A DNA stretch of 64,000 nucleotides. Origin: an uncultured Gammaproteobacteria bacterium (lineage in GTDB: Bacteria > Pseudomonadota > Gammaproteobacteria > Steroidobacterales > UBA11654). Below, in pieces: positions 1-64,000 of the stretch. Location: the NCBI GenBank assembly GCA_937801655.1, contig CALMWC010000009.1:1-64000 (forward strand), given 5' to 3'. Position numbers and translations under genes: made by a program. The notes below the pieces were generated by a model. The model saw only the letters and a program-made list of their open reading frames with translations, was not told the DNA's origin and searched no databases. The number at the start of each line of letters is the position of its first letter. The first letter of the stretch is position 1.

Positions 1-63
1 GTATCAAATAACAAAGAATATAGTAAGGTAAACAAATAAAAAAAATTCTAAACAATTTTATAA

Positions 64-954
64 ATGAATCGTAATGTTATTGTTAGCTGTGCGGTGACCG
101 GTTCAGGGGCTTCTGTTGATAAACATCCTGCCATTCCAGTCACGCCAAAAGAAATTGCAGCTGCAGCGATAGAGGCTGCTAAAGCTGGTGCTGCTATTGC
201 CCATATTCATGTGCGAGAACCCGATAGTGGCAAATCAAGCAGACGTATAGAACTGTATCGTGAAGTGGTCAGTCGTATTCGTGAAAGCAATGTGGATGTT
301 ATCATTAATCTTACCACTGGAATGGGTGGTGATCTTTTTCTAGGTCCTGATGAGGAACCGATGAATTTTAGTGACAACACAGACTGTGTTGGAATGATGG
401 AGAGAATAAAGCATGTTGAAGAACTCTTGCCAGAAATTTGCTCTCTTGATTGTGGTTCATTCAATTATGCGGAAGGAGATTATGTTTATATATCAACTCC
501 AAACATGCTGGAACAGGGTGCCAGAAGACTACAGGAAATAGGTGTTAAGCCAGAACTTGAAGTGTTTGAACTTGGACACATATCCTTTACTAAACACCTT
601 ATTGCTCAAGGATTACTGGACGATCCACCACTGTTTCAGGTTTGTCTTGGTATACGTTGGGCTGCTGAAGCAAATACCGCGTCCTTTAAAACCATGGTTG
701 ATGCACTACCAGAAGGTTGTAATTGGGCAGGGTTTGGCACAAGTGCTATGGAAATGCCCATGGTGGCTCAAGCCGTACTCTTGGGTGGAAATATTCGAGT
801 AGGTTTAGAAGATAACCTCTATTTGGAAAAAGGTGTTTTTGCATCGAATGGCCAATTGGTGGAGAGGGCTTGTAATATTGTTCAACTCATGGGATGTTCA
901 ATTCAAACACCATCAGAAGCGAGACAAACTCTTGGCCTCAAAAGGCCTACATAG
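64..954 (+). CDS. BKACE-family beta-keto acid cleavage enzyme (DUF849)
   Basis: Family reaction: a beta-keto acid plus acetyl-CoA gives acetoacetate (or a homologue) plus a new CoA ester, in the cytoplasm. The 296 residues match the usual family length. The Zn-ligand pair is seen as H47 and H49 (AHIHVREP), and the third ligand is probably E249 (VGLEDN). The start ATG is the first in frame after a 63-nt AT-rich stretch at the window edge. A hotdog thioesterase follows 26 nt downstream. In Pseudomonas carnitine catabolism a BKACE acts on 3-dehydrocarnitine and a similar thioesterase frees glycine betaine, so carnitine is a plausible substrate; 3-keto-5-aminohexanoate or another keto acid is possible. 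The family call is firm, the substrate is inference. Confidence 0.88.
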
Positions 955-980
955 ATGACAAAATTTATTGGAGAATTCTT

Positions 981-1409
981 ATGGTTTTAGTACAAAAAAA
1001 CGTTGCACACCCGTGGATGTGTGACATTTTAGGTCATATGACCACTCGTCATTATGTGGCCATGTTTGATGATGCTGCTTACCATATGTTATACACGGTC
1101 TTCGGATGGACCGGCTCTAGCGATGCAGAGAATAAAATTGCTTGGGCAGACGTTCAGCATGTGATTGATTACAAGGCAGAAGTTTCGGTTGGCGATATAC
1201 TCGAAATCGATTCTAAACTAACTAAAATTGGGAACAAATCCATCACAATTCTTTATGAGATGAAGAATCTTGGTAATAATGAAGTCGCTGCAACACTTAA
1301 ATGCATTTGCGTGCTCTTTGATTTACACACACGAAAATCTGTTGAGATCTCTAAAGAATTAAGAGAGCTGGCATCAAAGTATTTGATAGAAACAACAAGC
1401 GACAAATAA
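981..1409 (+). CDS. Hotdog-fold acyl-CoA thioesterase, betainyl-CoA thioesterase-like
   Basis: A 142-residue single-domain hotdog thioesterase expected to hydrolyse an acyl-CoA. The N-terminal block CDILGHMTTRHYVAMFDDA carries the Asp/His pattern of 4-hydroxybenzoyl-CoA-type thioesterases. I chose the ATG at 981 because it is preceded by GGAG (970-973). An earlier in-frame ATG at 894 would overlap the upstream BKACE gene by about 60 nt and add residues unlike the family. Pairing with the upstream enzyme suggests it hydrolyses the CoA ester that enzyme makes, possibly betainyl-CoA if the substrate is carnitine. The fold is clear; the substrate is inferred from context only. Confidence 0.8.
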   Translation: MVLVQKNVAHPWMCDILGHMTTRHYVAMFDDAAYHMLYTVFGWTGSSDAENKIAWADVQHVIDYKAEVSVGDILEIDSKLTKIGNKSITILYEMKNLGNNEVAATLKCICVLFDLHTRKSVEISKELRELASKYLIETTSDK

Positions 1410-1458
1410 AATACTGAGATTGTAGATACATTAATTAAATTGAATATAATGGAAACAT

Positions 1459-2418
1459 ATGAGTAGCAAAGAGGAAAAAAAAGAATTGGATCAATCTGGT
1501 TTGTACGGAACAATTATAGAACCTGCGTTTTCAGGCTCGACTTCTTTTTTGCGAAGAAAGGCGACACGTGACTTGGATGGCATCGATTTAGTTGTTACTG
1601 GAATACCATTGGATACAGCTACTACCAATCGTCCCGGTGCTCGTTTTGGTCCAAGAGCGATTAGGGCGGCATCGACACATATGGCTTGGGAAAGACCTTA
1701 TGGAATGAAGTTTGATCCATTTGACAGATTGGCTGTGGTTGATTATGGCGATTGTTTATTTGATTTTGGAAAGCCAGAGAGTATATCTAATGATATTGAG
1801 TCTCATATTGAAACAATAATCAATCAAGGCCCTTGCACTTTATCTTTTGGCGGTGATCATTTTGTTACTTATCCAATACTCAAAGCCTATGCAAAAAAGT
1901 ACCAAACACCAATATCATTAATACATTTTGATGCTCATAGTGATACATGGCGAGATGATGAAGAGGAAAGAATTGATCATGGAACTATGTTCTATAAAGC
2001 TATGAAACAGGGAATAATTGATCCTAAAAAATCAGTACAAATCGGGCTGAGGACAGAGAATCCAGATACATTTGACTTCAATATTCTTGATGGAGACTGG
2101 GTACATAAAAATGGTAATGATGCAGTCATTGAAAAGACGCTTTCCATCGTTGGGAATCGTCCTGTTTACATGACTTTTGATATAGATTGTTTGGATCCAA
2201 GTTATGCACCTGGAACAGGGACACCAGTATGTGGTGGGCTAACAACACATCAAGCTATGAGTATTATTAGAGGGTTTATGGGTATTAATTTAATTGGCAT
2301 GGATGTTGTTGAAGTGGCTCCAGCCTATGATGTATCAGAAATTACTGCTTTAGCTGCCTCACACATAGCAATGGAGATGATTTCAGTTTTTGCCAGTAAG
2401 CCTGAGTTCGACTCTTAA
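1459..2418 (+). CDS. Agmatinase/ureohydrolase family protein
   Basis: A ureohydrolase of the arginase superfamily that would split a guanidino compound into an amine and urea with a dinuclear metal centre. The metal ligands are all visible: H134 (GGDHF), D158, H160 and D162 (FDAHSD), D241 and D243 (FDIDCLD). The block from HFDAHSD through DHGTMFY and SVQIGLRTE is closest to bacterial agmatinase SpeB. The 319 residues are slightly longer than SpeB because of an N-terminal extension. It lies 49 nt after the thioesterase on the same strand. Agmatine is the default substrate; 4-guanidinobutyrate, guanidinopropionate or guanidine are alternatives that sequence alone cannot exclude. Confidence 0.85.
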   Translation: MSSKEEKKELDQSGLYGTIIEPAFSGSTSFLRRKATRDLDGIDLVVTGIPLDTATTNRPGARFGPRAIRAASTHMAWERPYGMKFDPFDRLAVVDYGDCLFDFGKPESISNDIESHIETIINQGPCTLSFGGDHFVTYPILKAYAKKYQTPISLIHFDAHSDTWRDDEEERIDHGTMFYKAMKQGIIDPKKSVQIGLRTENPDTFDFNILDGDWVHKNGNDAVIEKTLSIVGNRPVYMTFDIDCLDPSYAPGTGTPVCGGLTTHQAMSIIRGFMGINLIGMDVVEVAPAYDVSEITALAASHIAMEMISVFASKPEFDS

Positions 2419-2504
2419 ATACCAAACACACCAAACAGCAATAATCCAATCATGCCAAGCATCATGAAAAGACCCAATAGTAATATTATTTTATTTCCTG
2501 GCAT
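2415..2504 (-). CDS. Small hydrophobic 29-residue protein (candidate)
   Basis: A short ORF begins 4 nt after the selO stop codon and runs on the same strand, ending on top of the convergent agmatinase stop codon. The predicted peptide is a short polar start (MPGNK), then one hydrophobic helix rich in Leu, Met, Gly and Phe. No close ribosome-binding site is visible, so translation would depend on coupling to selO. It could be a real single-pass membrane peptide or a chance ORF. The all-hydrophobic composition and tight junction argue for a gene. No function is proposed. Confidence 0.45.
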   Translation of the reverse strand: MPGNKIILLLGLFMMLGMIGLLLFGVFGI

Positions 2505-2508
2505 TTAA

Positions 2509-4005
2509 TTAAGTTCCACAAAAAGTTTCCAGAACCCTTTCTGAAGGTTGAGGAGGATTCATATAATCTTGATCAACCTCTTGTAACTTATAAGGAGTCT
2601 CTAAAACTAAAGACAGATTGAACATCACTGAATAATCTCCATCATTAACTCCAGCTTTTATTGCCCTTTCCACAAGATGGTTTCTGGGAATGTATATAGG
2701 ATTTATTGTTTGCATAGACTCAATGATACTCTTCTTAGAACTTTCCTCAGCATTAATCAATTCCAACCAGTCCACTAACCAATGTTCAATCTCAACTTTA
2801 TTGTTAAATAGTTCTCTGAAGGATGATTCATTTTCATTATTGAGATAATCTCCTAAATATCGGAATGCAAGAGTGTAATCTGCTTCGCTACTTTTCATTA
2901 AGGCAAGTAAATTTTTTAAAGACTCTTGGGATTTTTTATTTTTTGAGTTTAATCCTATTTTTAAACACATCACCTCTGAAATATCTGAGTTCACTATTCC
3001 AGAAAAACCCTCAATGATTTTTCTGACACTATCTTTTGCCTTATCTTCATTATTATCAATCAATGGCAATAAACAACCTGCAAGTGAGGCTAGATTCCAT
3101 TGTGCAATTTGTGGTTGATTTCCAAATGCATAACGACCATGTCGGTCTATAGAACTGAAGACAGTCGAAGGATCGTAATTGTCCATGAAGGCACAGGGTC
3201 CATAATCAATAGTTTCCCCAGAGATTGAAGTATTGTCAGTATTCATCACTCCATGTATAAAGCCAACACCCATCCATTTAGCAATCAATGAAGCTTGTTT
3301 TTTTGCAAACAACTCTAAGAAAGTAAGGTAAGTATTTTTCGATTCATTGGCCTCTGAATAATGTCTATTGATTGTATAGTCTGCGATTATTTTAAGTTCA
3401 TTGGTCAATTGACGAGATGCAAAATATTCAAAGGTACCCACTCTTAAATGACTTCCTGCTACACGAGTCAGAATACCTCCAGGAAGAGGTGTTTCTCGAA
3501 ATACTTGCTCACCTGTTTCTACGGCTGACAGTGCCCTTGTTGTTGGAATTTTTAAAACATGCATAGCTTCACTGATCAGATATTCTCTGATCACAGGACC
3601 AAGAGCTGACCGACCATCTCCACCTCTTGAGAATTCCGTTTTTCCTGAGCCTTTTAGTTGAATATCAAAACGATTGTTGTTTGCAGTTACAATTTCTCCC
3701 AAAAGAATGGCACGACCATCGCCCAACTGAGGAACAAAGTTCCCAAACTGATGTCCTGCATATCTTTGTGCAAGAGGGGAAGCTCCACTTGGAATAGTAT
3801 TGCCAGAGAATATTTCAGTGTAGTAATCATTATCTTTATCAGTATCCATACCCAACTCTTTCCCTAGTTTTTTATTGAATATAATTAATTTAGGGTCCTT
3901 TACCGGAGAAGGGCTAATAGATTGATAGAAAATTTCTGGAAGAGAAGCGTATGTATTTTCAAAATTGATTACAGTTTTATTTGAATTATTCATTTTTTTT
4001 ATCAA
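2509..4005 (-). CDS. selO: Protein adenylyltransferase SelO (YdiU family)
   Basis: Pseudokinase-fold enzyme that transfers AMP from ATP to Ser/Thr/Tyr residues of target proteins; in bacteria it is linked to redox stress. The 498 residues are near the usual 480-500. Diagnostic blocks are YAGHQFGNFVPQLGDGRA (about residues 82-99), QLKGSGKTEFSRGGDGRS with the ATP-binding Lys (K118), RVAGSHLRVGTFEYF, and the active-site region HGVMNTDN...IDYGPCAF, which carries the catalytic and metal Asp residues. The protein ends in CGT, the ordinary bacterial version without selenocysteine. Translation may start at the first Met or at M5. It is transcribed divergently from the carrier gene starting at 4103. 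Confidence 0.93.
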   Translation of the reverse strand: MIKKMNNSNKTVINFENTYASLPEIFYQSISPSPVKDPKLIIFNKKLGKELGMDTDKDNDYYTEIFSGNTIPSGASPLAQRYAGHQFGNFVPQLGDGRAILLGEIVTANNNRFDIQLKGSGKTEFSRGGDGRSALGPVIREYLISEAMHVLKIPTTRALSAVETGEQVFRETPLPGGILTRVAGSHLRVGTFEYFASRQLTNELKIIADYTINRHYSEANESKNTYLTFLELFAKKQASLIAKWMGVGFIHGVMNTDNTSISGETIDYGPCAFMDNYDPSTVFSSIDRHGRYAFGNQPQIAQWNLASLAGCLLPLIDNNEDKAKDSVRKIIEGFSGIVNSDISEVMCLKIGLNSKNKKSQESLKNLLALMKSSEADYTLAFRYLGDYLNNENESSFRELFNNKVEIEHWLVDWLELINAEESSKKSIIESMQTINPIYIPRNHLVERAIKAGVNDGDYSVMFNLSLVLETPYKLQEVDQDYMNPPQPSERVLETFCGT

Positions 4006-4102
4006 TTTCTTATGATTGGTTGTTGTATATTCCTATTTAAACTAGTTTGATGGTTTATAGTAAACTAACCACTCGATAACTTTAACTCTTAGTCAGTAAT
4101 AA

Positions 4103-5380
4103 ATGGATACTATTAAAAGATTAAAAGATTTCATATATGTTCCAAAAGAAGATTTAAGCTCTTTATTGAAGGCCTTTTTCTTTTTCTATTCTGTCCTTTG
4201 TGCTTGGTATGTTTTAAGACCCGTTAGGAATGAAATGGCGGTTCAAGCAGGCCTTGAAAATTTACCAGGTCTTTTATCCATAGTTCTTTTAATAATGTTG
4301 ATTGCTAATCCTGTCTATTCTTGGCTAGTTTCAAAAGTTAATAAGGATAGGGTGGTTCTCTATACTTATCTATTTTTTATTTTAAATCTGATACTTTTTT
4401 TTATGGGTTGGAGTTTTCTAGATGCCTCAGGAAGAGTGTTTATTGCCAAGGCATTTTATATTTGGTGCAATGTCTTTTCATTTTTTGTTGTTTCAATCTT
4501 CTGGGTAGCAATGATTAATCATTTTTCCAGCAACCAAGCAAAGCTATATTTTGGAATCGTTAGTGCAGGAGGTTCATTGGGCGCTTTTACTGGTTCATCC
4601 ATTGCTCGTTATTTTTCGACACAAGTTTGTGGTACTGCAACAATGTCCGATTATGGGCCTTTTTCTCTCATTTTAGTTTCAATCATTGGTTTAGCCATTG
4701 CTATAATTCTTAGTTACAGTTTTCCTGACCGAAAAATGACATCCAATCCAAATGAATCTAATGCTATTGGTGGTTCTAGCTTTGATTCCATACTCAGTGT
4801 TTTTAGACTACCTTCCATCAGAAATCTAAGTGTTTATATGATTCTTTGGACTGGATTAATGACTTTGGGTTGGATGATTGCATTAGGTATCATTCAGGAA
4901 TGGTCCAATGACAGTTGTGAAAGAACTGCTTTCTTTGCCAGGGTTGAGCAAATAGTGACCCCTTTAACTCTATTCTGTCAATTCTTTTTAACTTCGTTTA
5001 TTTTGAGGAAGTTAGGCACAAAAATTATTCTTGTTATGTATGGAGTAATTTTATTTCTCGCCTTACTTGCTTATGCTTCATATCCACAAATTACCACAGT
5101 ACTAGTGGTTGTAACCCTTCTTAGAACTTTTGAATACGGCTTTAATAAACCAACAAGAGAAACATTATTTACCTCACTGCAAATACAACAACGTTACAAA
5201 TCCACAGTTTTTATGGATACTTTTTTTGCTAGAGGAGGAGAAGTACTGGGGAGTTTATTTGCAACCAAGGGCATCCTCTTACTTGGATTAACTACTATGG
5301 GAGCTTCGTGGGTTGCGATGCCATTTGCAGCATTGCTTTCATGGACAGGTTATCAGGCTCAAAAAACAGTTGATAAATAA
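4103..5380 (+). CDS. MFS-like membrane carrier, Npt/TLC-related
   Basis: A 425-residue polytopic inner-membrane protein with about 12 hydrophobic segments. The N-terminal segment YVLRPVRNEMAVQAG is typical of a proteobacterial MFS subgroup that shows distant resemblance to the Npt1/Npt2 (TLC) nucleotide carriers. A glycine-rich helix (GIVSAGGSLGAFTGSSIARYF) follows in the first half, and the second half begins near residue 230 after a charged cytoplasmic loop. Its substrate is unknown; nucleotide exchange should not be assumed, because free-living members of this group have no proven substrate. It stands alone, divergent from selO, and its 3' end lies just before a minus-strand terminator. 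Confidence 0.7.
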   Translation: MDTIKRLKDFIYVPKEDLSSLLKAFFFFYSVLCAWYVLRPVRNEMAVQAGLENLPGLLSIVLLIMLIANPVYSWLVSKVNKDRVVLYTYLFFILNLILFFMGWSFLDASGRVFIAKAFYIWCNVFSFFVVSIFWVAMINHFSSNQAKLYFGIVSAGGSLGAFTGSSIARYFSTQVCGTATMSDYGPFSLILVSIIGLAIAIILSYSFPDRKMTSNPNESNAIGGSSFDSILSVFRLPSIRNLSVYMILWTGLMTLGWMIALGIIQEWSNDSCERTAFFARVEQIVTPLTLFCQFFLTSFILRKLGTKIILVMYGVILFLALLAYASYPQITTVLVVVTLLRTFEYGFNKPTRETLFTSLQIQQRYKSTVFMDTFFARGGEVLGSLFATKGILLLGLTTMGASWVAMPFAALLSWTGYQAQKTVDK

Positions 5381-5401
5381 TCAATATTCTTAAGGAGGAT
5401 G

Positions 5402-5632
5402 CAAAAAAAAACAGAGCTTAAAGCTCTGTTCTTAAGTCGAGTCCTTTAGGTGTCTGAAGTGAGATTTCTTCTCCAGCTCCTTGCCCGATTTCTCTTTTCG
5501 GTCTTGGTGGGTATCAGTTCTTTTTACTTGCTAGCTTATTTTCCCTGATTCGCTTTCACCTTTTAGGTCTCTTTCTCTTTTTAACTCTTTCGTCTGCGTC
5601 TTAAGTTACTTTCAAATCGGTCTTAAGAGATG
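5402..5632 (-). ncRNA. Candidate structured small RNA, about 230 nt
   Basis: A promoter-like sequence (5639-5666) and an intrinsic terminator (5403-5430), both on the minus strand, frame a roughly 230-nt stretch that is more GC-rich than its surroundings and has no convincing reading frame. The predicted RNA is purine-rich and can fold locally. A two-part stem pairs GGUG with CACC and AUCAG with CUGAU. Short hairpins CCGA/UCGG and ACCU/AGGU are present. The hexamer CUUAAG at the 5' end (5622-5627) can pair with a copy just before the terminator (5431-5436), and an inner copy (5600-5605) offers an alternative partner. It has no tmRNA, RNase P, SRP or obvious 6S hallmark. It could be a regulatory RNA of this lineage. 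Confidence 0.55.
5403..5430 (-). terminator. Intrinsic terminator of a minus-strand transcript
   Basis: Read on the minus strand, an 8-bp perfect stem (AACAGAGC/GCTCTGTT, loop TTTAA) is followed directly by 8-9 T residues. On the plus strand the hairpin is not followed by a T-run, so it terminates minus-strand transcription rather than the carrier gene that ends at 5380. No annotated minus-strand gene lies immediately upstream, which is the main reason to propose an RNA gene there. Confidence 0.8.
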
Positions 5633-5638
5633 TTTTAA

Positions 5639-5666
5639 ATAATACTTTTTGCCATATTTTTATCAA
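5639..5666 (-). promoter_or_regulatory. Candidate sigma-70 promoter for the small RNA
   Basis: On the minus strand TTGATA (5666-5661) and TATTAT (5644-5639) are separated by 16 nt; each matches the sigma-70 hexamers at 5 of 6 positions. The predicted start is near 5632, about 230 nt before the terminator. The region is AT-rich, so chance matches occur, but agreement with the isolated terminator raises confidence. Confidence 0.5.
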
Positions 5667-5908
5667 GCAATATTGGATAATAAAAATAAAATACATACAC
5701 TTTTATTTTTTATGTCCTATAAATAAAAAAAATCTAGATTAAGTAGATTCTATAACTTACTGAAAAATAATATTTTTAAAAAAAAATATCTAAAAAAATT
5801 GTCCTATTCTGATTTTATTTTATTTTTCTATTTCTTCCAATTGCAACCAGTGCTTTGCGCAATTAGTATTTTATTGTTTAAAAAAAAGGATGATTTCCAT
5901 TAATCATA
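5667..5908. other. AT-rich gene-free spacer
   Basis: Between the candidate small-RNA promoter and the tRNA promoter region there is a very AT-rich stretch with many A-runs and T-runs. I see no reading frame of note, no strong inverted repeat and no recognisable site in it. Confidence 0.6.
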
Positions 5909-5931
5909 TATAATCTCATCATTGTATAAAT

Positions 5932-6008
5932 GCGCCTGTAGCTCAGCTGGATAGAGTACCTGGCTTCGAACCAGGCGGTCGGGGGTTCGAATCCCTCCGG
6001 GCGCGCCA
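5932..6008 (+). tRNA. tRNA-Arg (anticodon TCG)
   Basis: A full cloverleaf can be drawn. The acceptor stem pairs GCGCCTG with CGGGCGC (one G-T wobble), the D-arm begins GCTCAGCTGG, and the anticodon stem CCTGG/CCAGG holds the loop CTTCGAA with anticodon TCG at positions 34-36. The T-arm contains GGTTCGAATCC, the discriminator is G, and CCA is encoded. The 5' half closely resembles proteobacterial tRNA-Arg. The anticodon reads CGA and, if U34 is modified, other CGN codons. A TATAAT at 5909-5914 is a likely -10 element; no good -35 was found. Confidence 0.96.
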
Positions 6009-6074
6009 TATGATTTTCCTCTTAGATAGCAGTTTTGTGAGTTTCTCGTATAATCCTTTTTTTTACTAATCGCT

Positions 6075-7865
6075 ATGAAAACAAGTCATTTAAGAAATAT
6101 TGCTATTATTGCCCATGTAGATCATGGCAAGACAACTTTGGTTGATAAGTTGTTGCAACAAACCAATACTTTGGATCGGAAGAGTCTTTCTGAGGAAAGA
6201 GTCATGGACTCCAATGACCAAGAGAAAGAAAGAGGAATCACCATACTCGCAAAAAATACCTCTATTGATTGGAATGACTATCGAATCAATATTGTTGATA
6301 CGCCTGGCCATGCAGATTTTGGTGGAGAAGTTGAGCGAGTATTGTCAATGGTGGACTCAGTCTTGTTACTTGTGGATGCTGTTGATGGACCGATGCCACA
6401 AACTCGCTTTGTAACGCAGAAGGCATTTGAGAAAGGTTTGAATCCAATTGTTGTTATTAATAAAATTGATCGTCCAGAAGCTAGACCTTTTTGGGTTTTG
6501 GACCAAGTATTTGATTTATTTGATCGACTAGATGCAACAGATGATCAGTTGGACTTCCCAGTAATTTATGCTTCTGCATTGCAAGGTATCTCTGGCCTAG
6601 ATCCAGAGAAATTGGGTGACAATATGGATTCTTTACTAGAGATTATTACCACTAAAGTAGAACCACCTGAAGTGGACAACAAAGGGGCACTACAAATGCA
6701 AATCAGTGCATTGGACAGTAATAGCTATGTTGGAGTGATTGGAATAGGGCGAATTACTCGTGGGTATTTAAAGCCCAATGCAAATGTTGTGGTTATTGAC
6801 CGTGAAGGCAATAAGAGAAAAGAAAGAGTTCTTCAAGTTATGAGTCATCAGGGGCTTGAAAGAGTCGATGTAGATTTAGCAGAGGCGGGAGACATTGTTT
6901 GTATAACAGGAATCAATAAATTAAACATATCAGATACCATTTGCGATCCAGAAACTATTGAAGCCCTTCCAGCATTGTCTGTTGATGAGCCAACTGTAAG
7001 CATGACATTTCTGGTTAATGATTCACCTTTTGCTGGATTGGAGGGAAAATTTATTACTTCAAGAAAAATCAAAGAGAGGTTGGATCAAGAATTATTGCAT
7101 AACGTCGCACTCAGGGTGGAAGATGGAAAATCTTCAGACAGGTTCATTGTTTCAGGACGAGGTGAATTGCACTTATCAGTTCTCATTGAAACCATGAGAA
7201 GGGAAGGTTTTGAATTGGGAGTTTCCAGACCTGAAGTGATAAAAAAAGAAGTAAATGGAGAGATTCACGAGCCTTTTGAGCAAATAGTGATTGATATTGA
7301 AAGTGAGCATCAAGGCTCAATCATGGAAGAAATGGGACCGAGAAAGGCTGATTTACAAAGCCTAGAACCCAATAGTAATGGAAGAGTAAAGCTCGAATTT
7401 ATTGCACCATCCAGAGGTATGATTGGATTTAGATCTCATTTTTTAACTATAACTAGCGGTACAGGGATTATGACCAGTATCTTTGATCACTATGGTCTAG
7501 TTAAGATGGGCGATCTGGCTAAACGTCAAAATGGAGTCATGGTGTCTATGGTTCCAGGTAAAACATTGGCTTACTCTTTGTTTAATTTGCAAAACAGAGG
7601 CAGTCTTTTTGTTGGGCATGGTTTAGATATTTATAAGGGGCAAATCATGGGACTTCACTCTCGGAATAATGATCTTGTGGTGAATCCAACAAAAGCAAAA
7701 CAACTTAATAATATCAGAGCTGCTGGTACCGATGAAAATCTTATTTTAGTTCCACACATAAAACATACACTGGAGCAAGCACTTGAGTTTATTGAAGAAG
7801 ATGAACTGGTTGAGGTTACTCCAAAGTCAATTCGTATCAGAAAGAAGACAGGTTGGACACTTTAA
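6075..7865 (+). CDS. typA: Ribosome-associated GTPase TypA/BipA
   Basis: Translational GTPase that binds the ribosome and supports 50S assembly and stress or low-temperature growth. The 596 residues equal the normal length. All G motifs are present: G1 [10 protein letters not shown]2 within RGITI, G3 [13 protein letters not shown]4 [10 protein letters not shown] and G5 near YASALQG. EF-G-like domains follow, then the BipA-specific C-terminal domain ([13 protein letters not shown]). A TATAAT at 6049-6054 upstream is a possible -10 element. It lies 66 nt after tRNA-Arg and ends 3 nt from the convergent SDR gene. Housekeeping gene, firmly identified. Confidence 0.97.
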
Positions 7866-7868
7866 AGC

Positions 7869-8657
7869 TTACCAAGGCATAGGAGTACCGTCGCAATTGA
7901 CAAAAAGTGGTTTGGTATCAATTGATAATTGATCTATATATTGCATCATGTTTTGAACGGACTCCAAAGAAGTGATCATAGGTATTTTCCCTTCTTGAAT
8001 CATCTTTATAAGAGTAATAGGAACCATTTTTGTTAAATGCTCTGGTATTGGATCTCCTAACTTAAGGTCAAGAAACCCCCTAGTATCAACCATTCCAGGA
8101 TTAATCAATGAAACGATAATATTTTCAGAGTGAAGATCATGGTAAAGATTATTAACTACTAAATGCAATGCAGCCTTGCTGGCTCGATAAGAATAAAGAG
8201 TGACCGGAGGCATAATTTGAGTTATCGATCCAGCTCCACTTCCTAAGAAAATAATTTTTTTCATATCCGATTTTCGAACATTGTTAATTAATTTTTCAGT
8301 AATACGAATTGGACCAATGGCATTGACCTCAAAACTTTCGCTAAAAATATTATAGTCAATCTGACCAAATTTTTGAGGTTCAGGGGGGCCTAAATATGCA
8401 GCATTATTGATCAATATATCTATTGGTTTTCCATCTAATTTATTTGCTAATTCTTCAACACTATCCTTATTGGTAATATCAAGATCCATCAAACTGAGAT
8501 TATTGTTATTTTTCGATAACTCAATTAATTCTTCGGCTTTGTTTGTATTTCTGCAAGTAGCAATTACATCCCAATTTTTCAAAGAGTATTGTTTTGCAAA
8601 TTCAAGCCCAATACCCCTATTAGAGCCCGTAATAAAAATAGTTCCTAAACTACTCAT
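7869..8657 (-). CDS. Short-chain dehydrogenase/reductase (SDR)
   Basis: A 262-residue classical SDR, expected to be a cytoplasmic NAD(P)(H)-dependent alcohol/ketone oxidoreductase. The cofactor motif is TGSNRGIG (about residues 11-18), the structural motif is NNAAYLG, and the catalytic Tyr/Lys appear as YRASK. The start ATG overlaps the stop codon of the upstream Rieske gene by 8 nt, so the two are almost certainly cotranscribed and translationally coupled. That context suggests it oxidises a hydroxylated or dihydrodiol product of the oxygenase. The substrate is unknown. It is the last gene of its operon, with typA converging. Confidence 0.88.
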   Translation of the reverse strand: MSSLGTIFITGSNRGIGLEFAKQYSLKNWDVIATCRNTNKAEELIELSKNNNNLSLMDLDITNKDSVEELANKLDGKPIDILINNAAYLGPPEPQKFGQIDYNIFSESFEVNAIGPIRITEKLINNVRKSDMKKIIFLGSGAGSITQIMPPVTLYSYRASKAALHLVVNNLYHDLHSENIIVSLINPGMVDTRGFLDLKLGDPIPEHLTKMVPITLIKMIQEGKIPMITSLESVQNMMQYIDQLSIDTKPLFVNCDGTPMPW

Positions 8658-9777
8658 TTTTTTCTAATCTTGGAATCATTGGGTATCCCCATTTTTCATT
8701 ACTGTTGTTTCGATTAATGGAAGGCATGACACAGTATTCTCCTTCGGTAGTCATTTGATGCCACTTCTTATTATCAATTTGCCAACCTTTGTCTCTCATT
8801 TCATGCATTATTTCCCAGTATACTTTCAGAATCGTATCTTCATATCTGCCAACAATATTAGGCATACCATCGGGTCCATATTTTGGTTCTTGTGCCTCAG
8901 CTATTACTTTATCTTCATAGATGTTTTTAAGATTCCTCTTTAGGGCAAAATCATCCATTTTTTTATCCGTCATGAAATTTCTAAAAAAATAATAACGCAT
9001 CATTGTTGAAGTTTGTGTAATTGGTGTTGAAAACTCATAAAAAGCATTAAATTGACCGGAGTCAATAGCACCAATTTCTACTTCGCCACGTAACGTTGCA
9101 CCGGCTGTAAAATATTTAAGTATTGATTTAACTCGAGTACCTTTTTCTCTGACGTCTTCCCATTCACCTTCACTAGGTGTGGAATCGGTTTCTATATGGG
9201 CAGTTAAACCATAGTCAGTTCTTTTAACATTATGTGGAGGAGGGCGATATGGGTTGTCTTGATCTTCAAATCTTATGCCATGAACCACTGGCAGATGAAC
9301 ATAATCAAGATTACTAAATTTAGCAGTATGAAAGTTTGATTCAAATATTACATCGTGTTCTAGCACAGTATAGTTAGGGTCGCTCTCTTCCGGTATATCA
9401 AGAATAGGACTGGCATTTTCTATATCATCGCCTAGAAAAGTCCAGATAAGCCCTTGTTGTTCTTTCGTTGGGTAATGATCAATTTTTACACCTGGAGCAG
9501 CTTTATCTGGATCTTCGTTCCCGACAGAAGGCATTCTTGTGCATTTACCTAAACCATTGAATTCCCAACCATGAAATGGGCATGTGATGTAACCTTCTTC
9601 ATTTAGGGTACCATTAGCAAGACTAGCCCCTCTATGAGGGCAAACATTATTTAAGCAAACTGCATTTCCTTTTTTATCTCTGAATAAAACGAAATCGGAA
9701 CCTAGCATTTTTACATACAACGGTTTGTCTACTAGGTCACTGCTTCTTGCCGCAACATACCACACGTTTGTATACAT
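8650..9777 (-). CDS. Rieske non-haem iron oxygenase, alpha subunit (1)
   Basis: A 375-residue oxygenase component of a ring-hydroxylating or demethylating monooxygenase/dioxygenase. The Rieske [2Fe-2S] ligands are C46 and H48 (CPHRG) with C66 and H69 (CPFHGW). The mononuclear iron site has H161 and H166, with D158 in position to bridge subunits. The N-terminus MYTNVWYVAA and the length fit the phthalate/vanillate O-demethylase group that works as homo-oligomers without a beta subunit. No reductase gene lies beside it. AAGGAAAAT before the ATG serves as the ribosome site. It is divergent from the MFS gene at 9875 and coupled to the SDR downstream. Confidence 0.9.
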   Translation of the reverse strand: MYTNVWYVAARSSDLVDKPLYVKMLGSDFVLFRDKKGNAVCLNNVCPHRGASLANGTLNEEGYITCPFHGWEFNGLGKCTRMPSVGNEDPDKAAPGVKIDHYPTKEQQGLIWTFLGDDIENASPILDIPEESDPNYTVLEHDVIFESNFHTAKFSNLDYVHLPVVHGIRFEDQDNPYRPPPHNVKRTDYGLTAHIETDSTPSEGEWEDVREKGTRVKSILKYFTAGATLRGEVEIGAIDSGQFNAFYEFSTPITQTSTMMRYYFFRNFMTDKKMDDFALKRNLKNIYEDKVIAEAQEPKYGPDGMPNIVGRYEDTILKVYWEIMHEMRDKGWQIDNKKWHQMTTEGEYCVMPSINRNNSNEKWGYPMIPRLEKNE

Positions 9778-9874
9778 ATATTTTCCTTAGTGTATTAAGG
9801 TTGTTTGACTTAACTAACAACTATCTAATGCTAATATAGTTAGAATTAAATTTAAATGTATTAAGGAAAATTAC

Positions 9875-11164
9875 ATGAAAGAAGAATTTAATAAAATTGG
9901 CCCTTTATTTCTCATGCCTAATGTAGGTAGGATGAATGCTTTAAGTTTTTTCCCTGTCGCCATGCTGAATACCTCAGTATTTGCTTTTATGAATTTTATG
10001 CAACCATATATTCTTTCCGAGCATTTGGGTATAGCCCAAGGGATCCAAGGCACAGTTGTGGGCTCCATAAGCACTATGCAAGAATTAATCATTCTTTCAC
10101 TCACAGCATTGATGGGAGCTTTGGCTGACAAACTTGGACGGCAACCTATTTTCTCCCTTGGATTATTGTTAATGTCTGTCGCCTATTTTTGTTTTCCATT
10201 AGCAACTGAGTTGTATCATCTTTATCTAATTAGAGCTTTATTTGCTATTGGTGTATCGGCTGCATCAACAGTTTTAATTATCTATACAGGGGATTACCCA
10301 CAAGAAAAATCCAGAGCTAAATGGAATGGGTTTATGGGTTTATTCCAGGGGGTGGGTATTACTATTACTTCTTTATTCTTGGCAAAAATGCCAGCTGTTT
10401 TTCAAGAAAAAGGATTCGACGCAATTCAATCGGGAACCTATACGCTTTGGATAGGAACTGCTATTTGTCTTACTGCTGCCATATTGGTTGGAACTCTGTT
10501 GAAACCAGGATCCAGCCAAAGTAAGCCCTCTAGAGCCTCACTAAAAGATTTATTTCGAGATGGACTTTCTGCTGCAAAAAAAGATTCAAGAATAAGATTG
10601 GCTTTTTTAGCATCTGCTGCAGCAAGAGGTGATATTTTTGTAGTCGGTATCTTTACATTCTTATGGATGTCAAATTTTGCTTTGGATAATGGTCTTACAA
10701 TCAATCAAGGTTATGCAAGAGGGGCATTTGTTATTCCTATAATCGCTGGTACCGTCCTGATAACTGCACCTATCTTTGGTTTTATTATGGATCGTATTGA
10801 TAGAATCTATGGGGTTATGATTGCGTTTAGTTTGTCAACAATTGGTTATACCATGATGGGATTGGTTGATGATCCTATGTCTAATACAATTATACCTGTT
10901 GCCATGATATTGGGTGCAGGAGAGGGAGCGTGCATTATTGCATCCACCACTTTGATAGGAAAAACAGCACCAATTGCTATTCGGGGAACTGTTTTTGGTG
11001 CCTTTGCTATGTGTGGTGCTATTGGGCAAATTATTGCTGGAGGGGTGGGTGGTATCTTATTTGATTATATTTATACTGGACCATTTTTATTAATGGGAGT
11101 TATGAATTTTCTAGTGTTACTCATGGCTATTTATACGTGGTTGAGCCGAAAAAAAAGCGAGTAA
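9875..11164 (+). CDS. MFS transporter (1)
   Basis: A 429-residue inner-membrane carrier with 12 predicted helices. The MFS motif A-like loop is ALADKLGRQPIF, between helices 2 and 3. A cytoplasmic loop rich in Lys and Ser splits the two halves near residue 215. It is clearly a paralogue of the MFS protein at 18775-20088: both begin with a GP(L/I)FL...(G/S)RMN segment and share the helix 1-2 arrangement. It faces the Rieske/SDR operon across a 97-nt divergent promoter region, which suggests it imports that pathway's substrate. TAAGGAAAA lies upstream of the ATG. The substrate is unknown. Confidence 0.85.
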   Translation: MKEEFNKIGPLFLMPNVGRMNALSFFPVAMLNTSVFAFMNFMQPYILSEHLGIAQGIQGTVVGSISTMQELIILSLTALMGALADKLGRQPIFSLGLLLMSVAYFCFPLATELYHLYLIRALFAIGVSAASTVLIIYTGDYPQEKSRAKWNGFMGLFQGVGITITSLFLAKMPAVFQEKGFDAIQSGTYTLWIGTAICLTAAILVGTLLKPGSSQSKPSRASLKDLFRDGLSAAKKDSRIRLAFLASAAARGDIFVVGIFTFLWMSNFALDNGLTINQGYARGAFVIPIIAGTVLITAPIFGFIMDRIDRIYGVMIAFSLSTIGYTMMGLVDDPMSNTIIPVAMILGAGEGACIIASTTLIGKTAPIAIRGTVFGAFAMCGAIGQIIAGGVGGILFDYIYTGPFLLMGVMNFLVLLMAIYTWLSRKKSE

Positions 11165-11244
11165 TGTTCTATAAATATTTATTAGGTGTTAACTGTAAAC
11201 TTTAAAAAAGAATTTAAGATTAATTTAAACAATTGGAGAATAAA

Positions 11245-11808
11245 ATGAGTCAAGCTCATCCGTGGCTAGAACAAATACCTTGGACAACTAAAAAACTCCC
11301 AAGGGATCAACTTGAGCATAAGATACAAAGAGCTCTAACCTTAAGCAATATTGGAATGTTGGGAACACTTGGTCTTAATGGCCCTATTGTTAGCCCATTA
11401 GAATTCTATGCTGATAAAATGGCCATATATGTTCTACCCCAACCCGGCAGCCCTAAATTAAAAGCTATGCAGCGTGATCCAAGAGTTTCTTTTGCTGTTG
11501 CTGGGGTTATGGCTGGTTGGGTTGCAGCTCAAGGTGCACAATTATTTGGTAAAGCTGAATTGTTAGAGCCAGGAACAGAAGAATGGAAGTATGGTATGGG
11601 TATTTTTAGATGGCAAGCATCTGCAGCTGAGATTGGCACTGGATTTGATAAAGCACCAGAATATACTTTGATGAAGTTAGATCCAGATAGAATAGTTTAT
11701 ACAGAGCATTTTCTTAGAAAAGACGGTTATGGACCAAGACAGATATGGCGAAAAGATGAAAAAAATGAACAGGCATCGGATGGCTTCACTGAAGCTAAGA
11801 AAACTTAA
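11245..11808 (+). CDS. Pyridoxamine 5'-phosphate oxidase-like flavoprotein
   Basis: A 187-residue split beta-barrel protein of the PNPOx-like superfamily, whose members bind FMN, F420 or haem and reduce small molecules. The N-terminal part (RALTLSNIGMLGTLGLNG) starts the barrel, and the strand IYVLPQPGSPKLKAMQRDPRVSF carries the usual basic residues that contact a flavin phosphate. I chose ATG 11245, which sits 6 nt after GGAG; the in-frame TTG at 11233 overlaps that site. Because the same genome makes F420, an FDOR-type F420 enzyme is possible, but I see nothing that decides between FMN and F420. It lies 80 nt after the MFS gene. Confidence 0.72.
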   Translation: MSQAHPWLEQIPWTTKKLPRDQLEHKIQRALTLSNIGMLGTLGLNGPIVSPLEFYADKMAIYVLPQPGSPKLKAMQRDPRVSFAVAGVMAGWVAAQGAQLFGKAELLEPGTEEWKYGMGIFRWQASAAEIGTGFDKAPEYTLMKLDPDRIVYTEHFLRKDGYGPRQIWRKDEKNEQASDGFTEAKKT

Positions 11809-13022
11809 GTATCTAGCTCATTGTGAACTGGCCTGGGAAATTTTATAAATTGGAAATAAACACCTAAGAGTAGGACTGTAATCCCTCCATAGTAAAAAGG
11901 ATAACTGGTATCTAAGTTGTAAAGAAAAGCTCCAAGAGGAGGACCAAAGATCATTCCAAGGACAGGCGCAGCTGCTAAAAGACCTGCAACCTCACCTTGT
12001 TCATGAGCCTCAACACTCAAAGTTGCTCCAGCATTCAGACCCGGTGTGATCATGCTGAAGGCAATACCAATTCCTGAAAATGCGAGGTATAAATGAGTTA
12101 AATTCTGCACTAAGGTAATGGATAATAGAACGGTTCCAAAAATTAAAAAACACATCCTGAGTAGAGTTTGGAATGAGATGTTAAATATTTGCAATACTAC
12201 GGCCTGCATTAGAGTAGTTGTTAGAGCCATGGAGAGTAATGCAATGCTGGTCGCTTTTATAATTTCATTTTGACCAGTAACTCCCAAACGGTCTTCAATA
12301 AAGAATGCAGCAATCACCTGGGTACCGGTAAAAACTAAAAAAGCTATGCACCATCCAACAAGAAATGGAAATATTCTTTTATCGTAAAATTTGAGAGAAG
12401 TTTTTGTTGCTTCTATTTTTTCTATTGTTGATTCTTTGAGGTATTTCATGGCAAGAAATCCACCAAAAACTGCAATCATTGCTCCAAAGTACATTGGAAA
12501 AAGTGGGTGTATGAACGCTAATCCACCACCCATTACGGGTCCTATCATTGTCCCTATACCTGCGGCCATTCCAATTAATGCCATTCCTTTGCCTCTCTCA
12601 GAAGGCTTTGTATTATCAGACATATAGGCAACTGCTGCAGGCTGAATGCCCCCGATCATACTTCCATAAATCAATCGAATAATGAATAGCATAATGAATA
12701 ATTGCATTGGAGCCAAGAGTTGCCAAATACCAATTTGAATTCCAAAAGCAAATAAGGAATATGCCAAGGCATAAGAGAAAAGACCAATGATGAAAACAGG
12801 TTTCCTGCCCATTGTCTGACTTTTTTTACCCCAATAGTAAGATGAAAAAACAAGAGCAACATTTGAGATTGCAATGAGAATACCAAAATCAGTGGTTGAG
12901 AGTCCTATGCTTCTTGAGAGTGGAGCAAAGATAACATATAAAAGTGAGAAACCAGTCCCATATATAACCATACCAATAATTAGAATAACTTTATCCAAAG
13001 TAATTTTTGATTGGTCAGCCAT
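11805..13022 (-). CDS. MFS transporter, DHA1-like (2)
   Basis: A 405-residue, 12-helix major facilitator. Motif A appears in the helix 2-3 loop (YYWGKKSQTMGRKPVF), and a glycine-rich helix 5 follows (GMAAGIGTMIGPVMGGGLAF), which is typical of drug:H+ antiporter family 1. An exporter of a toxic intermediate is therefore as likely as an importer. Its last codons overlap the end of the convergent PNPOx-like gene by 4 nt, and its start overlaps the DUF1244 gene by 8 nt, so it is probably translated from the DUF1244 mRNA. The substrate is unknown. Confidence 0.84.
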   Translation of the reverse strand: MADQSKITLDKVILIIGMVIYGTGFSLLYVIFAPLSRSIGLSTTDFGILIAISNVALVFSSYYWGKKSQTMGRKPVFIIGLFSYALAYSLFAFGIQIGIWQLLAPMQLFIMLFIIRLIYGSMIGGIQPAAVAYMSDNTKPSERGKGMALIGMAAGIGTMIGPVMGGGLAFIHPLFPMYFGAMIAVFGGFLAMKYLKESTIEKIEATKTSLKFYDKRIFPFLVGWCIAFLVFTGTQVIAAFFIEDRLGVTGQNEIIKATSIALLSMALTTTLMQAVVLQIFNISFQTLLRMCFLIFGTVLLSITLVQNLTHLYLAFSGIGIAFSMITPGLNAGATLSVEAHEQGEVAGLLAAAPVLGMIFGPPLGAFLYNLDTSYPFYYGGITVLLLGVYFQFIKFPRPVHNELDT

Positions 13023-13314
13023 TTTTCTTTTTTCTATTTTTCATCATCTCTAATTGTTCTTTGGTAGCAGGTTTTTGATAGTCTTCTTTCCATTGCTGAT
13101 AAGGCATGCCATAAATAAACTCTCTTGCTTGATCAATATCAATAGTTATATCTCTGGATTCAGCTTCTTCTGAGTACCACTTACTCAAACAGTTTCTACA
13201 AAATCCTGCAAGATTCATTAAATCTATATTTTGTAAATCACTTTGTTTCTTTAAATGCTCAACCAATCTTTTAAAGACCGCTGCTTGTAATTCTTTATCT
13301 TGATTTTTATCCAT
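13015..13314 (-). CDS. DUF1244 family protein
   Basis: A 99-residue soluble protein matching DUF1244, a widespread proteobacterial family of unknown function. The family block GFCRNCLSKWY (two Cys in a CxxC-like spacing) lies in the middle, and the GMPYQQWKEDYQ motif follows near residue 74. The C-terminus is Lys-rich. The usual family length is about 95-105, so this is complete. Its stop overlaps the start of the downstream MFS gene by 8 nt. It is a core gene flanking the accessory content. The conserved Cys pair may bind metal; that is inference. Confidence 0.88.
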   Translation of the reverse strand: MDKNQDKELQAAVFKRLVEHLKKQSDLQNIDLMNLAGFCRNCLSKWYSEEAESRDITIDIDQAREFIYGMPYQQWKEDYQKPATKEQLEMMKNRKKKNG

Positions 13315-13403
13315 GGTAATTTTTTGAGTGATATCTAAACATAATATTAATTAGAATAGTAAAATATTCATTATAAAACTGTAAAAAGACGATAGGAAAA
13401 ATT

Positions 13404-14579
13404 ATGGAATTACCATTATCAGGAACTAAGGTAATAGAAATGACTCATATGGTTATGGGTCCAGCTGTTGGAGCAATACTTGGAGATTTGGGTGCAGAAG
13501 TGATTAAAATTGAGCCTATTGGAGGTGACAAGACTAGAAATTTAAAACAATCAGGTTCTGGTTACTTTCTCACCTACAATCGAAATAAAAGAAGCATAGC
13601 TTTGGATATTAAAACCCCTGAAGGACAAGAAATAGTCACTAAACTATTGCTTGATGCTGATGTTTTCATTGAAAACTTTAGACCGGGCGCTATGGATAAG
13701 CTTGGTTTTGGCTATGATGATGTAGAAAAATTAAATCCACGCTTAATTTACTGTTCAGCAAAAGGGTTTTTAAAAGGACCTTATGAACACAGAACCGCTT
13801 TAGATGAAGTGGCTCAAATGATGGGTGGATTGGCTTATATGACTGGCCCACCTGGGAAACCATTGAGAGCAGGTTCCTCAGTGATTGATATTATGGGAGG
13901 TATGTTTGGTGCCATAGGTATAATGGCTGCTCTGGAGGAAAGGCATAGGAGCAAAAAAGGTCAGAAAGTTACAAGTGCACTTTATGAAAATGTTGTCTAT
14001 TTAATGGGCCAACATATGGCACAAACTTCAACCACAGGCTCCGCACCGCCACCAATGTCTGTCCGGGTATCAGCCTGGGCAGTTTATGATATTTTCGAGA
14101 CCAGAGATCAGGAACAGGTCTTTGTTGGAGTGGTGAGCGATGGACAATGGAAATCTTTCTGCGACTCGTTCCAGATCAATGAATTTATTAGGGATAAAGA
14201 GATGGACTTGAATGCGGGAAGGGTAGAGAAAAGAGACATCATTATTCCAAAGATCCAAGATCTATTTAAAGCTTATGATAAGGCTGATCTAATGAAGAAA
14301 CTGGATGAAACTGGACTACCCTTTGCCCCTATTTCAAAACCTGAAGACTTATTCGACGATGAACATCTCAATGCTTCCGATGGTTTAATTGATATTAAGG
14401 TTCCTTATAAGGATATGTATACAAAGCTCCCTTCATTACCAATTGAGATGAATAACCATCGTTTTGGCCTTCATCATCCAGTGCCAGAAATTGGAGAGCA
14501 TAGTAAAAGAATATTAAAAGAGATTGGTTTTGATGAAGAGACTATCGAGGATTTATTTATGAAAGAGATTGTTTCTTAG
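13404..14579 (+). CDS. Class III CoA-transferase (CaiB/BaiF family)
   Basis: A 391-residue family III CoA-transferase or acyl-CoA racemase-like enzyme, cytoplasmic. The N-terminal block MTHMVMGPAVGAILGDLGAE and the following LKIE-like stretch are family hallmarks. The catalytic aspartate is probably D162 in GSSVIDIMGG. Typical members move CoA between carboxylic acids (formyl, carnitine, bile acid, benzylsuccinate) or racemise 2-methylacyl-CoA. It has its own short upstream region (89 nt) divergent from DUF1244 and meets the next MFS gene tail-to-tail with a 4-nt overlap. In this region it would activate a carboxylate for CoA-dependent steps such as the dehydratase-like enzyme at 21990. Confidence 0.88.
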   Translation: MELPLSGTKVIEMTHMVMGPAVGAILGDLGAEVIKIEPIGGDKTRNLKQSGSGYFLTYNRNKRSIALDIKTPEGQEIVTKLLLDADVFIENFRPGAMDKLGFGYDDVEKLNPRLIYCSAKGFLKGPYEHRTALDEVAQMMGGLAYMTGPPGKPLRAGSSVIDIMGGMFGAIGIMAALEERHRSKKGQKVTSALYENVVYLMGQHMAQTSTTGSAPPPMSVRVSAWAVYDIFETRDQEQVFVGVVSDGQWKSFCDSFQINEFIRDKEMDLNAGRVEKRDIIIPKIQDLFKAYDKADLMKKLDETGLPFAPISKPEDLFDDEHLNASDGLIDIKVPYKDMYTKLPSLPIEMNNHRFGLHHPVPEIGEHSKRILKEIGFDEETIEDLFMKEIVS

Positions 14580-15910
14580 TCTGTATCTACTATTGTAGGC
14601 TGGTCTCTAAAATAATTCAGTGATTTGAATCCTGCATAAATACCAATCAAACCCACCACCAATGAAACAATGGACATTGAATACATGATCAAACTTTCAT
14701 CTTTGAAAATAAAGTCAGTGATCAATGCCACACTTGTTGGCCCCAATGTGTATCCTGTCATGCTAATGACAAAGAAGTAGACTGCGGTAACTTGCCCTCT
14801 AATTTGATTTGGAGTGATATTAATCATAGCAACAGGCGCCAATGCTGTTTGACCAGCTGCCATGACAATTTGTGGTATAAACATTAATGTTGCTGTCTGA
14901 TAACTTGGCATTAATGGAACCAATACAGCTGCAATAGTGAGAATGATCATGCTATATGCAAAAAGGAGAACATGAGAACTATTGTTGTATTTTTTATAAA
15001 GCCTGTCGCCCAACCAGCCGCTCATGGTAGCTCCAAATGGACCTCCTACTAGGAAAGCAACTCCTAGCCAAAGTGTAATGGTAGGTATGCCTATATTGTA
15101 TGACCGAATATACATGGTTGGCAGCCAAGAAAGAAAAGCATAACCAATTAAAACAGAGCAGGCCATCGATAAGAAAAGCCAACCGTAGGCTTCTTTTCGT
15201 TGATAGATGAATCGAATGGTTTCCTTAATGGATATTTCTTCACTTGAATCACCACTTTCATCAACCACTTTCATCTTGCCTTTTCTTGAAGGTTCTTTGA
15301 CGGTGGTCATTAATAAGGCAACAACTAAGCCGGGAATGCCTATGAATATAAATAAGGCTTGCCATTCATAGATCTCTCCCACAATAGGCAATATAATGGG
15401 TGGAAATTCAGCAAAATAGGCAACAATTTGACCGCCAAGAATTAATGCAATTCCTGATCCTACGGATACTCCCATATTAAAAAAACCCATTGCTGTGCCT
15501 CTTTTTTCTTTTGGAAAGTAATCACTGATTATCGACAAAGCACTTGGGCTTAAAGTTGCTTCACCCACACCCACACCAACTCTTGCAATGAATAATTGAG
15601 CATAAGTTTTGACGATCCCTGTCACAGCCGTCATGAAGCACCAAAAGGTGATTCCAATACCTATTATTGCTCTTCTGCTTTTTTTATCAGCAAGTCTACC
15701 TATTGGAATTCCCATCGTGGTGTAAAAAAGAGCGAAAGCAAATCCGAGAATAATACTCACTTGACTATCGGTTAAATCAAGATCCGCTTTTACATCAGTC
15801 ACCACCAATGAAAGTAATTGTCTATCTAAAAAAGAAAGTATATAGGCAAGCGTTAATATCACAACTCCATACCAAGCCTGCTGAGAAGAAGGATAATTAT
15901 TCTTATTCAT
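14576..15910 (-). CDS. MFS transporter, spinster/anion symporter-like (3)
   Basis: A 444-residue, 12-helix transporter. The helix 1-2 region (LSFLDRQLLSLVVTDVK) and motif A loop (GIPIGRLADKKSRRAI) match the Spinster-like and organic anion:cation symporter branch, which often carries carboxylates, aromatic acids or lipids. A GVGEATLSPSALS segment marks helix 4-5. It lies 31 nt after the DUF1838 gene on the same strand and is probably cotranscribed with it. Import of an organic acid substrate of the region is the likely role; the actual substrate is unknown. Confidence 0.84.
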   Translation of the reverse strand: MNKNNYPSSQQAWYGVVILTLAYILSFLDRQLLSLVVTDVKADLDLTDSQVSIILGFAFALFYTTMGIPIGRLADKKSRRAIIGIGITFWCFMTAVTGIVKTYAQLFIARVGVGVGEATLSPSALSIISDYFPKEKRGTAMGFFNMGVSVGSGIALILGGQIVAYFAEFPPIILPIVGEIYEWQALFIFIGIPGLVVALLMTTVKEPSRKGKMKVVDESGDSSEEISIKETIRFIYQRKEAYGWLFLSMACSVLIGYAFLSWLPTMYIRSYNIGIPTITLWLGVAFLVGGPFGATMSGWLGDRLYKKYNNSSHVLLFAYSMIILTIAAVLVPLMPSYQTATLMFIPQIVMAAGQTALAPVAMINITPNQIRGQVTAVYFFVISMTGYTLGPTSVALITDFIFKDESLIMYSMSIVSLVVGLIGIYAGFKSLNYFRDQPTIVDTD

Positions 15911-15941
15911 CGCAATAGAGTTGTATCAATAACTCTATTTA

Positions 15942-16814
15942 CTAGTCTTTTAGTGGTGGAGCAGGAGTCTGTTCTCTTGAATAGTATTCAAGACTCGAAA
16001 TACTTGGTCCGTAGTCTTCTGTAGGAGCAGACAACATTCCTGGATACCTCTCTTCAGAGAACTTCCTGATGTGTTCTGGAATAATATCAATATTTTCAGA
16101 TTTTAGCATCGTGCTCATATAGAGACAGTGGCCGGGTGTTTGACCCATAAGCATCCATGGCAACCACTGAGTGATTCTGGTCCAAGTACCAGTGTAGTTA
16201 ACCGAGGTTAATTCTGGATTCTCTAGATCTTTAGCGGATACAAAATATCGCATCATTTCTGAAACTTGTGCCATTTTTCCTGATGATTCTCTGACCCATT
16301 TATCGGGTTGAAGTGCATTGGGATAATACAGATGCATATCAGTATTTAAAGTGATGACATCACCCGATCGTTTCCAAGGAAAAAGTAATGGGAGCTTCCT
16401 TGGTTCTCCTTTTTTTCCTCCACCAAAGTCCTCCGGTGCAAGAATAAGCCATTCTGAAATTGTATAATTAAAAGGGTCATTAGATACATGGACAACGTCA
16501 ACCACTTCATCAGTCCATGGATTAGTCCATTGATCAATCATTTGTCCCGTTCTTGAGTCAGTATAGAAAATGACTTCTTTGTTTAAGCGTCGAATACTTC
16601 CATCTTCAGCTGCTGGCATTAAGCGTGTGCAAAGAAAAGTTTCAAAACCACAAAGTTGTTTAACTGCTTCGCCTGGTTTTACCCCGAGGATTTGTCCGGT
16701 GGTGTAACAGATGGATTCTTTTTCAGAATCAAGATCAGCTTGAATTCTTGCCCAAGCGTCTCTGTTCCATGTATTGGATTTAAAATCAATTTCAGTCTCA
16801 AATTTTATCGACAT
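15942..16814 (-). CDS. DUF1838 family protein
   Basis: A 290-residue soluble protein that I match to DUF1838, a family with no established function. Visible features are a Trp-rich N-terminal stretch (NTWNRDAWARIQADL), a central beta-rich segment with DSRTGQMIDQWTNPWTDE, and TGTWTRITQWLPWMLMGQTPG near the C-terminus. No signal peptide is present. GGAG precedes the start. It is followed by MFS transporter 3 and preceded by the GTTAC direct repeat at 16892-16907. Genes of this family often sit near oxygenase and transporter genes in marine genomes, as here, which is consistent with a catabolic enzyme. That role is inference. Confidence 0.68.
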   Translation of the reverse strand: MSIKFETEIDFKSNTWNRDAWARIQADLDSEKESICYTTGQILGVKPGEAVKQLCGFETFLCTRLMPAAEDGSIRRLNKEVIFYTDSRTGQMIDQWTNPWTDEVVDVVHVSNDPFNYTISEWLILAPEDFGGGKKGEPRKLPLLFPWKRSGDVITLNTDMHLYYPNALQPDKWVRESSGKMAQVSEMMRYFVSAKDLENPELTSVNYTGTWTRITQWLPWMLMGQTPGHCLYMSTMLKSENIDIIPEHIRKFSEERYPGMLSAPTEDYGPSISSLEYYSREQTPAPPLKD

Positions 16815-16891
16815 TTTTTTCTCCTTTTATACTAATTCTTCATTAATAAAAATAAACAGTGACTATCTTCCCACTCTTGATAGCAAGTAAT

Positions 16892-16907
16892 CGTAACATT
16901 TCGTAAC
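16892..16907 (-). promoter_or_regulatory. GTTACG-N4-GTTACG direct repeat upstream of DUF1838 gene
   Basis: On the minus strand two identical GTTACG hexamers are separated by AAAT, giving a 10-bp period, one turn of the helix. The repeat ends 78 nt upstream of the DUF1838 start and points along its transcription. The same arrangement occurs at 24701-24716 and 27979-27994, so a shared DNA-binding protein is likely. Confidence 0.5.
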
Positions 16908-16911
16908 TTTT

Positions 16912-17469
16912 TTACTTCGATTCTCTTAAAAGATGATTGATAATTAATTGTCTAGTTTCTGCATCTTCGATTCCGCTCACTCTCATTCTATTACCAGGAA
17001 TATATCCCTCTGGATCGGATATGAAACCATCCATTGTCTCAGGTGTCCATATTAATCCACTTTCTCGTTGCTGAATTAAAGCTTTAGAGTAAGTGAAGTT
17101 TTTAGAAACCCCTGCTGGTTTTCCAAAAATTCTATTCAAATTAGGAGCCATTCGATCCCGATCATCGCTCTTGACTGTATGACAGAATCTACATTTACCC
17201 CCATCCCAGTTTTTAAAAGCATTTTCTTCTAGAAGTCTCTGTTCTTCTGTTAACTCAGGAAGTGCTCCTTGATAAGGGGAAGAGGATTCATAGTAGCTGG
17301 GTAAATACATATCAGAAGTTAATTCTGTGATAGCGTCTTCAGATAGATTAATTTTTGTAGCAAAAGGATAAGCTCCAAAAATAAGAAAGGGCAAATAAAA
17401 GGAGGTTGATAAAAGAATGATGATCAATAACCAATGACGTTTTTTTGCAGTTTTAAGGTATTTTTTCAT
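16912..17469 (-). CDS. Membrane-anchored class I cytochrome c
   Basis: A 185-residue protein with a basic N-terminus, one uncleaved-looking transmembrane anchor (about residues 13-33) and a periplasmic cytochrome c domain. The haem site is C93-x-x-C96-H97 (CRFCH), and the distal ligand is probably M162 (GNRM). Its stop lies just before the GTTAC repeat. It is 5 nt downstream of the cytochrome b561-like gene and so is in the same operon, after the alpha/beta hydrolase and MFS 4. The b-plus-c pair suggests electron transfer from a quinol or periplasmic enzyme to the respiratory chain. Neighbouring oxygenases are cytoplasmic, so their link is unclear. Confidence 0.85.
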   Translation of the reverse strand: MKKYLKTAKKRHWLLIIILLSTSFYLPFLIFGAYPFATKINLSEDAITELTSDMYLPSYYESSSPYQGALPELTEEQRLLEENAFKNWDGGKCRFCHTVKSDDRDRMAPNLNRIFGKPAGVSKNFTYSKALIQQRESGLIWTPETMDGFISDPEGYIPGNRMRVSGIEDAETRQLIINHLLRESK

Positions 17470-17474
17470 AATGA

Positions 17475-17984
17475 TTAAGCAAATACATTCAGGCTAAAAA
17501 CCCGATAACGAATCATGTGATAAATTCTAAAAAGTATTATAAAGAGTATGAGGTTAATATAAAAAAATCCAAAAGCACTATGTAGGTAGCCTACTGTGAC
17601 CCATAATCCATGATTCATTGTGTCAACACCAGGCACAAATTGAATCAATCCATCCCACCATGCACTCAATATCCCTGAGATACCTTGAGCAATAAAAGCA
17701 CAATAAAGACTGAATTGAAGCACATGAACTTGTGCATAAGAAGTATCTGGTAGTTTAGAATTATTATTCTGAGGTGGAAATACAAGCCATAGTGCTGCTC
17801 TAAACAAGCTGCATATAAATAACAATGACCCCATAGCTATATGAAAATTACGCAGCAATAATCTTTCAGGAGATTCTGTTGGCACGGTAGGCACTTCAGC
17901 CATATTCTTAAAGACAACTAAAAACAGCAAGAACAATATCCAGCTGGTCATGGTAGTCAGGGTTTTTAATTTATTGTCATTCAT
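17475..17984 (-). CDS. Cytochrome b561-type membrane protein
   Basis: A 169-residue inner-membrane protein with four or five hydrophobic helices. Histidines suited to bind two b haems occur in RNFHIAMG (helix 2), QVHVLQFSLY (helix 3) and YLHSAFGF (helix 4), the pattern of bacterial b561. It would pass electrons between the quinone pool and a periplasmic partner. The cytochrome c gene follows after 5 nt and the alpha/beta hydrolase precedes by 5 nt, so the three are one transcript. The identification rests on helix and His pattern, not on a long conserved motif. Confidence 0.75.
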   Translation of the reverse strand: MNDNKLKTLTTMTSWILFLLFLVVFKNMAEVPTVPTESPERLLLRNFHIAMGSLLFICSLFRAALWLVFPPQNNNSKLPDTSYAQVHVLQFSLYCAFIAQGISGILSAWWDGLIQFVPGVDTMNHGLWVTVGYLHSAFGFFYINLILFIILFRIYHMIRYRVFSLNVFA

Positions 17985-17989
17985 AATGC

Positions 17990-18775
17990 TTATACAGTGT
18001 TTATAAATGATTTGAAGTTATTTGCAATGGCTTGTGTATCTAAATCCGGTCCTAGATTCTTTCCTTCAATTTCAAGAGTTTCTGAATCGGATTTAATGAG
18101 TTTGGTTTTTTTAAAGAATGGATACATCACATCGTCTTTTGCACACATAACAAGACTGGGACAATTTATAGCTTTATATAAACCGATAACATCCTGATTC
18201 CATATAGCATGGTGGGATTGATGAGAGGAATGGTGAGCTCTAAGTGCATCAAGTGTTTCCCTATGTTGTAATTCCAAATTACCCTTAGCGCCTAAAACTT
18301 CTCCAGTTAAATGCCATACAGTATTGAGAAAATCACCATTCTCATCGGGTGACCAATCAGTGCCAACGCTTTTTTTTAATTCATTTTTTTCTTCTTCATC
18401 AGCAAAGAAAGGACCAATCATACTTAAAGACAGAACATCTTTGGGTCGTTCTGAGCTGATTTGTATTGCTAAGGATGATCCTGTGTGATGCCCAAATAAA
18501 TGAAATTTATCGAGATTGAGAAAATCTATCACTTCGAGTATCCACCCTGAATAATCTTCAATACTAGGAGCCCCGATGGGATCAAAGCTTTGACCAAAAC
18601 CAGGAGTATCAATAGCATACATATTCATTCCGCTAAGTGAATTCATCAGTGCCTCAAACATCAAAGAAGAACTGGGTGTTTGATGAAGTAGAACTACGGG
18701 TAAACTGTCACCCTCGCTAAAACGATAATGGCATTGACCGGCTGAGGTATTGGCATAGGCTTTTTTAATCATCAC
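17990..18775 (-). CDS. Alpha/beta-hydrolase fold protein with altered catalytic residues
   Basis: A 261-residue alpha/beta-hydrolase fold protein. The oxyanion region is LLHQTPSSS (29-37), followed by DTPGFGQS. The nucleophile elbow, normally GxSxG, reads G95-H96-H97-T98-G99, so a His stands where Ser is expected. The acid region is CAKDD near residue 213. At the C-terminus, where a catalytic His is normal (GGH-type), the sequence is GKNLGPDLD with no His. It may be a non-hydrolytic member or use a different mechanism. The same elbow form occurs in the fusion protein at 20192. Its ATG overlaps the end of MFS 4. Confidence 0.78.
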   Translation of the reverse strand: MMIKKAYANTSAGQCHYRFSEGDSLPVVLLHQTPSSSLMFEALMNSLSGMNMYAIDTPGFGQSFDPIGAPSIEDYSGWILEVIDFLNLDKFHLFGHHTGSSLAIQISSERPKDVLSLSMIGPFFADEEEKNELKKSVGTDWSPDENGDFLNTVWHLTGEVLGAKGNLELQHRETLDALRAHHSSHQSHHAIWNQDVIGLYKAINCPSLVMCAKDDVMYPFFKKTKLIKSDSETLEIEGKNLGPDLDTQAIANNFKSFINTV

Positions 18776-20088
18776 TATAAGGTTTCTTGATTTTCTTTGA
18801 AGTTTTCCCCAGGCGCCTTAATTAAAATGTATACAGAGGCAATAAATAAAACAGCATTCACAGAAGCAATCAATAAAAATGGGCCTGCTGGGGAAAGGTC
18901 AAATAAACGTCCACCAACGGCTGTGGCAATCAAAATTCCAATAGCACCAAAGAATGAACTGAAACCAATTACTGTTCCTCTTTCTCTAATGGGGGCTTCT
19001 TGCCCTATTAAGCTTGCTGTTGCTACAACCGTTCCAATTGCACTGCAAGAGATTAGAATAAAGATCGGTAAATTACTCATATCAAGAGGGGAATCAACCG
19101 TAATTATCAAACTGTAAGCTATCATGCCCATTCCCATAGCAATTGTCATCGCTGCAACACGATTAATCCGATCAATAATCCAACCAAAAATAAAGGCCCA
19201 AAAAACACTTATTAGATTTGTAATGACGATTACTGGAACTACTTTTAACATGGATTCTGAAGGGGTGAGTCCCATAGCATTACCGCTGATGATTGCCCAT
19301 TGAGAAATGAACAAACCGTTGACTGAGACATCAGCTCTTGCTAAGAATGTGGCTGCGAATGACAGGGCAATTCTGGGATTTTTCATTGACCTAAGGCCAA
19401 CTTTCACAAGCTCTTTAGTACCTGGTTTTTCAGTCTTTATTGAGCTATTTTCATTTGGGGTCCCGCCTTTTAATCCCTTATAGAAGACCCATGCAGAAAT
19501 TAAACCAATGACTGCTGCCAATAGCATTGTCAGTTTTGCAGCCTCAATAGGGGCAAACCCGCTACCCTCGAGTGTTTTAGGTAAAATTCCTAGAATAACA
19601 GCAAATCCAAGTACACCAAAAGCATTGAGAACAGAGTGAGCACTGACAAATTTTCCTCTTGAACGTTCTGCAGGATAATCTCCAGTGACAACAGCCAAGA
19701 CACAGGATAATGATGCAGCACCAATTGCGAAAAATGTTCTGAATATGAATAGTTCTGTTAATGTGCTGGCATAAGGATAGATTGCAAAGCCCAATGATAT
19801 AAGGACTGTTCCAAAAACAAAAACAGGCTTTCTTCCTATTCGGTCACAAAGGATTCCAAATGGACCAATGAGAGTAATCGCAATGATCTCCTGTACAAAA
19901 GCTAAGTTTCCAGTAATCGTTCCTTGGCCTGACATAGGAATATCTAAGACCACTGTAAGAATATAGCCTTGAACAAAATTCATTCCAGCTAGCAACCCTA
20001 TGCAAATAAAACAGGAATAGAAAAAAGTAATAACATTCATCCGACTTATTCCTTCCGCCAAGAATATTGGACCTAGTTTATGATTCAT
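18775..20088 (-). CDS. MFS transporter (4), paralogue of transporter 1
   Basis: A 437-residue, 12-helix carrier. Motif A is seen as ILCDRIGRKPVF in the helix 2-3 loop, with a second copy as WIIDRINRVAAM in the C-terminal half. The start (LGPIFLAEGISRMN) and overall layout match the MFS protein at 9875, so the two arose by duplication and may carry related compounds. CTAAGGAAAAT precedes the ATG, the same ribosome site as at 9777 and 9875. It begins the operon MFS-hydrolase-cytochrome b561-cytochrome c, 103 nt after the tandem hydrolase. The substrate is unknown. Confidence 0.85.
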   Translation of the reverse strand: MNHKLGPIFLAEGISRMNVITFFYSCFICIGLLAGMNFVQGYILTVVLDIPMSGQGTITGNLAFVQEIIAITLIGPFGILCDRIGRKPVFVFGTVLISLGFAIYPYASTLTELFIFRTFFAIGAASLSCVLAVVTGDYPAERSRGKFVSAHSVLNAFGVLGFAVILGILPKTLEGSGFAPIEAAKLTMLLAAVIGLISAWVFYKGLKGGTPNENSSIKTEKPGTKELVKVGLRSMKNPRIALSFAATFLARADVSVNGLFISQWAIISGNAMGLTPSESMLKVVPVIVITNLISVFWAFIFGWIIDRINRVAAMTIAMGMGMIAYSLIITVDSPLDMSNLPIFILISCSAIGTVVATASLIGQEAPIRERGTVIGFSSFFGAIGILIATAVGGRLFDLSPAGPFLLIASVNAVLFIASVYILIKAPGENFKENQETL

Positions 20089-20191
20089 TTATTTTCCTTA
20101 GAATTATTTATAATTTTCCTCTGCCGAGTTAAATTTAAAGATTAAAAAATATTATCATGCAATGCATTAAATGTAACTGCTAATGAATTAT

Positions 20192-21871
20192 TTATTGAGT
20201 TTTGGCTAAAATAATATCACCCCAATCATTGATATTATCTGGGAGCTCTATCAATTTACAATTATCAAGTTCATGAGCCAAAGATTGATATTTTTCTATC
20301 AATGGATGTGAGTCTTTAGCTGCAATAAATAGGGGCAGTGTTAAATGTTTTAAATTATCTTCAGCATTATAGAGAAGATGTTCTCGTAAGTTTCCTCTCC
20401 AGTGAATGTTTGCTCGGATCAACTCAGTCAATTCAATTTGCAGTTGATTTTCATCAATATTGGGCTGTTCCCAGATAATTGCCGAAGCTTTTCTTTTATA
20501 CCAAGGCCAAAAGAGTTTTGAATCTCTGATCATATACCAATATTTTAAAAGATGTCCCCCAGCCCAATCTAATTCTATTTCAGGCAATCCATATTCCAAA
20601 TAATCATCAATCTCAATTTGATCCATAAACCAAGGCTCTATTAATATCAGTTGATTAACTATAGTGTTTGATTTCAAGGCTAGTTGAATGGATAAAGAGC
20701 AACTGTCATTGAATGAGATTATTGATGCTGACTGAGTACAATGGTCATCAAAAACTTGATTGATAATTCTTGTATTCAATTGCATTGAGTTATTTATATC
20801 AAAGTCCTTAAAAGACTCACCATGACCGGGTAAATCAATCGAGATTAAGGGTTTACTCTTTGAAATTGGATCGGTTAAATAGTTTATCGTCTCTGATGAT
20901 CCTCCTGCAGGATGGATAATGAGCAATGATTCTTCTTGATTATTGAAATTCTTTTTAAGCCTAATATCTCCTTCTTTGCAATGAATGATTGAGTTTAAAA
21001 GATCATCATCTAAGCATTGTGATTCTTGTTTTTGATAATGAGATGAAGCAGGGAATTTTAGTAAATGTTTTCTTGACTTCTCCAATGCTGTTTGATGATC
21101 CAATGACTCTTCTATAACAGAAGTGCTCGCAGGTATCAGTGTTTTTAAAGATGCACTCAATGGATCCAGAGAAGCAGCAGTAATTAAATTTGGAATGGTT
21201 AATTGGGGAACAAAATTTTCATTTCTATACTGAAAAGCTGCACCATAAGCTGCTCTATAATGGTCACCTGATCTCAAAACTTCCAGTGTATTTTCATGCA
21301 GTATTTCTGGAGGAGAGATATCAAATTTCATTCTGGCTTCTTTTGTTCTCTCATGCCATGGAAAGAAAATCAGTTGTTCTCTCATTCTGGACCAAAGCCA
21401 TGTCAAATGTCCGCCATCCCATTGAGGTATAAAAGGAGGAAGATAGTTTTCCATTATTTTCTCCAAAGCAGAATCCTCTAAAACCACAACTCCATTGCAA
21501 GCAATCGAAGAAATTCTTTGTGGAAATTGATGACCAATAGCAATTGAGATACTGGCTCCTGTATGAAAACCATACAATCCAAACTGATCAATTCCCAATG
21601 AGTCTGCTAATTCAATGGTTGCTTCAGCAATATCCTGAATCGTAATATTTTCAGCATTGAGAGGATCAGACCCTCCATAACCAGGTGTATCCGGAGCAAT
21701 AATTGTAAAATCCGATGCCCATTGACTGATTTGTGGCTTATATTCATCAGCTGATTTTGGCGATTGATGAAGGAGAAAAATAATTGGGCCTGTGCCCGAA
21801 ACTAAATACCTTACTTGCCTTTTACCCCATTTACCTTGGATGGTACAAAATTCTGTTTTTAAGTTGTTCAA
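20192..21871 (-). CDS. Tandem (duplicated) alpha/beta-hydrolase fold protein
   Basis: A 559-residue protein made of two alpha/beta-hydrolase-fold halves (about 1-275 and 300-559). The halves share a lid segment: WDGGHLTWLWSRMR...FFPWHER in the first, WAGGHLLKYWYMIRD...FWPWYKR in the second. The first half has the elbow G101-F-H103-T-G105, with His at the nucleophile position, as in the protein at 17990. The second half has SFNDS, with Asn there, and looks degenerate. Both halves keep an HxS/HPAGG-like oxyanion stretch. The second half may be structural or regulatory. It is divergent from the dehydratase-like gene at 21990, sharing a 118-nt promoter region with a 15-bp palindrome. No function is assigned. 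Confidence 0.8.
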   Translation of the reverse strand: MNNLKTEFCTIQGKWGKRQVRYLVSGTGPIIFLLHQSPKSADEYKPQISQWASDFTIIAPDTPGYGGSDPLNAENITIQDIAEATIELADSLGIDQFGLYGFHTGASISIAIGHQFPQRISSIACNGVVVLEDSALEKIMENYLPPFIPQWDGGHLTWLWSRMREQLIFFPWHERTKEARMKFDISPPEILHENTLEVLRSGDHYRAAYGAAFQYRNENFVPQLTIPNLITAASLDPLSASLKTLIPASTSVIEESLDHQTALEKSRKHLLKFPASSHYQKQESQCLDDDLLNSIIHCKEGDIRLKKNFNNQEESLLIIHPAGGSSETINYLTDPISKSKPLISIDLPGHGESFKDFDINNSMQLNTRIINQVFDDHCTQSASIISFNDSCSLSIQLALKSNTIVNQLILIEPWFMDQIEIDDYLEYGLPEIELDWAGGHLLKYWYMIRDSKLFWPWYKRKASAIIWEQPNIDENQLQIELTELIRANIHWRGNLREHLLYNAEDNLKHLTLPLFIAAKDSHPLIEKYQSLAHELDNCKLIELPDNINDWGDIILAKTQ

Positions 21872-21892
21872 GACGATTGACCTTTTTTAAAT

Positions 21893-21907
21893 ATAAACTA
21901 AGTTTAT
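21893..21907. promoter_or_regulatory. 15-bp perfect palindrome, candidate operator
   Basis: ATAAACT-A-AGTTTAT is a perfect inverted repeat in the 118-nt region between the divergent tandem hydrolase and dehydratase-like genes, 22 nt before the hydrolase start. Its size and symmetry suit a dimeric repressor (TetR, GntR or MarR type). AT-richness raises the chance of random palindromes. Confidence 0.4.
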
Positions 21908-21989
21908 TATCTTTAGCATCACAATGTTAATCACTCTGTTAAGAAATCTTACTCAATACTTGAGCCATCTAAATTGATACAATAGTTTT

Positions 21990-23513
21990 ATGAAGAATAT
22001 GATTTCAAGTGGCGAAGAATACATTGACAGCTTGAGAGGCAGGAAGCTCAATGTTTATTTATTTGGAGAGCTCATTCAAGATCCAGTGGAGCATCCCATA
22101 ATCAAACCTTCGATTAATGCATTGGCTAAAACTTATGATCTTGCTAATGAGAATCCTGATTTAGCAACCGCTGTCTCGCCTTATACCAATGAACGGATCA
22201 ATCGATTTTTACACATTGTGGAAAGTGAGAAAGACTTAATTTTACAAAATAAGATGCAAAGAAAATTAGGTCAATTGACTGGCACTTGTTTTCAAAGGTG
22301 TGTGGGGATGGATGCAATCAATAGTCTACATTCAGTTACTTACGATATTGATCAAGCCAATAATACTAATTATCACAAAAGATTTCTTAGTTTCTTAACA
22401 TCAGTTCAGAAGCAGGGTTTAGTGATAGGTGGAGCAATGACGGATGTCAAAGGAGACAGGTCTTTATTGCCTCATCAACAAGAAGATCCTGATCTTTTTG
22501 TTCATGTTGTAGATAGAAACGATGATGGAGTCTTTATCACTGGTGCTAAAGCACATCAAACGGGTGTGATTAATTCACATTGGATGATTGTGATGCCTAC
22601 TCTTCGTCTAACAGAAAATGATAAAGAATATGCAATTGTTGGAGCCATTCCAGTTGATGCAAAGGGAATTACTTATATTTATGGCAGGCAATCTGGCGAT
22701 ACTAGGCATATGGATAATACTCCAATCGATGCCGGTAATAATAATTATGCAGGGCAAGAGGCCCTTGTGGTATTTGATAAAGTATTTATCCCAAATGAAC
22801 TAATTTTTATGAATGGAGAGTATGATTTCTCAGCCAGTTTAGTGGAAAGATTCACTTGTTATCACAGACGGAGTTATGTTTGTAAATCGGGTGTTGGTGA
22901 TGTTTTGATTGGTGCAGCAGCAGCAATCGCAGAATACAACGGAGTGGAGAAAGCTTCCCATATTAAAGATAAGCTCACTGAAATGACTCATCTTAATGAG
23001 ACAATTTATGGAACAGGTATTTCATCCAGTTATCAGGCTAAGAAGCTGGAATCAGGTGTGTTTATTAATGATGATATGCTTGCCAATGTTTGCAAGCATC
23101 ATGTAACCAAGTTCACCTATGATATTGGTCGTTTGGCTCAAGACCTTGCTGGAGGCTTAGTGGCTTCCATGCCTTCTGAGAAAGATCTAAAGCATCCTGA
23201 TTTAGGAAAAATTATTAAGAAGTATTTAGCGACAAAACCAGATTTAGATCCTGAGGATCGTATCAGAATACTTCGTTTGATAGAGAATATGACTTTGGGT
23301 AGGAATGCTGTGGGTTACTTAACTGAATCGCTTCATGGCGCTGGGTCTCCACAAGCCCAGAGGATACAAATATCAAGACAAATGCAATTGGGTTTTAAGA
23401 AAGAATTGGCTCAAGCACTCTCTGGTATTATTCCTGAAAAGGATTCCTTACCAGTGACAGAGAATGAAACGTATATGGATCGGGTTTTTAATACCAGTAA
23501 AGAAACCGATTAA
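21990..23513 (+). CDS. 4-hydroxybutyryl-CoA dehydratase-like enzyme (HpaB/AbfD family)
   Basis: A 507-residue flavoprotein of the 4-hydroxyphenylacetate 3-hydroxylase superfamily, in the branch with a [4Fe-4S] cluster. The cluster ligands of clostridial AbfD (C99, C103, H292, C299 as I recall them) correspond to C100 and C104 (CFQRC), H292 (YHRRSY) and C298. Catalytic residues also have counterparts: T191 (HQTG), E257 (GQEAL), Y296, K299 and E446 (TESLHGAGSPQAQR). One residue is missing between Y296 and the fourth ligand. AbfD turns 4-hydroxybutyryl-CoA into crotonyl-CoA. Here an oxygenase-rich setting suggests dehydration or isomerisation of a related CoA ester. It meets a Rieske gene tail-to-tail with no gap. 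Confidence 0.83.
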   Translation: MKNMISSGEEYIDSLRGRKLNVYLFGELIQDPVEHPIIKPSINALAKTYDLANENPDLATAVSPYTNERINRFLHIVESEKDLILQNKMQRKLGQLTGTCFQRCVGMDAINSLHSVTYDIDQANNTNYHKRFLSFLTSVQKQGLVIGGAMTDVKGDRSLLPHQQEDPDLFVHVVDRNDDGVFITGAKAHQTGVINSHWMIVMPTLRLTENDKEYAIVGAIPVDAKGITYIYGRQSGDTRHMDNTPIDAGNNNYAGQEALVVFDKVFIPNELIFMNGEYDFSASLVERFTCYHRRSYVCKSGVGDVLIGAAAAIAEYNGVEKASHIKDKLTEMTHLNETIYGTGISSSYQAKKLESGVFINDDMLANVCKHHVTKFTYDIGRLAQDLAGGLVASMPSEKDLKHPDLGKIIKKYLATKPDLDPEDRIRILRLIENMTLGRNAVGYLTESLHGAGSPQAQRIQISRQMQLGFKKELAQALSGIIPEKDSLPVTENETYMDRVFNTSKETD

Positions 23514-24635
23514 TTATTTACCTTCAATCAATGGTATAGGGTCTAGTACCCAGTTTTTTTCTTTTTTCCTAGCAGGGCAGGGTATTGAAAAGGCCATTTT
23601 ATGTTTGTTTTTATCTAGAGTTTCACTATCAATCTTGTAACCTTTCGATTCCCAACCTTTCATGGTTTTTCTATACTGTCCCATAATTAAATCAGCAGGG
23701 ACCAGAACTTCTTTTGTCATAGTATCAGGAGTAACTTGAGGCCTAAGGTCAGTCATGACAGCTATGTCTTCTCCCGCTATAATAAGATTTCTTTCCATTA
23801 CCATTTCATCCCATTTTTCCTCTAAAATCCAATTTCTCATATTGACAAAAAAGATTTTCGTTTTGAATTGACTGATGGGCTGCTCAAAGAAGTATTGATG
23901 AAACCAATTGATCTCTTTTTTTGTATGAATTTGTGTGATGACTACATTTGGGCCATGGTAACCACCAAAAACTGTCAATTCTCCAGATTCTTCTCTCGCA
24001 GTCTCACCATAGATTTCTTGGTCAAGGGGAGGTGCATCAAATAATTGTTCAAAATTAGCTCCCCAAGCAGTTTCTGTAATCTTTGATGGGTTCACTTGAT
24101 AATCGTTTTTTGATCCCTCAAAGCCATGGGTTGGATGGATAAATTCATTGTGAGCCGGGTCTAATGCATTTTCGATAGAACGTTCATAATTATAATTCAG
24201 ATCTAGCGTAACTGTTTTATTAGCTCTCCAACCATCTTTTCCATATTCTTCAATTTCATAGAGTGGAGATCTTTCTTTTTCAGGAAGATCGCCTAGGAAA
24301 GCAAAAACAATATCGTATTTTTCAGTAACAGGATAGCTGTCTACTTTTGCCCTAGGAGGAATTTTACCTTTTAACCCCAAAGAAGGAATCTTAATGCATT
24401 TTCCTGTTTTATCGAATCGCCAGCCATGATAAGGGCATGCAATGGTGTTGTCTTCTGCATGACAAAGTCCACCTGATAATGAGCCACCTCTATGAATGCA
24501 AACATCACTGAGACAATGGGCTTCACCGTTACTGTCTCTAAAAGCGACAAAATCAAGACCAAGAATGGTTACTTTCAGTGGCTCTTTCTTAAGCTCTTCA
24601 CTGAGACAAACTGGATACCAAAAATTTATATACAT
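23514..24635 (-). CDS. Rieske non-haem iron oxygenase, alpha subunit (2)
   Basis: A 373-residue Rieske oxygenase. The [2Fe-2S] ligands are C46/H48 (CIHRG) and C67/H70 (CPYHGW). The iron site is D159, H162, H167 (DPAHNEFIHPTH). It is closely similar along its length to the protein at 24734 (same MYINFWY start, same IHRGGSLSGG and HNEFxHPTHGF blocks), so the two are tandem paralogues and may act on successive or related substrates, or form a hetero-oligomer. A 98-nt gap with the GTTAC repeat separates them, so this copy can have its own promoter. No ferredoxin or reductase is adjacent. Confidence 0.9.
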   Translation of the reverse strand: MYINFWYPVCLSEELKKEPLKVTILGLDFVAFRDSNGEAHCLSDVCIHRGGSLSGGLCHAEDNTIACPYHGWRFDKTGKCIKIPSLGLKGKIPPRAKVDSYPVTEKYDIVFAFLGDLPEKERSPLYEIEEYGKDGWRANKTVTLDLNYNYERSIENALDPAHNEFIHPTHGFEGSKNDYQVNPSKITETAWGANFEQLFDAPPLDQEIYGETAREESGELTVFGGYHGPNVVITQIHTKKEINWFHQYFFEQPISQFKTKIFFVNMRNWILEEKWDEMVMERNLIIAGEDIAVMTDLRPQVTPDTMTKEVLVPADLIMGQYRKTMKGWESKGYKIDSETLDKNKHKMAFSIPCPARKKEKNWVLDPIPLIEGK

Positions 24636-24700
24636 AGTATTTTTAATTTAAAAAAATCAATTAATTATAGTATTACTGATTGAACTTATAAGGATCAAAT

Positions 24701-24716
24701 CGTAACTAATTGTAAC
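24701..24716 (-). promoter_or_regulatory. GTTACA-N4-GTTACG direct repeat upstream of Rieske 2
   Basis: On the minus strand GTTACA and GTTACG are separated by ATTA, a 10-bp period. The repeat ends 66 nt upstream of the Rieske 2 start and has the same direction relative to the gene as the copy before DUF1838 (16892-16907). Confidence 0.5.
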
Positions 24717-24733
24717 AGCAATGGTTCTTTATT

Positions 24734-25837
24734 TTAAATAAGGGGTATTGAATCTATCACCCAGCCTTTATTCTTTCTTCTTTCAGGACTAGGAATAGCA
24801 TAAGCATGGGATAGTTTATTACGATTAACTAATTCACTATTTATTCTCCATCCTTTTTTCTCCCATTTATCTAAGAGTTCCCTATAGCGTTTAATAGGCT
24901 TATCCATAGTGACAAAGAATTCATTCTTAGTTTCATCGGGCGTAATAACTGGATGCAGTCCCATAAGAACATCTCGGTCTTGGAATGCAACAACTTGGTT
25001 TCTATCAATCACTGTCGCATCATCTTTTTTATCGGTAAGAAAATTTCTGGCAGTAATTAGATATAGATTGGTATGAGTTTCATCGATCGGTGTTTCAAAC
25101 ATATATTGATGAATATGGACAGCCGGTGTTGGGTGTATATAGGTCCAAAGCATTGAGATCCCATGATGACCTGTGCCAGCTTCAACAAATGTATTTTGAT
25201 TCTCACCAGCTGCATCCCTCATTGACTTTTCTTTAAGAGGAGGTGCATACATTTTATTGGTAAAGCCGGTTCCCCATTTAGTTGATTTCATATCAATGGG
25301 AGGAGATTTATAGTCATCATCTTCACCGGAGAATCCATGTGTCGGATGCACAAATTCATTATGAGCACCATCAATACCATTCTCAATGGATCTTTTGTAA
25401 TCAATATCAAAAGCTAGTTTTTGATTGGTGATAGCCCAGCCTTCCATCCCAAATTCTTTTATTTCTAAGATTGGACATCGATCTTTTTTTGGAATATCTC
25501 CAAGAAAACAAAACACAAGACCATACTTTTCTTCAGTAGGGTAAGCATCAATTTTCGCTCTCTTGGGGATTTTTGCTTCTTTGCCTATAGACGGGATTCT
25601 TTTGCATGACCCTTCACCATCAAAATGCCATCCATGATATGGACATTGAATGCAATCACCGACCACTTTTCCTCCCGAAAGAGAACCTCCTCTATGAATG
25701 CAAACATCACTTAGACACTTTACTTTTCCTTTGCTGTCTCTAAATAAAACAAAGTTTTGCCCAAGCATTTTCTTTTTCAAAGGCTGATCAGTAATATTTT
25801 TACTTTCTTCGGCAACATACCAGAAATTGATATACAT
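24734..25837 (-). CDS. Rieske non-haem iron oxygenase, alpha subunit (3)
   Basis: A 367-residue Rieske oxygenase, tandem paralogue of the protein at 23514. The [2Fe-2S] ligands are C46/H48 (CIHRG) and C65/H68 (CPYHGW). The iron site is D156, H159, H164 (DGAHNEFVHPTHG). The most variable part compared with copy 2 is residues 165-230, which contains part of the substrate pocket in this family, so the substrates probably differ. It starts 4 nt after the membrane-protein gene, with the FAD monooxygenase first in the same operon. Electron donors must be encoded elsewhere. Confidence 0.9.
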   Translation of the reverse strand: MYINFWYVAEESKNITDQPLKKKMLGQNFVLFRDSKGKVKCLSDVCIHRGGSLSGGKVVGDCIQCPYHGWHFDGEGSCKRIPSIGKEAKIPKRAKIDAYPTEEKYGLVFCFLGDIPKKDRCPILEIKEFGMEGWAITNQKLAFDIDYKRSIENGIDGAHNEFVHPTHGFSGEDDDYKSPPIDMKSTKWGTGFTNKMYAPPLKEKSMRDAAGENQNTFVEAGTGHHGISMLWTYIHPTPAVHIHQYMFETPIDETHTNLYLITARNFLTDKKDDATVIDRNQVVAFQDRDVLMGLHPVITPDETKNEFFVTMDKPIKRYRELLDKWEKKGWRINSELVNRNKLSHAYAIPSPERRKNKGWVIDSIPLI

Positions 25838-25841
25838 TAAT

Positions 25842-26738
25842 TTAACCTTGATTTTTTTCTTTATAAAGTTTTTCTTTTTCGCCTGTTGGAGTAAAAATAG
25901 CTATTAAAATTCCGACTGATATGGCTCCTAAGATGATGGCTAACTCCATCATATATTCCTTAGGATAAACCCAGAATTCTACTAAAATACCCCACCGACC
26001 AATGATTTCATAGGAGGTATAAGCAATAATTGCAGTTGGTATCGCATATCGAATTGCTCTTGTTACATTCCAGAATTTACTCAGCCTGTATAATAAATAA
26101 AGAGACCAAGCAGTATTAATGAAGAAGAAGGCATAGGTTAATGTATGACGATCTCCTACAAATGAATCTTCAAATAGCAATAGAAGAACAATGTAAAAAA
26201 ACCAAATTACATATACAGTTTCCATGGCGGTTATAGCTGCATAATTTCTTTTATAACCTCTTGTTGGTTTTCCTGTTGAAAGTTTCATATTTCTTTGAAA
26301 GAATCTAAAGAAATTACATTTTGTTTCCCGATTAAAAAAGAAATATAGAAGACTGGTCATTAGAACCCCGATTGATGATTGCATCACCAAATATTCAGGG
26401 AATTTATTAATACTGCCATCAGGGAGTATTTGTACAATATTTAGATAGTCAGCATAAAAGACAAATGAGAATTCAACCCACCCAGTCCAAAGAAAAAATC
26501 CTGCAAAATATCCCAACCAAGTTGCTGGAACTTCTTTGTCATTTTTCATTCCAATAAAAAGTAGTATTGTGCCAATCAAGCCTAGTATAAAGGCCGCTTG
26601 AAACTGATAGTCAGAGCCAAAAAACTGTTCCACTAAGACCATCAAGGTATGACCTAAACCCTGAGTAATAAAAACAACTATGAAGGCAAGTAATCCAACA
26701 AATGGAGGTCTATAGAATAATTTTTTTATAGTTTGCAT
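25842..26738 (-). CDS. Multi-pass membrane protein of unknown function
   Basis: A 298-residue inner-membrane protein with about eight hydrophobic helices. The N-terminus is basic (MQTIKKLFYRPP), helix 1 contains FVVFITQGLGHTLMVLVEQFF, a basic loop near residue 150 (KLSTGKPTRGYKRN) should be cytoplasmic, and the C-terminal tail is Lys/Glu-rich. I do not recognise the family. It sits 2 nt after the FAD monooxygenase and 4 nt before Rieske 3, inside one operon, so it probably serves the same pathway, as a transporter or a membrane anchor for electron transfer. Both are guesses. Confidence 0.7.
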   Translation of the reverse strand: MQTIKKLFYRPPFVGLLAFIVVFITQGLGHTLMVLVEQFFGSDYQFQAAFILGLIGTILLFIGMKNDKEVPATWLGYFAGFFLWTGWVEFSFVFYADYLNIVQILPDGSINKFPEYLVMQSSIGVLMTSLLYFFFNRETKCNFFRFFQRNMKLSTGKPTRGYKRNYAAITAMETVYVIWFFYIVLLLLFEDSFVGDRHTLTYAFFFINTAWSLYLLYRLSKFWNVTRAIRYAIPTAIIAYTSYEIIGRWGILVEFWVYPKEYMMELAIILGAISVGILIAIFTPTGEKEKLYKEKNQG

Positions 26739-26740
26739 GA

Positions 26741-27913
26741 CTAAACTATAACACTACCTGGATCATAATTAAAAAGTCCTAATTCTTCTTCGTTCTTGTG
26801 GTCTTCTTTAGTGTATTTATCAGGATTGGCACCTGTAAATCTTTGTCCGGCCTTCTTGGAATGTTCAGTGATAAAGTGAGCTCTCTCAATACGAGCATTT
26901 TCATAACGCTTTATAATTTCATTTGGGGTTGAAGAGTCTTCTATGACTCTTCCAATAACTACTGCATCCTCAATGGCTGTGCTGGCTCCTTGTCCCATAA
27001 ATGGTTCTACTGGATGGGCTGCGTCACCCAGAAGAGTCACTTTATCAGTTGACCATTTGTGTGTCGGTTTTCTTGTAAAAATACCCCATTTATAGCACTG
27101 ATCCTTGGGTGTCGCTGCAATGATATTTTTAACCTGTTGATTGTAATCTGAAAAGACATCAAGAATCGTTTCAACTTTTGAAGGTATGGACCAACCTTCT
27201 TCTGCCCATTCATCTGTTGAGAGAAATCCAACATAATTATAGATGTCACCATTTCGAACCAAATATCTTGCAAATACTCTTCCTGGTGATATGAATGCTG
27301 AAGATCCACAATCATCAAAATCATTTTCCGATAATCCTTTTGTTGGAACTAAGCCACGCCAAGCCACATAACCTGCAAATTCTGGTTCATCATCACCAAG
27401 AATAATATTTCTAACAGTGGATCTATTGCCATCTGCGCCGATGACAAAATCAAATTCATGTTTTTCTCCATTTGTGAATTGAAGTGCAACAGATTCAGAA
27501 GATTCTTTAATATCACTAAGCTCATGATTCACATAAATAGAGTCCGGTGCATTTTTTTTAAGCTCATTCACTAAAACATCATGGATATCAGCTCTATGAA
27601 GCTGGAATTGATAAGCACCATATTGTTCAAGCATTTTTTTTCCTCTATGCAAGGGAACTATCATATCGCCTGTTTTGTAATGTCTGACACCTTGTTTCTC
27701 ATGAGCCATACCAACTTTTGCTATTTCTTCTCCTAGATTGAGGTACATCAAGCCTTTTGTAGCATTTGGGGTAACTGTGAGTCCTGCACCCACTTCACTC
27801 AATACGGGAGCTTGCTCAAAGATACTGATATCAATGCCTTTTTGAGACAATGCTACAGCTGTTGTCATTCCCCCAATACCTGCACCTATAATGGCTATTC
27901 TTTTTTTATTCAT
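26741..27913 (-). CDS. FAD-dependent monooxygenase, salicylate/3-hydroxybenzoate hydroxylase-like
   Basis: A 390-residue group A flavoprotein monooxygenase. The FAD-binding GxGxxG is G10-A-G12-I-G-G15, the DG motif is FVIGADGNRSTVR near residue 160, and the GD motif is LLGDAAHPVEPFMGQGAS near residue 290. These enzymes use NAD(P)H and O2 to hydroxylate aromatic or other activated rings; the closest characterised types are salicylate and 3-hydroxybenzoate hydroxylases. It is the first gene of the operon with the membrane protein and Rieske 3. A GTTAC-type repeat lies 66 nt before its start, but that copy points the other way and may serve the divergent gene. Confidence 0.87.
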   Translation of the reverse strand: MNKKRIAIIGAGIGGMTTAVALSQKGIDISIFEQAPVLSEVGAGLTVTPNATKGLMYLNLGEEIAKVGMAHEKQGVRHYKTGDMIVPLHRGKKMLEQYGAYQFQLHRADIHDVLVNELKKNAPDSIYVNHELSDIKESSESVALQFTNGEKHEFDFVIGADGNRSTVRNIILGDDEPEFAGYVAWRGLVPTKGLSENDFDDCGSSAFISPGRVFARYLVRNGDIYNYVGFLSTDEWAEEGWSIPSKVETILDVFSDYNQQVKNIIAATPKDQCYKWGIFTRKPTHKWSTDKVTLLGDAAHPVEPFMGQGASTAIEDAVVIGRVIEDSSTPNEIIKRYENARIERAHFITEHSKKAGQRFTGANPDKYTKEDHKNEEELGLFNYDPGSVIV

Positions 27914-27978
27914 CCTTGGTATGAACTCCCATTTTAAAGATTTGATAATAGTACTCTTTGTTTAATTGTACTGTTATC

Positions 27979-27994
27979 GTTACAAAAAGTTACA
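27979..27994 (+). promoter_or_regulatory. GTTACA-N4-GTTACA direct repeat in divergent promoter region
   Basis: Two identical GTTACA hexamers separated by AAAA (10-bp period) lie between the FAD monooxygenase and FabD-like genes. Relative to the candidate promoter at 28035-28062 the repeat is centred about 82 nt before the predicted start of transcription, a position suited to an upstream activator. It also lies 66 nt before the monooxygenase start on the other strand. Confidence 0.5.
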
Positions 27995-28034
27995 TGAAGA
28001 CTATAGATTATATAAAAAAAATGTACAAAATAGG

Positions 28035-28062
28035 TTGTCAATAAATGTATTCACTGTTTAAT
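28035..28062 (+). promoter_or_regulatory. Candidate sigma-70 promoter for the FabD-like/DUF5916 operon
   Basis: TTGTCA (28035-28040) and TTTAAT (28057-28062) are separated by 16 nt, each matching the sigma-70 hexamers at 5 of 6 positions. The start of transcription would be near 28069, about 23 nt before the coding start at 28092. Confidence 0.45.
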
Positions 28063-28091
28063 AGTCAATCATAGGACATGAGATTAGATGT

Positions 28092-29081
28092 ATGAATAAT
28101 ATAATGTATATATTTCCTGGTCAGGGATCACAATATCAAGGGATAGGCCATGATATTTATAATGATTTTACTATGGCACGAAATGTCTATGATCAGGCGT
28201 CTTCTATTCTTGGATATGACATTGCTGAACTGTCCTTTAATGATCCAAAAAATAAAATTGGTTTAACGGAATACACACAGCCCATTTTATTAACCCATCA
28301 AGTTGCATGTTATAAAGTGTTCAATGAATTAACCAATGACTCAATGCAGCCAATATTAGCCGCGGGTCATAGTTTGGGGGAATACACTGCTCTTGTTGTA
28401 TCGGGTTCCTTATCTTTTGAGGAAGCTTTACATTTAGTTAGAAAGAGAGGCCAACTCATGAGTCAATATGGTCAAGGGTCAATGCTCGCAATGCCAATTG
28501 AGCAAGAGGAGGCAAAAAGATTTTCTGAGAAATACAATTGCCAAGTTGCAACGATTAATCTTTTAAAACAAACAGTTGTTGGTGGAATGGATCATGATAT
28601 TGATGCTTGTCAGAAAGCTTTTCAAGATTTTCATCCAAAGAAGAGAACGGTAAAGCTAGACACAGAAGGAGCATTTCATACTGATTTAATGAGAGAGGCA
28701 GCGGAGCAGTTCATCACGCATTTAGATGAGGTTAATTTTGCTTCCTCTGATTTAAAAGTATTATCTAATTTTACTAGTGATTGCCATCAACAAGACGGTA
28801 GCCTTACTAGAGATTTACTCTACAAGCAATTATACAGACCAGTCGATTGGCTGGGCTGCATGGAGACTGCAACAGCATTCAAAGTAGGTATTATCATTGA
28901 GTTTGGCGGTGGCATTGGAACGGGCACTTTACCCAAAGAAAAAAGACCAAACTTGGAATCCATTACTAAAAAGAATTTTAGAGGCTTGGACCAAGAGATA
29001 AGCTATTACTCAGCAATCAATACTGACAGTATTACTCAAAGTGCAAATTCATTAATCAAACTAATTCATCCTAATGACTAG
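28092..29081 (+). CDS. FabD-like malonyl-CoA:ACP acyltransferase homologue
   Basis: A 329-residue acyltransferase-fold protein. The FPGQGSQ motif is at residues 8-14, the nucleophile is S94 in GHSLGEY, and the general base His lies in GAFHTDLM near residue 200. It resembles stand-alone acyltransferases of fatty acid or trans-AT polyketide systems. The usual fab neighbours (fabH, fabG, acpP) are absent, so it is probably not the housekeeping fabD. Its last 8 nt overlap the start of the DUF5916 outer-membrane gene, so the two are coupled. A role in acylating or hydrolysing a carrier-bound intermediate is possible. The exact function is unknown. Confidence 0.8.
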   Translation: MNNIMYIFPGQGSQYQGIGHDIYNDFTMARNVYDQASSILGYDIAELSFNDPKNKIGLTEYTQPILLTHQVACYKVFNELTNDSMQPILAAGHSLGEYTALVVSGSLSFEEALHLVRKRGQLMSQYGQGSMLAMPIEQEEAKRFSEKYNCQVATINLLKQTVVGGMDHDIDACQKAFQDFHPKKRTVKLDTEGAFHTDLMREAAEQFITHLDEVNFASSDLKVLSNFTSDCHQQDGSLTRDLLYKQLYRPVDWLGCMETATAFKVGIIIEFGGGIGTGTLPKEKRPNLESITKKNFRGLDQEISYYSAINTDSITQSANSLIKLIHPND

Positions 29082-31386
29082 AAAAAATAAATGGATTCTT
29101 TTAATCCTCATTCTGATGGTTTCTTCGCCAAGAGCAGAGATAATTATTGATGGAAAATTAAATGAAAAAGAATGGCAAAATGCACAGGTATTAAATGATT
29201 TCCATGTAACCGTTCCCTTCAGTCTAGAGTCGACACCACTGGAAACACAAACCCTTTTTTATTCCGATGATGATGGGTTGTATGTGGCATTTATTAATGC
29301 ACAAGACGAAGAGAGTAGAGTCAGGAGAAGACATCCAAGAGATCGTAATCAGGATTCTGATGCCAATGTAGTGGTCATTGATTTTGATAACAATGGAAAC
29401 AATGCCTATATGTTGGGCGTTTCTTTGAGCAATTCATTAATTGATGCCACCGTCACTAATGAGAATCAAACTGATAAAGATTGGGATGGAGAATGGTTTG
29501 CAAAGACTTCTGAGTCAGATGAAAATTGGTATTCTGAATTTTTTATACCTTGGACTATGGTACCAATGGGTCAGCAAGAAGGTGAGCAAAGAACCATTGG
29601 AGTTAGTGTCCAGCGTTACATTAGTTATCTAGGCATTGAAGTTATGTTTCCAAGTATAAGCCCTAACAGGCCAAAATTCTTATCTGAACTTCACAAAATA
29701 AAAGTAGTCAAAAAGAACCCTAGTCGTTTGGATTTCTTTCCATATGTGGTTGCCAATAATAATTTTATCGATGATGATTCATCCTTTGATGCAGGAGCAG
29801 AAATTTTTTATAACAATGGTCGTGGTGGAGAAATTAGTGCGACAATAAATCCTGATTTTGGGCAAGTGGAGAGCGACAATATTGTTATTAATTTTTCACC
29901 CAGGGAAACTTTTTACTCTGATAAGAGGCCTTTCTTTACTCAAAGTCAATCCATTTTTGATGTCAGTTTAGATTGGTACCCTGGTTTTGAGTTGTATTCA
30001 CTTCTCCATACTCGAAGAATTGGAGATTCGCCAAATTATGATTGTTCTCGTTATTCTTCCGCTGAAGGTGGAAGCGATGAATTGGAATCTGAATGTGAGG
30101 ATAATAAAATCAATAGTAATGGCATTGATACCGCTATTAAATATACACAGATTGGAGAAAATACTGATTTTGGAATATTTTCAGCCTTTGAATCGGATGA
30201 GAATTTTAGTGAAGGAGATGATTTTTTTGCATTCAGAGCCTTGCATCGCAAAAATGAACATAAGATTGGTTACATGGTTACTCACGCTGAAAAAAGCTTT
30301 ATAGATCGACAAGCAACCGTTAATGCCATTGACTATCAGTACCTTCCAAGTGAAAAAATAAAGATTGAAAGCTTGGCAATGTTGTCCAATTCCAATGAAG
30401 AAGAAGCTGGATTTGGTAGCAGAACTGCTATTTCATTTCATCCATCCAAGGAATGGAGATATAGTGCTGAATTTTATTATTTTGATGAGGATCTAAATAT
30501 CAGTGATATGGGTTATTTATGGAGAAATGATTTAGCTTCATATGGCGCCAGTGTTAATTACACCAGAACAGATTTTCCTGAAGATTCTTCCATCAATAAC
30601 CGTTTTTATAATTTTGATTACTGGGATCAGAACAATGCATCCAATGATAATTTGGCTGAATTTTATACTCTTTTCTTCAGACAAAGTTTTAAAGATACTT
30701 CCTCTATTGGCATTAATATTTTTGCTAAAGGAGAAGGCGGAGACGATGAAATCACAAGAGGGAGTCTTATAGCTCCAGTTGTAAAGTTAGGTTCAGGATA
30801 CAATGTTGAACTCAGTTATGGCAGTCCAATTTATGGTTTTTGGGAGTATCACTTAGGCATTGCTTATGACTTTAATGATTATTATGCTTTTGAGAACAAA
30901 AAGAAAAGGATAGGTGGAGGCTTTTCTTATAACCCTAAAGATAATTTAAGATTTTGGTTTAGGCTTGGGCATTCCACAAGTAATAATTGGCTAACTTATT
31001 TGAGCGATAATCACTTTGGAACTTTTAATCAAACTAGAAGTAACATGAATATAGGTGCTCGATGGTATCCAAGTGAGAAACAGGAATTGCAACTTAAACT
31101 GGAGATGCTTGCTTTTAGGAATCAGGAAGGGCGAGGATGGTTTGTCGATAGTTCAGGATTTATGGTGAGTAAGGAACAAAATGAGGAAAGTATTAATATT
31201 GGTAATCTCTCCTTCCAAATTCGGTATAAATATGAAATAGCACCCCTGTCTAATTTCTATTTTGTTTACACCAGAGGCGGGGGTTATTATTTTGATGATG
31301 AAGCCAATACTTCTAAAATAATCAGCACCACATGGAGGGAACCTGAAGGCAATCGATTGGCTGCAAAAGTCAGAATTCGATTCTAA
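29074..31386 (+). CDS. DUF5916 outer-membrane protein with CBM9-like N-terminal domain
   Basis: A 770-residue exported protein. A signal peptide covers about residues 1-21 (WILLILILMVSSPRA, then E). Residues 22-205 form a carbohydrate-binding-module-9-like beta domain (IDGKLNEKEW, then LYVAFINAQD). The rest is a long run of alternating aromatic/polar beta strands ending in RIRF, with the terminal Phe typical of outer-membrane barrels. The layout matches the DUF5916 family, whose function is unknown. A Cys pair near residues 325-337 may form a disulphide. It overlaps the FabD-like gene by 8 nt and converges on mce. It could be a porin or receptor for a glycan or lipid-like molecule. Confidence 0.82.
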   Translation: MTRKNKWILLILILMVSSPRAEIIIDGKLNEKEWQNAQVLNDFHVTVPFSLESTPLETQTLFYSDDDGLYVAFINAQDEESRVRRRHPRDRNQDSDANVVVIDFDNNGNNAYMLGVSLSNSLIDATVTNENQTDKDWDGEWFAKTSESDENWYSEFFIPWTMVPMGQQEGEQRTIGVSVQRYISYLGIEVMFPSISPNRPKFLSELHKIKVVKKNPSRLDFFPYVVANNNFIDDDSSFDAGAEIFYNNGRGGEISATINPDFGQVESDNIVINFSPRETFYSDKRPFFTQSQSIFDVSLDWYPGFELYSLLHTRRIGDSPNYDCSRYSSAEGGSDELESECEDNKINSNGIDTAIKYTQIGENTDFGIFSAFESDENFSEGDDFFAFRALHRKNEHKIGYMVTHAEKSFIDRQATVNAIDYQYLPSEKIKIESLAMLSNSNEEEAGFGSRTAISFHPSKEWRYSAEFYYFDEDLNISDMGYLWRNDLASYGASVNYTRTDFPEDSSINNRFYNFDYWDQNNASNDNLAEFYTLFFRQSFKDTSSIGINIFAKGEGGDDEITRGSLIAPVVKLGSGYNVELSYGSPIYGFWEYHLGIAYDFNDYYAFENKKKRIGGGFSYNPKDNLRFWFRLGHSTSNNWLTYLSDNHFGTFNQTRSNMNIGARWYPSEKQELQLKLEMLAFRNQEGRGWFVDSSGFMVSKEQNEESINIGNLSFQIRYKYEIAPLSNFYFVYTRGGGYYFDDEANTSKIISTTWREPEGNRLAAKVRIRF

Positions 31387-31389
31387 TCT

Positions 31390-31794
31390 CTAGACTTGTT
31401 CGAGCTCTATTAGAGTGCCCATAAAATCTTTTGGATGCATAAAAATAACTGGTTTATTATGAGCACCATTTGTTGGCTCACCTGAGCCCAGAACAATAGC
31501 TCCTTTTGCAATCATTTCATCGCGAGCTTTAAAAATATCTTCAACCTCATAACACATATGATGCATTCCACCTTTAGGATTTTTTTCAATAAACTTTGCT
31601 ATTGGTGAATTCTCTCCAAGGGGTTCTAATAATTCAATTTTTGTATTGGGTAATTCTACGAAGACTGTAGTAACTCCATGCTCGGGCATGGCAATAGGCT
31701 CTGAAACTTTTGCACCTAGTACATCGTTGTATACACTGCTGGCTTCTATTAAATTAGGCACAGCAATGGCTATATGATTTAATTTTCCAATCAT
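31390..31794 (-). CDS. mce: Methylmalonyl-CoA epimerase
   Basis: Interconverts (S)- and (R)-methylmalonyl-CoA between propionyl-CoA carboxylase and the mutase. The 134 residues form a two-module vicinal-oxygen-chelate fold. Metal ligands are expected at H7 (LNHIAIAV), the His pair in GGMHHMCYEV and E131 (GTLIELEQV). The ATG overlaps the meaB stop (ATGA). It is the last gene of the mcm-pccB-pccA-meaB-mce operon, which makes the assignment secure despite the short length of the protein. Confidence 0.93.
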   Translation of the reverse strand: MIGKLNHIAIAVPNLIEASSVYNDVLGAKVSEPIAMPEHGVTTVFVELPNTKIELLEPLGENSPIAKFIEKNPKGGMHHMCYEVEDIFKARDEMIAKGAIVLGSGEPTNGAHNKPVIFMHPKDFMGTLIELEQV

Positions 31795-32789
31795 TTACTT
31801 CTCCTAAGTTTATTTATAAACTTCTCAATCATATTAGTTGCTTCAGTTTTTACTGATTTATCCTTATCAGACAACGTTTGTTTAATAATTTCCAGTTCAT
31901 TTTGAAATTCTTCATCATTCTCTATTTGTTCAAGGAGTTTTTCTTTGGTTGCTTTGACTAACCAAAGTTCTTTTTGCTTCTCTCTATTAGTGATTAATTG
32001 TCCAGTTTCTCTCAAATGTTGTGTTAATTTGTTTATTGTTTCCCAGCACTGATCAATACCTTTTGTTTCAAGAGCAGAACACGATAATACAGGTACTTTC
32101 CAATCTTTGATTCTTGGTTTTAAAAGTTTCAAAGCATTCTTATAATCCAAAACAGTGCTTCTGGAAGAAGCTTCTAGGTTTCCATCTGACTTATTAACAA
32201 CAAGAATATCAGATAACTCTATAATACCTCTTTTAATGCCTTGTAATTCATCGCCTGCTCCAGGATTCAATAGAACAAGAAAAATATCTGTCATTTCAAA
32301 CGCTTCAGTCTCAGCCTGACCAACGCCTACAGTTTCAATGAGAATTGTATCAAAGCCAGCACACTCTAATATGATCATTGATTCTCGTGTTGAACGATTA
32401 ACTCCACCAAGGTTCATTCCAGAAGGGGATGGTCTGATAAATACATTTTCATTACGACTCAGTTTCTCCATCCTAGTTTTATCACCAAGAATAGACCCGC
32501 CTGTGATAGAGGATGTTGGATCGATTGCTAGAACAGCAATCTTTTTATTTTCTTTTAAGATCTCAGATCCTAAAGCTTCAATAAATGTTGATTTACCTGC
32601 GCCTGGAGGGCCTGAAATAGCTATCCTAATACTTTTATTGTCAATTGAAGAAAGATGGTTGATAAGCAGTTCTGCAATTTTTTGATCTTCTTCTTTTTTT
32701 GATTCAACCAGTGTAATTGCATTGGCAATAGCTTTTCTATCTTGAGATTTTATTTGTTCTATTAAATCTTTTATTTCCTGTTGTTTCAA
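31791..32789 (-). CDS. meaB: Methylmalonyl-CoA mutase-associated GTPase MeaB
   Basis: G3E-type GTPase that guards cobalamin loading and protects the mutase from inactivation. Motifs: Walker A GPPGAGKST, then DPTSSITGGSILGDKTRM, the switch region PSPSGMNLGGV, ETVGVGQAE and NKSDG. I place the start at a TTG (32789), 1 nt after the pccA stop and 6 nt after GAGG. An upstream TTG at 32822 lies inside pccA and has no ribosome site. That gives 332 residues, near the usual 320-340. It sits between pccA and mce with overlaps on both sides, as expected for a coupled operon. Confidence 0.93.
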   Translation of the reverse strand: MKQQEIKDLIEQIKSQDRKAIANAITLVESKKEEDQKIAELLINHLSSIDNKSIRIAISGPPGAGKSTFIEALGSEILKENKKIAVLAIDPTSSITGGSILGDKTRMEKLSRNENVFIRPSPSGMNLGGVNRSTRESMIILECAGFDTILIETVGVGQAETEAFEMTDIFLVLLNPGAGDELQGIKRGIIELSDILVVNKSDGNLEASSRSTVLDYKNALKLLKPRIKDWKVPVLSCSALETKGIDQCWETINKLTQHLRETGQLITNREKQKELWLVKATKEKLLEQIENDEEFQNELEIIKQTLSDKDKSVKTEATNMIEKFINKLRRSK

Positions 32790-32790
32790 T

Positions 32791-34755
32791 TCAGTCCTCA
32801 AATTCAAGAATAGTTTGGTCAACCATTAGATTATCGCCTTCTTCAGCTAATATCGATTTTATTTTTACATCATTGGCCGCTCTTAAGCTATTTTCCATTT
32901 TCATGGCTTCAACCACAGCCAATTCTTCTCCAGCTTTAACCGTTTGGTTGTCACTCACACAGACTTTAATGAGAAGCCCTGGCATCGGTGACAATAGAAA
33001 CTTAGATAAATCGGGAGGTGTTTTCTTTGGCATCATTTGATTCAAATGAGCTGTCTTTTTTCTAGTGACTAATGCTTCAATCACTCTTCCTCTATAAGTT
33101 AGAGTATAGCCCGGTTGATTATCTTCTATTTTAAATAAGTATTTTTGATCATCAATTATGACCTCAGTTATCGGGTTATTGACACTTTTATTAATCTGAA
33201 TATGTTTGCTTTGATCTACTCCATGAACCATAAAACTAGTATTAACTTTTTCCAGTTTAAGAGTGATTAATTCCTCATTTAATGTAACAGACCATTCTGA
33301 TATATTTTCTATCAATGGGTTGATACGTTCTTTTTTTATATGATGATAGCAAGCCAATACAGAAGCGAATATTTCATTGAATTCTTCACTCTCTTCTTCT
33401 CCTTGAAAACCATCTGGATAATGCTCATCAATAAAATTAGTTGTGGTGTAGCCATCAATAAATTGTGAGTTCTGCATAATAGAACTGAGAAAATTAAGAT
33501 TATGTGAGACGCCTGAAATATTGTATGAATCCAGTGCAAGCAACATGGTTTCTCTTGCAGTGTTTCTATCTGGACCGTATGTAATCAATTTTGCAATCAT
33601 GGGATCGTAAAACATAGAGACTTCACTGCCTTCTCTAAACCCAGTATCAACTCTAATGAATTCTGATTCAGCAGGAGTCAGATAGGAAGTTAATCTCCCT
33701 ATTGAGGGCATAAAATCTCTATAAGGATCTTCAGCATAAATTCTACATTCCAATGCCCACCCTTTTATTTGGACATCGTCTTGTTTGATATTTAATTTAT
33801 TACCGGCTGCGATCAAGATCATTTGCTCAACAAGATCCAGACCAGAAACCATTTCAGTTACTGGATGCTCAACTTGCAGTCGGGTGTTCATTTCTAGAAA
33901 ATAAAACTGTTGATCTTTATCAACAATAAATTCAACTGTACCTGCTGATTGATAGTCAACTGCTTTGGCTAATAACACTGCTTGTGCACCCATATTCTTT
34001 CTGGTTTCATCATTAATAAAAGGTGAGGGTGATTCCTCAATAACTTTTTGATGCCTTCTTTGAATTGAGCACTCACGTTCCCCGATATAAAGAGTATTAC
34101 CTTCTTGGTCAGCTAAAATTTGAATTTCAATATGATGAGGCTCAGTTATAAATTTTTCTGCAAAGATTCGATCATCTCCAAAGCTTGTTCTGCTTTCATT
34201 CTGTGCTCTTTCAAATCCATCACGGCATTCCGCATCACTATTAACCACTCGCATGCCTTTACCCCCTCCACCAGCGCTTGCTTTAAGCATTACTGGGTAG
34301 CCAATATCCTTAGCTACTTCAACTGCTTGATCGGCATCTTTGAGTGCTTGAGTAAATCCTGGAATAACATTGACCCCTGCTTTTTCAGCTATCTTCTTAG
34401 ACTCAATTTTATCTCCCATATTGATTATGGCTTCAACATTGGGACCAATAAAAGCAATATTTTGTTTTGCTAACTCTTTTGCAAAAGATTCATTTTCAGA
34501 TAGAAAACCATATCCTGGATGAACAGCTTCTGCATCTGTGTCTCTACAAGCCTTTAAAATATTTTCTATGACAAGGTAACTTTCTGAAGATGCCGATCCA
34601 CCAATATGTATAGCTTCATCAGCCATAGCAACATGCATTGAGTGAATATCAGCATCCGAATATACTGCCACAGTTTTAATGCCCATTGATTGACAAGTTT
34701 TGATTACTCTACAAGCAATTTCTCCACGATTGGCTATCAATATTTTTTTAAACAT
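32791..34755 (-). CDS. pccA: Propionyl-CoA carboxylase alpha subunit (biotin carboxylase + BCCP)
   Basis: ATP-dependent carboxylation of biotin, the first half of propionyl-CoA to methylmalonyl-CoA. Residues 1-450 are biotin carboxylase with the ATP-grasp loop KASAGGGGKGMR and the EMNTRLQVEHPVTE block. A linker domain follows. The biotinyl domain ends the protein, with the target lysine K619 in EAMKMEN. The 654 residues match propionyl/acetyl-CoA carboxylase alpha chains. It starts 6 nt after pccB and ends just before meaB. Context decides for propionyl-CoA over acetyl- or methylcrotonyl-CoA. Confidence 0.95.
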   Translation of the reverse strand: MFKKILIANRGEIACRVIKTCQSMGIKTVAVYSDADIHSMHVAMADEAIHIGGSASSESYLVIENILKACRDTDAEAVHPGYGFLSENESFAKELAKQNIAFIGPNVEAIINMGDKIESKKIAEKAGVNVIPGFTQALKDADQAVEVAKDIGYPVMLKASAGGGGKGMRVVNSDAECRDGFERAQNESRTSFGDDRIFAEKFITEPHHIEIQILADQEGNTLYIGERECSIQRRHQKVIEESPSPFINDETRKNMGAQAVLLAKAVDYQSAGTVEFIVDKDQQFYFLEMNTRLQVEHPVTEMVSGLDLVEQMILIAAGNKLNIKQDDVQIKGWALECRIYAEDPYRDFMPSIGRLTSYLTPAESEFIRVDTGFREGSEVSMFYDPMIAKLITYGPDRNTARETMLLALDSYNISGVSHNLNFLSSIMQNSQFIDGYTTTNFIDEHYPDGFQGEEESEEFNEIFASVLACYHHIKKERINPLIENISEWSVTLNEELITLKLEKVNTSFMVHGVDQSKHIQINKSVNNPITEVIIDDQKYLFKIEDNQPGYTLTYRGRVIEALVTRKKTAHLNQMMPKKTPPDLSKFLLSPMPGLLIKVCVSDNQTVKAGEELAVVEAMKMENSLRAANDVKIKSILAEEGDNLMVDQTILEFED

Positions 34756-34761
34756 AGTGTT

Positions 34762-36294
34762 TTATAAGGGGATATTGTCGTGTTTTCGCCAAGGGTTGAT
34801 TTGTTCTTTATTTTTTAACATCTCAAAGGAATTTATCAATTTTTCTCTGCTTTTATGAGGCATGATAATATCATCGATATAGCCACGTTGAGCAGCGATA
34901 AATGGATTGGCAAATTTTTCTCTATACTCATCTGTTCTCTTCTCAATTTTATTTTCATCTCCTATGTCTTGTCTGAAAATAATTTCAACAGCACCTTTCG
35001 AACCCATCACAGCAATTTCAGCAGAAGGCCAAGCAAAGTTAATATCCCCTCGTATGTGTTTGGAGCTCATGACATCATATGCTCCTCCATATGCTTTTCT
35101 TGTAATCATAGTTACTTTGGGAACTGTAGCCTCAGCATAGGCAAATAAAAGTTTGGCCCCATGTTTGATGATGCCACCATATTCTTGAGAGGTTCCCGGC
35201 ATGAATCCAGGCACATCCACAAGAGTAAGAATAGGAATATTAAATGCGTCACAGAATCTTACAAATCGAGCACTCTTTATGGACGAATTAATATCCAGAC
35301 AACCTGCTAGTACCATAGGTTGATTACCTACAACACCAATTGTTGAACCGTTTAGTCGAATGAAGCCAATAACAATATTTTGAGCATAGTTAGATTGAAT
35401 CTCAAAAAACTCCCCCTCATCAGCCACTTTATGAATCACTTCTTTTATATCATAAGGTTTGGCTGGATCCTCTGGAATTAAGGTATCTAAAGATAAATCT
35501 TCCCTATTGATTGAATCTTTGCATTCAATAGTGGATGATTTTTCCTTATTATTTTGTGGCAAGTAACTTAAAAATTCTCGGGTCATCAACAGAGCTTCAG
35601 TATCATTAATGAAAGTCAGATCAGCTACTCCTGATTTTTTACTGTGTGTGGAGGCACCACCTAATTCTTCAGCAGTGACTTCTTCATGGGTTACTGTTTT
35701 AACCACATCAGGACCTGTGACAAACATATAAGAACTGTCTTCAACCATAAAGATAAAATCAGTCATCGCGGGAGAGTAAACAGCCCCACCGGCACAAGGA
35801 CCCATGACCAAAGAAATTTGAGGAACTACCCCCGATGCCAGAACATTCCTTTGGAATACTTCTGCATAACCACCCAGTGAAACCACACCTTCTTGTATTC
35901 TTGCCCCACCTGAATCATTCAATCCTATAATGGGTGCACCATTCCGGATTGCATGATCCATCACTTTGCATATTTTCTCAGCATGAGTTTCAGATAAAGA
36001 GCCACCAAATACAGTGAAATCTTGGCTATAAACATAGACTAATTTACCATTAATTTTTCCATAGCCAGTTACCACTCCATCGCCTGGGATTTTTTGCTCA
36101 TCCATTCCAAAATCAACAGCTCTGTGTTCAACAAACATATCCCACTCTTCAAAACTTCCATCATCAAGAAGAATCTCTAACCGCTCTCTGGCTGTTAGCT
36201 TGCCTTTGGCATGTTGTTTTTTGATGCGTTCTTCACCACCACCCATTCGAGCCGCTTGTTTTCTTTTCTCTAATTCTTTTATATTTTCTTTCAT
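34762..36294 (-). CDS. pccB: Propionyl-CoA carboxylase beta subunit
   Basis: Carboxyltransferase subunit moving CO2 from biotin to propionyl-CoA. The 510 residues are the standard length. The crotonase-like halves show the oxyanion loops [12 protein letters not shown] and [23 protein letters not shown], and the ending KHDNIPL is typical. [14 protein letters not shown] near the N-terminus is a family signature. Its ATG overlaps the mcm stop by 4 nt. Close match to the PCC type (rather than MCC) together with mcm and mce gives high confidence. Confidence 0.96.
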
Positions 36295-38414
36295 GCTTTA
36301 TTGATTAGATCCAAAACTTTGATTGCAGCATTATTGATATTTGTACCGGGACCAAAAACTGCTCCAACTCCAATTGATTCCAGTTCCGGTATATCTTGTT
36401 CAGGAATGATGCCCCCACAAACAACCAGAATATTATCAGAATTTTCTTTTGATAAGGCATCTATTAGCATTGGAACGAGAGTTTTATGACCCGCAGCTTG
36501 TGTGGATACTCCAACAATATGTACATCATTCTCAATGGCTTGCTTTGCTGCCTCTTCAGGCGTTTGAAATAATGGACCTACATCGACATCAAAACCCATA
36601 TCTGCAAAAGCGGTGGCTATTACTTTAGCGCCTCTATCATGTCCATCTTGACCCAATTTAACCACTAATATTCTTGGTCTTCTTCCATTCTCCTTTTCAA
36701 ATTCTAAGACTTTTTTCTCAATACTCATAAAATTTTCATCTCCTTCGTACTCACTTCGATAGACTCCACTAATGGATTGAGACACTGCTTGATGACGGCC
36801 AAAAACTTTTTCCATAGCCATGGAAATCTCACCAACTGTTGCTCTTGCTCTTGCTGCATTAATCGCAACTTCTAGTAAATTAGCAGTATTATCATTGGCA
36901 GCATCTTCCATTACTTTAAGAGTTTCTAGACAGGCTGCTTCATCTCTGGAACTCTTAAGAGTTTTTAGTTTCTCTAGTTGTTTATTTCTGACGTCTTCAT
37001 TATCAATAGAAAGAATATCAACTTTAGCCTTATCATCGGACTGATATTTGTTTACTCCAACTATGATTTCCTCTTTTTTTTCTATTTTAGCTTGTCTGAT
37101 AGCTGCCGATTCCTCGATTCTTAACTTTGGAACACCAGCTTGTACTGCTTTGGTCATACCACCAAGTTCTTCTGCCTCTTCAATTAATTTTCTTGCTTCA
37201 TTAACGAGAGAATTTGTTAAAGACTCCATATAGTAAGAGCCAGCCATCGGGTCAATAACTTTAGTAATTCCTGTTTCTTCCCTTAAAACCAATTGTGTGT
37301 TTCTAGCGATTTGAGCAGAGAAGGGAGTCGGCAAAGCAAGTGCTTCATCAAAAGAGTTGGTATGCAAAGACTGTGTTCCCCCTAAAACAGCCGCCATGGC
37401 CTCAATGGTGGTTCTCATAATATTGTTATAAGGATCTTGACTTGTAAGACTTACACCTGAAGTCTGACAATGTGTTCTAAGCATCAATGATTTAGGATTT
37501 TTTGGTTGAAATTCTTTCTCAATGAGTTCAGACCAAAGAAGTCTTGCTGCTCTCAATTTGGCAATCTCCATGAAGAAATTCATACCAATTCCAAAGAAAA
37601 AAGATAGTCGAGGTGCAAAGGCATCAACATCAAGACCTTTATCAATAGCTGCTCTCACGTATTCAAGACCATCTGCTAGAGTGTAAGCTAACTCTTGAGT
37701 ACAGGTAGCACCAGCTTCGAGCATATGATAACCAGAAATAGAAACAGAATTAAAAGCAGGTAAGTTTTTTGAAGAGTAGGCAATAATATCAGCCACAATC
37801 CTCATGGATTGGTTGGGCGGATATATGTATGTGTTTCGAACCATAAATTCTTTCAGAATGTCATTCTGAAGAGTGCCTTTTAAGAGTTTTTGATCCACAC
37901 CTTGTTCTTCTGCAGCTACGATATACATCGCCATAATTGGAATGACTGCACCGTTCATAGTCATGGAAACACTCATTTTATCCAATGGAATTTTATCGAA
38001 GAGTATTTTCATATCTTCAACACTATCAATCGCTACCCCAGCTTTTCCAACATCACCTGTGACTCTTGGATGATCTGAATCATAACCTCGGTGTGTGGCC
38101 AGATCAAAAGCAACCGATAATCCTGTTTGGCCACCTGCAATGTTATCACGATAAAATTTATTCGACTCTTCAGCTGTTGAAAAACCAGAATACTGCCTTA
38201 CAGTCCATGGTCTTTTAGCATACATAGTTGCTCTTGGCCCTCTAATAAAGGGTGCAAAACCAGGCAATGAATCCAAGTGAGCTATGTTCTCAAGATCATC
38301 TGCAGTATAAAGAGGTTTAACATCAATGCCTTCTAATGTTTTCCATGTCAGGCCATCCAATGACTCCCCTTTGAGTTCATCAGTTGCTTTATCTTGCCAA
38401 TTATTTTTAGACAT
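36291..38414 (-). CDS. Methylmalonyl-CoA mutase (single-chain)
   Basis: Adenosylcobalamin-dependent rearrangement of (R)-methylmalonyl-CoA to succinyl-CoA. At 707 residues it is the single-polypeptide form (as in E. coli Sbm), not the alpha/beta form. The substrate barrel includes [21 protein letters not shown] and the CoA-binding stretch near the start. The C-terminal B12 domain has DGHDRG with the cobalt-ligating H592. It heads the operon, so propionyl-CoA metabolism is expressed as one unit. A 23-bp inverted repeat lies 15 nt before the ATG and may control it. The cell must make or import cobalamin. Confidence 0.96.
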
Positions 38415-38428
38415 TTACTCTCTTTATT

Positions 38429-38451
38429 ACCATTAAATAGTTTTTAATGGT
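38429..38451. promoter_or_regulatory. Inverted repeat upstream of the mutase operon
   Basis: ACCATTAAA and TTTAATGGT form a perfect 9-bp inverted repeat around TAGTT, 15 nt upstream of the mutase start codon. It could be an operator for a propionate-sensing repressor or a leader hairpin near the ribosome site. A TACAAT (38460-38455, minus strand) just upstream may be the -10 element, which would put the repeat over the start of transcription. Confidence 0.45.
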
Positions 38452-38585
38452 TATATTGTATAGTTCTGTTTGGAGCAATCATAGAAGATAACTCGAAAAA
38501 AAATAAAGAAATAATTTCAGTTCTCCATTTAAAATGCAATCAATACAAAATATAATAGAATGTTAGATATTAAAACGAGAAAATT

Positions 38586-39626
38586 ATGAAATTAGGAATA
38601 GGCTTAGGATATTCACCTGCAAAACTAGAAATTCCAATGGAGGACATTTTAGAGGCAGAAAATTTAGGATTTGACTCAGTATGGGCAGCAGAATCCTATG
38701 GTTCCGATGCTGTTTCAGTTGCCTCTTATATTCTTGCTCAAACGACTAAAATAAAAGTTGGTACAGCAATCATGCAAATGCAGGCTCGTACACCAACCAT
38801 GACAGCCATGACGGCATTATCTTTAAATGCTTTATCCGATAATCGTTTTTTGCTTGGTTTAGGACCCTCAGGACCTCAAGTTGTAGAAGGATGGTATGGA
38901 CAACCATACGGCAGACCATTAACAAGAACCAAAGAATACATATCAATTGTGAGAAAAATTATTGCAAGAGAGGGGGCTCTCACTCATGAAGGGTTTCATT
39001 ATCAAATTCCTTTTAAAGGGGAGGGTTCATCAGGTCTTGGTAAACCATTAAAGAGTATTTTACATAGCACAGGTGATCTAAAAATATATACGGCATCCAT
39101 AACACCGGCTGGCTTAAGAACTGCTGGAGAGGTTTCTGATGGTGTCTTTCCAATCTGGATGAGTCCTGATAAATTTAATTTAATAGGGGAGCATGTGGAA
39201 GAAGGTTTTGACAAATCTGAGTCTGATAAAGATTACAGTAACTTCGATGTAGCTCCTTTTATACCCGTTGCTATGGGGGACAATGTTCAGTTTTGTACGA
39301 TGGCTATGAAACCCATGTTTGCACTATATATTGGTGGCATGGGCGCTAAATCAAAAAACTTTTATAATGATTATGCCAAGCGACTGGGTTATGAGGAAGC
39401 AGCTGAAACCATTCAAGAACTTTACCTAGAGGGCAAGAAAGAAGAGGCTACTATGGCTGTTCCTGATGAATTGATTGATGAGTGTGCTTTGATAGGACCG
39501 CCTGAAAGAATTAAAGAAAGACTTCAATCTTGGAAAGATTTAGATAAAACAGGAAAACTAGGAACTTTGATATTAGGAAATGCCAGCAAAAAGGCTATGC
39601 GTGTAATTGCTGAAGAGTTACTTTAG
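38586..39626 (+). CDS. F420-dependent LLM-class oxidoreductase, Rv3520c-like
   Basis: A 346-residue luciferase-like TIM-barrel protein. The start MKLGIGLGY, the AAES(Y)GSDA loop, ARTPTMTAM and SGPQVVEGWYGQ closely follow mycobacterial F420 enzymes of the Rv3520c type, and GEGSSGLGKPLK and the C-terminal LIGPPERIKERL blocks also agree. Such proteins use reduced or oxidised F420 for hydride transfer to unknown substrates. This genome carries the F420 pathway 7 kb away (45249-50711), so the cofactor should be available. It has its own promoter region divergent from mcm, and a small membrane protein follows 9 nt downstream. The substrate is unknown. Confidence 0.85.
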   Translation: MKLGIGLGYSPAKLEIPMEDILEAENLGFDSVWAAESYGSDAVSVASYILAQTTKIKVGTAIMQMQARTPTMTAMTALSLNALSDNRFLLGLGPSGPQVVEGWYGQPYGRPLTRTKEYISIVRKIIAREGALTHEGFHYQIPFKGEGSSGLGKPLKSILHSTGDLKIYTASITPAGLRTAGEVSDGVFPIWMSPDKFNLIGEHVEEGFDKSESDKDYSNFDVAPFIPVAMGDNVQFCTMAMKPMFALYIGGMGAKSKNFYNDYAKRLGYEEAAETIQELYLEGKKEEATMAVPDELIDECALIGPPERIKERLQSWKDLDKTGKLGTLILGNASKKAMRVIAEELL

Positions 39627-39635
39627 TAAAGCATA

Positions 39636-40028
39636 ATGAATTACAAAACTTATTTTCGCTTATTAATTATTGTCCCGATAGTAATGATATTTATATCGGT
39701 CGCGTTAGACTTTGGCTATGACTTTCCTGAATCTGTTAATGGTTATTATGGGCAATTAGCAATGGATGGTTTTAGTACTGCTTATAATTTGCAATTGGTA
39801 TTCGCACTATTGGCTTTCATTGCAGATATACTAATGTGCTTCTTTGTTCGATACTCCCGTGAGTTATGGATATTACTTATTACTGTTTTTTATATATTGG
39901 CATCAATCATGCCTGAACTTTTAATAATGTCTCCTTTATCTATTGTGATGGTCCAAATTGCCAGTCTGATGGCAGGTTTGAAAATTTCACTGGCCTATCT
40001 GTCTCCAGCCATTAGAGATTTATTCTAA
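39636..40028 (+). CDS. Small four-helix membrane protein, unknown
   Basis: A 130-residue protein with four hydrophobic helices (about residues 8-26, 50-72, 76-97 and 100-120) and no recognised domain. The acidic loop between helices 1 and 2 (DFGYDFPESVNGYYGQ) should be periplasmic. It starts 9 nt after the LLM oxidoreductase and shares its transcript, then ends before a strong hairpin at 40037. It could be a membrane partner of the LLM enzyme or an independent gene. No function is proposed. Confidence 0.7.
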   Translation: MNYKTYFRLLIIVPIVMIFISVALDFGYDFPESVNGYYGQLAMDGFSTAYNLQLVFALLAFIADILMCFFVRYSRELWILLITVFYILASIMPELLIMSPLSIVMVQIASLMAGLKISLAYLSPAIRDLF

Positions 40029-40036
40029 AAAATAGA

Positions 40037-40068
40037 GAAGGAGGCGTTGCAGCCCCCCTTCCTTTTTT
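40037..40068. terminator. Intrinsic terminator between convergent genes
   Basis: A GC-rich hairpin (GAAGG...CCTTC with an inner GG/CC extension) is followed by six T residues on the plus strand. On the minus strand it is followed by CTCTATTTTTT. It can stop both the LLM/membrane-protein transcript and the converging hsp20 transcript. Confidence 0.75.
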
Positions 40069-40070
40069 AT

Positions 40071-40520
40071 TCAACCTAGTAATTTCTTTTTTGATGTTAA
40101 ATTAATCTTTTTAGGCCTTTTGTTTTCAGGAATAAATCTTTCCATTCCAATGTATAACATTCCATTAGAAAGAGCCGCTCCTTTAATTTCCATGTCATCT
40201 GAAAGAACAAATTTTCTAACAAAACTTCTTGCTGCAAGTCCTTGATGCAATAAACCCTCTGAGGCTTCTTTAGGGCTATTTCCTGTTATTTTTAAGTTCT
40301 CTCCAGTCACTTCAATATCAATATCTTTTTCTTCAAAGCCAGCTACAGCCAATTCAATGGTGTATTGTTCTTCAGAAACTTTACGAATATTGTATGGAGG
40401 ATAATTCACATTTTGTGATTTTGAGTTTGCCATAATTGACAATGCATCAAACGTTCTATCAAATCCCACAGCAAACGGAGAAATATCTCTCCAAACTGTA
40501 TCTAATACTGTATTAACCAT
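40071..40520 (-). CDS. Small heat-shock protein Hsp20 (IbpA-like)
   Basis: ATP-independent holdase that binds unfolding proteins and inclusion bodies. The 149 residues match IbpA/IbpB length. The N-terminal block FAVGFDRTFDAL is typical of IbpA. The alpha-crystallin domain covers about residues 38-128 (ELAVAGFEEKDIDIEVTGE, then GLLHQGLAARSFVRKF), and a basic C-terminal tail follows. AGGAG lies 6 nt before the ATG. The leader has features of a heat-inducible gene: a sigma-32-like -35 element and a ROSE-like CUUGCU close to the ribosome site. It stands alone between two terminator/promoter regions. Confidence 0.93.
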   Translation of the reverse strand: MVNTVLDTVWRDISPFAVGFDRTFDALSIMANSKSQNVNYPPYNIRKVSEEQYTIELAVAGFEEKDIDIEVTGENLKITGNSPKEASEGLLHQGLAARSFVRKFVLSDDMEIKGAALSNGMLYIGMERFIPENKRPKKINLTSKKKLLG

Positions 40521-40545
40521 AATGTACTCCTTTATTAAGCAAGTT
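40521..40545 (-). promoter_or_regulatory. Candidate ROSE-like RNA thermometer over the hsp20 ribosome site
   Basis: In the mRNA leader CUUGCU (40543-40538) is followed after a short AU-rich loop by AGGAG (40531-40527), the ribosome site. ROSE thermometers of Hsp20 genes carry a U(U/C)GCU motif that pairs imperfectly with the Shine-Dalgarno and melts on heating. The short-loop geometry agrees with the terminal ROSE hairpin. The stem is short, so this is suggestive only. Confidence 0.45.
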
Positions 40546-40581
40546 AATTATATGGACCCATTATTGGCATCCACAGTTAAT

Positions 40582-40609
40582 ACATATAGCCAGATCCTAG
40601 ATTTTCAAG
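40582..40609 (-). promoter_or_regulatory. Candidate sigma-32 promoter of hsp20
   Basis: On the minus strand a perfect CTTGAAA (40609-40603) matches the sigma-32 -35 element. After 13 nt, CTATATGT is a weak match to the -10 consensus. The start of transcription would fall near 40575, giving a leader of about 55 nt. The -35 match and the downstream Hsp20 gene support it; the -10 is poor. Confidence 0.45.
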
Positions 40610-40624
40610 ATTTGATTTATTTAT

Positions 40625-41539
40625 CTAGGTAGAAGTTCCATGGAAATAAAATTTCCTCCACATCCGAATACCCAATGTTAATGAAACGAACCAGAGAATA
40701 AATTCAATCCAATTGGGGTTGGAGTTATAACCAAAAAATCCTTTTAAGAAAACACCTATGAGGCCTTTATCATGAAAAAAATGGGTATATTTTTTCTTAC
40801 CATTTAAGTCATAAGAATAAATATTTGGATTATTATCAGAGCTAAGTTCAGTTTTAGGTTCAAGAACATCCCAAACTCTTACGATATCTTTTTTATTGTC
40901 CAAGCCCACCCACTCAAGATGATCTCCTTTTACTAAAAATTCTTCAGCCTCATGAGTTCCATAAGCCACCATTCCTGAAGCAAATATTACCAACATGAGA
41001 GTGGTTGCTTGAAAGAAGGTTCTAAGATTGATTCGTCTGCCTTGGATAACTATGTAATAACCAATGAAGATTGCCAGTATCATCCCTGAGAAAAAGCCAA
41101 TATATGAGAATGAACCAAGTATTGAGAAACTGCTGATCAGAAAAATAGCAGTTTCAAAACCTTCTCTTAATATGGCAAAGAAAACGACTAGAAAGACACC
41201 CCAGCCTGAGGTGCTCATAGCTTTTTGAGTTTCAGATTCTAACTCAGTACGATCACTAACATGTTTTGATAGCCAGAAAATTACATACCACAGTAAACCC
41301 GCTGTTAAAAACATCAAAAGAGATTCAACCAGAGCATCAATGGAAGCATTGCCAATGGATTGTTTAATGTTATTGAGAATTATTCCTATAATCACACTGG
41401 CAATTAATGCAGAAATGACACCCAGCCATAATTGCTTTATTTCTTTTGTAAGATTATTTCTTTCCAAAAGTGTAAAAATTATGCCAACGATAAGGCAGGC
41501 CTCTAAACTTTCTCTAAAAACAATAATAAATTCATTCAT
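40625..41539 (-). CDS. FTR1-family high-affinity iron permease
   Basis: A 304-residue inner-membrane iron transporter with about seven helices. Both conserved iron-binding REXXE motifs are present: R9-E-S-L-E13 in helix 1 and REGFE near residue 125 (ILREGFETAIFL). In FTR1/EfeU systems ferric iron crosses after oxidation of Fe(II), but no EfeO/EfeB or multicopper oxidase gene is adjacent. A large periplasmic loop with an acidic/aromatic stretch lies near residues 210-265. It follows the TonB receptor on the same strand, 162 nt downstream and beyond a hairpin, and is probably part of the same Fur-controlled iron locus. Confidence 0.88.
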   Translation of the reverse strand: MNEFIIVFRESLEACLIVGIIFTLLERNNLTKEIKQLWLGVISALIASVIIGIILNNIKQSIGNASIDALVESLLMFLTAGLLWYVIFWLSKHVSDRTELESETQKAMSTSGWGVFLVVFFAILREGFETAIFLISSFSILGSFSYIGFFSGMILAIFIGYYIVIQGRRINLRTFFQATTLMLVIFASGMVAYGTHEAEEFLVKGDHLEWVGLDNKKDIVRVWDVLEPKTELSSDNNPNIYSYDLNGKKKYTHFFHDKGLIGVFLKGFFGYNSNPNWIEFILWFVSLTLGIRMWRKFYFHGTST

Positions 41540-41618
41540 GACTTCTTCTCAAATAAAAATAATAGTTAATCTTAAATAATATAAATTTTTAATCAAATGA
41601 ATATTGGTTATTTAAGGT

Positions 41619-41673
41619 GACAGCAGAAAAGCTAGGAGGGTTTTGAGGGTTAAGCTTTCCTGCTGTCTTTTTT
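41619..41673 (+). terminator. Strong hairpin with plus-strand T-run
   Basis: GACAGCAG-A-AAAGCT pairs with AGCTTT-C-CTGCTGTC around a 19-nt loop and is followed on the plus strand by six T residues. No plus-strand gene lies upstream. On the minus strand, in which the TonB receptor and FTR1 genes are read, no T-run follows, so there it would act as a stable mRNA stem-loop rather than a terminator. Confidence 0.6.
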
Positions 41674-41701
41674 GGGGTTCTATAAGAACTAGGGATATTA
41701 T

Positions 41702-43879
41702 TTAGAACCTGTATCGAACCCCAATATTATATGATCTTGGTCTTTGAACTCTAATGCCATTCTTTGGTGCTCTTGCAACAATATTCTCAGAGTCTGTGAC
41801 GTTATCAATAACCATGTAGAAATCTGTTTTTTCATTCACTACTTTTTGAAAAGACAAGTCAGTAATCGAATATGAATCTATACCAGTATTTGCTCCACAG
41901 GCAGCAACAGAGCATGTTCCTCCATAGGACATCATTCTTAAGTTTGCATTCCAACCAAAGACTGTTTCTATACTGAGAACCATGGTTAGCTGAGTTTCTG
42001 GAAGATTTGGAAGGCTCATGCCTGCAGTCACATTGCCCCAGAAATCACTCTCAAAGGTAGTATCAAATTCAGCATCAGTATCGGTGTAACTCATATTTGC
42101 TGAAATTTTATTACCAGTTTTATTAACATAGGATGTTGAAGCAGATATTTCAAAACCACTGATGCTTGATGCTCCGGCGTTAAAGGTATCTCCTATGTCA
42201 CAACCCTCTACAACGCCTGATGATGAAGCTCTACATTCTCCAAACATATTTGCATAGTCTGTATCAAATCGAATAATTTCAAATGTTGAATTATTATTGC
42301 TGTACCTTAGACCAATCTCTAGATTGTCTGCTGATTCGGGATCCGCTCCACCTGTAGTGGGGGTAAACCCTTCATGAAATCCACCAAAGATGGAGTAACC
42401 ATTTTGCAGATTATAATCAAAACCTATACCAAAGAGTGTCTCATTATCATCCGATAAAGTCTTTGGGTAACCACTGTCTGTTTTGACTGCAGTTCTTGCA
42501 GTATCTACATACCTTTTTTGAACAATTTTCCAATCTTCTGATCGAATTCCAGCTGTAACGGTTAAGTTCTCAAATTGTATTTCATCACTGATAAAAAATG
42601 CACTCGCTTCAGCAGTTGTGACTCTATTATTACTGGAGTAACCAGGCATACTACCAACTACTAGAGCTGACAGGGTGCCATTAACCCAATTAGTTCTTTC
42701 ATACCATTGCATGCGGTCTTCATCATCTTCAGTGTCTCTATAACCAATGGTAATGGTTTGATTATTAAAATTAATATTAGACTTGAGTACTATACCTTCC
42801 GAACTGTAAGAACGGTTATTGTGTTTGAGTTTAATAGATTCTGCAGTTGTATTAGTCCCTCTCAGAACAGAGATTGCTAAAGCATCACCAGCATTGGCAT
42901 AATCAATAAGATTATTAATACCTTTATCAGCTCCACCATATCCTATTTTATCAGTTTTGAACCAATCTCTTGCAAAATCATTTTCATAATATGTAGCACT
43001 GAAGTCTATATTTCCAGTACTCATGCTATAACTCATAACTATTTGATCATGTTCATTATCCATTTGATCATAATCAGTAAAGCCATATCTCATATGAGCA
43101 TTAGATCTGTAATCACTTTCAGTCAACCCAACATAAGATTGATCTGATATCTCTTCAGAGTCTTGAAATTTAATATCAACTTGTTGATATACAGCAGCAT
43201 TAGGATCGCTATTAAATCTTAATTTAACGACTAAGTCTGTTTTATCAAAACCAGTATCGCCATTGGTATGTTCCATATCATCAAAACCATCAGTCTCATG
43301 TTTTAGGCCTTCAACAAGAAAACCAAATTTTTCTGATGAGGAACCGTAATATAGATGAGACTTCAGGTTTCCATCAGAGCCAAATTCTTGATTCAAGAAT
43401 CCCGATGCAGATTTAGGAATAGGAGTACTGATTAGGTTGATTGCACCACCAATAGTGTAGGGTCCTGTTCTTATTGCTGAAGGCCCTTTTACAACTTCAA
43501 TTTCATTGATTCTAGAGAATGAAGGAAAGTAATAAGCAGAAGAAGCAGCATATGGAGCTGGGGCTATGAGTATTCCATCTTCCATTAATGTAATTTTACC
43601 AGAACGATCAGGGTAGGTCCCTCTGATGCTAATATTAGGCCTGAGTCCATAGCCTTCTTCGGGTCTGACATTAATTCCTGGAACACTTGCAAGTGCTTTA
43701 TGAATGTCCATTGTTTCAAATTTTTCTAAATCCTTAACAGTTACTTTGGTTGCAGAACCTGGGAGGGATTTTTTACCAATAATGGTTATATTATCTATTG
43801 AATTCTTTTCATCATCAGCTGTTATTGGTAAAGCAATGATAAGAAAGAAAGACAATATTGAAAGTTTTAAAAATTTCAT
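41702..43879 (-). CDS. TonB-dependent outer-membrane receptor
   Basis: A 725-residue TonB-dependent receptor importing a ferric chelate or similar ligand. A signal peptide (MKFLKLSILSFFLIIALPITA) is followed by a TonB-box-like stretch (IDNITIIG), a plug domain (ALASVPGINVRPEEGYGLRPNISIRG, in part) and a 22-strand barrel ending in VRYRF. FecA-like siderophore receptors are the nearest type. Cys pairs occur in the loop near residue 560 and near residue 665. Two Fur-like boxes lie just upstream, so iron starvation should induce it. FTR1 lies downstream on the same strand. Confidence 0.9.
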   Translation of the reverse strand: MKFLKLSILSFFLIIALPITADDEKNSIDNITIIGKKSLPGSATKVTVKDLEKFETMDIHKALASVPGINVRPEEGYGLRPNISIRGTYPDRSGKITLMEDGILIAPAPYAASSAYYFPSFSRINEIEVVKGPSAIRTGPYTIGGAINLISTPIPKSASGFLNQEFGSDGNLKSHLYYGSSSEKFGFLVEGLKHETDGFDDMEHTNGDTGFDKTDLVVKLRFNSDPNAAVYQQVDIKFQDSEEISDQSYVGLTESDYRSNAHMRYGFTDYDQMDNEHDQIVMSYSMSTGNIDFSATYYENDFARDWFKTDKIGYGGADKGINNLIDYANAGDALAISVLRGTNTTAESIKLKHNNRSYSSEGIVLKSNINFNNQTITIGYRDTEDDEDRMQWYERTNWVNGTLSALVVGSMPGYSSNNRVTTAEASAFFISDEIQFENLTVTAGIRSEDWKIVQKRYVDTARTAVKTDSGYPKTLSDDNETLFGIGFDYNLQNGYSIFGGFHEGFTPTTGGADPESADNLEIGLRYSNNNSTFEIIRFDTDYANMFGECRASSSGVVEGCDIGDTFNAGASSISGFEISASTSYVNKTGNKISANMSYTDTDAEFDTTFESDFWGNVTAGMSLPNLPETQLTMVLSIETVFGWNANLRMMSYGGTCSVAACGANTGIDSYSITDLSFQKVVNEKTDFYMVIDNVTDSENIVARAPKNGIRVQRPRSYNIGVRYRF

Positions 43880-43919
43880 TTGATGTTTATTCCTATTTAT
43901 AATTAAAGTATTATTAATT

Positions 43920-43938
43920 GATAATGATTCTCATTAAC
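43920..43938. promoter_or_regulatory. Fur box upstream of the TonB receptor
   Basis: GATAATGATTCTCATTAAC matches the 19-bp Fur consensus GATAATGATAATCATTATC at 16 positions. It lies 41 nt upstream of the receptor start, where bound Fur would block the promoter. Confidence 0.8.
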
Positions 43939-43942
43939 ATAA

Positions 43943-43961
43943 GAGAATAATAATCGTTTAC
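43943..43961. promoter_or_regulatory. Second, weaker Fur-like box
   Basis: This 19-bp site (GAGAATAATAATCGTTTAC) matches the Fur consensus at 14 positions and starts 4 nt beyond the first box. Tandem boxes are common at strongly iron-controlled promoters. It also sits upstream of the divergent DUF4491 gene. Confidence 0.5.
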
Positions 43962-44065
43962 ATAAATAATGCAAGCATTTATATTATTTTATTTACAGGC
44001 TAGTAATCCAAATATGGATTGATTTCGAATTGAGAATTGATGATTAAGATTAAAGGAAATAAAAC

Positions 44066-44347
44066 ATGAATTTTGAGGGTGCAGCTATTGGTTTATTGGT
44101 ATTTATAATAATTGGTGTTTTCCATCCAATGGTTATTAAAACTGAATATTATTTTGGAAAAAAAGTATGGCCAATCTATTTTATAATTGGCTGGCTATTT
44201 ATTGGATTTTCTGTTTTCACTGGGAATACCATTCTCTCTATTATACTAGGTGTTATAGGTTTCTCATGTCTTTGGAGTATTGGCGAACTTATAGAACAAG
44301 AACAAAGAGTCAAAAAAGGCTGGTTTCCTAAAAATCCCAATAGATAG
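44066..44347 (+). CDS. DUF4491 family small membrane protein
   Basis: A 93-residue integral membrane protein with three hydrophobic helices and a basic C-terminus. The block GVFHPMVIKTEYYFGKKVWP is the DUF4491 signature, and the length is normal. The family function is unknown. The gene is read divergently from the TonB receptor across 186 nt that contain the Fur boxes, so iron control is possible but not shown. AAAGGAAATAAAAC precedes the ATG. Confidence 0.87.
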   Translation: MNFEGAAIGLLVFIIIGVFHPMVIKTEYYFGKKVWPIYFIIGWLFIGFSVFTGNTILSIILGVIGFSCLWSIGELIEQEQRVKKGWFPKNPNR

Positions 44348-44390
44348 GATCTATATCTAAAAGAATCTACAGTCAATAAGTCAATGATTC

Positions 44391-45215
44391 TTAGGTATTA
44401 GCTTCCATAATCTCATCGATAGTCTTTATAAACCTTGCTAATCTTTTTTGAAATCTTTTTAACTGTTTTTTGTCAAATGAGGCTATTATTTCTGCTGTAA
44501 TATTATTGATCGTTATTCTAGTATTCTTATCCTCAGAATTGAGAGAATTAATATGTTCTATTAATAAATATTTGAAATCATTATTATTTTTTAGAGCTAA
44601 TATTCTTATCAATTCTTGATCCCACTCTTCTTTATTATTAATTAATTGGTATCTAGAATCTTCTATATTAGAAATATAAAGATGAATTATATTTTTTTGT
44701 TTTGCATTCAGCTTGACTCCAAGTAATCTAAAAAATCTTACAAAACTTTTACCCAAGACTTCTTGATAATCTTTTGTTTCTTTTTTCAATGATGTTTTTT
44801 TTTCTTCACTTAATGCATTTAAGTGTACTTCAATCTCCTTAATCTGATTATTTGAAAGCGTTGTGCATAATTCAATTAAATAAGGCAAGAAAAAATCTCT
44901 ACTGCTGATGCTAAGCTCTTTACCACTTTGATAAATATCCTCTATATCATTTATATCCGTTTCATTGTCTAAAGCTTTAAATTGAAAAAGTAGTCTTTTG
45001 TATTTTGGTAACTCAGTTTCTGTATTCCAACTCTTAAAATCTTCAGTGGAGCCTCTTATGAATTCTTTTTGATCCTCTGTAAAGCTTGCATACTCTAATA
45101 ATTCATTTGCAATGTATTGATCTATTCTTTCATACCAAAGCTCGCCAACAACTGAGCATGAAGATATATTTATTGCCAAAAGAACAATAATGATTTTGAA
45201 ATATTTTCTAATCAT
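44391..45215 (-). CDS. DUF6279-type lipoprotein
   Basis: A 274-residue predicted lipoprotein. The signal peptide carries a lipobox ending at C20 (INISSC). The mature part begins VVGELWYERIDQYIANELLEY, the pattern of gammaproteobacterial DUF6279 lipoproteins (a W/Y-rich start followed by all-helical structure rich in Glu and Lys). It is unusually Asn/Ile-rich, in keeping with the local AT content. It lies 33 nt after the FO synthase gene on the same strand. The function is unknown; location is probably the outer membrane, inner leaflet. Confidence 0.72.
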   Translation of the reverse strand: MIRKYFKIIIVLLAINISSCSVVGELWYERIDQYIANELLEYASFTEDQKEFIRGSTEDFKSWNTETELPKYKRLLFQFKALDNETDINDIEDIYQSGKELSISSRDFFLPYLIELCTTLSNNQIKEIEVHLNALSEEKKTSLKKETKDYQEVLGKSFVRFFRLLGVKLNAKQKNIIHLYISNIEDSRYQLINNKEEWDQELIRILALKNNNDFKYLLIEHINSLNSEDKNTRITINNITAEIIASFDKKQLKRFQKRLARFIKTIDEIMEANT

Positions 45216-45248
45216 ATTCTAAAGAGTCTCGAAATTTTAATAAAAAAA

Positions 45249-47630
45249 TTAGGAACTCGGGTAAGCACTTTCCAATAACATTTGCATGTTTTGAGACATA
45301 GGAATTGCTGATTGATATACGATGCGATCCTTATCAATTTCATTATAAAGAGTGTCTCTTAGTAAAGGGATTCTATTGGCACCTAAGATAAAAGATTCCA
45401 TACGATCGGGAGTAAACTCTTGACCATGAATACTTCCAGCCGCCTTCGAGATAGATTCATTCATGAGCGTACCTCCCATATCATTAACCCCAGCATTGAG
45501 ACAACTCAATGCTCCAGATTGTCCTAATTTTACCCAACTTGATTGTATATTTTTAATCAATGGATGCAGACTTAGTCTTCCAATTGCATGCATTAAAAGA
45601 ACTTCTCTAAATGTGGGTCCTGGTCTTGCATGACCTCTTTTATACATTGGCGACTCCATACTGACAAATGGTAAGGGAATAAATTCAGTAATTCCTCCTG
45701 TTCTTTTCTGCAGATCTCTCAAGCAAAGGAGATGAGTGGCCCAATCATCAATATTCTCTTGATGCCCAAACATAATGGTTGATGTTGTCTTGATACCAAC
45801 TTTATGAGCAGTACTGATAACTTCCAACCATCTTGAAGTATTTATTTTATCTGGGCAAATTTTATCCCTGACTGAGTCATCTAATATTTCAGCAGCAGTG
45901 CCAGGCATGGTTTTTAGTCCTGCTTCTTTCAACATTATTAAGAACCGTTCTAAAGAATAACCTAATGTTGATGCACCATGATGTATTTCTAAGGCTGAAA
46001 ATGCATGGATATGAATATCAGGTACTTTTTCTTTGATAGCTCTACAAATATTTAGATAAGTGTCACCATTAAAATTGGGGTGGATACCTCCTTGAAGGCA
46101 TACTTCTGTAGCTCCCCGATTCCAAGCCTCCAATGCTCTGTTTGCGATCTCTTCAAATGAAATTAGATAGGGCTTACCGCGAAGATTTTCTTTTGTTTTT
46201 CCCTTGGAGAAAGCACAAAAATGACACGTGTATTTGCAGATATTCGTATAATTAATATTTCGTGTCACAACGTAACTGACAACATCACCATTGACCTTCT
46301 CTCTGAGTGCATTGGCATGATTCAAAACATAATCTAAATCATTTCCTCTGACTTTAAAAAGATCTTTGATTTCAGTAGGATCCAGCTCCATTCCATTGCT
46401 TGCTTTATGAACAATTGAACTAATATTAAGATTGGGTTGATGAATCTGATTCATCCAATTTTCATGCTTTCCTGTTTGAGGGGTATCTAAGGACTCACCA
46501 CAACGCCATAAGTTCTCACGTCCATAGCCTTCAGAATCTGACAATTCATGTATATAAGAAGTCAACCTTGGATCAAACCATTGTTTATCCTGAGAGATGT
46601 ATTCAGGATATATTGTTAATCTCTCTTGAAGTTTCTTACCTTTCTCAGTCGTCACTCTTTCCAGTAATTTTAATTCTGGCCATGGGGATTCAGGATTCAC
46701 ATGATCTGCAGTTATGGGTGAGACGCCACCCCAATCGTTAATACCAGCATCAATAATTTGTGGCAATGCGGACATGTTTAGGTTGGGTGGACATTGAATA
46801 TTCATTTTTTGTCCAAACATCAGTCGAGACATTGATAAGGTCCAGAGTAACTCTGATAAATCTGGCGCTCTTGCATGCTTCATTTTTGTATCAGGCTTGG
46901 GTACAAAATTTTGAATAATAATTTCTTGTATATGACTGTATTGTTCATGCAACTGCTTAATTTCCAATAAGCTTTCAATTCTCTCCTTACGAGTTTCTCC
47001 AATACCAATGAGGATACCAGTGGTTAGTGGGATTGATTGTTGACCTATAAGTCTCATGGTTTCCAATCTGATATTTGGATTTTTATCAGGTGATCCATAA
47101 TGAGGCATTCCCTTCTCACATAATCGTTCAGAGGAAGACTCAAGCATTATACCCATTGAAGGAGAGATCTCTCTCAATCGAGCTATTTCTTCAGAATTCA
47201 TAGTGCCTGGGTTTAAATGAGGCAAAAGACCTGTTTCTTCTAAGACAAGTTCTGCCATTGCAAAAAGGTAGTCAAGTGTTGATTTATAACCAAGGTATTT
47301 AAGGTCATTTTTTGCCACTGCATAGCGCAGTTCTGGTTTTTCACCTAAAGTAAACAGGGCCTCTTTGCATTGGTTTAACTGGCCATCTTTTGCAATTTTT
47401 AGAATTTCTTCAGGTCTAAGGTATGGATTCTTTAACTTTCTTGGGACTTTAGCAAAAGTACAATAATGGCATACATCTCTACACAGCATCGTAAGCGGTA
47501 TAAAAACTTTTTTAGAAAAAGTAATGACATTTTTTTCTTGATCCCTCAGTGCTGTTGCTTGTTTCATCAGTTCCTCTAAGGACATTGATTGACTTAACTC
47601 TAGATAATGATTGATTGAGGGTTTTAGCAT
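45249..47630 (-). CDS. fbiC: FO synthase, fused CofG-CofH (FbiC-type)
   Basis: Makes 7,8-didemethyl-8-hydroxy-5-deazariboflavin (FO), the chromophore of F420, from tyrosine and a ribityl-uracil using two radical-SAM sites. Both clusters are visible: C50-C54-C57 in the CofG half (CRDVCHYC) and C465-C469-C472 in the CofH half (CKYTCHFC). At 793 residues it is shorter than actinobacterial FbiC (about 850) but keeps both halves, joined by a linker near residues 370-430. It is the last gene in the ilvD-fno-cofE-cofD-cofC-fbiC run. Many Gram-negative and archaeal genomes have separate cofG and cofH, so the fusion is notable. Confidence 0.94.
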   Translation of the reverse strand: MLKPSINHYLELSQSMSLEELMKQATALRDQEKNVITFSKKVFIPLTMLCRDVCHYCTFAKVPRKLKNPYLRPEEILKIAKDGQLNQCKEALFTLGEKPELRYAVAKNDLKYLGYKSTLDYLFAMAELVLEETGLLPHLNPGTMNSEEIARLREISPSMGIMLESSSERLCEKGMPHYGSPDKNPNIRLETMRLIGQQSIPLTTGILIGIGETRKERIESLLEIKQLHEQYSHIQEIIIQNFVPKPDTKMKHARAPDLSELLWTLSMSRLMFGQKMNIQCPPNLNMSALPQIIDAGINDWGGVSPITADHVNPESPWPELKLLERVTTEKGKKLQERLTIYPEYISQDKQWFDPRLTSYIHELSDSEGYGRENLWRCGESLDTPQTGKHENWMNQIHQPNLNISSIVHKASNGMELDPTEIKDLFKVRGNDLDYVLNHANALREKVNGDVVSYVVTRNINYTNICKYTCHFCAFSKGKTKENLRGKPYLISFEEIANRALEAWNRGATEVCLQGGIHPNFNGDTYLNICRAIKEKVPDIHIHAFSALEIHHGASTLGYSLERFLIMLKEAGLKTMPGTAAEILDDSVRDKICPDKINTSRWLEVISTAHKVGIKTTSTIMFGHQENIDDWATHLLCLRDLQKRTGGITEFIPLPFVSMESPMYKRGHARPGPTFREVLLMHAIGRLSLHPLIKNIQSSWVKLGQSGALSCLNAGVNDMGGTLMNESISKAAGSIHGQEFTPDRMESFILGANRIPLLRDTLYNEIDKDRIVYQSAIPMSQNMQMLLESAYPSS

Positions 47631-47672
47631 TGTGTATTTATAGCTTTTTAATCTTTGTATAACAATTATTAT

Positions 47673-48281
47673 TTAAGTTAAAGCAGAATTTACTGCATAG
47701 CCATGCATTTTAAACTTCTTGAAATCGTTTTCATCGTCCAGATCGGAGCTTAATGCTCTATTTTTAAAAACCTTAACTGTAATATTGGCATTTTCAGCAG
47801 ATCGTATATGTTTTTCAAAACTATTCTCACCAAATTGAAAATCAATCATTCTAGGCATGTCTAATATTAAAGCATTGGTACCTCCATCTTTTCCAGCCTC
47901 AACTATAGTCATTCCTTTTTTATGTGAGTTTATAAAAGTTTCCACATCTGTCAGATTAATAAAAGGAAGATCAATGGATAAGTATATAATTCTTTTTGCA
48001 TTTTTCTTTTCCATCCAGTTCGATGCTTTTTCAATCTTTTTCTTTAAAATGGGAACATCAAAGTCATCAATCGCTATAATTTTTTCTATTGAGAGAGATT
48101 CAATCCATTCTGTTTCATCGGTCATTACTATGATTTTGTCTATTGCTTCTATTTTATTAAGAATGTTTAGCGTTTGAATTGCTAATATTTTTGTCAGCTC
48201 TGTTCTTTCTTCACGATTTAAAAGACTGGAGAGTCTGCTCATTGATGCATCAAAGTTATTAATTGGGATGAGTGCCCACAC
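47673..48281 (-). CDS. cofC: Phospholactate/phosphoenolpyruvate guanylyltransferase CofC
   Basis: Activates a three-carbon phospho-acid with GTP for F420 assembly. The 202 residues are the usual CofC length. The N-terminal nucleotidyltransferase block is MWALIPINNFDASMSRLSS, then MTDETEWIE; a metal-binding Asp lies in YLSIDLPFI, and EAGKDGGTNAL forms the substrate loop. Whether the acid is 2-phospholactate, phosphoenolpyruvate or 3-phosphoglycerate cannot be read from the sequence. It lies 5 nt after cofD. Confidence 0.9.
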   Translation of the reverse strand: MWALIPINNFDASMSRLSSLLNREERTELTKILAIQTLNILNKIEAIDKIIVMTDETEWIESLSIEKIIAIDDFDVPILKKKIEKASNWMEKKNAKRIIYLSIDLPFINLTDVETFINSHKKGMTIVEAGKDGGTNALILDMPRMIDFQFGENSFEKHIRSAENANITVKVFKNRALSSDLDDENDFKKFKMHGYAVNSALT

Positions 48282-48286
48282 CTTTT

Positions 48287-49249
48287 TTATTCTCCTCCTA
48301 ATTCTATTTCTTGGGCAAAGTCTAGAGCAGCTTGTGCAAGTTGTATTTTATCTTGATCATTATGCATTATGGTGTTCATAACTTTAGTTCTAATTCCTAT
48401 GTCTTCAACTTGCGATACTAAATTTTGATCCAATACATCAAGAATCAAGCCATCAATAAGCCCATCATAGTGTTTTGCTATTGAGACAGCAGATGGCTCC
48501 ACTCCCAGTTCACTCATAATTTTTGTAGTGGGACCTTTTACGGCTTGACCATCTACCACAGGAGAAACTGCTATCACTGGAGTGGAAGTAGTACGTAAAA
48601 AATTTTTGATTTCAGATAAAGAAAGAATAGGATCAATGCTTAGATATGGGTTTGATGGTGCAAAAATTATTGCTGTTAGATTGTTGTCATTCATTTCATC
48701 TAAGAGAGTTTGTGAGGCTTTAGCTTTTTTCTGTTTAAATGTAATTGATTCAACCTTCGGTATGCATTGTTTTTTAACAAAATATTCTTGAAAGGAGAGT
48801 GTGCCGATATCACTCTCAATGATTGTTTTGATCGAATGATTACTCATTGGAAGGATCTTGCTATTAATATTCCAAATCTTTGAAACTTTTTGAGTAATTT
48901 CAGTCAAGCTAGTTCCATTTTGTATTTCTTTGGATCGATACACATGCATTTCTAAATCTTTATCGCCCAGTTTGAACCAATTATCTGCCCCAAGTCCTCC
49001 CATGACATTATGAGCTTTCCAAGTTTCATCGGTTCTGCCCCAGCCAGTTTCAATATTATTTTCTCCTGCTAATGTATAAATCAATGTGTCAATATCAGGG
49101 CAGATGTAGAAACCTAAGTAAAGGAAGTCATCTCCCGTATTAGCAATAATAACCAATTCATCTTTATCAGTGATTTGATCCAAACCCCTACATAATTTTG
49201 CTCCACCAACACCACCACTTAAGGCTAAGATTTTTTTCTTTTTTATCAT
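48287..49249 (-). CDS. cofD: 2-phospho-L-lactate transferase-type enzyme CofD
   Basis: Transfers the three-carbon phospho group from its GDP derivative to FO, giving F420-0 or dehydro-F420-0. The 320 residues match CofD/FbiA. The diagnostic start is LSGGVGGAKLCRGL, then NTGDDF, the CPDIDTLIYTLAG block and GWGRTDETW. The late loop SNPYLSIDPIL and PVVDGQAVKGPTTKIM are also typical. Its ATG overlaps the cofE stop. Strong identification from motifs plus operon. Confidence 0.95.
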   Translation of the reverse strand: MIKKKKILALSGGVGGAKLCRGLDQITDKDELVIIANTGDDFLYLGFYICPDIDTLIYTLAGENNIETGWGRTDETWKAHNVMGGLGADNWFKLGDKDLEMHVYRSKEIQNGTSLTEITQKVSKIWNINSKILPMSNHSIKTIIESDIGTLSFQEYFVKKQCIPKVESITFKQKKAKASQTLLDEMNDNNLTAIIFAPSNPYLSIDPILSLSEIKNFLRTTSTPVIAVSPVVDGQAVKGPTTKIMSELGVEPSAVSIAKHYDGLIDGLILDVLDQNLVSQVEDIGIRTKVMNTIMHNDQDKIQLAQAALDFAQEIELGGE

Positions 49250-50034
49250 TAACGAAATAAGTCCTCATTTTTTGGGCGAATTAAGTCATGTATTGAATCT
49301 GTTTCAGAAGGAGTATTAATACCTTTAATAATCACAACCGGTATACCTTCATTGCTCTCTCCCATAATCAGTGTTGCTGCTGCTGCGAGTTGGTCAGCCC
49401 AAGCAATGCATGTAGTCTGTAGTTCACGTTCAAAAAGATCAATAGCATTATTCCTGAGGTCAATTAAGGTTTTGATACCCGATGAACCCAAGGCATGACC
49501 TGTTGTGCCTAATCTCCATGCTCTACCCATGCTGTCCGTTATTAAAACTCCAATGTTTATATTTATTTTCTTAGATATATAGCTTCTTATTTTTTCTGCT
49601 GATGCATCTGGATCTTCAGGAAGAAGCAATACTTTTTCATCTGTTTCGTCGGATTCTATATTAGAACGATCAATACCAGCATTTGCAAGAACATGACCTA
49701 ATCTATGTTCAACAATAACGACACCATCACTGACTCTAATAATTGATTTAGATTCTTGTAATATTAATTCAACTACTCTTGGATCTTTATTGGCTTTTTT
49801 TGCAATTTTCATAGCTTCTTGCGTTGGCTTAATTTTTGACAATGAAATTAAACGGTTTTCTGATTTTGAGATAATTTTTTGAGCAATGACAATCACATCA
49901 TTGTCTTCAAGAATTATATTATTTCTTTTCATCCCATTGACTATGATTTCTCCAATAGGATCACCCGATTGAATGGGTGGAATGCCTTTAATTGCGAAAA
50001 TACTTAATGAATCAGGTTTGGATTTAAATTCCAT
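49249..50034 (-). CDS. cofE: F420-0:gamma-glutamyl ligase CofE
   Basis: Adds gamma-linked glutamate residues to F420-0 using GTP. The 261 residues correspond to the ligase domain alone. Key blocks are VIVIAQKIISKSENR, VEHRLGHVLANAGID, LLPEDPDASAEKIR and GVLITDSMGRAWRLGTTG. The C-terminal nitroreductase-like domain of mycobacterial FbiB, which reduces dehydro-F420-0, is absent. The chemistry of the side chain therefore depends on the CofC substrate or on a separate reductase. It lies 20 nt after fno and overlaps cofD. Confidence 0.95.
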   Translation of the reverse strand: MEFKSKPDSLSIFAIKGIPPIQSGDPIGEIIVNGMKRNNIILEDNDVIVIAQKIISKSENRLISLSKIKPTQEAMKIAKKANKDPRVVELILQESKSIIRVSDGVVIVEHRLGHVLANAGIDRSNIESDETDEKVLLLPEDPDASAEKIRSYISKKININIGVLITDSMGRAWRLGTTGHALGSSGIKTLIDLRNNAIDLFERELQTTCIAWADQLAAAATLIMGESNEGIPVVIIKGINTPSETDSIHDLIRPKNEDLFR

Positions 50035-50054
50035 TAGTAAAAATATGAATAATG

Positions 50055-50711
50055 TCAGCGAGAAGTAATTTTGATACCCGAAGACTTTAATTTATGCCTT
50101 TTATTAATAAAGATTAAGATTGAGGTTAATGCTTCAGCTGCTGCTGAGTTTTCTATGCAACCTGCATCCCAAGATGATAAGCCTAAGTCATTGATTAGTT
50201 CTCTAACAAGCTGCACTGCCTCTCTGTCATTGCCTGTTACTAAGACTTCAGCATCAATATTTTTATCTGATCCAATTAAATGTGAACCGATGTTTTGCAA
50301 TGCAGAAACAACTCTGACTTTATCGCCTAAAAATACTTGCGCCTCTAAAGCTGCTGAACCCTCTTTAGGCAGTGACACTTTTGTGACATTGCCTTGCAGT
50401 GGAACTGTTGTATCAATAATTATTTTTCCTATTAAATTATCTTTAACCACATCTAATGTAATTTGATGACTGGAATATGGCACGGCCATTACAGCTAAGT
50501 TGCAATGTTTAGAAGCTTCTATTAAATCTAGTCCTTTGATTAATTCAGATCCAATCTCTTTATTTAACTCAATTGCGGTTGCCTCAGCTTTTTCTTTTTT
50601 TCTTGAGCCTATGATTACTGTGTAGCCATTCTGTGCCCATTTTTTTGCTAACGCTGAGCCTAGTGCACCTGTTCCACCAAATATGGCTATGGTATTTTTA
50701 TCTTTATTCAT
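50055..50711 (-). CDS. F420H2:NADP+ oxidoreductase (Fno/NpdG type)
   Basis: Moves hydride between NADP(H) and F420. The 218-residue Rossmann protein begins with [18 protein letters not shown], the NADP-binding turn, with GSRKKEKAE at the position that recognises the 2'-phosphate. [11 protein letters not shown] and [10 protein letters not shown] follow. I chose the ATG at 50711, which overlaps the ilvD stop by 8 nt and has GGAAG upstream; a longer frame starting at 50744 lacks support. Position inside the F420 operon makes this function much more likely than a generic reductase. It lets the cell reduce F420 without an F420-specific glucose-6-phosphate dehydrogenase. Confidence 0.9.
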
Positions 50712-52554
50712 TTGTTTCTTCCGGTACCACCCGAACTGCACCATCTGATGCGGAAGATGCCATTAAGGCATAGGCTTTTAATGCGTCACTAACGATTCTA
50801 TTTCTAGATCGTGGTTTCCATGCTTTTTTCCCTAAATCATTCATGGCTAGCCTTCTGTTTTCTAATTCTTGAACCGTTAGTTCTAACTCGAGTATTCTAT
50901 TTGGTATATCAATATTAATAATGTCTCCATCTCTTATTAATCCAATTTCACCTTGGGATGCTGCTTCAGGTGAGATATGACCGATAGACAGTCCTGATGT
51001 ACCTCCTGAGAATCTCCCATCAGTTATTAATGCACATTTTTTACCCAAACCTTTACTTTTTAGATAGCTTGTTGGATAGAGCATTTCTTGCATTCCTGGA
51101 CCTCCCTTTGGTCCTTCATAGCGTATTACTACAACTTCTCCAGCTTTAACATCATTATTCATGATTCCATCAACTGCATCATCTTGGCTTTCAAAAACAT
51201 GTGCTGGACCCTTAAAAGTTAAGTTACTTTCATCTACACCAGCAGTTTTAACAATACATCCTTCTTTAGCAATATTTCCCTTAAGAACGGCTAATCCTCC
51301 GTCAAGACTGTAGGCATTATCTAGATTTCTTATGCAGCCATTTTCACGATCAAGATCCAATGAGTCATAACGTTTATTTTGAGAAAAAGGCTGAGTGGTT
51401 GGAATCATTCCTGGTGCTGCAGAATAAAATTCAGCAACTTCATTACTTGGTGTCCTGTTGATGTCCCAAGTTTCTATTGCAGATTTTATGCTCTCACTAT
51501 GAACTGTATTATTATCGATATTGAGTAATTTAGCTTTTTCTAGTTCACCCAGAATTGCCATAACTCCTCCAGCTCTATGAACGTCTTCTAAGTGATAATC
51601 GCTACTTGGAGCCACTTTGCATAAATTAGGTACTCTTCTTGATAAGCGATCAATGTCCTCAATAGTAAAATCAATATTAGCTTCTTTAGCCGCCGCTAAT
51701 ATATGCAATACAGTATTGGTGGAACCTCCCATTGCAATATCCAGAGTCATAGCATTTTCAAAAGCTTTTTTATTGGCAATTTGATGGGGTAAAACTCTTT
51801 CATTATCATTTTCATAGTAATCTTTAGTGATATCAACAATTTTTTTACCTGCTTCTAAGAAAAGATTTTTTCTATCAATATGGGTTGCTAAGACACTTCC
51901 ATTACCAGGCAAACCAAGTCCTAAAGCTTCCACTAAGCAGTTCATAGAATTAGCTGTAAACATTCCTGAGCATGAACCACAAGTTGGGCAGGCAGATCGT
52001 TCCACTTCTGCAATATCTTCATCTGAGATGGATGAGTCTCCTGCAAGAACCATTGCATCGACAAGGTCCAATTTAATTTCTTTACCTTTCACAATGCCTT
52101 TTCCTGCTTCCATGGGGCCTCCAGAAACAAAAATAGTTGGAACATTTAATCGCATTGTAGCCATTAACATTCCAGGTGTAATCTTGTCACAGTTGGATAA
52201 ACAGACTAGGGCATCCGCACAATGAGCATTAACCATATACTCCACTGCATCAGCAATAAGCTCTCTGGATGGAAGACTGTAGAGCATTCCTGAATGGCCC
52301 ATAGCAATCCCATCATCAACAGCTATAGTGCTGAATTCTTTGGCAATACCGCCACTGCTTTCTATTTCTCTTGCAACCATTTGACCAAGGTCTTTTAAAT
52401 GAATATGTCCTGGCACAAATTGTGTGAATGAATTCGCAATAGCGATAATAGGTTTACCAAAATCATTATCTTTCATACCAGTAGCTCGCCAAAGAGCTCG
52501 AGCTCCAGCCATATTACGTCCATGCGTTGAGGTTTTTGATCTATATTCAGGCAT
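50704..52554 (-). CDS. ilvD: Dihydroxy-acid dehydratase
   Basis: Third step of branched-chain amino acid synthesis, and a source of 2-keto acids for pantothenate. The 616 residues equal E. coli IlvD. Iron-sulphur cysteines appear in [11 protein letters not shown] and [12 protein letters not shown], and the C-terminal block [20 protein letters not shown] is invariant in the family. It heads the F420 gene run and overlaps fno by 8 nt, so F420 synthesis is probably tied to its promoter in the 145-nt region divergent from aceE. ilvC, ilvB and ilvE are not nearby. Confidence 0.97.
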
Positions 52555-52624
52555 CTTTTTTACTTATTAATCTTACTCATCATATTAATACTTTTATTAT
52601 CTCATTTATTCATAATAATTCTAA

Positions 52625-52652
52625 TTGTCATGGTACAGTAGTCACATAAAAT
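52625..52652 (+). promoter_or_regulatory. Candidate sigma-70 promoter of aceE
   Basis: TTGTCA (52625-52630) and TAAAAT (52647-52652) are separated by 16 nt, each 5 of 6 to consensus. The start would be near 52659, leaving a leader of about 41 nt before the aceE ATG. Confidence 0.5.
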
Positions 52653-52699
52653 TATTGATTTATACTCCTTGTTTTTAATTTTTTAACGATAATAAATAT

Positions 52700-55312
52700 A
52701 TGAGTAAAGAAAGCAAAACATCTAAAGTTGTCGATATAGATTCCTTGCAGAATGAAAAATTCGAGAAAGAATGGGCTATTGAATTGAATGAGTGGACCGA
52801 ATCTCTACAAGCCATTAAGGATAATTATGGCAATAGACAGGTTAAAGATTTATTAGCTTCCTTGCAGCAATTTGCTCTCAGTCAGGGAGTTTCACTAGGC
52901 GGTGCAACTCTCAATACGCCTTATAGAAATACCATACCTATCTCTGAGCAACCAGCCTATCCTGGTAATATTGATTTGGAACAAAGAGTAGAGGATATTA
53001 TTCGTTGGAATGCTATGGCAATGGTTTTGCAAGGCTATGATAGTGGCAAAGGGGTAGGCGGCCATATTGCTACCTATGCATCCAGTGCAACAATGACTGA
53101 AGTGGCTTTGAATCATTTTATCAAATCCAGAACGGATGATTATCAGGGCGATATGATGAACATTCAAGCCCATGCTTCTCCTGGTATCTATTCAAGAGCA
53201 TTCTTGGAAGGTCGTTTGTCAAAAGAAGAGTTGGGAAATTTCAGGAGAGAGTTGCAACCTGAAGGTGGCTTGCCATCATACCCTCATCCTCGAAGAAGGC
53301 CTGAATTTTGGCCAAGTCCAACCGCTTCAATGGGTTTAAATGGTGTTTCTTCAATCTATTATGCAAGATTTGCAAGGTACCTAGAAAACAGGGGACTAAC
53401 CAATAAAAAAATAGGAAAAATATGGGCATTTTTAGGTGATGGTGAAATGGATGAGCCTGAAACATTAGGCACAATTAATATTGCTTCCAGAGAAGAATTG
53501 GATAACTTGGTTTTTGTTGTCAATTGCAATTTACAACGCCTTGATGGACCAGTGAGAGGAAATGGTAAAATTATCCAAGAGTTAGAGGCTATTTTTCGAG
53601 GTTCTCAATGGAATGTTATTAAAGTGATTTGGGGCTCAGAGTGGGATCCATTATTCTCCATTGATCATAATGATGTCATGCAAAAAAGAATGGATGAAGT
53701 GGTGGATGGTGAGTATCAGATGTATTCCGTTTCATCGGGGGAAGATCAGCGAAATCATTGGATTGATGGAAACTCAGAATTGGAATCAATTATGACTCAA
53801 TTGAATGACAAAGAGCTTAAAGATATTAAGCGAGGTGGTTTCGATCATAAGAAGTTATATGCAGCATTTGATAAAGCTTCACAGTCGAATGGTAAACCCA
53901 CTGTAATTTTAGTTAAGACATTAAAAGGGTATGGCTTAGGTGAGGGATCAGAGGGTAGAAATATTGCTCATCAGAAGAAAACAATGAATGATGAAGAGAG
54001 AATTGAAATCGCAGAGAGATTGAATATTCCACTTTCAGATGAAGATAGAAAAGCTGCAAAATTCTATATTCCTGATTCTGATTCAGAAGAGATGAAATAC
54101 CTTCAAGAAAGAAGAAATGAGTTGGGAGGTTATCAACCCATACGATTTAATGATTGTGAAAAAATTATTACACCATCTTCAGAATTCTTTGAAGATTTCT
54201 TTAATGAAATAGATCGGTCTATTTCAACAACAATGGTCTTAGTAAGAATTATTTCTAAACTACTTAGAGATAAGAGTATTGGTAAATATGTGGTGCCTAT
54301 TATTCCTGATGAAGCAAGGACTTTTGGGATGGATGGCTTGTTTTCTCAAGCTGGTATCTATTCGCATGATGGCCAGAATTATCAACCTGTTGATGCCGGA
54401 ACCATCTCTCCTTATAAAGAAGCAAAAGATGGGCAAATTCTTCAAGAGGGAATATGCGAGGCTGGTGCTATGGCATCATTTATGGCAGCTGGAACAGCTT
54501 ATTCTCATCATGAATTACCTATGATTCCATTTTATATTTTCTATTCTATTTTTGGGTTTCAGAGAGTGGGGGATATGATTTGGGCATGCGGTGATGCTTT
54601 AACTCGTGGTTTTTTAATAGGGGGAACAGCGGGCAGGACAACATTGAATGGAGAAGGGGTTCAACATCAAGATGGACATTCCCATGTATTGGCTTCAGTG
54701 GTACCTAATCTAATGACCTATGATCCAGCATTTTCTTATGAACTTGCAACAATTGTTAGAGAAGGGATAAGGAGAATGTATGAGGAGCAAGAAAATATTT
54801 TCTATTATTTAACAGTTTACAATGAGAATTATAGTCATCCTAAGATGCCTAATGATTGTGATGAGGGCATTCTTAAGGGCATGTATTTATTCAAAAGTGC
54901 TTCCAGTGAATTAGAGAAAAAATATACAGGCGAGCCGATCCATCTTTTAGGAAGTGGTAGTATTATGCAGCAAGTTCTTGAAGCACAAGACAAGCTAGAG
55001 AGCCAAGGAATACCTGTAAATGTATGGAGTGTGACAAGCTATAATTTACTTCATAAAGATTTCTTGGAATCAAAAGAATCTAAAGAAAAATCATATATCG
55101 AAAATATTTTACAAGATCAATCAGGACATTTTGTCGCTGTTAGTGATTTTATTAGTTTGTTACCCGATAGCTTGGCTCATCTTTTTCCTGGATCTTTCAC
55201 TTCTTTAGGAACAGACGGTTATGGATTGAGTGAAGGAAGAGAGGAACTAAGAGATTATTTTGGTATCAGTGCTAATGCTATTATTGAGAAAGTTTTAGAG
55301 ATTTCAAAATAA
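52700..55312 (+). CDS. aceE: Pyruvate dehydrogenase E1 component (homodimeric)
   Basis: Thiamine-diphosphate-dependent decarboxylation of pyruvate and reductive acetylation of E2. The 870 residues are close to E. coli AceE (887). The ThDP motif runs from GDGEMDEPE to NCNLQRLDGPV. HASPGIYSRAFLEGRL, DEARTFGMDGLF and TTLNGEGVQHQDGHSH are family blocks. aceF and lpd normally follow aceE, but here the next gene (mmuM-like) converges after 10 nt, so the E2 and E3 subunits must be elsewhere. The role is still most likely pyruvate oxidation; a related 2-oxo acid is possible. Confidence 0.94.
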   Translation: MSKESKTSKVVDIDSLQNEKFEKEWAIELNEWTESLQAIKDNYGNRQVKDLLASLQQFALSQGVSLGGATLNTPYRNTIPISEQPAYPGNIDLEQRVEDIIRWNAMAMVLQGYDSGKGVGGHIATYASSATMTEVALNHFIKSRTDDYQGDMMNIQAHASPGIYSRAFLEGRLSKEELGNFRRELQPEGGLPSYPHPRRRPEFWPSPTASMGLNGVSSIYYARFARYLENRGLTNKKIGKIWAFLGDGEMDEPETLGTINIASREELDNLVFVVNCNLQRLDGPVRGNGKIIQELEAIFRGSQWNVIKVIWGSEWDPLFSIDHNDVMQKRMDEVVDGEYQMYSVSSGEDQRNHWIDGNSELESIMTQLNDKELKDIKRGGFDHKKLYAAFDKASQSNGKPTVILVKTLKGYGLGEGSEGRNIAHQKKTMNDEERIEIAERLNIPLSDEDRKAAKFYIPDSDSEEMKYLQERRNELGGYQPIRFNDCEKIITPSSEFFEDFFNEIDRSISTTMVLVRIISKLLRDKSIGKYVVPIIPDEARTFGMDGLFSQAGIYSHDGQNYQPVDAGTISPYKEAKDGQILQEGICEAGAMASFMAAGTAYSHHELPMIPFYIFYSIFGFQRVGDMIWACGDALTRGFLIGGTAGRTTLNGEGVQHQDGHSHVLASVVPNLMTYDPAFSYELATIVREGIRRMYEEQENIFYYLTVYNENYSHPKMPNDCDEGILKGMYLFKSASSELEKKYTGEPIHLLGSGSIMQQVLEAQDKLESQGIPVNVWSVTSYNLLHKDFLESKESKEKSYIENILQDQSGHFVAVSDFISLLPDSLAHLFPGSFTSLGTDGYGLSEGREELRDYFGISANAIIEKVLEISK

Positions 55313-55322
55313 ATTATCTTTA

Positions 55323-56204
55323 TTAAATAAGTTTTGATATTTCCTTAATGTGTTCAGGTCCAGTGCTACAGCATCCACCAACTACATATGCTCCATGATC
55401 AATCCACTTTTTTGCTTCCTTGGCATACTCTTTTGGAGATACTGTTACTGTATTTTCATGATGATTTACATCAATGTCATATGATGAACCGAGATCATTG
55501 ATTGGATGCTTTAGTATCGATGAATTAGCAAAAATCCCAAAATTATCTGAAAGTTTAAGTGTTTCTATTTGGTTGGTAACACAGTCCATTGCTAAGCAAT
55601 TAATCAATTGACATTCAATCTTCAATTGATTCCCAGTATTGATTGCATCAACTAATAATTCACCATTGGGTAAACTTTCTCCTGATAATCCTCTTGCTGT
55701 CCAACTTAACCAAACCCTCTCAGAATATTTTTTTGCTATTTTAGCTGATGTTATGCCTTCTCTAATGGAACTCATAGTCTCACAAAGAATGATATCAACC
55801 TTATTTTTAGCTATTGACCCAATCGTATTGTAGAAATTTTCAATTACTTCATTTGAAGGAGTTAGATCAGGTCTAAAGCTAGTTTCAATTGGGGGAAAAG
55901 CTACTGCAACTAATACTGCTGGATGCTGTTTTTTTGCCTCTAAGGCTAAGTCTATTGAGCGTTGTGTAAGCTCTTCAAATTTATCTTGTAAGTTTTCTCT
56001 TTGAAGAATATTAGGAGTCACATAATAATTATTGGTTGTAATCACATTACAGCCAGCCAATATATTGGCAAGATGAATTTCAAGAATAGCCTCAGGCTCT
56101 TCATTTAATGCATGAGCAGACCAGATAGACTTTTTCCAATCGGGAACCTTGTAACCCCTGTCTTTTAGTTCTGTTCCCATTCCAGAATCTAGTATATATT
56201 TCAT
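55323..56204 (-). CDS. Homocysteine S-methyltransferase family protein (MmuM-like)
   Basis: A 293-residue zinc-dependent methyltransferase that would move a methyl group from S-methylmethionine, SAM or a betaine to homocysteine, giving methionine. The Zn cysteines are in INCLAMDC (near residue 200) and VVGGCCSTG near the C-terminus. The start LDSGMGTELKDRG and NVITTNNYYVTP are family blocks. GGAG lies 9 nt before the ATG. It is downstream of metY and a 36-codon ORF in the transcript controlled by the SAM-II riboswitch, in keeping with methionine synthesis. The methyl donor is unknown; glycine betaine is attractive given the possible carnitine genes at the left end. Confidence 0.87.
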   Translation of the reverse strand: MKYILDSGMGTELKDRGYKVPDWKKSIWSAHALNEEPEAILEIHLANILAGCNVITTNNYYVTPNILQRENLQDKFEELTQRSIDLALEAKKQHPAVLVAVAFPPIETSFRPDLTPSNEVIENFYNTIGSIAKNKVDIILCETMSSIREGITSAKIAKKYSERVWLSWTARGLSGESLPNGELLVDAINTGNQLKIECQLINCLAMDCVTNQIETLKLSDNFGIFANSSILKHPINDLGSSYDIDVNHHENTVTVSPKEYAKEAKKWIDHGAYVVGGCCSTGPEHIKEISKLI

Positions 56205-56205
56205 A

Positions 56206-56316
56206 TTATTTATCTCCGGGAAGATTCCAGTTAACGATTGAATCAGGATTACCTAATCTCATTGATACAAGAAGATCTTTAATATTCATTTCTTTAATTT
56301 CTCTATTTTGATTCAT
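56206..56316 (-). CDS. 36-residue ORF between metY and mmuM (candidate)
   Basis: A short frame begins with an ATG that overlaps the metY stop codon region (AAATGAATC) and ends 1 nt before the mmuM start. The peptide has an acidic/basic start, then NIKDLLVSMRLGNPDSIV and ends WNLPGDK. Its coding end contains the ribosome site of mmuM. It could be a real small protein, a degenerate remnant, or a coupling element that carries ribosomes from metY to mmuM. I do not recognise it. Confidence 0.35.
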   Translation of the reverse strand: MNQNREIKEMNIKDLLVSMRLGNPDSIVNWNLPGDK

Positions 56317-57577
56317 TTAAGGCTTGTTCAATATCACTGATAATATCATCCACATTCTCTATTCCAATAGATATTCTTACCATATCTTCAGAAATACCAG
56401 CAGCTTCATACTCATCGGGTTCTAATTGACTGTGTGTGGTTGAAGCTGGATGTGTTGCTAATGATTTAGTATCACCAATATTTACCAAACGTACGATTAG
56501 CTTGAGAGAATCAATAAACTTAATACCTGCTTCTTTTCCTCCCTCAATACCAAAAGTTAAAATACCAGAAGGCAAACCATTGGTGTATTTCTTTGCTAAA
56601 TCAAAGTAGGGACTATCATCTAATCCACCGTAATTTACCCATTTGACTTGGCTATGTGTTGATAAATACTGAGCAACATTGATTGTATTTTCACAATGCC
56701 TATCCATTCTCACATGCAGCGACTGAATGCCTTGAAGAATCAAGAATGCATTGAATGGCGATAGTGCAGCTCCAGTATTTCTAAGAGGTCCAACACGACA
56801 TCTGCCTATAAATGCTGCAGCACCTAGTGCTTCTGAATAAATTAGTCCATGGTATGAATTATCAGGTTCGTTTAGAGTTGGGAAACGTTTTGGTTCTTTA
56901 GACCAATCAAAATTACCCGCATCCACTATTGCACCGCCAATCGTAGTTCCATGCCCACTAATGTATTTTGTTAATGAGTGAATAACAATATCAGCACCAT
57001 AATCAATTGGCTTTAAAAGGTAGGGTGTGGCAACAGTATTATCCACTACCAAAGGCACACCTTTGGAATGTGCTGCTTTTGCTAATAATTCAATATCACA
57101 AATATTACCCAAAGGATTTCCAATTGATTCACAAAAAATTAATGTGGTATTCTCATCAACTAAATCAGACAAGCCATCAATATCATCATGTTTTGCATAG
57201 CGAACCTCTATTCCTTGATTTTTTAGTGTGTTTGAAAAGTAATCACTAGTCCCTCCATATAACTCACTGACAGATACAATATTTTGTCCATTGGAGGTCA
57301 AGCATTGAATAGCGTAAGTAATAGCAGCCATTCCTGAAGAAACTGCCAATGCAGCTATACCTCCTTCCATTTGTGCTAATCGTTCCTCAAGTACAGCATT
57401 AGTTGGATTCATGATCCTACTATAAATATTCCCTTCTTCTGCTAAGGAGAATAAGTCAGCACCATGTTGGGCACTATCAAAGGCATAGGATGTCGTTTGA
57501 TAAATTGGTGTAGCTACTGATTTTGTTGTTGGATCTGGAGTATAACCTGAGTGAATGGCCTGAGTTTCAATTTTCAT
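56303..57577 (-). CDS. metY: O-acetylhomoserine sulfhydrylase (PLP-dependent)
   Basis: Forms homocysteine from O-acetyl-L-homoserine and sulfide. The 424 residues match MetY. The PLP lysine is in HSLTKYISGHGTTIGG; other blocks are IHSGYTPDPTTKSVATPIYQTTS (in part), SGMAAI and LATHPASTTHSQL near the C-terminus. I start at ATG 57577, which follows GAGG by 8 nt. The ATG at 57595 lies at the terminator T-run and has no ribosome site. A SAM-II riboswitch with its own terminator lies upstream, so expression should fall when S-adenosylmethionine is plentiful. Confidence 0.95.
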   Translation of the reverse strand: MKIETQAIHSGYTPDPTTKSVATPIYQTTSYAFDSAQHGADLFSLAEEGNIYSRIMNPTNAVLEERLAQMEGGIAALAVSSGMAAITYAIQCLTSNGQNIVSVSELYGGTSDYFSNTLKNQGIEVRYAKHDDIDGLSDLVDENTTLIFCESIGNPLGNICDIELLAKAAHSKGVPLVVDNTVATPYLLKPIDYGADIVIHSLTKYISGHGTTIGGAIVDAGNFDWSKEPKRFPTLNEPDNSYHGLIYSEALGAAAFIGRCRVGPLRNTGAALSPFNAFLILQGIQSLHVRMDRHCENTINVAQYLSTHSQVKWVNYGGLDDSPYFDLAKKYTNGLPSGILTFGIEGGKEAGIKFIDSLKLIVRLVNIGDTKSLATHPASTTHSQLEPDEYEAAGISEDMVRISIGIENVDDIISDIEQALNESK

Positions 57578-57595
57578 TTTAAAGTCCTCTATCAT

Positions 57596-57629
57596 AAAAA
57601 AAACCTGTTAGTAAAGTACTAAACAGGTT
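57596..57629 (-). terminator. Riboswitch-associated intrinsic terminator in the metY leader
   Basis: On the minus strand AACCTGTTTAGTA pairs with TACTAACAGGTT (one bulged T) and is followed by eight T residues, ending at the metY start region. It lies just after the SAM-II aptamer, so it is probably the expression platform. No other gene end explains it. Confidence 0.78.
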
Positions 57630-57645
57630 CACGTCTATGATCGTA

Positions 57646-57704
57646 ATCCTCTTTAGCGGTATTTATAAAGCACCTGCAAGTTGGAATAAATCAGTGCTGA
57701 GAGC
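57646..57704 (-). promoter_or_regulatory. SAM-II riboswitch upstream of metY
   Basis: The minus-strand RNA shows the SAM-II layout. P1 pairs AGCAC with GUGCU. The loop contains the conserved CUGAUUUA and CUUGCA segments. After an A/U-rich joining strand, GCUAAAGAGG folds back on the loop (UCC with GGA) to close the pseudoknot. SAM-II binds S-adenosylmethionine and controls methionine genes, mainly in alphaproteobacteria and some marine lineages, and metY is a classic target. Confidence 0.85.
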
Positions 57705-57728
57705 ATTTTGAATGAATTAAGTTTTAAG

Positions 57729-57932
57729 TCAAGAGTTTTTTTGATTTTGATTTTTCTGATAAAAATAAATATACAAAATAGCAAGCATTCCTGCTGTATT
57801 GAAGAATGCAAGAGCAATAAACCAAGCCAACTGCCTATTTCTTGCCGCTTTCCACAATGCAGTTATTTTCCAAAAAGCTGACCAAGCAATAAGTGGAATA
57901 ATCCAGTAATAAAGTAAAGGAGTTTCAAACAT
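57729..57932 (-). CDS. DUF5652-like small membrane protein
   Basis: A 67-residue protein with two hydrophobic helices and a basic loop between them. WSAFWKITALWKAARNRQLAWF followed by FFNTAGMLAILYIYFY fits DUF5652, a family of unknown function found widely in bacteria. The C-terminus is polar and Lys/Gln-rich. It starts 14 nt after the kinase-like gene and ends the four-gene operon before the metY riboswitch. Confidence 0.72.
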   Translation of the reverse strand: MFETPLLYYWIIPLIAWSAFWKITALWKAARNRQLAWFIALAFFNTAGMLAILYIYFYQKNQNQKNS

Positions 57933-57946
57933 AAAGTAAGTGACAA

Positions 57947-58621
57947 TTAATGATTGTTAAATATCTTATACCAAAAAACTCTTATAGATCTGTATATATT
58001 CTCGGTTGCAGTAGGTGAATAATATTTTAAATCTTCTTGACTGATGTTTTCATAGTTCCTTCGGTATTTATGTTTTATCCATGCATTTAGGTCTGTTTTC
58101 TTTAGAAACTGAAAGAACATTCTTTTTACAATATTATTTGTTTTACTAGAAATAGCGGTACCAAAATCTATAAGGTAGGGTTTTTTATTTTCATCAACAA
58201 AAATATTATCTTTTCTTTTTAAATCACCATGACTGACTCCTAAGTCATGCATTTTTTGGATCAAAATGAGTAATTGGTTAAAAAATTCATCTTTACCCTC
58301 TAATTCATATTGAGATTCTCGATAAGTCTGCCCATCAATATATTCTAGAATTAAGTCTCCTTTTTCAGTTAATCCATAACATTTTGGTATGCCTTCTAAA
58401 TCTTTTAATTGTTTGTATATTTTGTATTCATGATGAAGACTATTTTGATTGAGGCGACCTAAGATAAATGATTGTTTATTCGCTTTCTTTATAACCAGTT
58501 GGACTCCATCAACATTGAGTTTATAAAGGACTCCTTGGTAACCCATTTTCATAAAACTAGCATTATGATTTGAACGCATTGCTTCATTGACTGAGTTGAT
58601 AATATTTTTCTCAGGTTTCAT
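57947..58621 (-). CDS. Small-molecule or lipopolysaccharide-type kinase
   Basis: A 224-residue protein-kinase-like fold of the Kdo/RIO class. It has a VIKKAN segment with the ATP lysine near residue 42, LILEYIDG as the hinge, the catalytic loop HGDLKRKDNIFV (Asp as base, Asn as metal ligand) and the LIDFGTA metal motif. A basic C-terminal third (RRNYENIS) may contact a membrane. Bacterial relatives phosphorylate heptose or Kdo in LPS, or act on proteins. In this operon with an ICMT-type methyltransferase a membrane-associated substrate is plausible. The exact substrate is unknown. Confidence 0.75.
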   Translation of the reverse strand: MKPEKNIINSVNEAMRSNHNASFMKMGYQGVLYKLNVDGVQLVIKKANKQSFILGRLNQNSLHHEYKIYKQLKDLEGIPKCYGLTEKGDLILEYIDGQTYRESQYELEGKDEFFNQLLILIQKMHDLGVSHGDLKRKDNIFVDENKKPYLIDFGTAISSKTNNIVKRMFFQFLKKTDLNAWIKHKYRRNYENISQEDLKYYSPTATENIYRSIRVFWYKIFNNH

Positions 58622-58646
58622 ATTTCATAATGCTTGAAAGAAATAC

Positions 58647-59231
58647 CTACAGTATTGATAACCAGATCAATACATAGATAACAATCACAGGTTCATAATT
58701 ATTGATTAAGCTTTTTCTCCAAGACCATCTATTAAGTTCCAATGGATGCATCTTACCTATTGATATTGTCAATGCTAAGGTTTTGTCAGCCCACTTTTCC
58801 CATGTTTCAGGAAACAATGCTTTTAGTTTTCTGTCTTCATATTCAATTGCAGTCGGGTAATAAAACCAGAAGAATGATAGGGCAATTAAGCTAGCCCAAA
58901 CCTGACCATTAATGATAGCCATGCCAGTTAATAGTAGAATGTTACCCGTATACAAAGGATGTCTAACATAGGCATAAGGCCCTGTGGTAGATAGTTCTTT
59001 ATTTTTTAGAACAAAGCCTGAGGCATACATTCTGATAATTAGACCTAAGATAATTATTATTTTAGCCAGTTCAAATTGAAATACAAAAGAAGGATATGGA
59101 TCTGCAAAGTAGCCAAATATACTGACTAATATGATGCCAATACCTTGTCTTGAGAATTCATGGTATCTCAATTCTCTAATTAAATGTGATAGGCCTGATA
59201 ATTTCTTTAGCTCTTCAGTTCTATGTGACAT
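58647..59231 (-). CDS. Isoprenylcysteine carboxyl methyltransferase family protein
   Basis: A 194-residue integral membrane methyltransferase with about five helices. The SAM-binding motif is GPYAYVRHPLYTGNILLLTG, and EYEDRKLKALFPETWEKW is the C-terminal signature with the catalytic Glu/Arg residues. Bacterial members are not known to act on prenylated proteins; some methylate small lipids or steroid-like compounds. It starts 9 nt after the flavin-reductase-like gene and is cotranscribed with the kinase. The substrate is unknown. Confidence 0.83.
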   Translation of the reverse strand: MSHRTEELKKLSGLSHLIRELRYHEFSRQGIGIILVSIFGYFADPYPSFVFQFELAKIIIILGLIIRMYASGFVLKNKELSTTGPYAYVRHPLYTGNILLLTGMAIINGQVWASLIALSFFWFYYPTAIEYEDRKLKALFPETWEKWADKTLALTISIGKMHPLELNRWSWRKSLINNYEPVIVIYVLIWLSIL

Positions 59232-59240
59232 TGCTCTTAT

Positions 59241-60116
59241 TCATCCTCTCTTTTCATTAATTGCTTTAATGAATGATTCATTTATTTCACTCACACCTTG
59301 TTTTTTTGCCTCTCCAATGATGCCTTTTAATGCTTTCCTAACAAATACTTTAGGAACACCCGATAATTGTTTGCAAGCATTAACGGTAAATGTAATGTCT
59401 TCATCCATTCTGTTTGCAATATACATTACAGCTTCATGTTTCGCGCCTTTGCCTTCAGGGGTAGGTATCCAAAAAGGTTTTTTATGTTTTGCAAACCAGA
59501 ATTGATTGGCATTTCTAAAGCCAAAACTTATTGGCATATTTGGAATTTTCATGTCATCGCCAAGATCTAGATTATCTCTCCATTTTTCTTTGAGATGTAT
59601 CTGATTTATTTTAAGTAACATGTATTCAGTTGTGTCAGTCCCTTTGTAATAAAAATCATCAGGATTGTCATTTAATTCACATTCAAAAACTTGAAATGCA
59701 TTTTTAATGATCTTAGGTCGATCAGTATCATCCCTATATGCAAGAGTAGGTGTTTGTTCTAGTTCAAATATACAATCTTTCATTTTTTCTTCAGGTTTTT
59801 GCCCAGGGTAACCTAAATCAACAATATTTTTGATTTGTTTCTTATCATACTCAACAAAATTCATGGCACATTTTTTTATCCTTTTAATATTCGTTGAAGT
59901 ATTGGAACCTCTTCGCGATATCACAATCCACTCTCTTCTTTGATTTACACCAAATGGAAAAGAAAGTTGGTAGGGGCCAATACTAGTGACTCCATTTTCA
60001 TCAACACTTGTGATTAATGCAAAAGAGCTTAAAAAATAAGCACTGGATTGATACCAGTTATCATGCATTGGACTTTCAACCCATTTTTCTTCTTTTTTCT
60101 TCTTCCAAAAATTCAT
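59241..60116 (-). CDS. Flavin-reductase-like domain protein with PCP_red-type tail
   Basis: A 291-residue cytoplasmic protein. Residues 15-200 resemble the FMN-binding split barrel of flavin reductases (SSFALITSVDENG, then WIVISRRGSNTSTNIKRIKKC), which bind FMN and use NAD(P)H. The last 45 residues (VFVRKALKGIIGEAKKQGV and on) resemble the small PCP_red domain known from a protochlorophyllide reductase subunit. The divergent neighbour at 60227 ends with the same kind of domain. It is the first gene of the four-gene operon. A link between the two PCP_red proteins is inferred; the enzymatic role is unknown. Confidence 0.68.
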   Translation of the reverse strand: MNFWKKKKEEKWVESPMHDNWYQSSAYFLSSFALITSVDENGVTSIGPYQLSFPFGVNQRREWIVISRRGSNTSTNIKRIKKCAMNFVEYDKKQIKNIVDLGYPGQKPEEKMKDCIFELEQTPTLAYRDDTDRPKIIKNAFQVFECELNDNPDDFYYKGTDTTEYMLLKINQIHLKEKWRDNLDLGDDMKIPNMPISFGFRNANQFWFAKHKKPFWIPTPEGKGAKHEAVMYIANRMDEDITFTVNACKQLSGVPKVFVRKALKGIIGEAKKQGVSEINESFIKAINEKRG

Positions 60117-60226
60117 TTTAAGATTCTAACTGTTTTATCTTCGAAGTAATAATGCTAATTTATATTTATAGAGGGTTATTGCAGTTAAACAAAACAACTG
60201 CATCTAAATTTACTGATAAAAATATT

Positions 60227-61192
60227 ATGATAGATTTTAAAAAGCTCAATGAATCATTGACTGGAAAGGTTAGGGGTAATCCTGTTGCAATCAGTTTGTT
60301 CGAAAAAGAGATTCCAGAAGCTTATCAACAAAAAAAAGTAGTTCCATGTTCAATTGTTCGCCATGCTATGGACAAAGGGGAAGTGGTGTCTTTTGATAAA
60401 CATCATCATGATTGTACTACTGGTGTCTATACTGCTGGTGTTCATGAGGGCACTGATGAAATTAGGAATGGTCAGTATTTGGCCAAAAATATACCAGCCT
60501 TTACAGATGTAGGTGCTGAGAAAATAAAATCAGGTGAATATGTTTTGCCACAGAATACTGTTGTGGGTATTGGAGCAGCACCTCTGGCGGAAGTACCTGA
60601 TGGTATTCATGTCGACTGGATTGTGGTGGTTTGTACACCTCATTGGGCTAACTTTATTGGAGGCGCTCGAACAGTCATTGATGGAACTCCACCCAGAGGC
60701 TCTTGTGGGTCTTCTTTTTGCAGTGACCTATTTGCATCACCTTGGCATGATGGCAATGTAGTGATTACACCTGGGGATTTAGGTGGGCGTATGAATAATC
60801 GCCTTAAACCAGAGGAGATGTTTGTTGTAGTTCCCAATGAATATCTTGATAGTTTATTTAATATTATGACCACCACGCCAGATGCAAGAGCAGTTTTGGA
60901 AGCTACAAAGCCTGAAGAATCAGATTACTGGAATAAAAGAGAGAGAGCTAAAAAAGCAAAAGAAGATAAACTCAACGATGATGTTAATGAAGATAGCTTT
61001 GATTCGAAACTTAGTATGGAATGGGATGAGGAATCTAAAAGTATGATTTCACAAACTCCGCCAGGAATTATTGAGATGGCTATCAATAATGTTGAGGATT
61101 TTGCAAGAGATAATGGCATCAAAGCAATTACGAAATCGGTAGTATTAGATCAAATGAAGAGTATGGGCATGGATCCGAGTATGTTGAATTAG
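60227..61192 (+). CDS. DUF169 protein with C-terminal PCP_red domain
   Basis: A 321-residue protein. Residues 1-230 match DUF169 (VRGNPVAISLFEKEIP at the start, then GAAPLAEVPDG and GGRMNNRLKPEEMF), with Cys residues in GSCGSSFCSDLF that may bind a metal or cluster. A charged linker (about 235-270) precedes a PCP_red domain (IEMAINNVEDFARDNGI, then GMDPSML). I prefer the ATG at 60227 because the 25 codons before it, from 60152, do not resemble the family; neither start has a clear ribosome site. UPF0145 follows 31 nt downstream. Function unknown; DUF169 proteins are often found with redox enzymes. Confidence 0.78.
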   Translation: MIDFKKLNESLTGKVRGNPVAISLFEKEIPEAYQQKKVVPCSIVRHAMDKGEVVSFDKHHHDCTTGVYTAGVHEGTDEIRNGQYLAKNIPAFTDVGAEKIKSGEYVLPQNTVVGIGAAPLAEVPDGIHVDWIVVVCTPHWANFIGGARTVIDGTPPRGSCGSSFCSDLFASPWHDGNVVITPGDLGGRMNNRLKPEEMFVVVPNEYLDSLFNIMTTTPDARAVLEATKPEESDYWNKRERAKKAKEDKLNDDVNEDSFDSKLSMEWDEESKSMISQTPPGIIEMAINNVEDFARDNGIKAITKSVVLDQMKSMGMDPSMLN

Positions 61193-61223
61193 TTTGAATC
61201 ATTAATAAAGATAAGAATTTAAT

Positions 61224-61580
61224 ATGACAGATTATTCTGATGAAGAAATGGATAGATTGATTTTAACCACAGCCCCCACTGTTGCCAATCAAGAGATAGA
61301 AAGTGAGTTAGAAATCATTACAGCTGAATGTGTGTTTGGTATGAATATTTTCAGAGACTTGTTTGCTGGAATCAGGGATATTTTTGGAGGCAGGAGTACA
61401 GCAAGTCAAAGAGTATTAAAAGATGCTAGAAAAACTTGCCTAAGAGAATTAAAAATAGCTGCTATGGAATTGGATGCGGATGCTGTAATAGCCGTAGATC
61501 TGGATTATCAAGAGTTCTCTGGAAAAGGTAAGGGCATGCTGTTTCTTGTAGCTTCAGGTACAGCTGTTAAATTAAAGTAA
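61224..61580 (+). CDS. UPF0145 (YbjQ) family protein
   Basis: A 118-residue soluble protein of the YbjQ/UPF0145 family, which forms pentamers; a metal-binding role has been proposed. The family blocks are ITAECVFGMNIFRDLFAGIRD (in part), the GGRSTASQRVLKDAR stretch and MELDADAVIAVDLDYQ. The length is slightly above the usual 105. It follows the DUF169 gene on the same strand and converges on the SCO-like gene with 7 nt between. Function unproven. Confidence 0.9.
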   Translation: MTDYSDEEMDRLILTTAPTVANQEIESELEIITAECVFGMNIFRDLFAGIRDIFGGRSTASQRVLKDARKTCLRELKIAAMELDADAVIAVDLDYQEFSGKGKGMLFLVASGTAVKLK

Positions 61581-61587
61581 TAGTTAA

Positions 61588-62166
61588 TTATTCAATAATG
61601 TTTAAAATATCCTGACTTAATTCTTCAGATTTGGATGCAGGACTAAATGAAGCAATCACGCTTCCTTCTGGACCAATTAAGAATATTGAGGCTGTGTGAT
61701 TAAAATCATACTGACTTCCTTCACCAACTTGTTCAAAATAAACGCTTAGATTTGAAGTTATTTTTCTAATTTCTGAGTCATTACCTGTGAGTCCAATCAA
61801 AGAAGGTCCAAAAAAAGCTAAGTATTCTTTCAATCTAGCAACATTATCTCTCTTTGGATCAAGTGTTATTAATACCACTTGAAATTCATCGATCAGATCT
61901 ACTTTTTTTTCTAATTTTTTTTGGATCTCAGAGAGCTTATAAATAGTTGTTGGGCAAACATCGGGGCAATTGGTATACCCAAAGAATAGTATTGACCATT
62001 TATTTCTTAAATTGTCACTATTGAAGATTTCTTGATCTTGGTTAATCAAACTAAAGGGTCTTATTGATAGTGGTTGATTTAAGAGTTTCCCAGAAATTAA
62101 TTCTGGTTTTTTATCCATTAGGGTTGGAGAATTCATCAGAAATATTACCATTAGTGACAATATCAA
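61588..62166 (-). CDS. SCO1/SenC copper chaperone
   Basis: Membrane-anchored thioredoxin-like protein that delivers copper to cytochrome oxidase or reduces its cysteines. The copper/redox site C67-P-D-V-C71 (GYTNCPDVCPTT) and the distal His in DFNHTASIF (near residue 158) are present. The hydrophobic anchor actually starts before the TTG used here (62166): in-frame codons upstream continue the helix back to about 62210, but contain no ATG, GTG or TTG. The true start may be a rare codon such as ATC, ATA or ATT, near the PCuAC stop. It lies downstream of PCuAC in a copper operon. Confidence 0.88.
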   Translation of the reverse strand: MILSLMVIFLMNSPTLMDKKPELISGKLLNQPLSIRPFSLINQDQEIFNSDNLRNKWSILFFGYTNCPDVCPTTIYKLSEIQKKLEKKVDLIDEFQVVLITLDPKRDNVARLKEYLAFFGPSLIGLTGNDSEIRKITSNLSVYFEQVGEGSQYDFNHTASIFLIGPEGSVIASFSPASKSEELSQDILNIIE

Positions 62167-62201
62167 TAGTAAAGATCCTATAAAAAAAATATTCTTTTTA
62201 T

Positions 62202-62636
62202 CTATGATGCTTCTCTTTTTATAGGTACATTAACTCGAATTACTTTTTCTTCATAATTTGATTCAAAGAATAGGAATAGCTCCACAGTATCGCCAACTTT
62301 GAAAGACTTCACAGGAGATTGAAACATTATATGTCTTCCTCCTGGTGTAAGTTCAATTTCGCTATTAGCTTCAATTGTTAGGTTCTTTAACTCTCTCATA
62401 GACATTATTTCTTTATCCATCTGACTTTGATGTATTTGAGTTTTCTTAAATCCTGATGCTTCAAGTCGAATTAGATTATAGGAACTCATTGAAGTATTTT
62501 TTAATAAACCATAAGCCGACATTTTTTCAGAGTTTATTGGTGCAGCCCTAACCCAAGATTTCTCTAAAGTTAGACTGGCAAGGGCAATATCCGATGTAAA
62601 AACTAATGCAATAAACACATATTTAATAGATCTCAT
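62202..62636 (-). CDS. PCu(A)C periplasmic copper chaperone
   Basis: Exported Cu(I) chaperone that supplies the CuA site of cytochrome oxidase. The 144 residues begin with a signal peptide (about 1-20, MRSIKYVFIALVFTSDIALA). The Cu-binding pattern of His and Met is visible: IHQSQM, then MSMREL and GGRHIMF (the H-M-M-H-M set). It is 2 nt after a 50-codon membrane-protein ORF and precedes SCO, the usual pairing. Confidence 0.9.
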   Translation of the reverse strand: MRSIKYVFIALVFTSDIALASLTLEKSWVRAAPINSEKMSAYGLLKNTSMSSYNLIRLEASGFKKTQIHQSQMDKEIMSMRELKNLTIEANSEIELTPGGRHIMFQSPVKSFKVGDTVELFLFFESNYEEKVIRVNVPIKREAS

Positions 62637-62638
62637 CT

Positions 62639-62791
62639 TTATACTCTGGGTCCACAGATAATTGCTACAGGGTTGAACTCAGGAAAAAAGAGTGCAGAAA
62701 AGAAAGCCCAAGCATTAAATAAAACCAATATAAAGAATGGAATAAAAGCCAGAGCAACAAAAATTTTTAAATATTTTAGATCTTCATTCAT
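62639..62791 (-). CDS. 50-residue single-pass membrane protein (candidate)
   Basis: A short frame begins at ATG 62791 and stops 2 nt before the PCuAC start codon. The peptide has a charged start (MNEDLKYLK), a hydrophobic helix of about 25 residues (IFVALAFIPFFILVLFNAW), then aromatic residues and a polar end (CGPRV). The stop/start junction TAAAGATG suggests translational coupling with PCuAC. It may be a small partner in copper delivery or oxidase assembly. I do not recognise the family. Confidence 0.55.
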   Translation of the reverse strand: MNEDLKYLKIFVALAFIPFFILVLFNAWAFFSALFFPEFNPVAIICGPRV

Positions 62792-62827
62792 TTTCAACTC
62801 AGAATCATAAAGCAATCATTCCATATA

Positions 62828-64000
62828 TCAAGTAAATCTTGAGGGCCTAAAATCTTCTAATAATTTATTAGTCCTTGCTTCTAGAATTTCCTCTTTTACG
62901 AGGGTTCCAATAATTGCAGCTAAAGAGATTCCACTATGCATAACAGCTATATATACTCCAGGTAATTCTTTGATAGGGCCTATTATGGGTTTTCCATCTT
63001 TAGGCAAAGGTCTCCATCCTATTGTTGTCCTTTCTACTTCTAAATCATTTAATTTAGGAATAATTTCTTTAACTGTTTTTAATATTCGATTTTGATGCTT
63101 TTTTTCATAATCATGATTAGGGAAATATCTGGGTTTTTTTATAAGTCTTTCTTCATGGAGCATGCCTGCCCCCCCTTGCTCACCAATGATTATTCTTCCA
63201 TCATTTTGTTGATGTATATGGATTCCTGGAGCAACAATAATTCTGTTGATTAGAGGTCTCTGAGGTTTGGTTGTAAGAATGATTCCTGGGGTGGAGGGGC
63301 TCATCATTTTTGAACTTAAAATATTGTCAGTATTGACACCACATGCAAAAATAACTTGATTTGTTTTTATCTCTCCATCCGATGTCTTTATTGATTCAAG
63401 GTTATTGCCTCTATATTCAAGTTTCTTAAATTCAACTGGATATATAACTTTACCGCCATTGTTTTTTATTCCTTCTGATAATTTCTTGATTGTTGATAAT
63501 GTATTCATGGCACCTTCATGAATTGAATAAGCAATGGTTTGTGAATTTTTGAAGTTAACAAAACTCTCCAATTTAGAAGCTTGATCGTGATTAATGATTT
63601 GAATTGCTAACGCATCTTGATAATTTTGAAGTAGCCTTACTTGATCTCTTAATTGGTCTGAACTTTTTTTTGTTTTAAACCATTCTAATGAACCACCCCA
63701 TTTAATATCCAGATTGAGTTCTTCTTGCAATTGATGGTATGAAGTTATCCCTAAGCGGGCTAGATAGTTATAGCTCAGTGGTTTTTTATCATATGAGGCA
63801 TTAATCCATGAAAATGAACTACCACTTGCATGAGCACCTAAAAAATCCTTCTCAATTAAAGTGATTTCAATCCCAGCTTTTGAAAGTTGATAGCCAATGG
63901 ATAAACCTATGATGCCACCACCTATTATCGTGATTTTTTCTTTGAGGACTGCAGCACCAATATTTGTTTTTTTAGCAAGAGCTAGACTAGCAAGCAATTT
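62828..64000 (-). CDS. FAD-dependent D-amino-acid dehydrogenase/oxidase-like protein (5'-truncated)
   Basis: A DadA-family flavoprotein, at least 390 residues, cut by the window's right edge. FAD binding: IIGGGIIGLSIGYQLSKAG, then the ribose contact EKDFLGAHASG. The C-terminal substrate domain ends with TTIGWRPLPKDGKPIIG and HSGISLAAIIGTL. The frame is open to the last base; the visible N-terminus (KLLASLALAKKTNIGAAVLKE) looks like the end of a Tat-type signal or anchor, so the start lies outside. Possible substrates are D-amino acids, glycine, sarcosine or proline; a quinone or O2 would be the acceptor. Confidence 0.82.
   Translation of the reverse strand, partial: KLLASLALAKKTNIGAAVLKEKITIIGGGIIGLSIGYQLSKAGIEITLIEKDFLGAHASGSSFSWINASYDKKPLSYNYLARLGITSYHQLQEELNLDIKWGGSLEWFKTKKSSDQLRDQVRLLQNYQDALAIQIINHDQASKLESFVNFKNSQTIAYSIHEGAMNTLSTIKKLSEGIKNNGGKVIYPVEFKKLEYRGNNLESIKTSDGEIKTNQVIFACGVNTDNILSSKMMSPSTPGIILTTKPQRPLINRIIVAPGIHIHQQNDGRIIIGEQGGAGMLHEERLIKKPRYFPNHDYEKKHQNRILKTVKEIIPKLNDLEVERTTIGWRPLPKDGKPIIGPIKELPGVYIAVMHSGISLAAIIGTLVKEEILEARTNKLLEDFRPSRFT

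Follow-up and report, generated by a model that had tools for sequence, protein, structure and literature searches.

What is encoded on the minus strand at positions 5402-5666 of the window, the 64,000-nucleotide stretch of gammaproteobacterial DNA analysed here, where a promoter and a terminator frame an interval with no evident protein? The first-pass annotation proposed a conserved structured small RNA that would be new. An Rfam covariance-model search upheld the conserved structured RNA and overturned its novelty, as the interval matches IMES-1 (RF02034).

An IMES-1 gene with its own promoter and terminator

The IMES-1 match covers positions 5427-5628 of the minus strand and the complete model (1-191), at 103 bits (E 6.4e-21) against a curated cut-off of 81 bits. 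It was the only above-cut-off Rfam match over the interval, the next falling below its own cut-off, in agreement with the earlier exclusion of tmRNA, RNase P RNA and 6S RNA. A relation to RNase P RNA was also rejected because a separate RNase P RNA gene was found in the window's genome and in nine of 10 other genomes searched. The conserved IMES-1 segments GGUGAAAGC, CCACCAAG, AAGGAGC and AUCUCAC are all present in the window RNA. With a full-length model match, a gene of its own, a marine gammaproteobacterial host and nothing that excludes membership, it is a full-length member of this already catalogued marine bacterial RNA family. As far as we know, no function has been assigned to IMES-1 since it was discovered in ocean metagenomes. 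The 2009 discovery papers reportedly described it as a high-abundance transcript. The RNA is probably abundant, and its strong promoter is conserved. The gene comprises the following elements.

5403-5632, minus strand: IMES-1 RNA gene, with a predicted transcript of about 230 nt that starts near 5632 and stops at the U-run near 5403, its ends placed from the promoter and terminator
5639-5666, minus strand: sigma-70-type promoter TTGATA-16-TATTAT, its 16-nt spacing common to nearly all related loci
5407-5433, minus strand: intrinsic terminator, an ACAGAGC/GCUCUGU stem with a U-run, the stem also being found in SAR86

Both signals had been noted in the first pass and are present (5666-5639 and 5433-5407). 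By consensus alone promoter-like sites were near chance (10 found against 8.9 expected), and the terminators (5 against 2.3 expected) were weak evidence taken alone. We regard both as real because almost every related copy keeps the promoter boxes, the 16-nt spacing and the terminator stem in register. Comparison of related loci showed that SAR86 copies carry TTGACA as the -35 box at the equal 16-nt spacing, and the terminator stem has a compensatory A-U to U-A change in one family (f46). IMES-1 is a free-standing gene with its own strong promoter and its own terminator. At most SAR86 loci, A and T tracts precede a near-consensus TTGACA-16-TAATAT promoter, an arrangement resembling promoters of the ribosomal-RNA type that carry an UP element.

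The absence of a notable reading frame was likewise confirmed, with no ORF of at least 40 amino acids overlapping 5402-5666. A short ORF beginning GUG-AAA-GC(G/A) after GGG was read by eye and rejected as coding, since neither its length nor its stop is constant and it overlaps a hairpin. The interval is also richer in GC than its surroundings, as first described, with 39.5% in the RNA, 18.8% in the promoter-side spacer and 35% in the neighbouring gene. The single-sequence fold of the RNA was only mildly better than that of shuffled sequences (z -1.63).

Self-complementary loops

We compared about 100 IMES-1 copies and found two loops that vary in sequence yet are almost always able to pair with themselves. 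These loops, P3 and P1b, and the other stems considered below lie as follows.

5530-5535, minus strand: P3 loop palindrome GCUAGC, the main candidate for an intermolecular symmetric kissing loop
5545-5549, minus strand: P3 stem 5' arm AUCAG, conserved
5513-5517, minus strand: P3 stem 3' arm CUGAU, conserved
5596-5609, minus strand: 5' hairpin loop P1b, GU-AA[CUUAAG]AC-GC, hexamer at 5605-5600, the second candidate intermolecular kissing loop
5485-5501, minus strand: P4 hairpin, GAGA loop at 5494-5491
5454-5476, minus strand: P5 hairpin, UCUC loop at 5464-5461, proposed partner of the P4 loop

In alignment A3 (MAFFT, 67 copies, including copies found with the covariance model), the P3 hexamer was self-complementary at the homologous position in 67 of 67 copies, G-U pairs being allowed. 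Nine hexamers occur (GCUAGC, GUUAAC, GGUACC, GCAUGC, GUCGAC, GUCGAU, GUCGGC, GUAUAC and GUGCAU) and all are self-complementary. When the hexamer halves were re-paired, a mean of 2.5 of nine were self-complementary and none of 20000 permutations reached nine, in a test that ignores kinship. Sliding the register by 1-5 positions left only 0-3 of 67 self-complementary; the 3-column shift in register between f188 and the other families was the analyst's choice, fixed per family. On a tree from which the hexamer columns had been left out, the hexamer changed at least 17 times. Pair counting gave 100% of cells paired (72.7% when shuffled) and a covariation of 0.886 (0.295 when shuffled). With loops defined by their stems and no register chosen, 6-nt Watson-Crick palindromes occurred in 40 of 47 distinct segments, against 7.4 after shuffling, in a set that includes some loosely bounded segments with extra sequence and leaves out the loops of the window's family. 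The P3 palindrome is not universal, as divergent copies in family f177 are without it.

The P1b hexamer, CU[GC/CG/UA]AG in the context AA[CUNNAG]A, was 99.5% paired, with covariation among its three central dinucleotides, and the pair closing the 10-nt loop also covaries. The case is weaker than for P3, as there are only three main states and 3 changes. One copy (L010) is an exception, having GUGCAG with the outer pair lost. The Rfam consensus structure shows both the P1b and the P3 loop as unpaired. We also considered whether the two hexamers might pair with one another inside a single molecule, and rejected this because, by eye, they are not complementary.

Adjacent nucleotides cannot pair within one chain, and covariation within a palindrome is for that reason a signature of pairing between molecules. 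We consider it quite probable, judging from this covariation, that the RNA of this free-standing gene self-pairs through P1b and P3 into a homodimer or larger assembly. Transcription would run from the gene's strong promoter to its terminator and yield an RNA about 230 nt long that is not translated. The P1b (CUNNAG) and P3 (GNNNNY) hexamers would each bind their own counterpart in another copy of IMES-1 by base pairing, and these loop-loop contacts would build a homodimer or a larger RNA assembly whilst the P4 and P5 loops would pair within each molecule. As a guess, the assembly may serve as a trans-acting scaffold or sponge that needs neither Hfq nor CsrA.

A monomeric trans-acting regulator, whose palindromic loops pair with another RNA or mark DNA sites for a dimeric protein, is an unlikely reading to which we give perhaps a minor share of our belief. 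Palindromes are also typical of the sites of dimeric DNA-binding proteins, and the dimer proposed here is itself deduced from sequence. A protein site would, however, keep one sequence. The nine P3 hexamers instead stay self-complementary and the single-step intermediates between them are G-U wobbles, so the palindrome changes reflect pairing behaviour.

Support for the remaining stems was uneven. The AUCAG/CUGAU stem (P3) put forward in the first pass is conserved and supported within the window's family, where two copies have a G-C to A-U change and some cells are unpaired. By contrast, the GGUG/CACC stem put forward with it can be drawn but showed no covariation; one pair is broken in 16 of 67 copies, and GGUG mutates to GGCG, GGAG, GAAG or GUAG while CACC stays fixed. 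Compensatory changes are present in the P4 and P5 hairpins. Their loops, GAGA in P4 and UCUC in P5, are complementary, with the variants GAAAU/AUUUC (L009) and, read by eye, GAAGA/UCUUC (L122) and a change from GGGU/GCCC to GGUU/GACC (L146-L148). Copies in f196 with ACUC have lost one P4-P5 pair. None of 5000 permutations paired the loops as well, in a test that ignores kinship, and a column test gave a modest result. The P4-P5 test drew on copies that the covariance model had detected, because the pattern-search alignment A2 had ATCTC and CCACCAAG fixed and was hence biased. Pairing between the P4 and P5 loops within the molecule is probable, a covariation-based reading with modest support.

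Distribution and the remaining alternatives

The window comes from a 1.4 Mb draft genome that is 82% complete. We found IMES-1 in 10 of 11 genomes of its marine gammaproteobacterial family and in 0 of 48 order mates sampled outside that family. In a sample of 369 genomes from the class, it occurred in two besides the window's genome; in the order of one of these, which holds SAR86, 128 of 203 genomes have IMES-1. When named genomes were scanned with a sequence pattern, 54 loci emerged, most of them in SAR86 and the window's own lineage. IMES-1 was not found in searches of viral and phage collections, and a viral or phage origin was rejected on this basis. IMES-1 is now placed in named lineages, namely SAR86 and one other marine gammaproteobacterial family. 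Three divergent IMES-1-like RNAs (L146-L148, family f177 in the SAR86 order; 31-34 bits) lie upstream of a trpS-like gene; they keep a CUCGAG loop, and their P3 is short and ends in a GAAA loop. At SAR86 loci L015, L042 and L059 and in genomes G517 and G518, IMES-1 is duplicated in tandem or nearby, each tandem gene having its own promoter and terminator.

A 6S-like RNA, CsrA sponge or Hfq-dependent sRNA would fit the length, the strong promoter and the GGA motifs in unpaired stretches. This reading is largely refuted and we hold it very improbable. 6S RNA (RF00013) resembles IMES-1 in length and in being a stand-alone gene, but a separate 6S gene is found in all 11 genomes of the family (in the window's genome at G000:C10:144265-144446), and the window RNA has no RF00013 match even at E 10. 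No CsrA was detected in 16 genomes, 15 of which carry IMES-1, and Hfq was not detected in any of the 15 IMES-1 genomes tested. Incompleteness of the drafts is unlikely to explain the absence of both proteins across 15 genomes by chance. In the window's family (f1), Hfq was found in 0 of 11 genomes, compared with 26 of 29 order mates, and a lineage-specific loss is possible.

Equally improbable is a cis-acting leader or riboswitch, with its terminator regulating the gene that follows. Many SAR86 copies are indeed followed closely by pyk, pheA or trpS in the same orientation. However, the next gene, MFS, is convergent to IMES-1 in all 9 window-family loci analysed, which refutes this reading for the window by orientation. 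In the SAR86 family f188 the next gene is on the opposite strand in 20 of 60 loci, and neighbours, which include pyk, pheA, trpS and others, differ. The place first described for the RNA, between typA/tRNA-Arg and the carrier gene, holds in close relatives and not beyond them. In many f188 copies, approximately 40-75 nt separate IMES-1 from a downstream pyruvate kinase-like gene. A relative differs from window positions 5381-6075 in its gene content, with 5-oxoprolinase-like ORFs (locus L070) in place of the bare spacer that precedes tRNA-Arg and typA in the window.

Least probable of all is the switch proposed in the first pass, in which a terminal CUUAAG pair competes with an inner copy: the window sequence does hold three CUUAAG copies, but several congeners have a disrupted terminal pair and the three-copy arrangement was not seen in the SAR86 copies among the 67 aligned. 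Conservation of the inner CUUAAG as the palindrome CU[GC/CG/UA]AG points to intermolecular pairing and away from a switch.

Comparison with known RNA assemblies

The RNA family itself is known; what appears to be new is the structural reading with two self-complementary loops. These loops and the proposed P4-P5 pairing are not part of the IMES-1 consensus structure in Rfam. A self-complementary hexamer flanked by unpaired purines (AA...A) is also found in the HIV-1 dimer initiation site loop. IMES-1 shares this layout but is a bacterial non-coding RNA with two such loops, and the analogy is one of architecture only.

The closer parallel is with large bacterial RNAs. For OLE and GOLLD, the cryo-EM paper on OLE, ROOL and GOLLD took loops that switch between palindromes as the signature of symmetric kissing loops between molecules (PMC12286853). 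In IMES-1, P3 shows the same covariation of adjacent nucleotides within one loop, its core switching between palindromes as in the RNAs where this was read as pairing of two copies. IMES-1 differs in being shorter (about 230 nt), in having no known relation to these RNAs and in that its oligomer is predicted. If correct, this would extend RNA-only oligomers beyond a handful of giant RNAs, and the prediction of a self-associating two-loop RNA is direct and cheap to test. With somewhat less confidence than for self-pairing as such, we lean towards IMES-1 being a natural RNA-only homo-oligomer, with two self-complementary loops per molecule joining copies as dimers or more extended assemblies. 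It would then parallel the OLE, ROOL and GOLLD complexes on a small scale, in streamlined bacteria where neither Hfq nor CsrA was detected.
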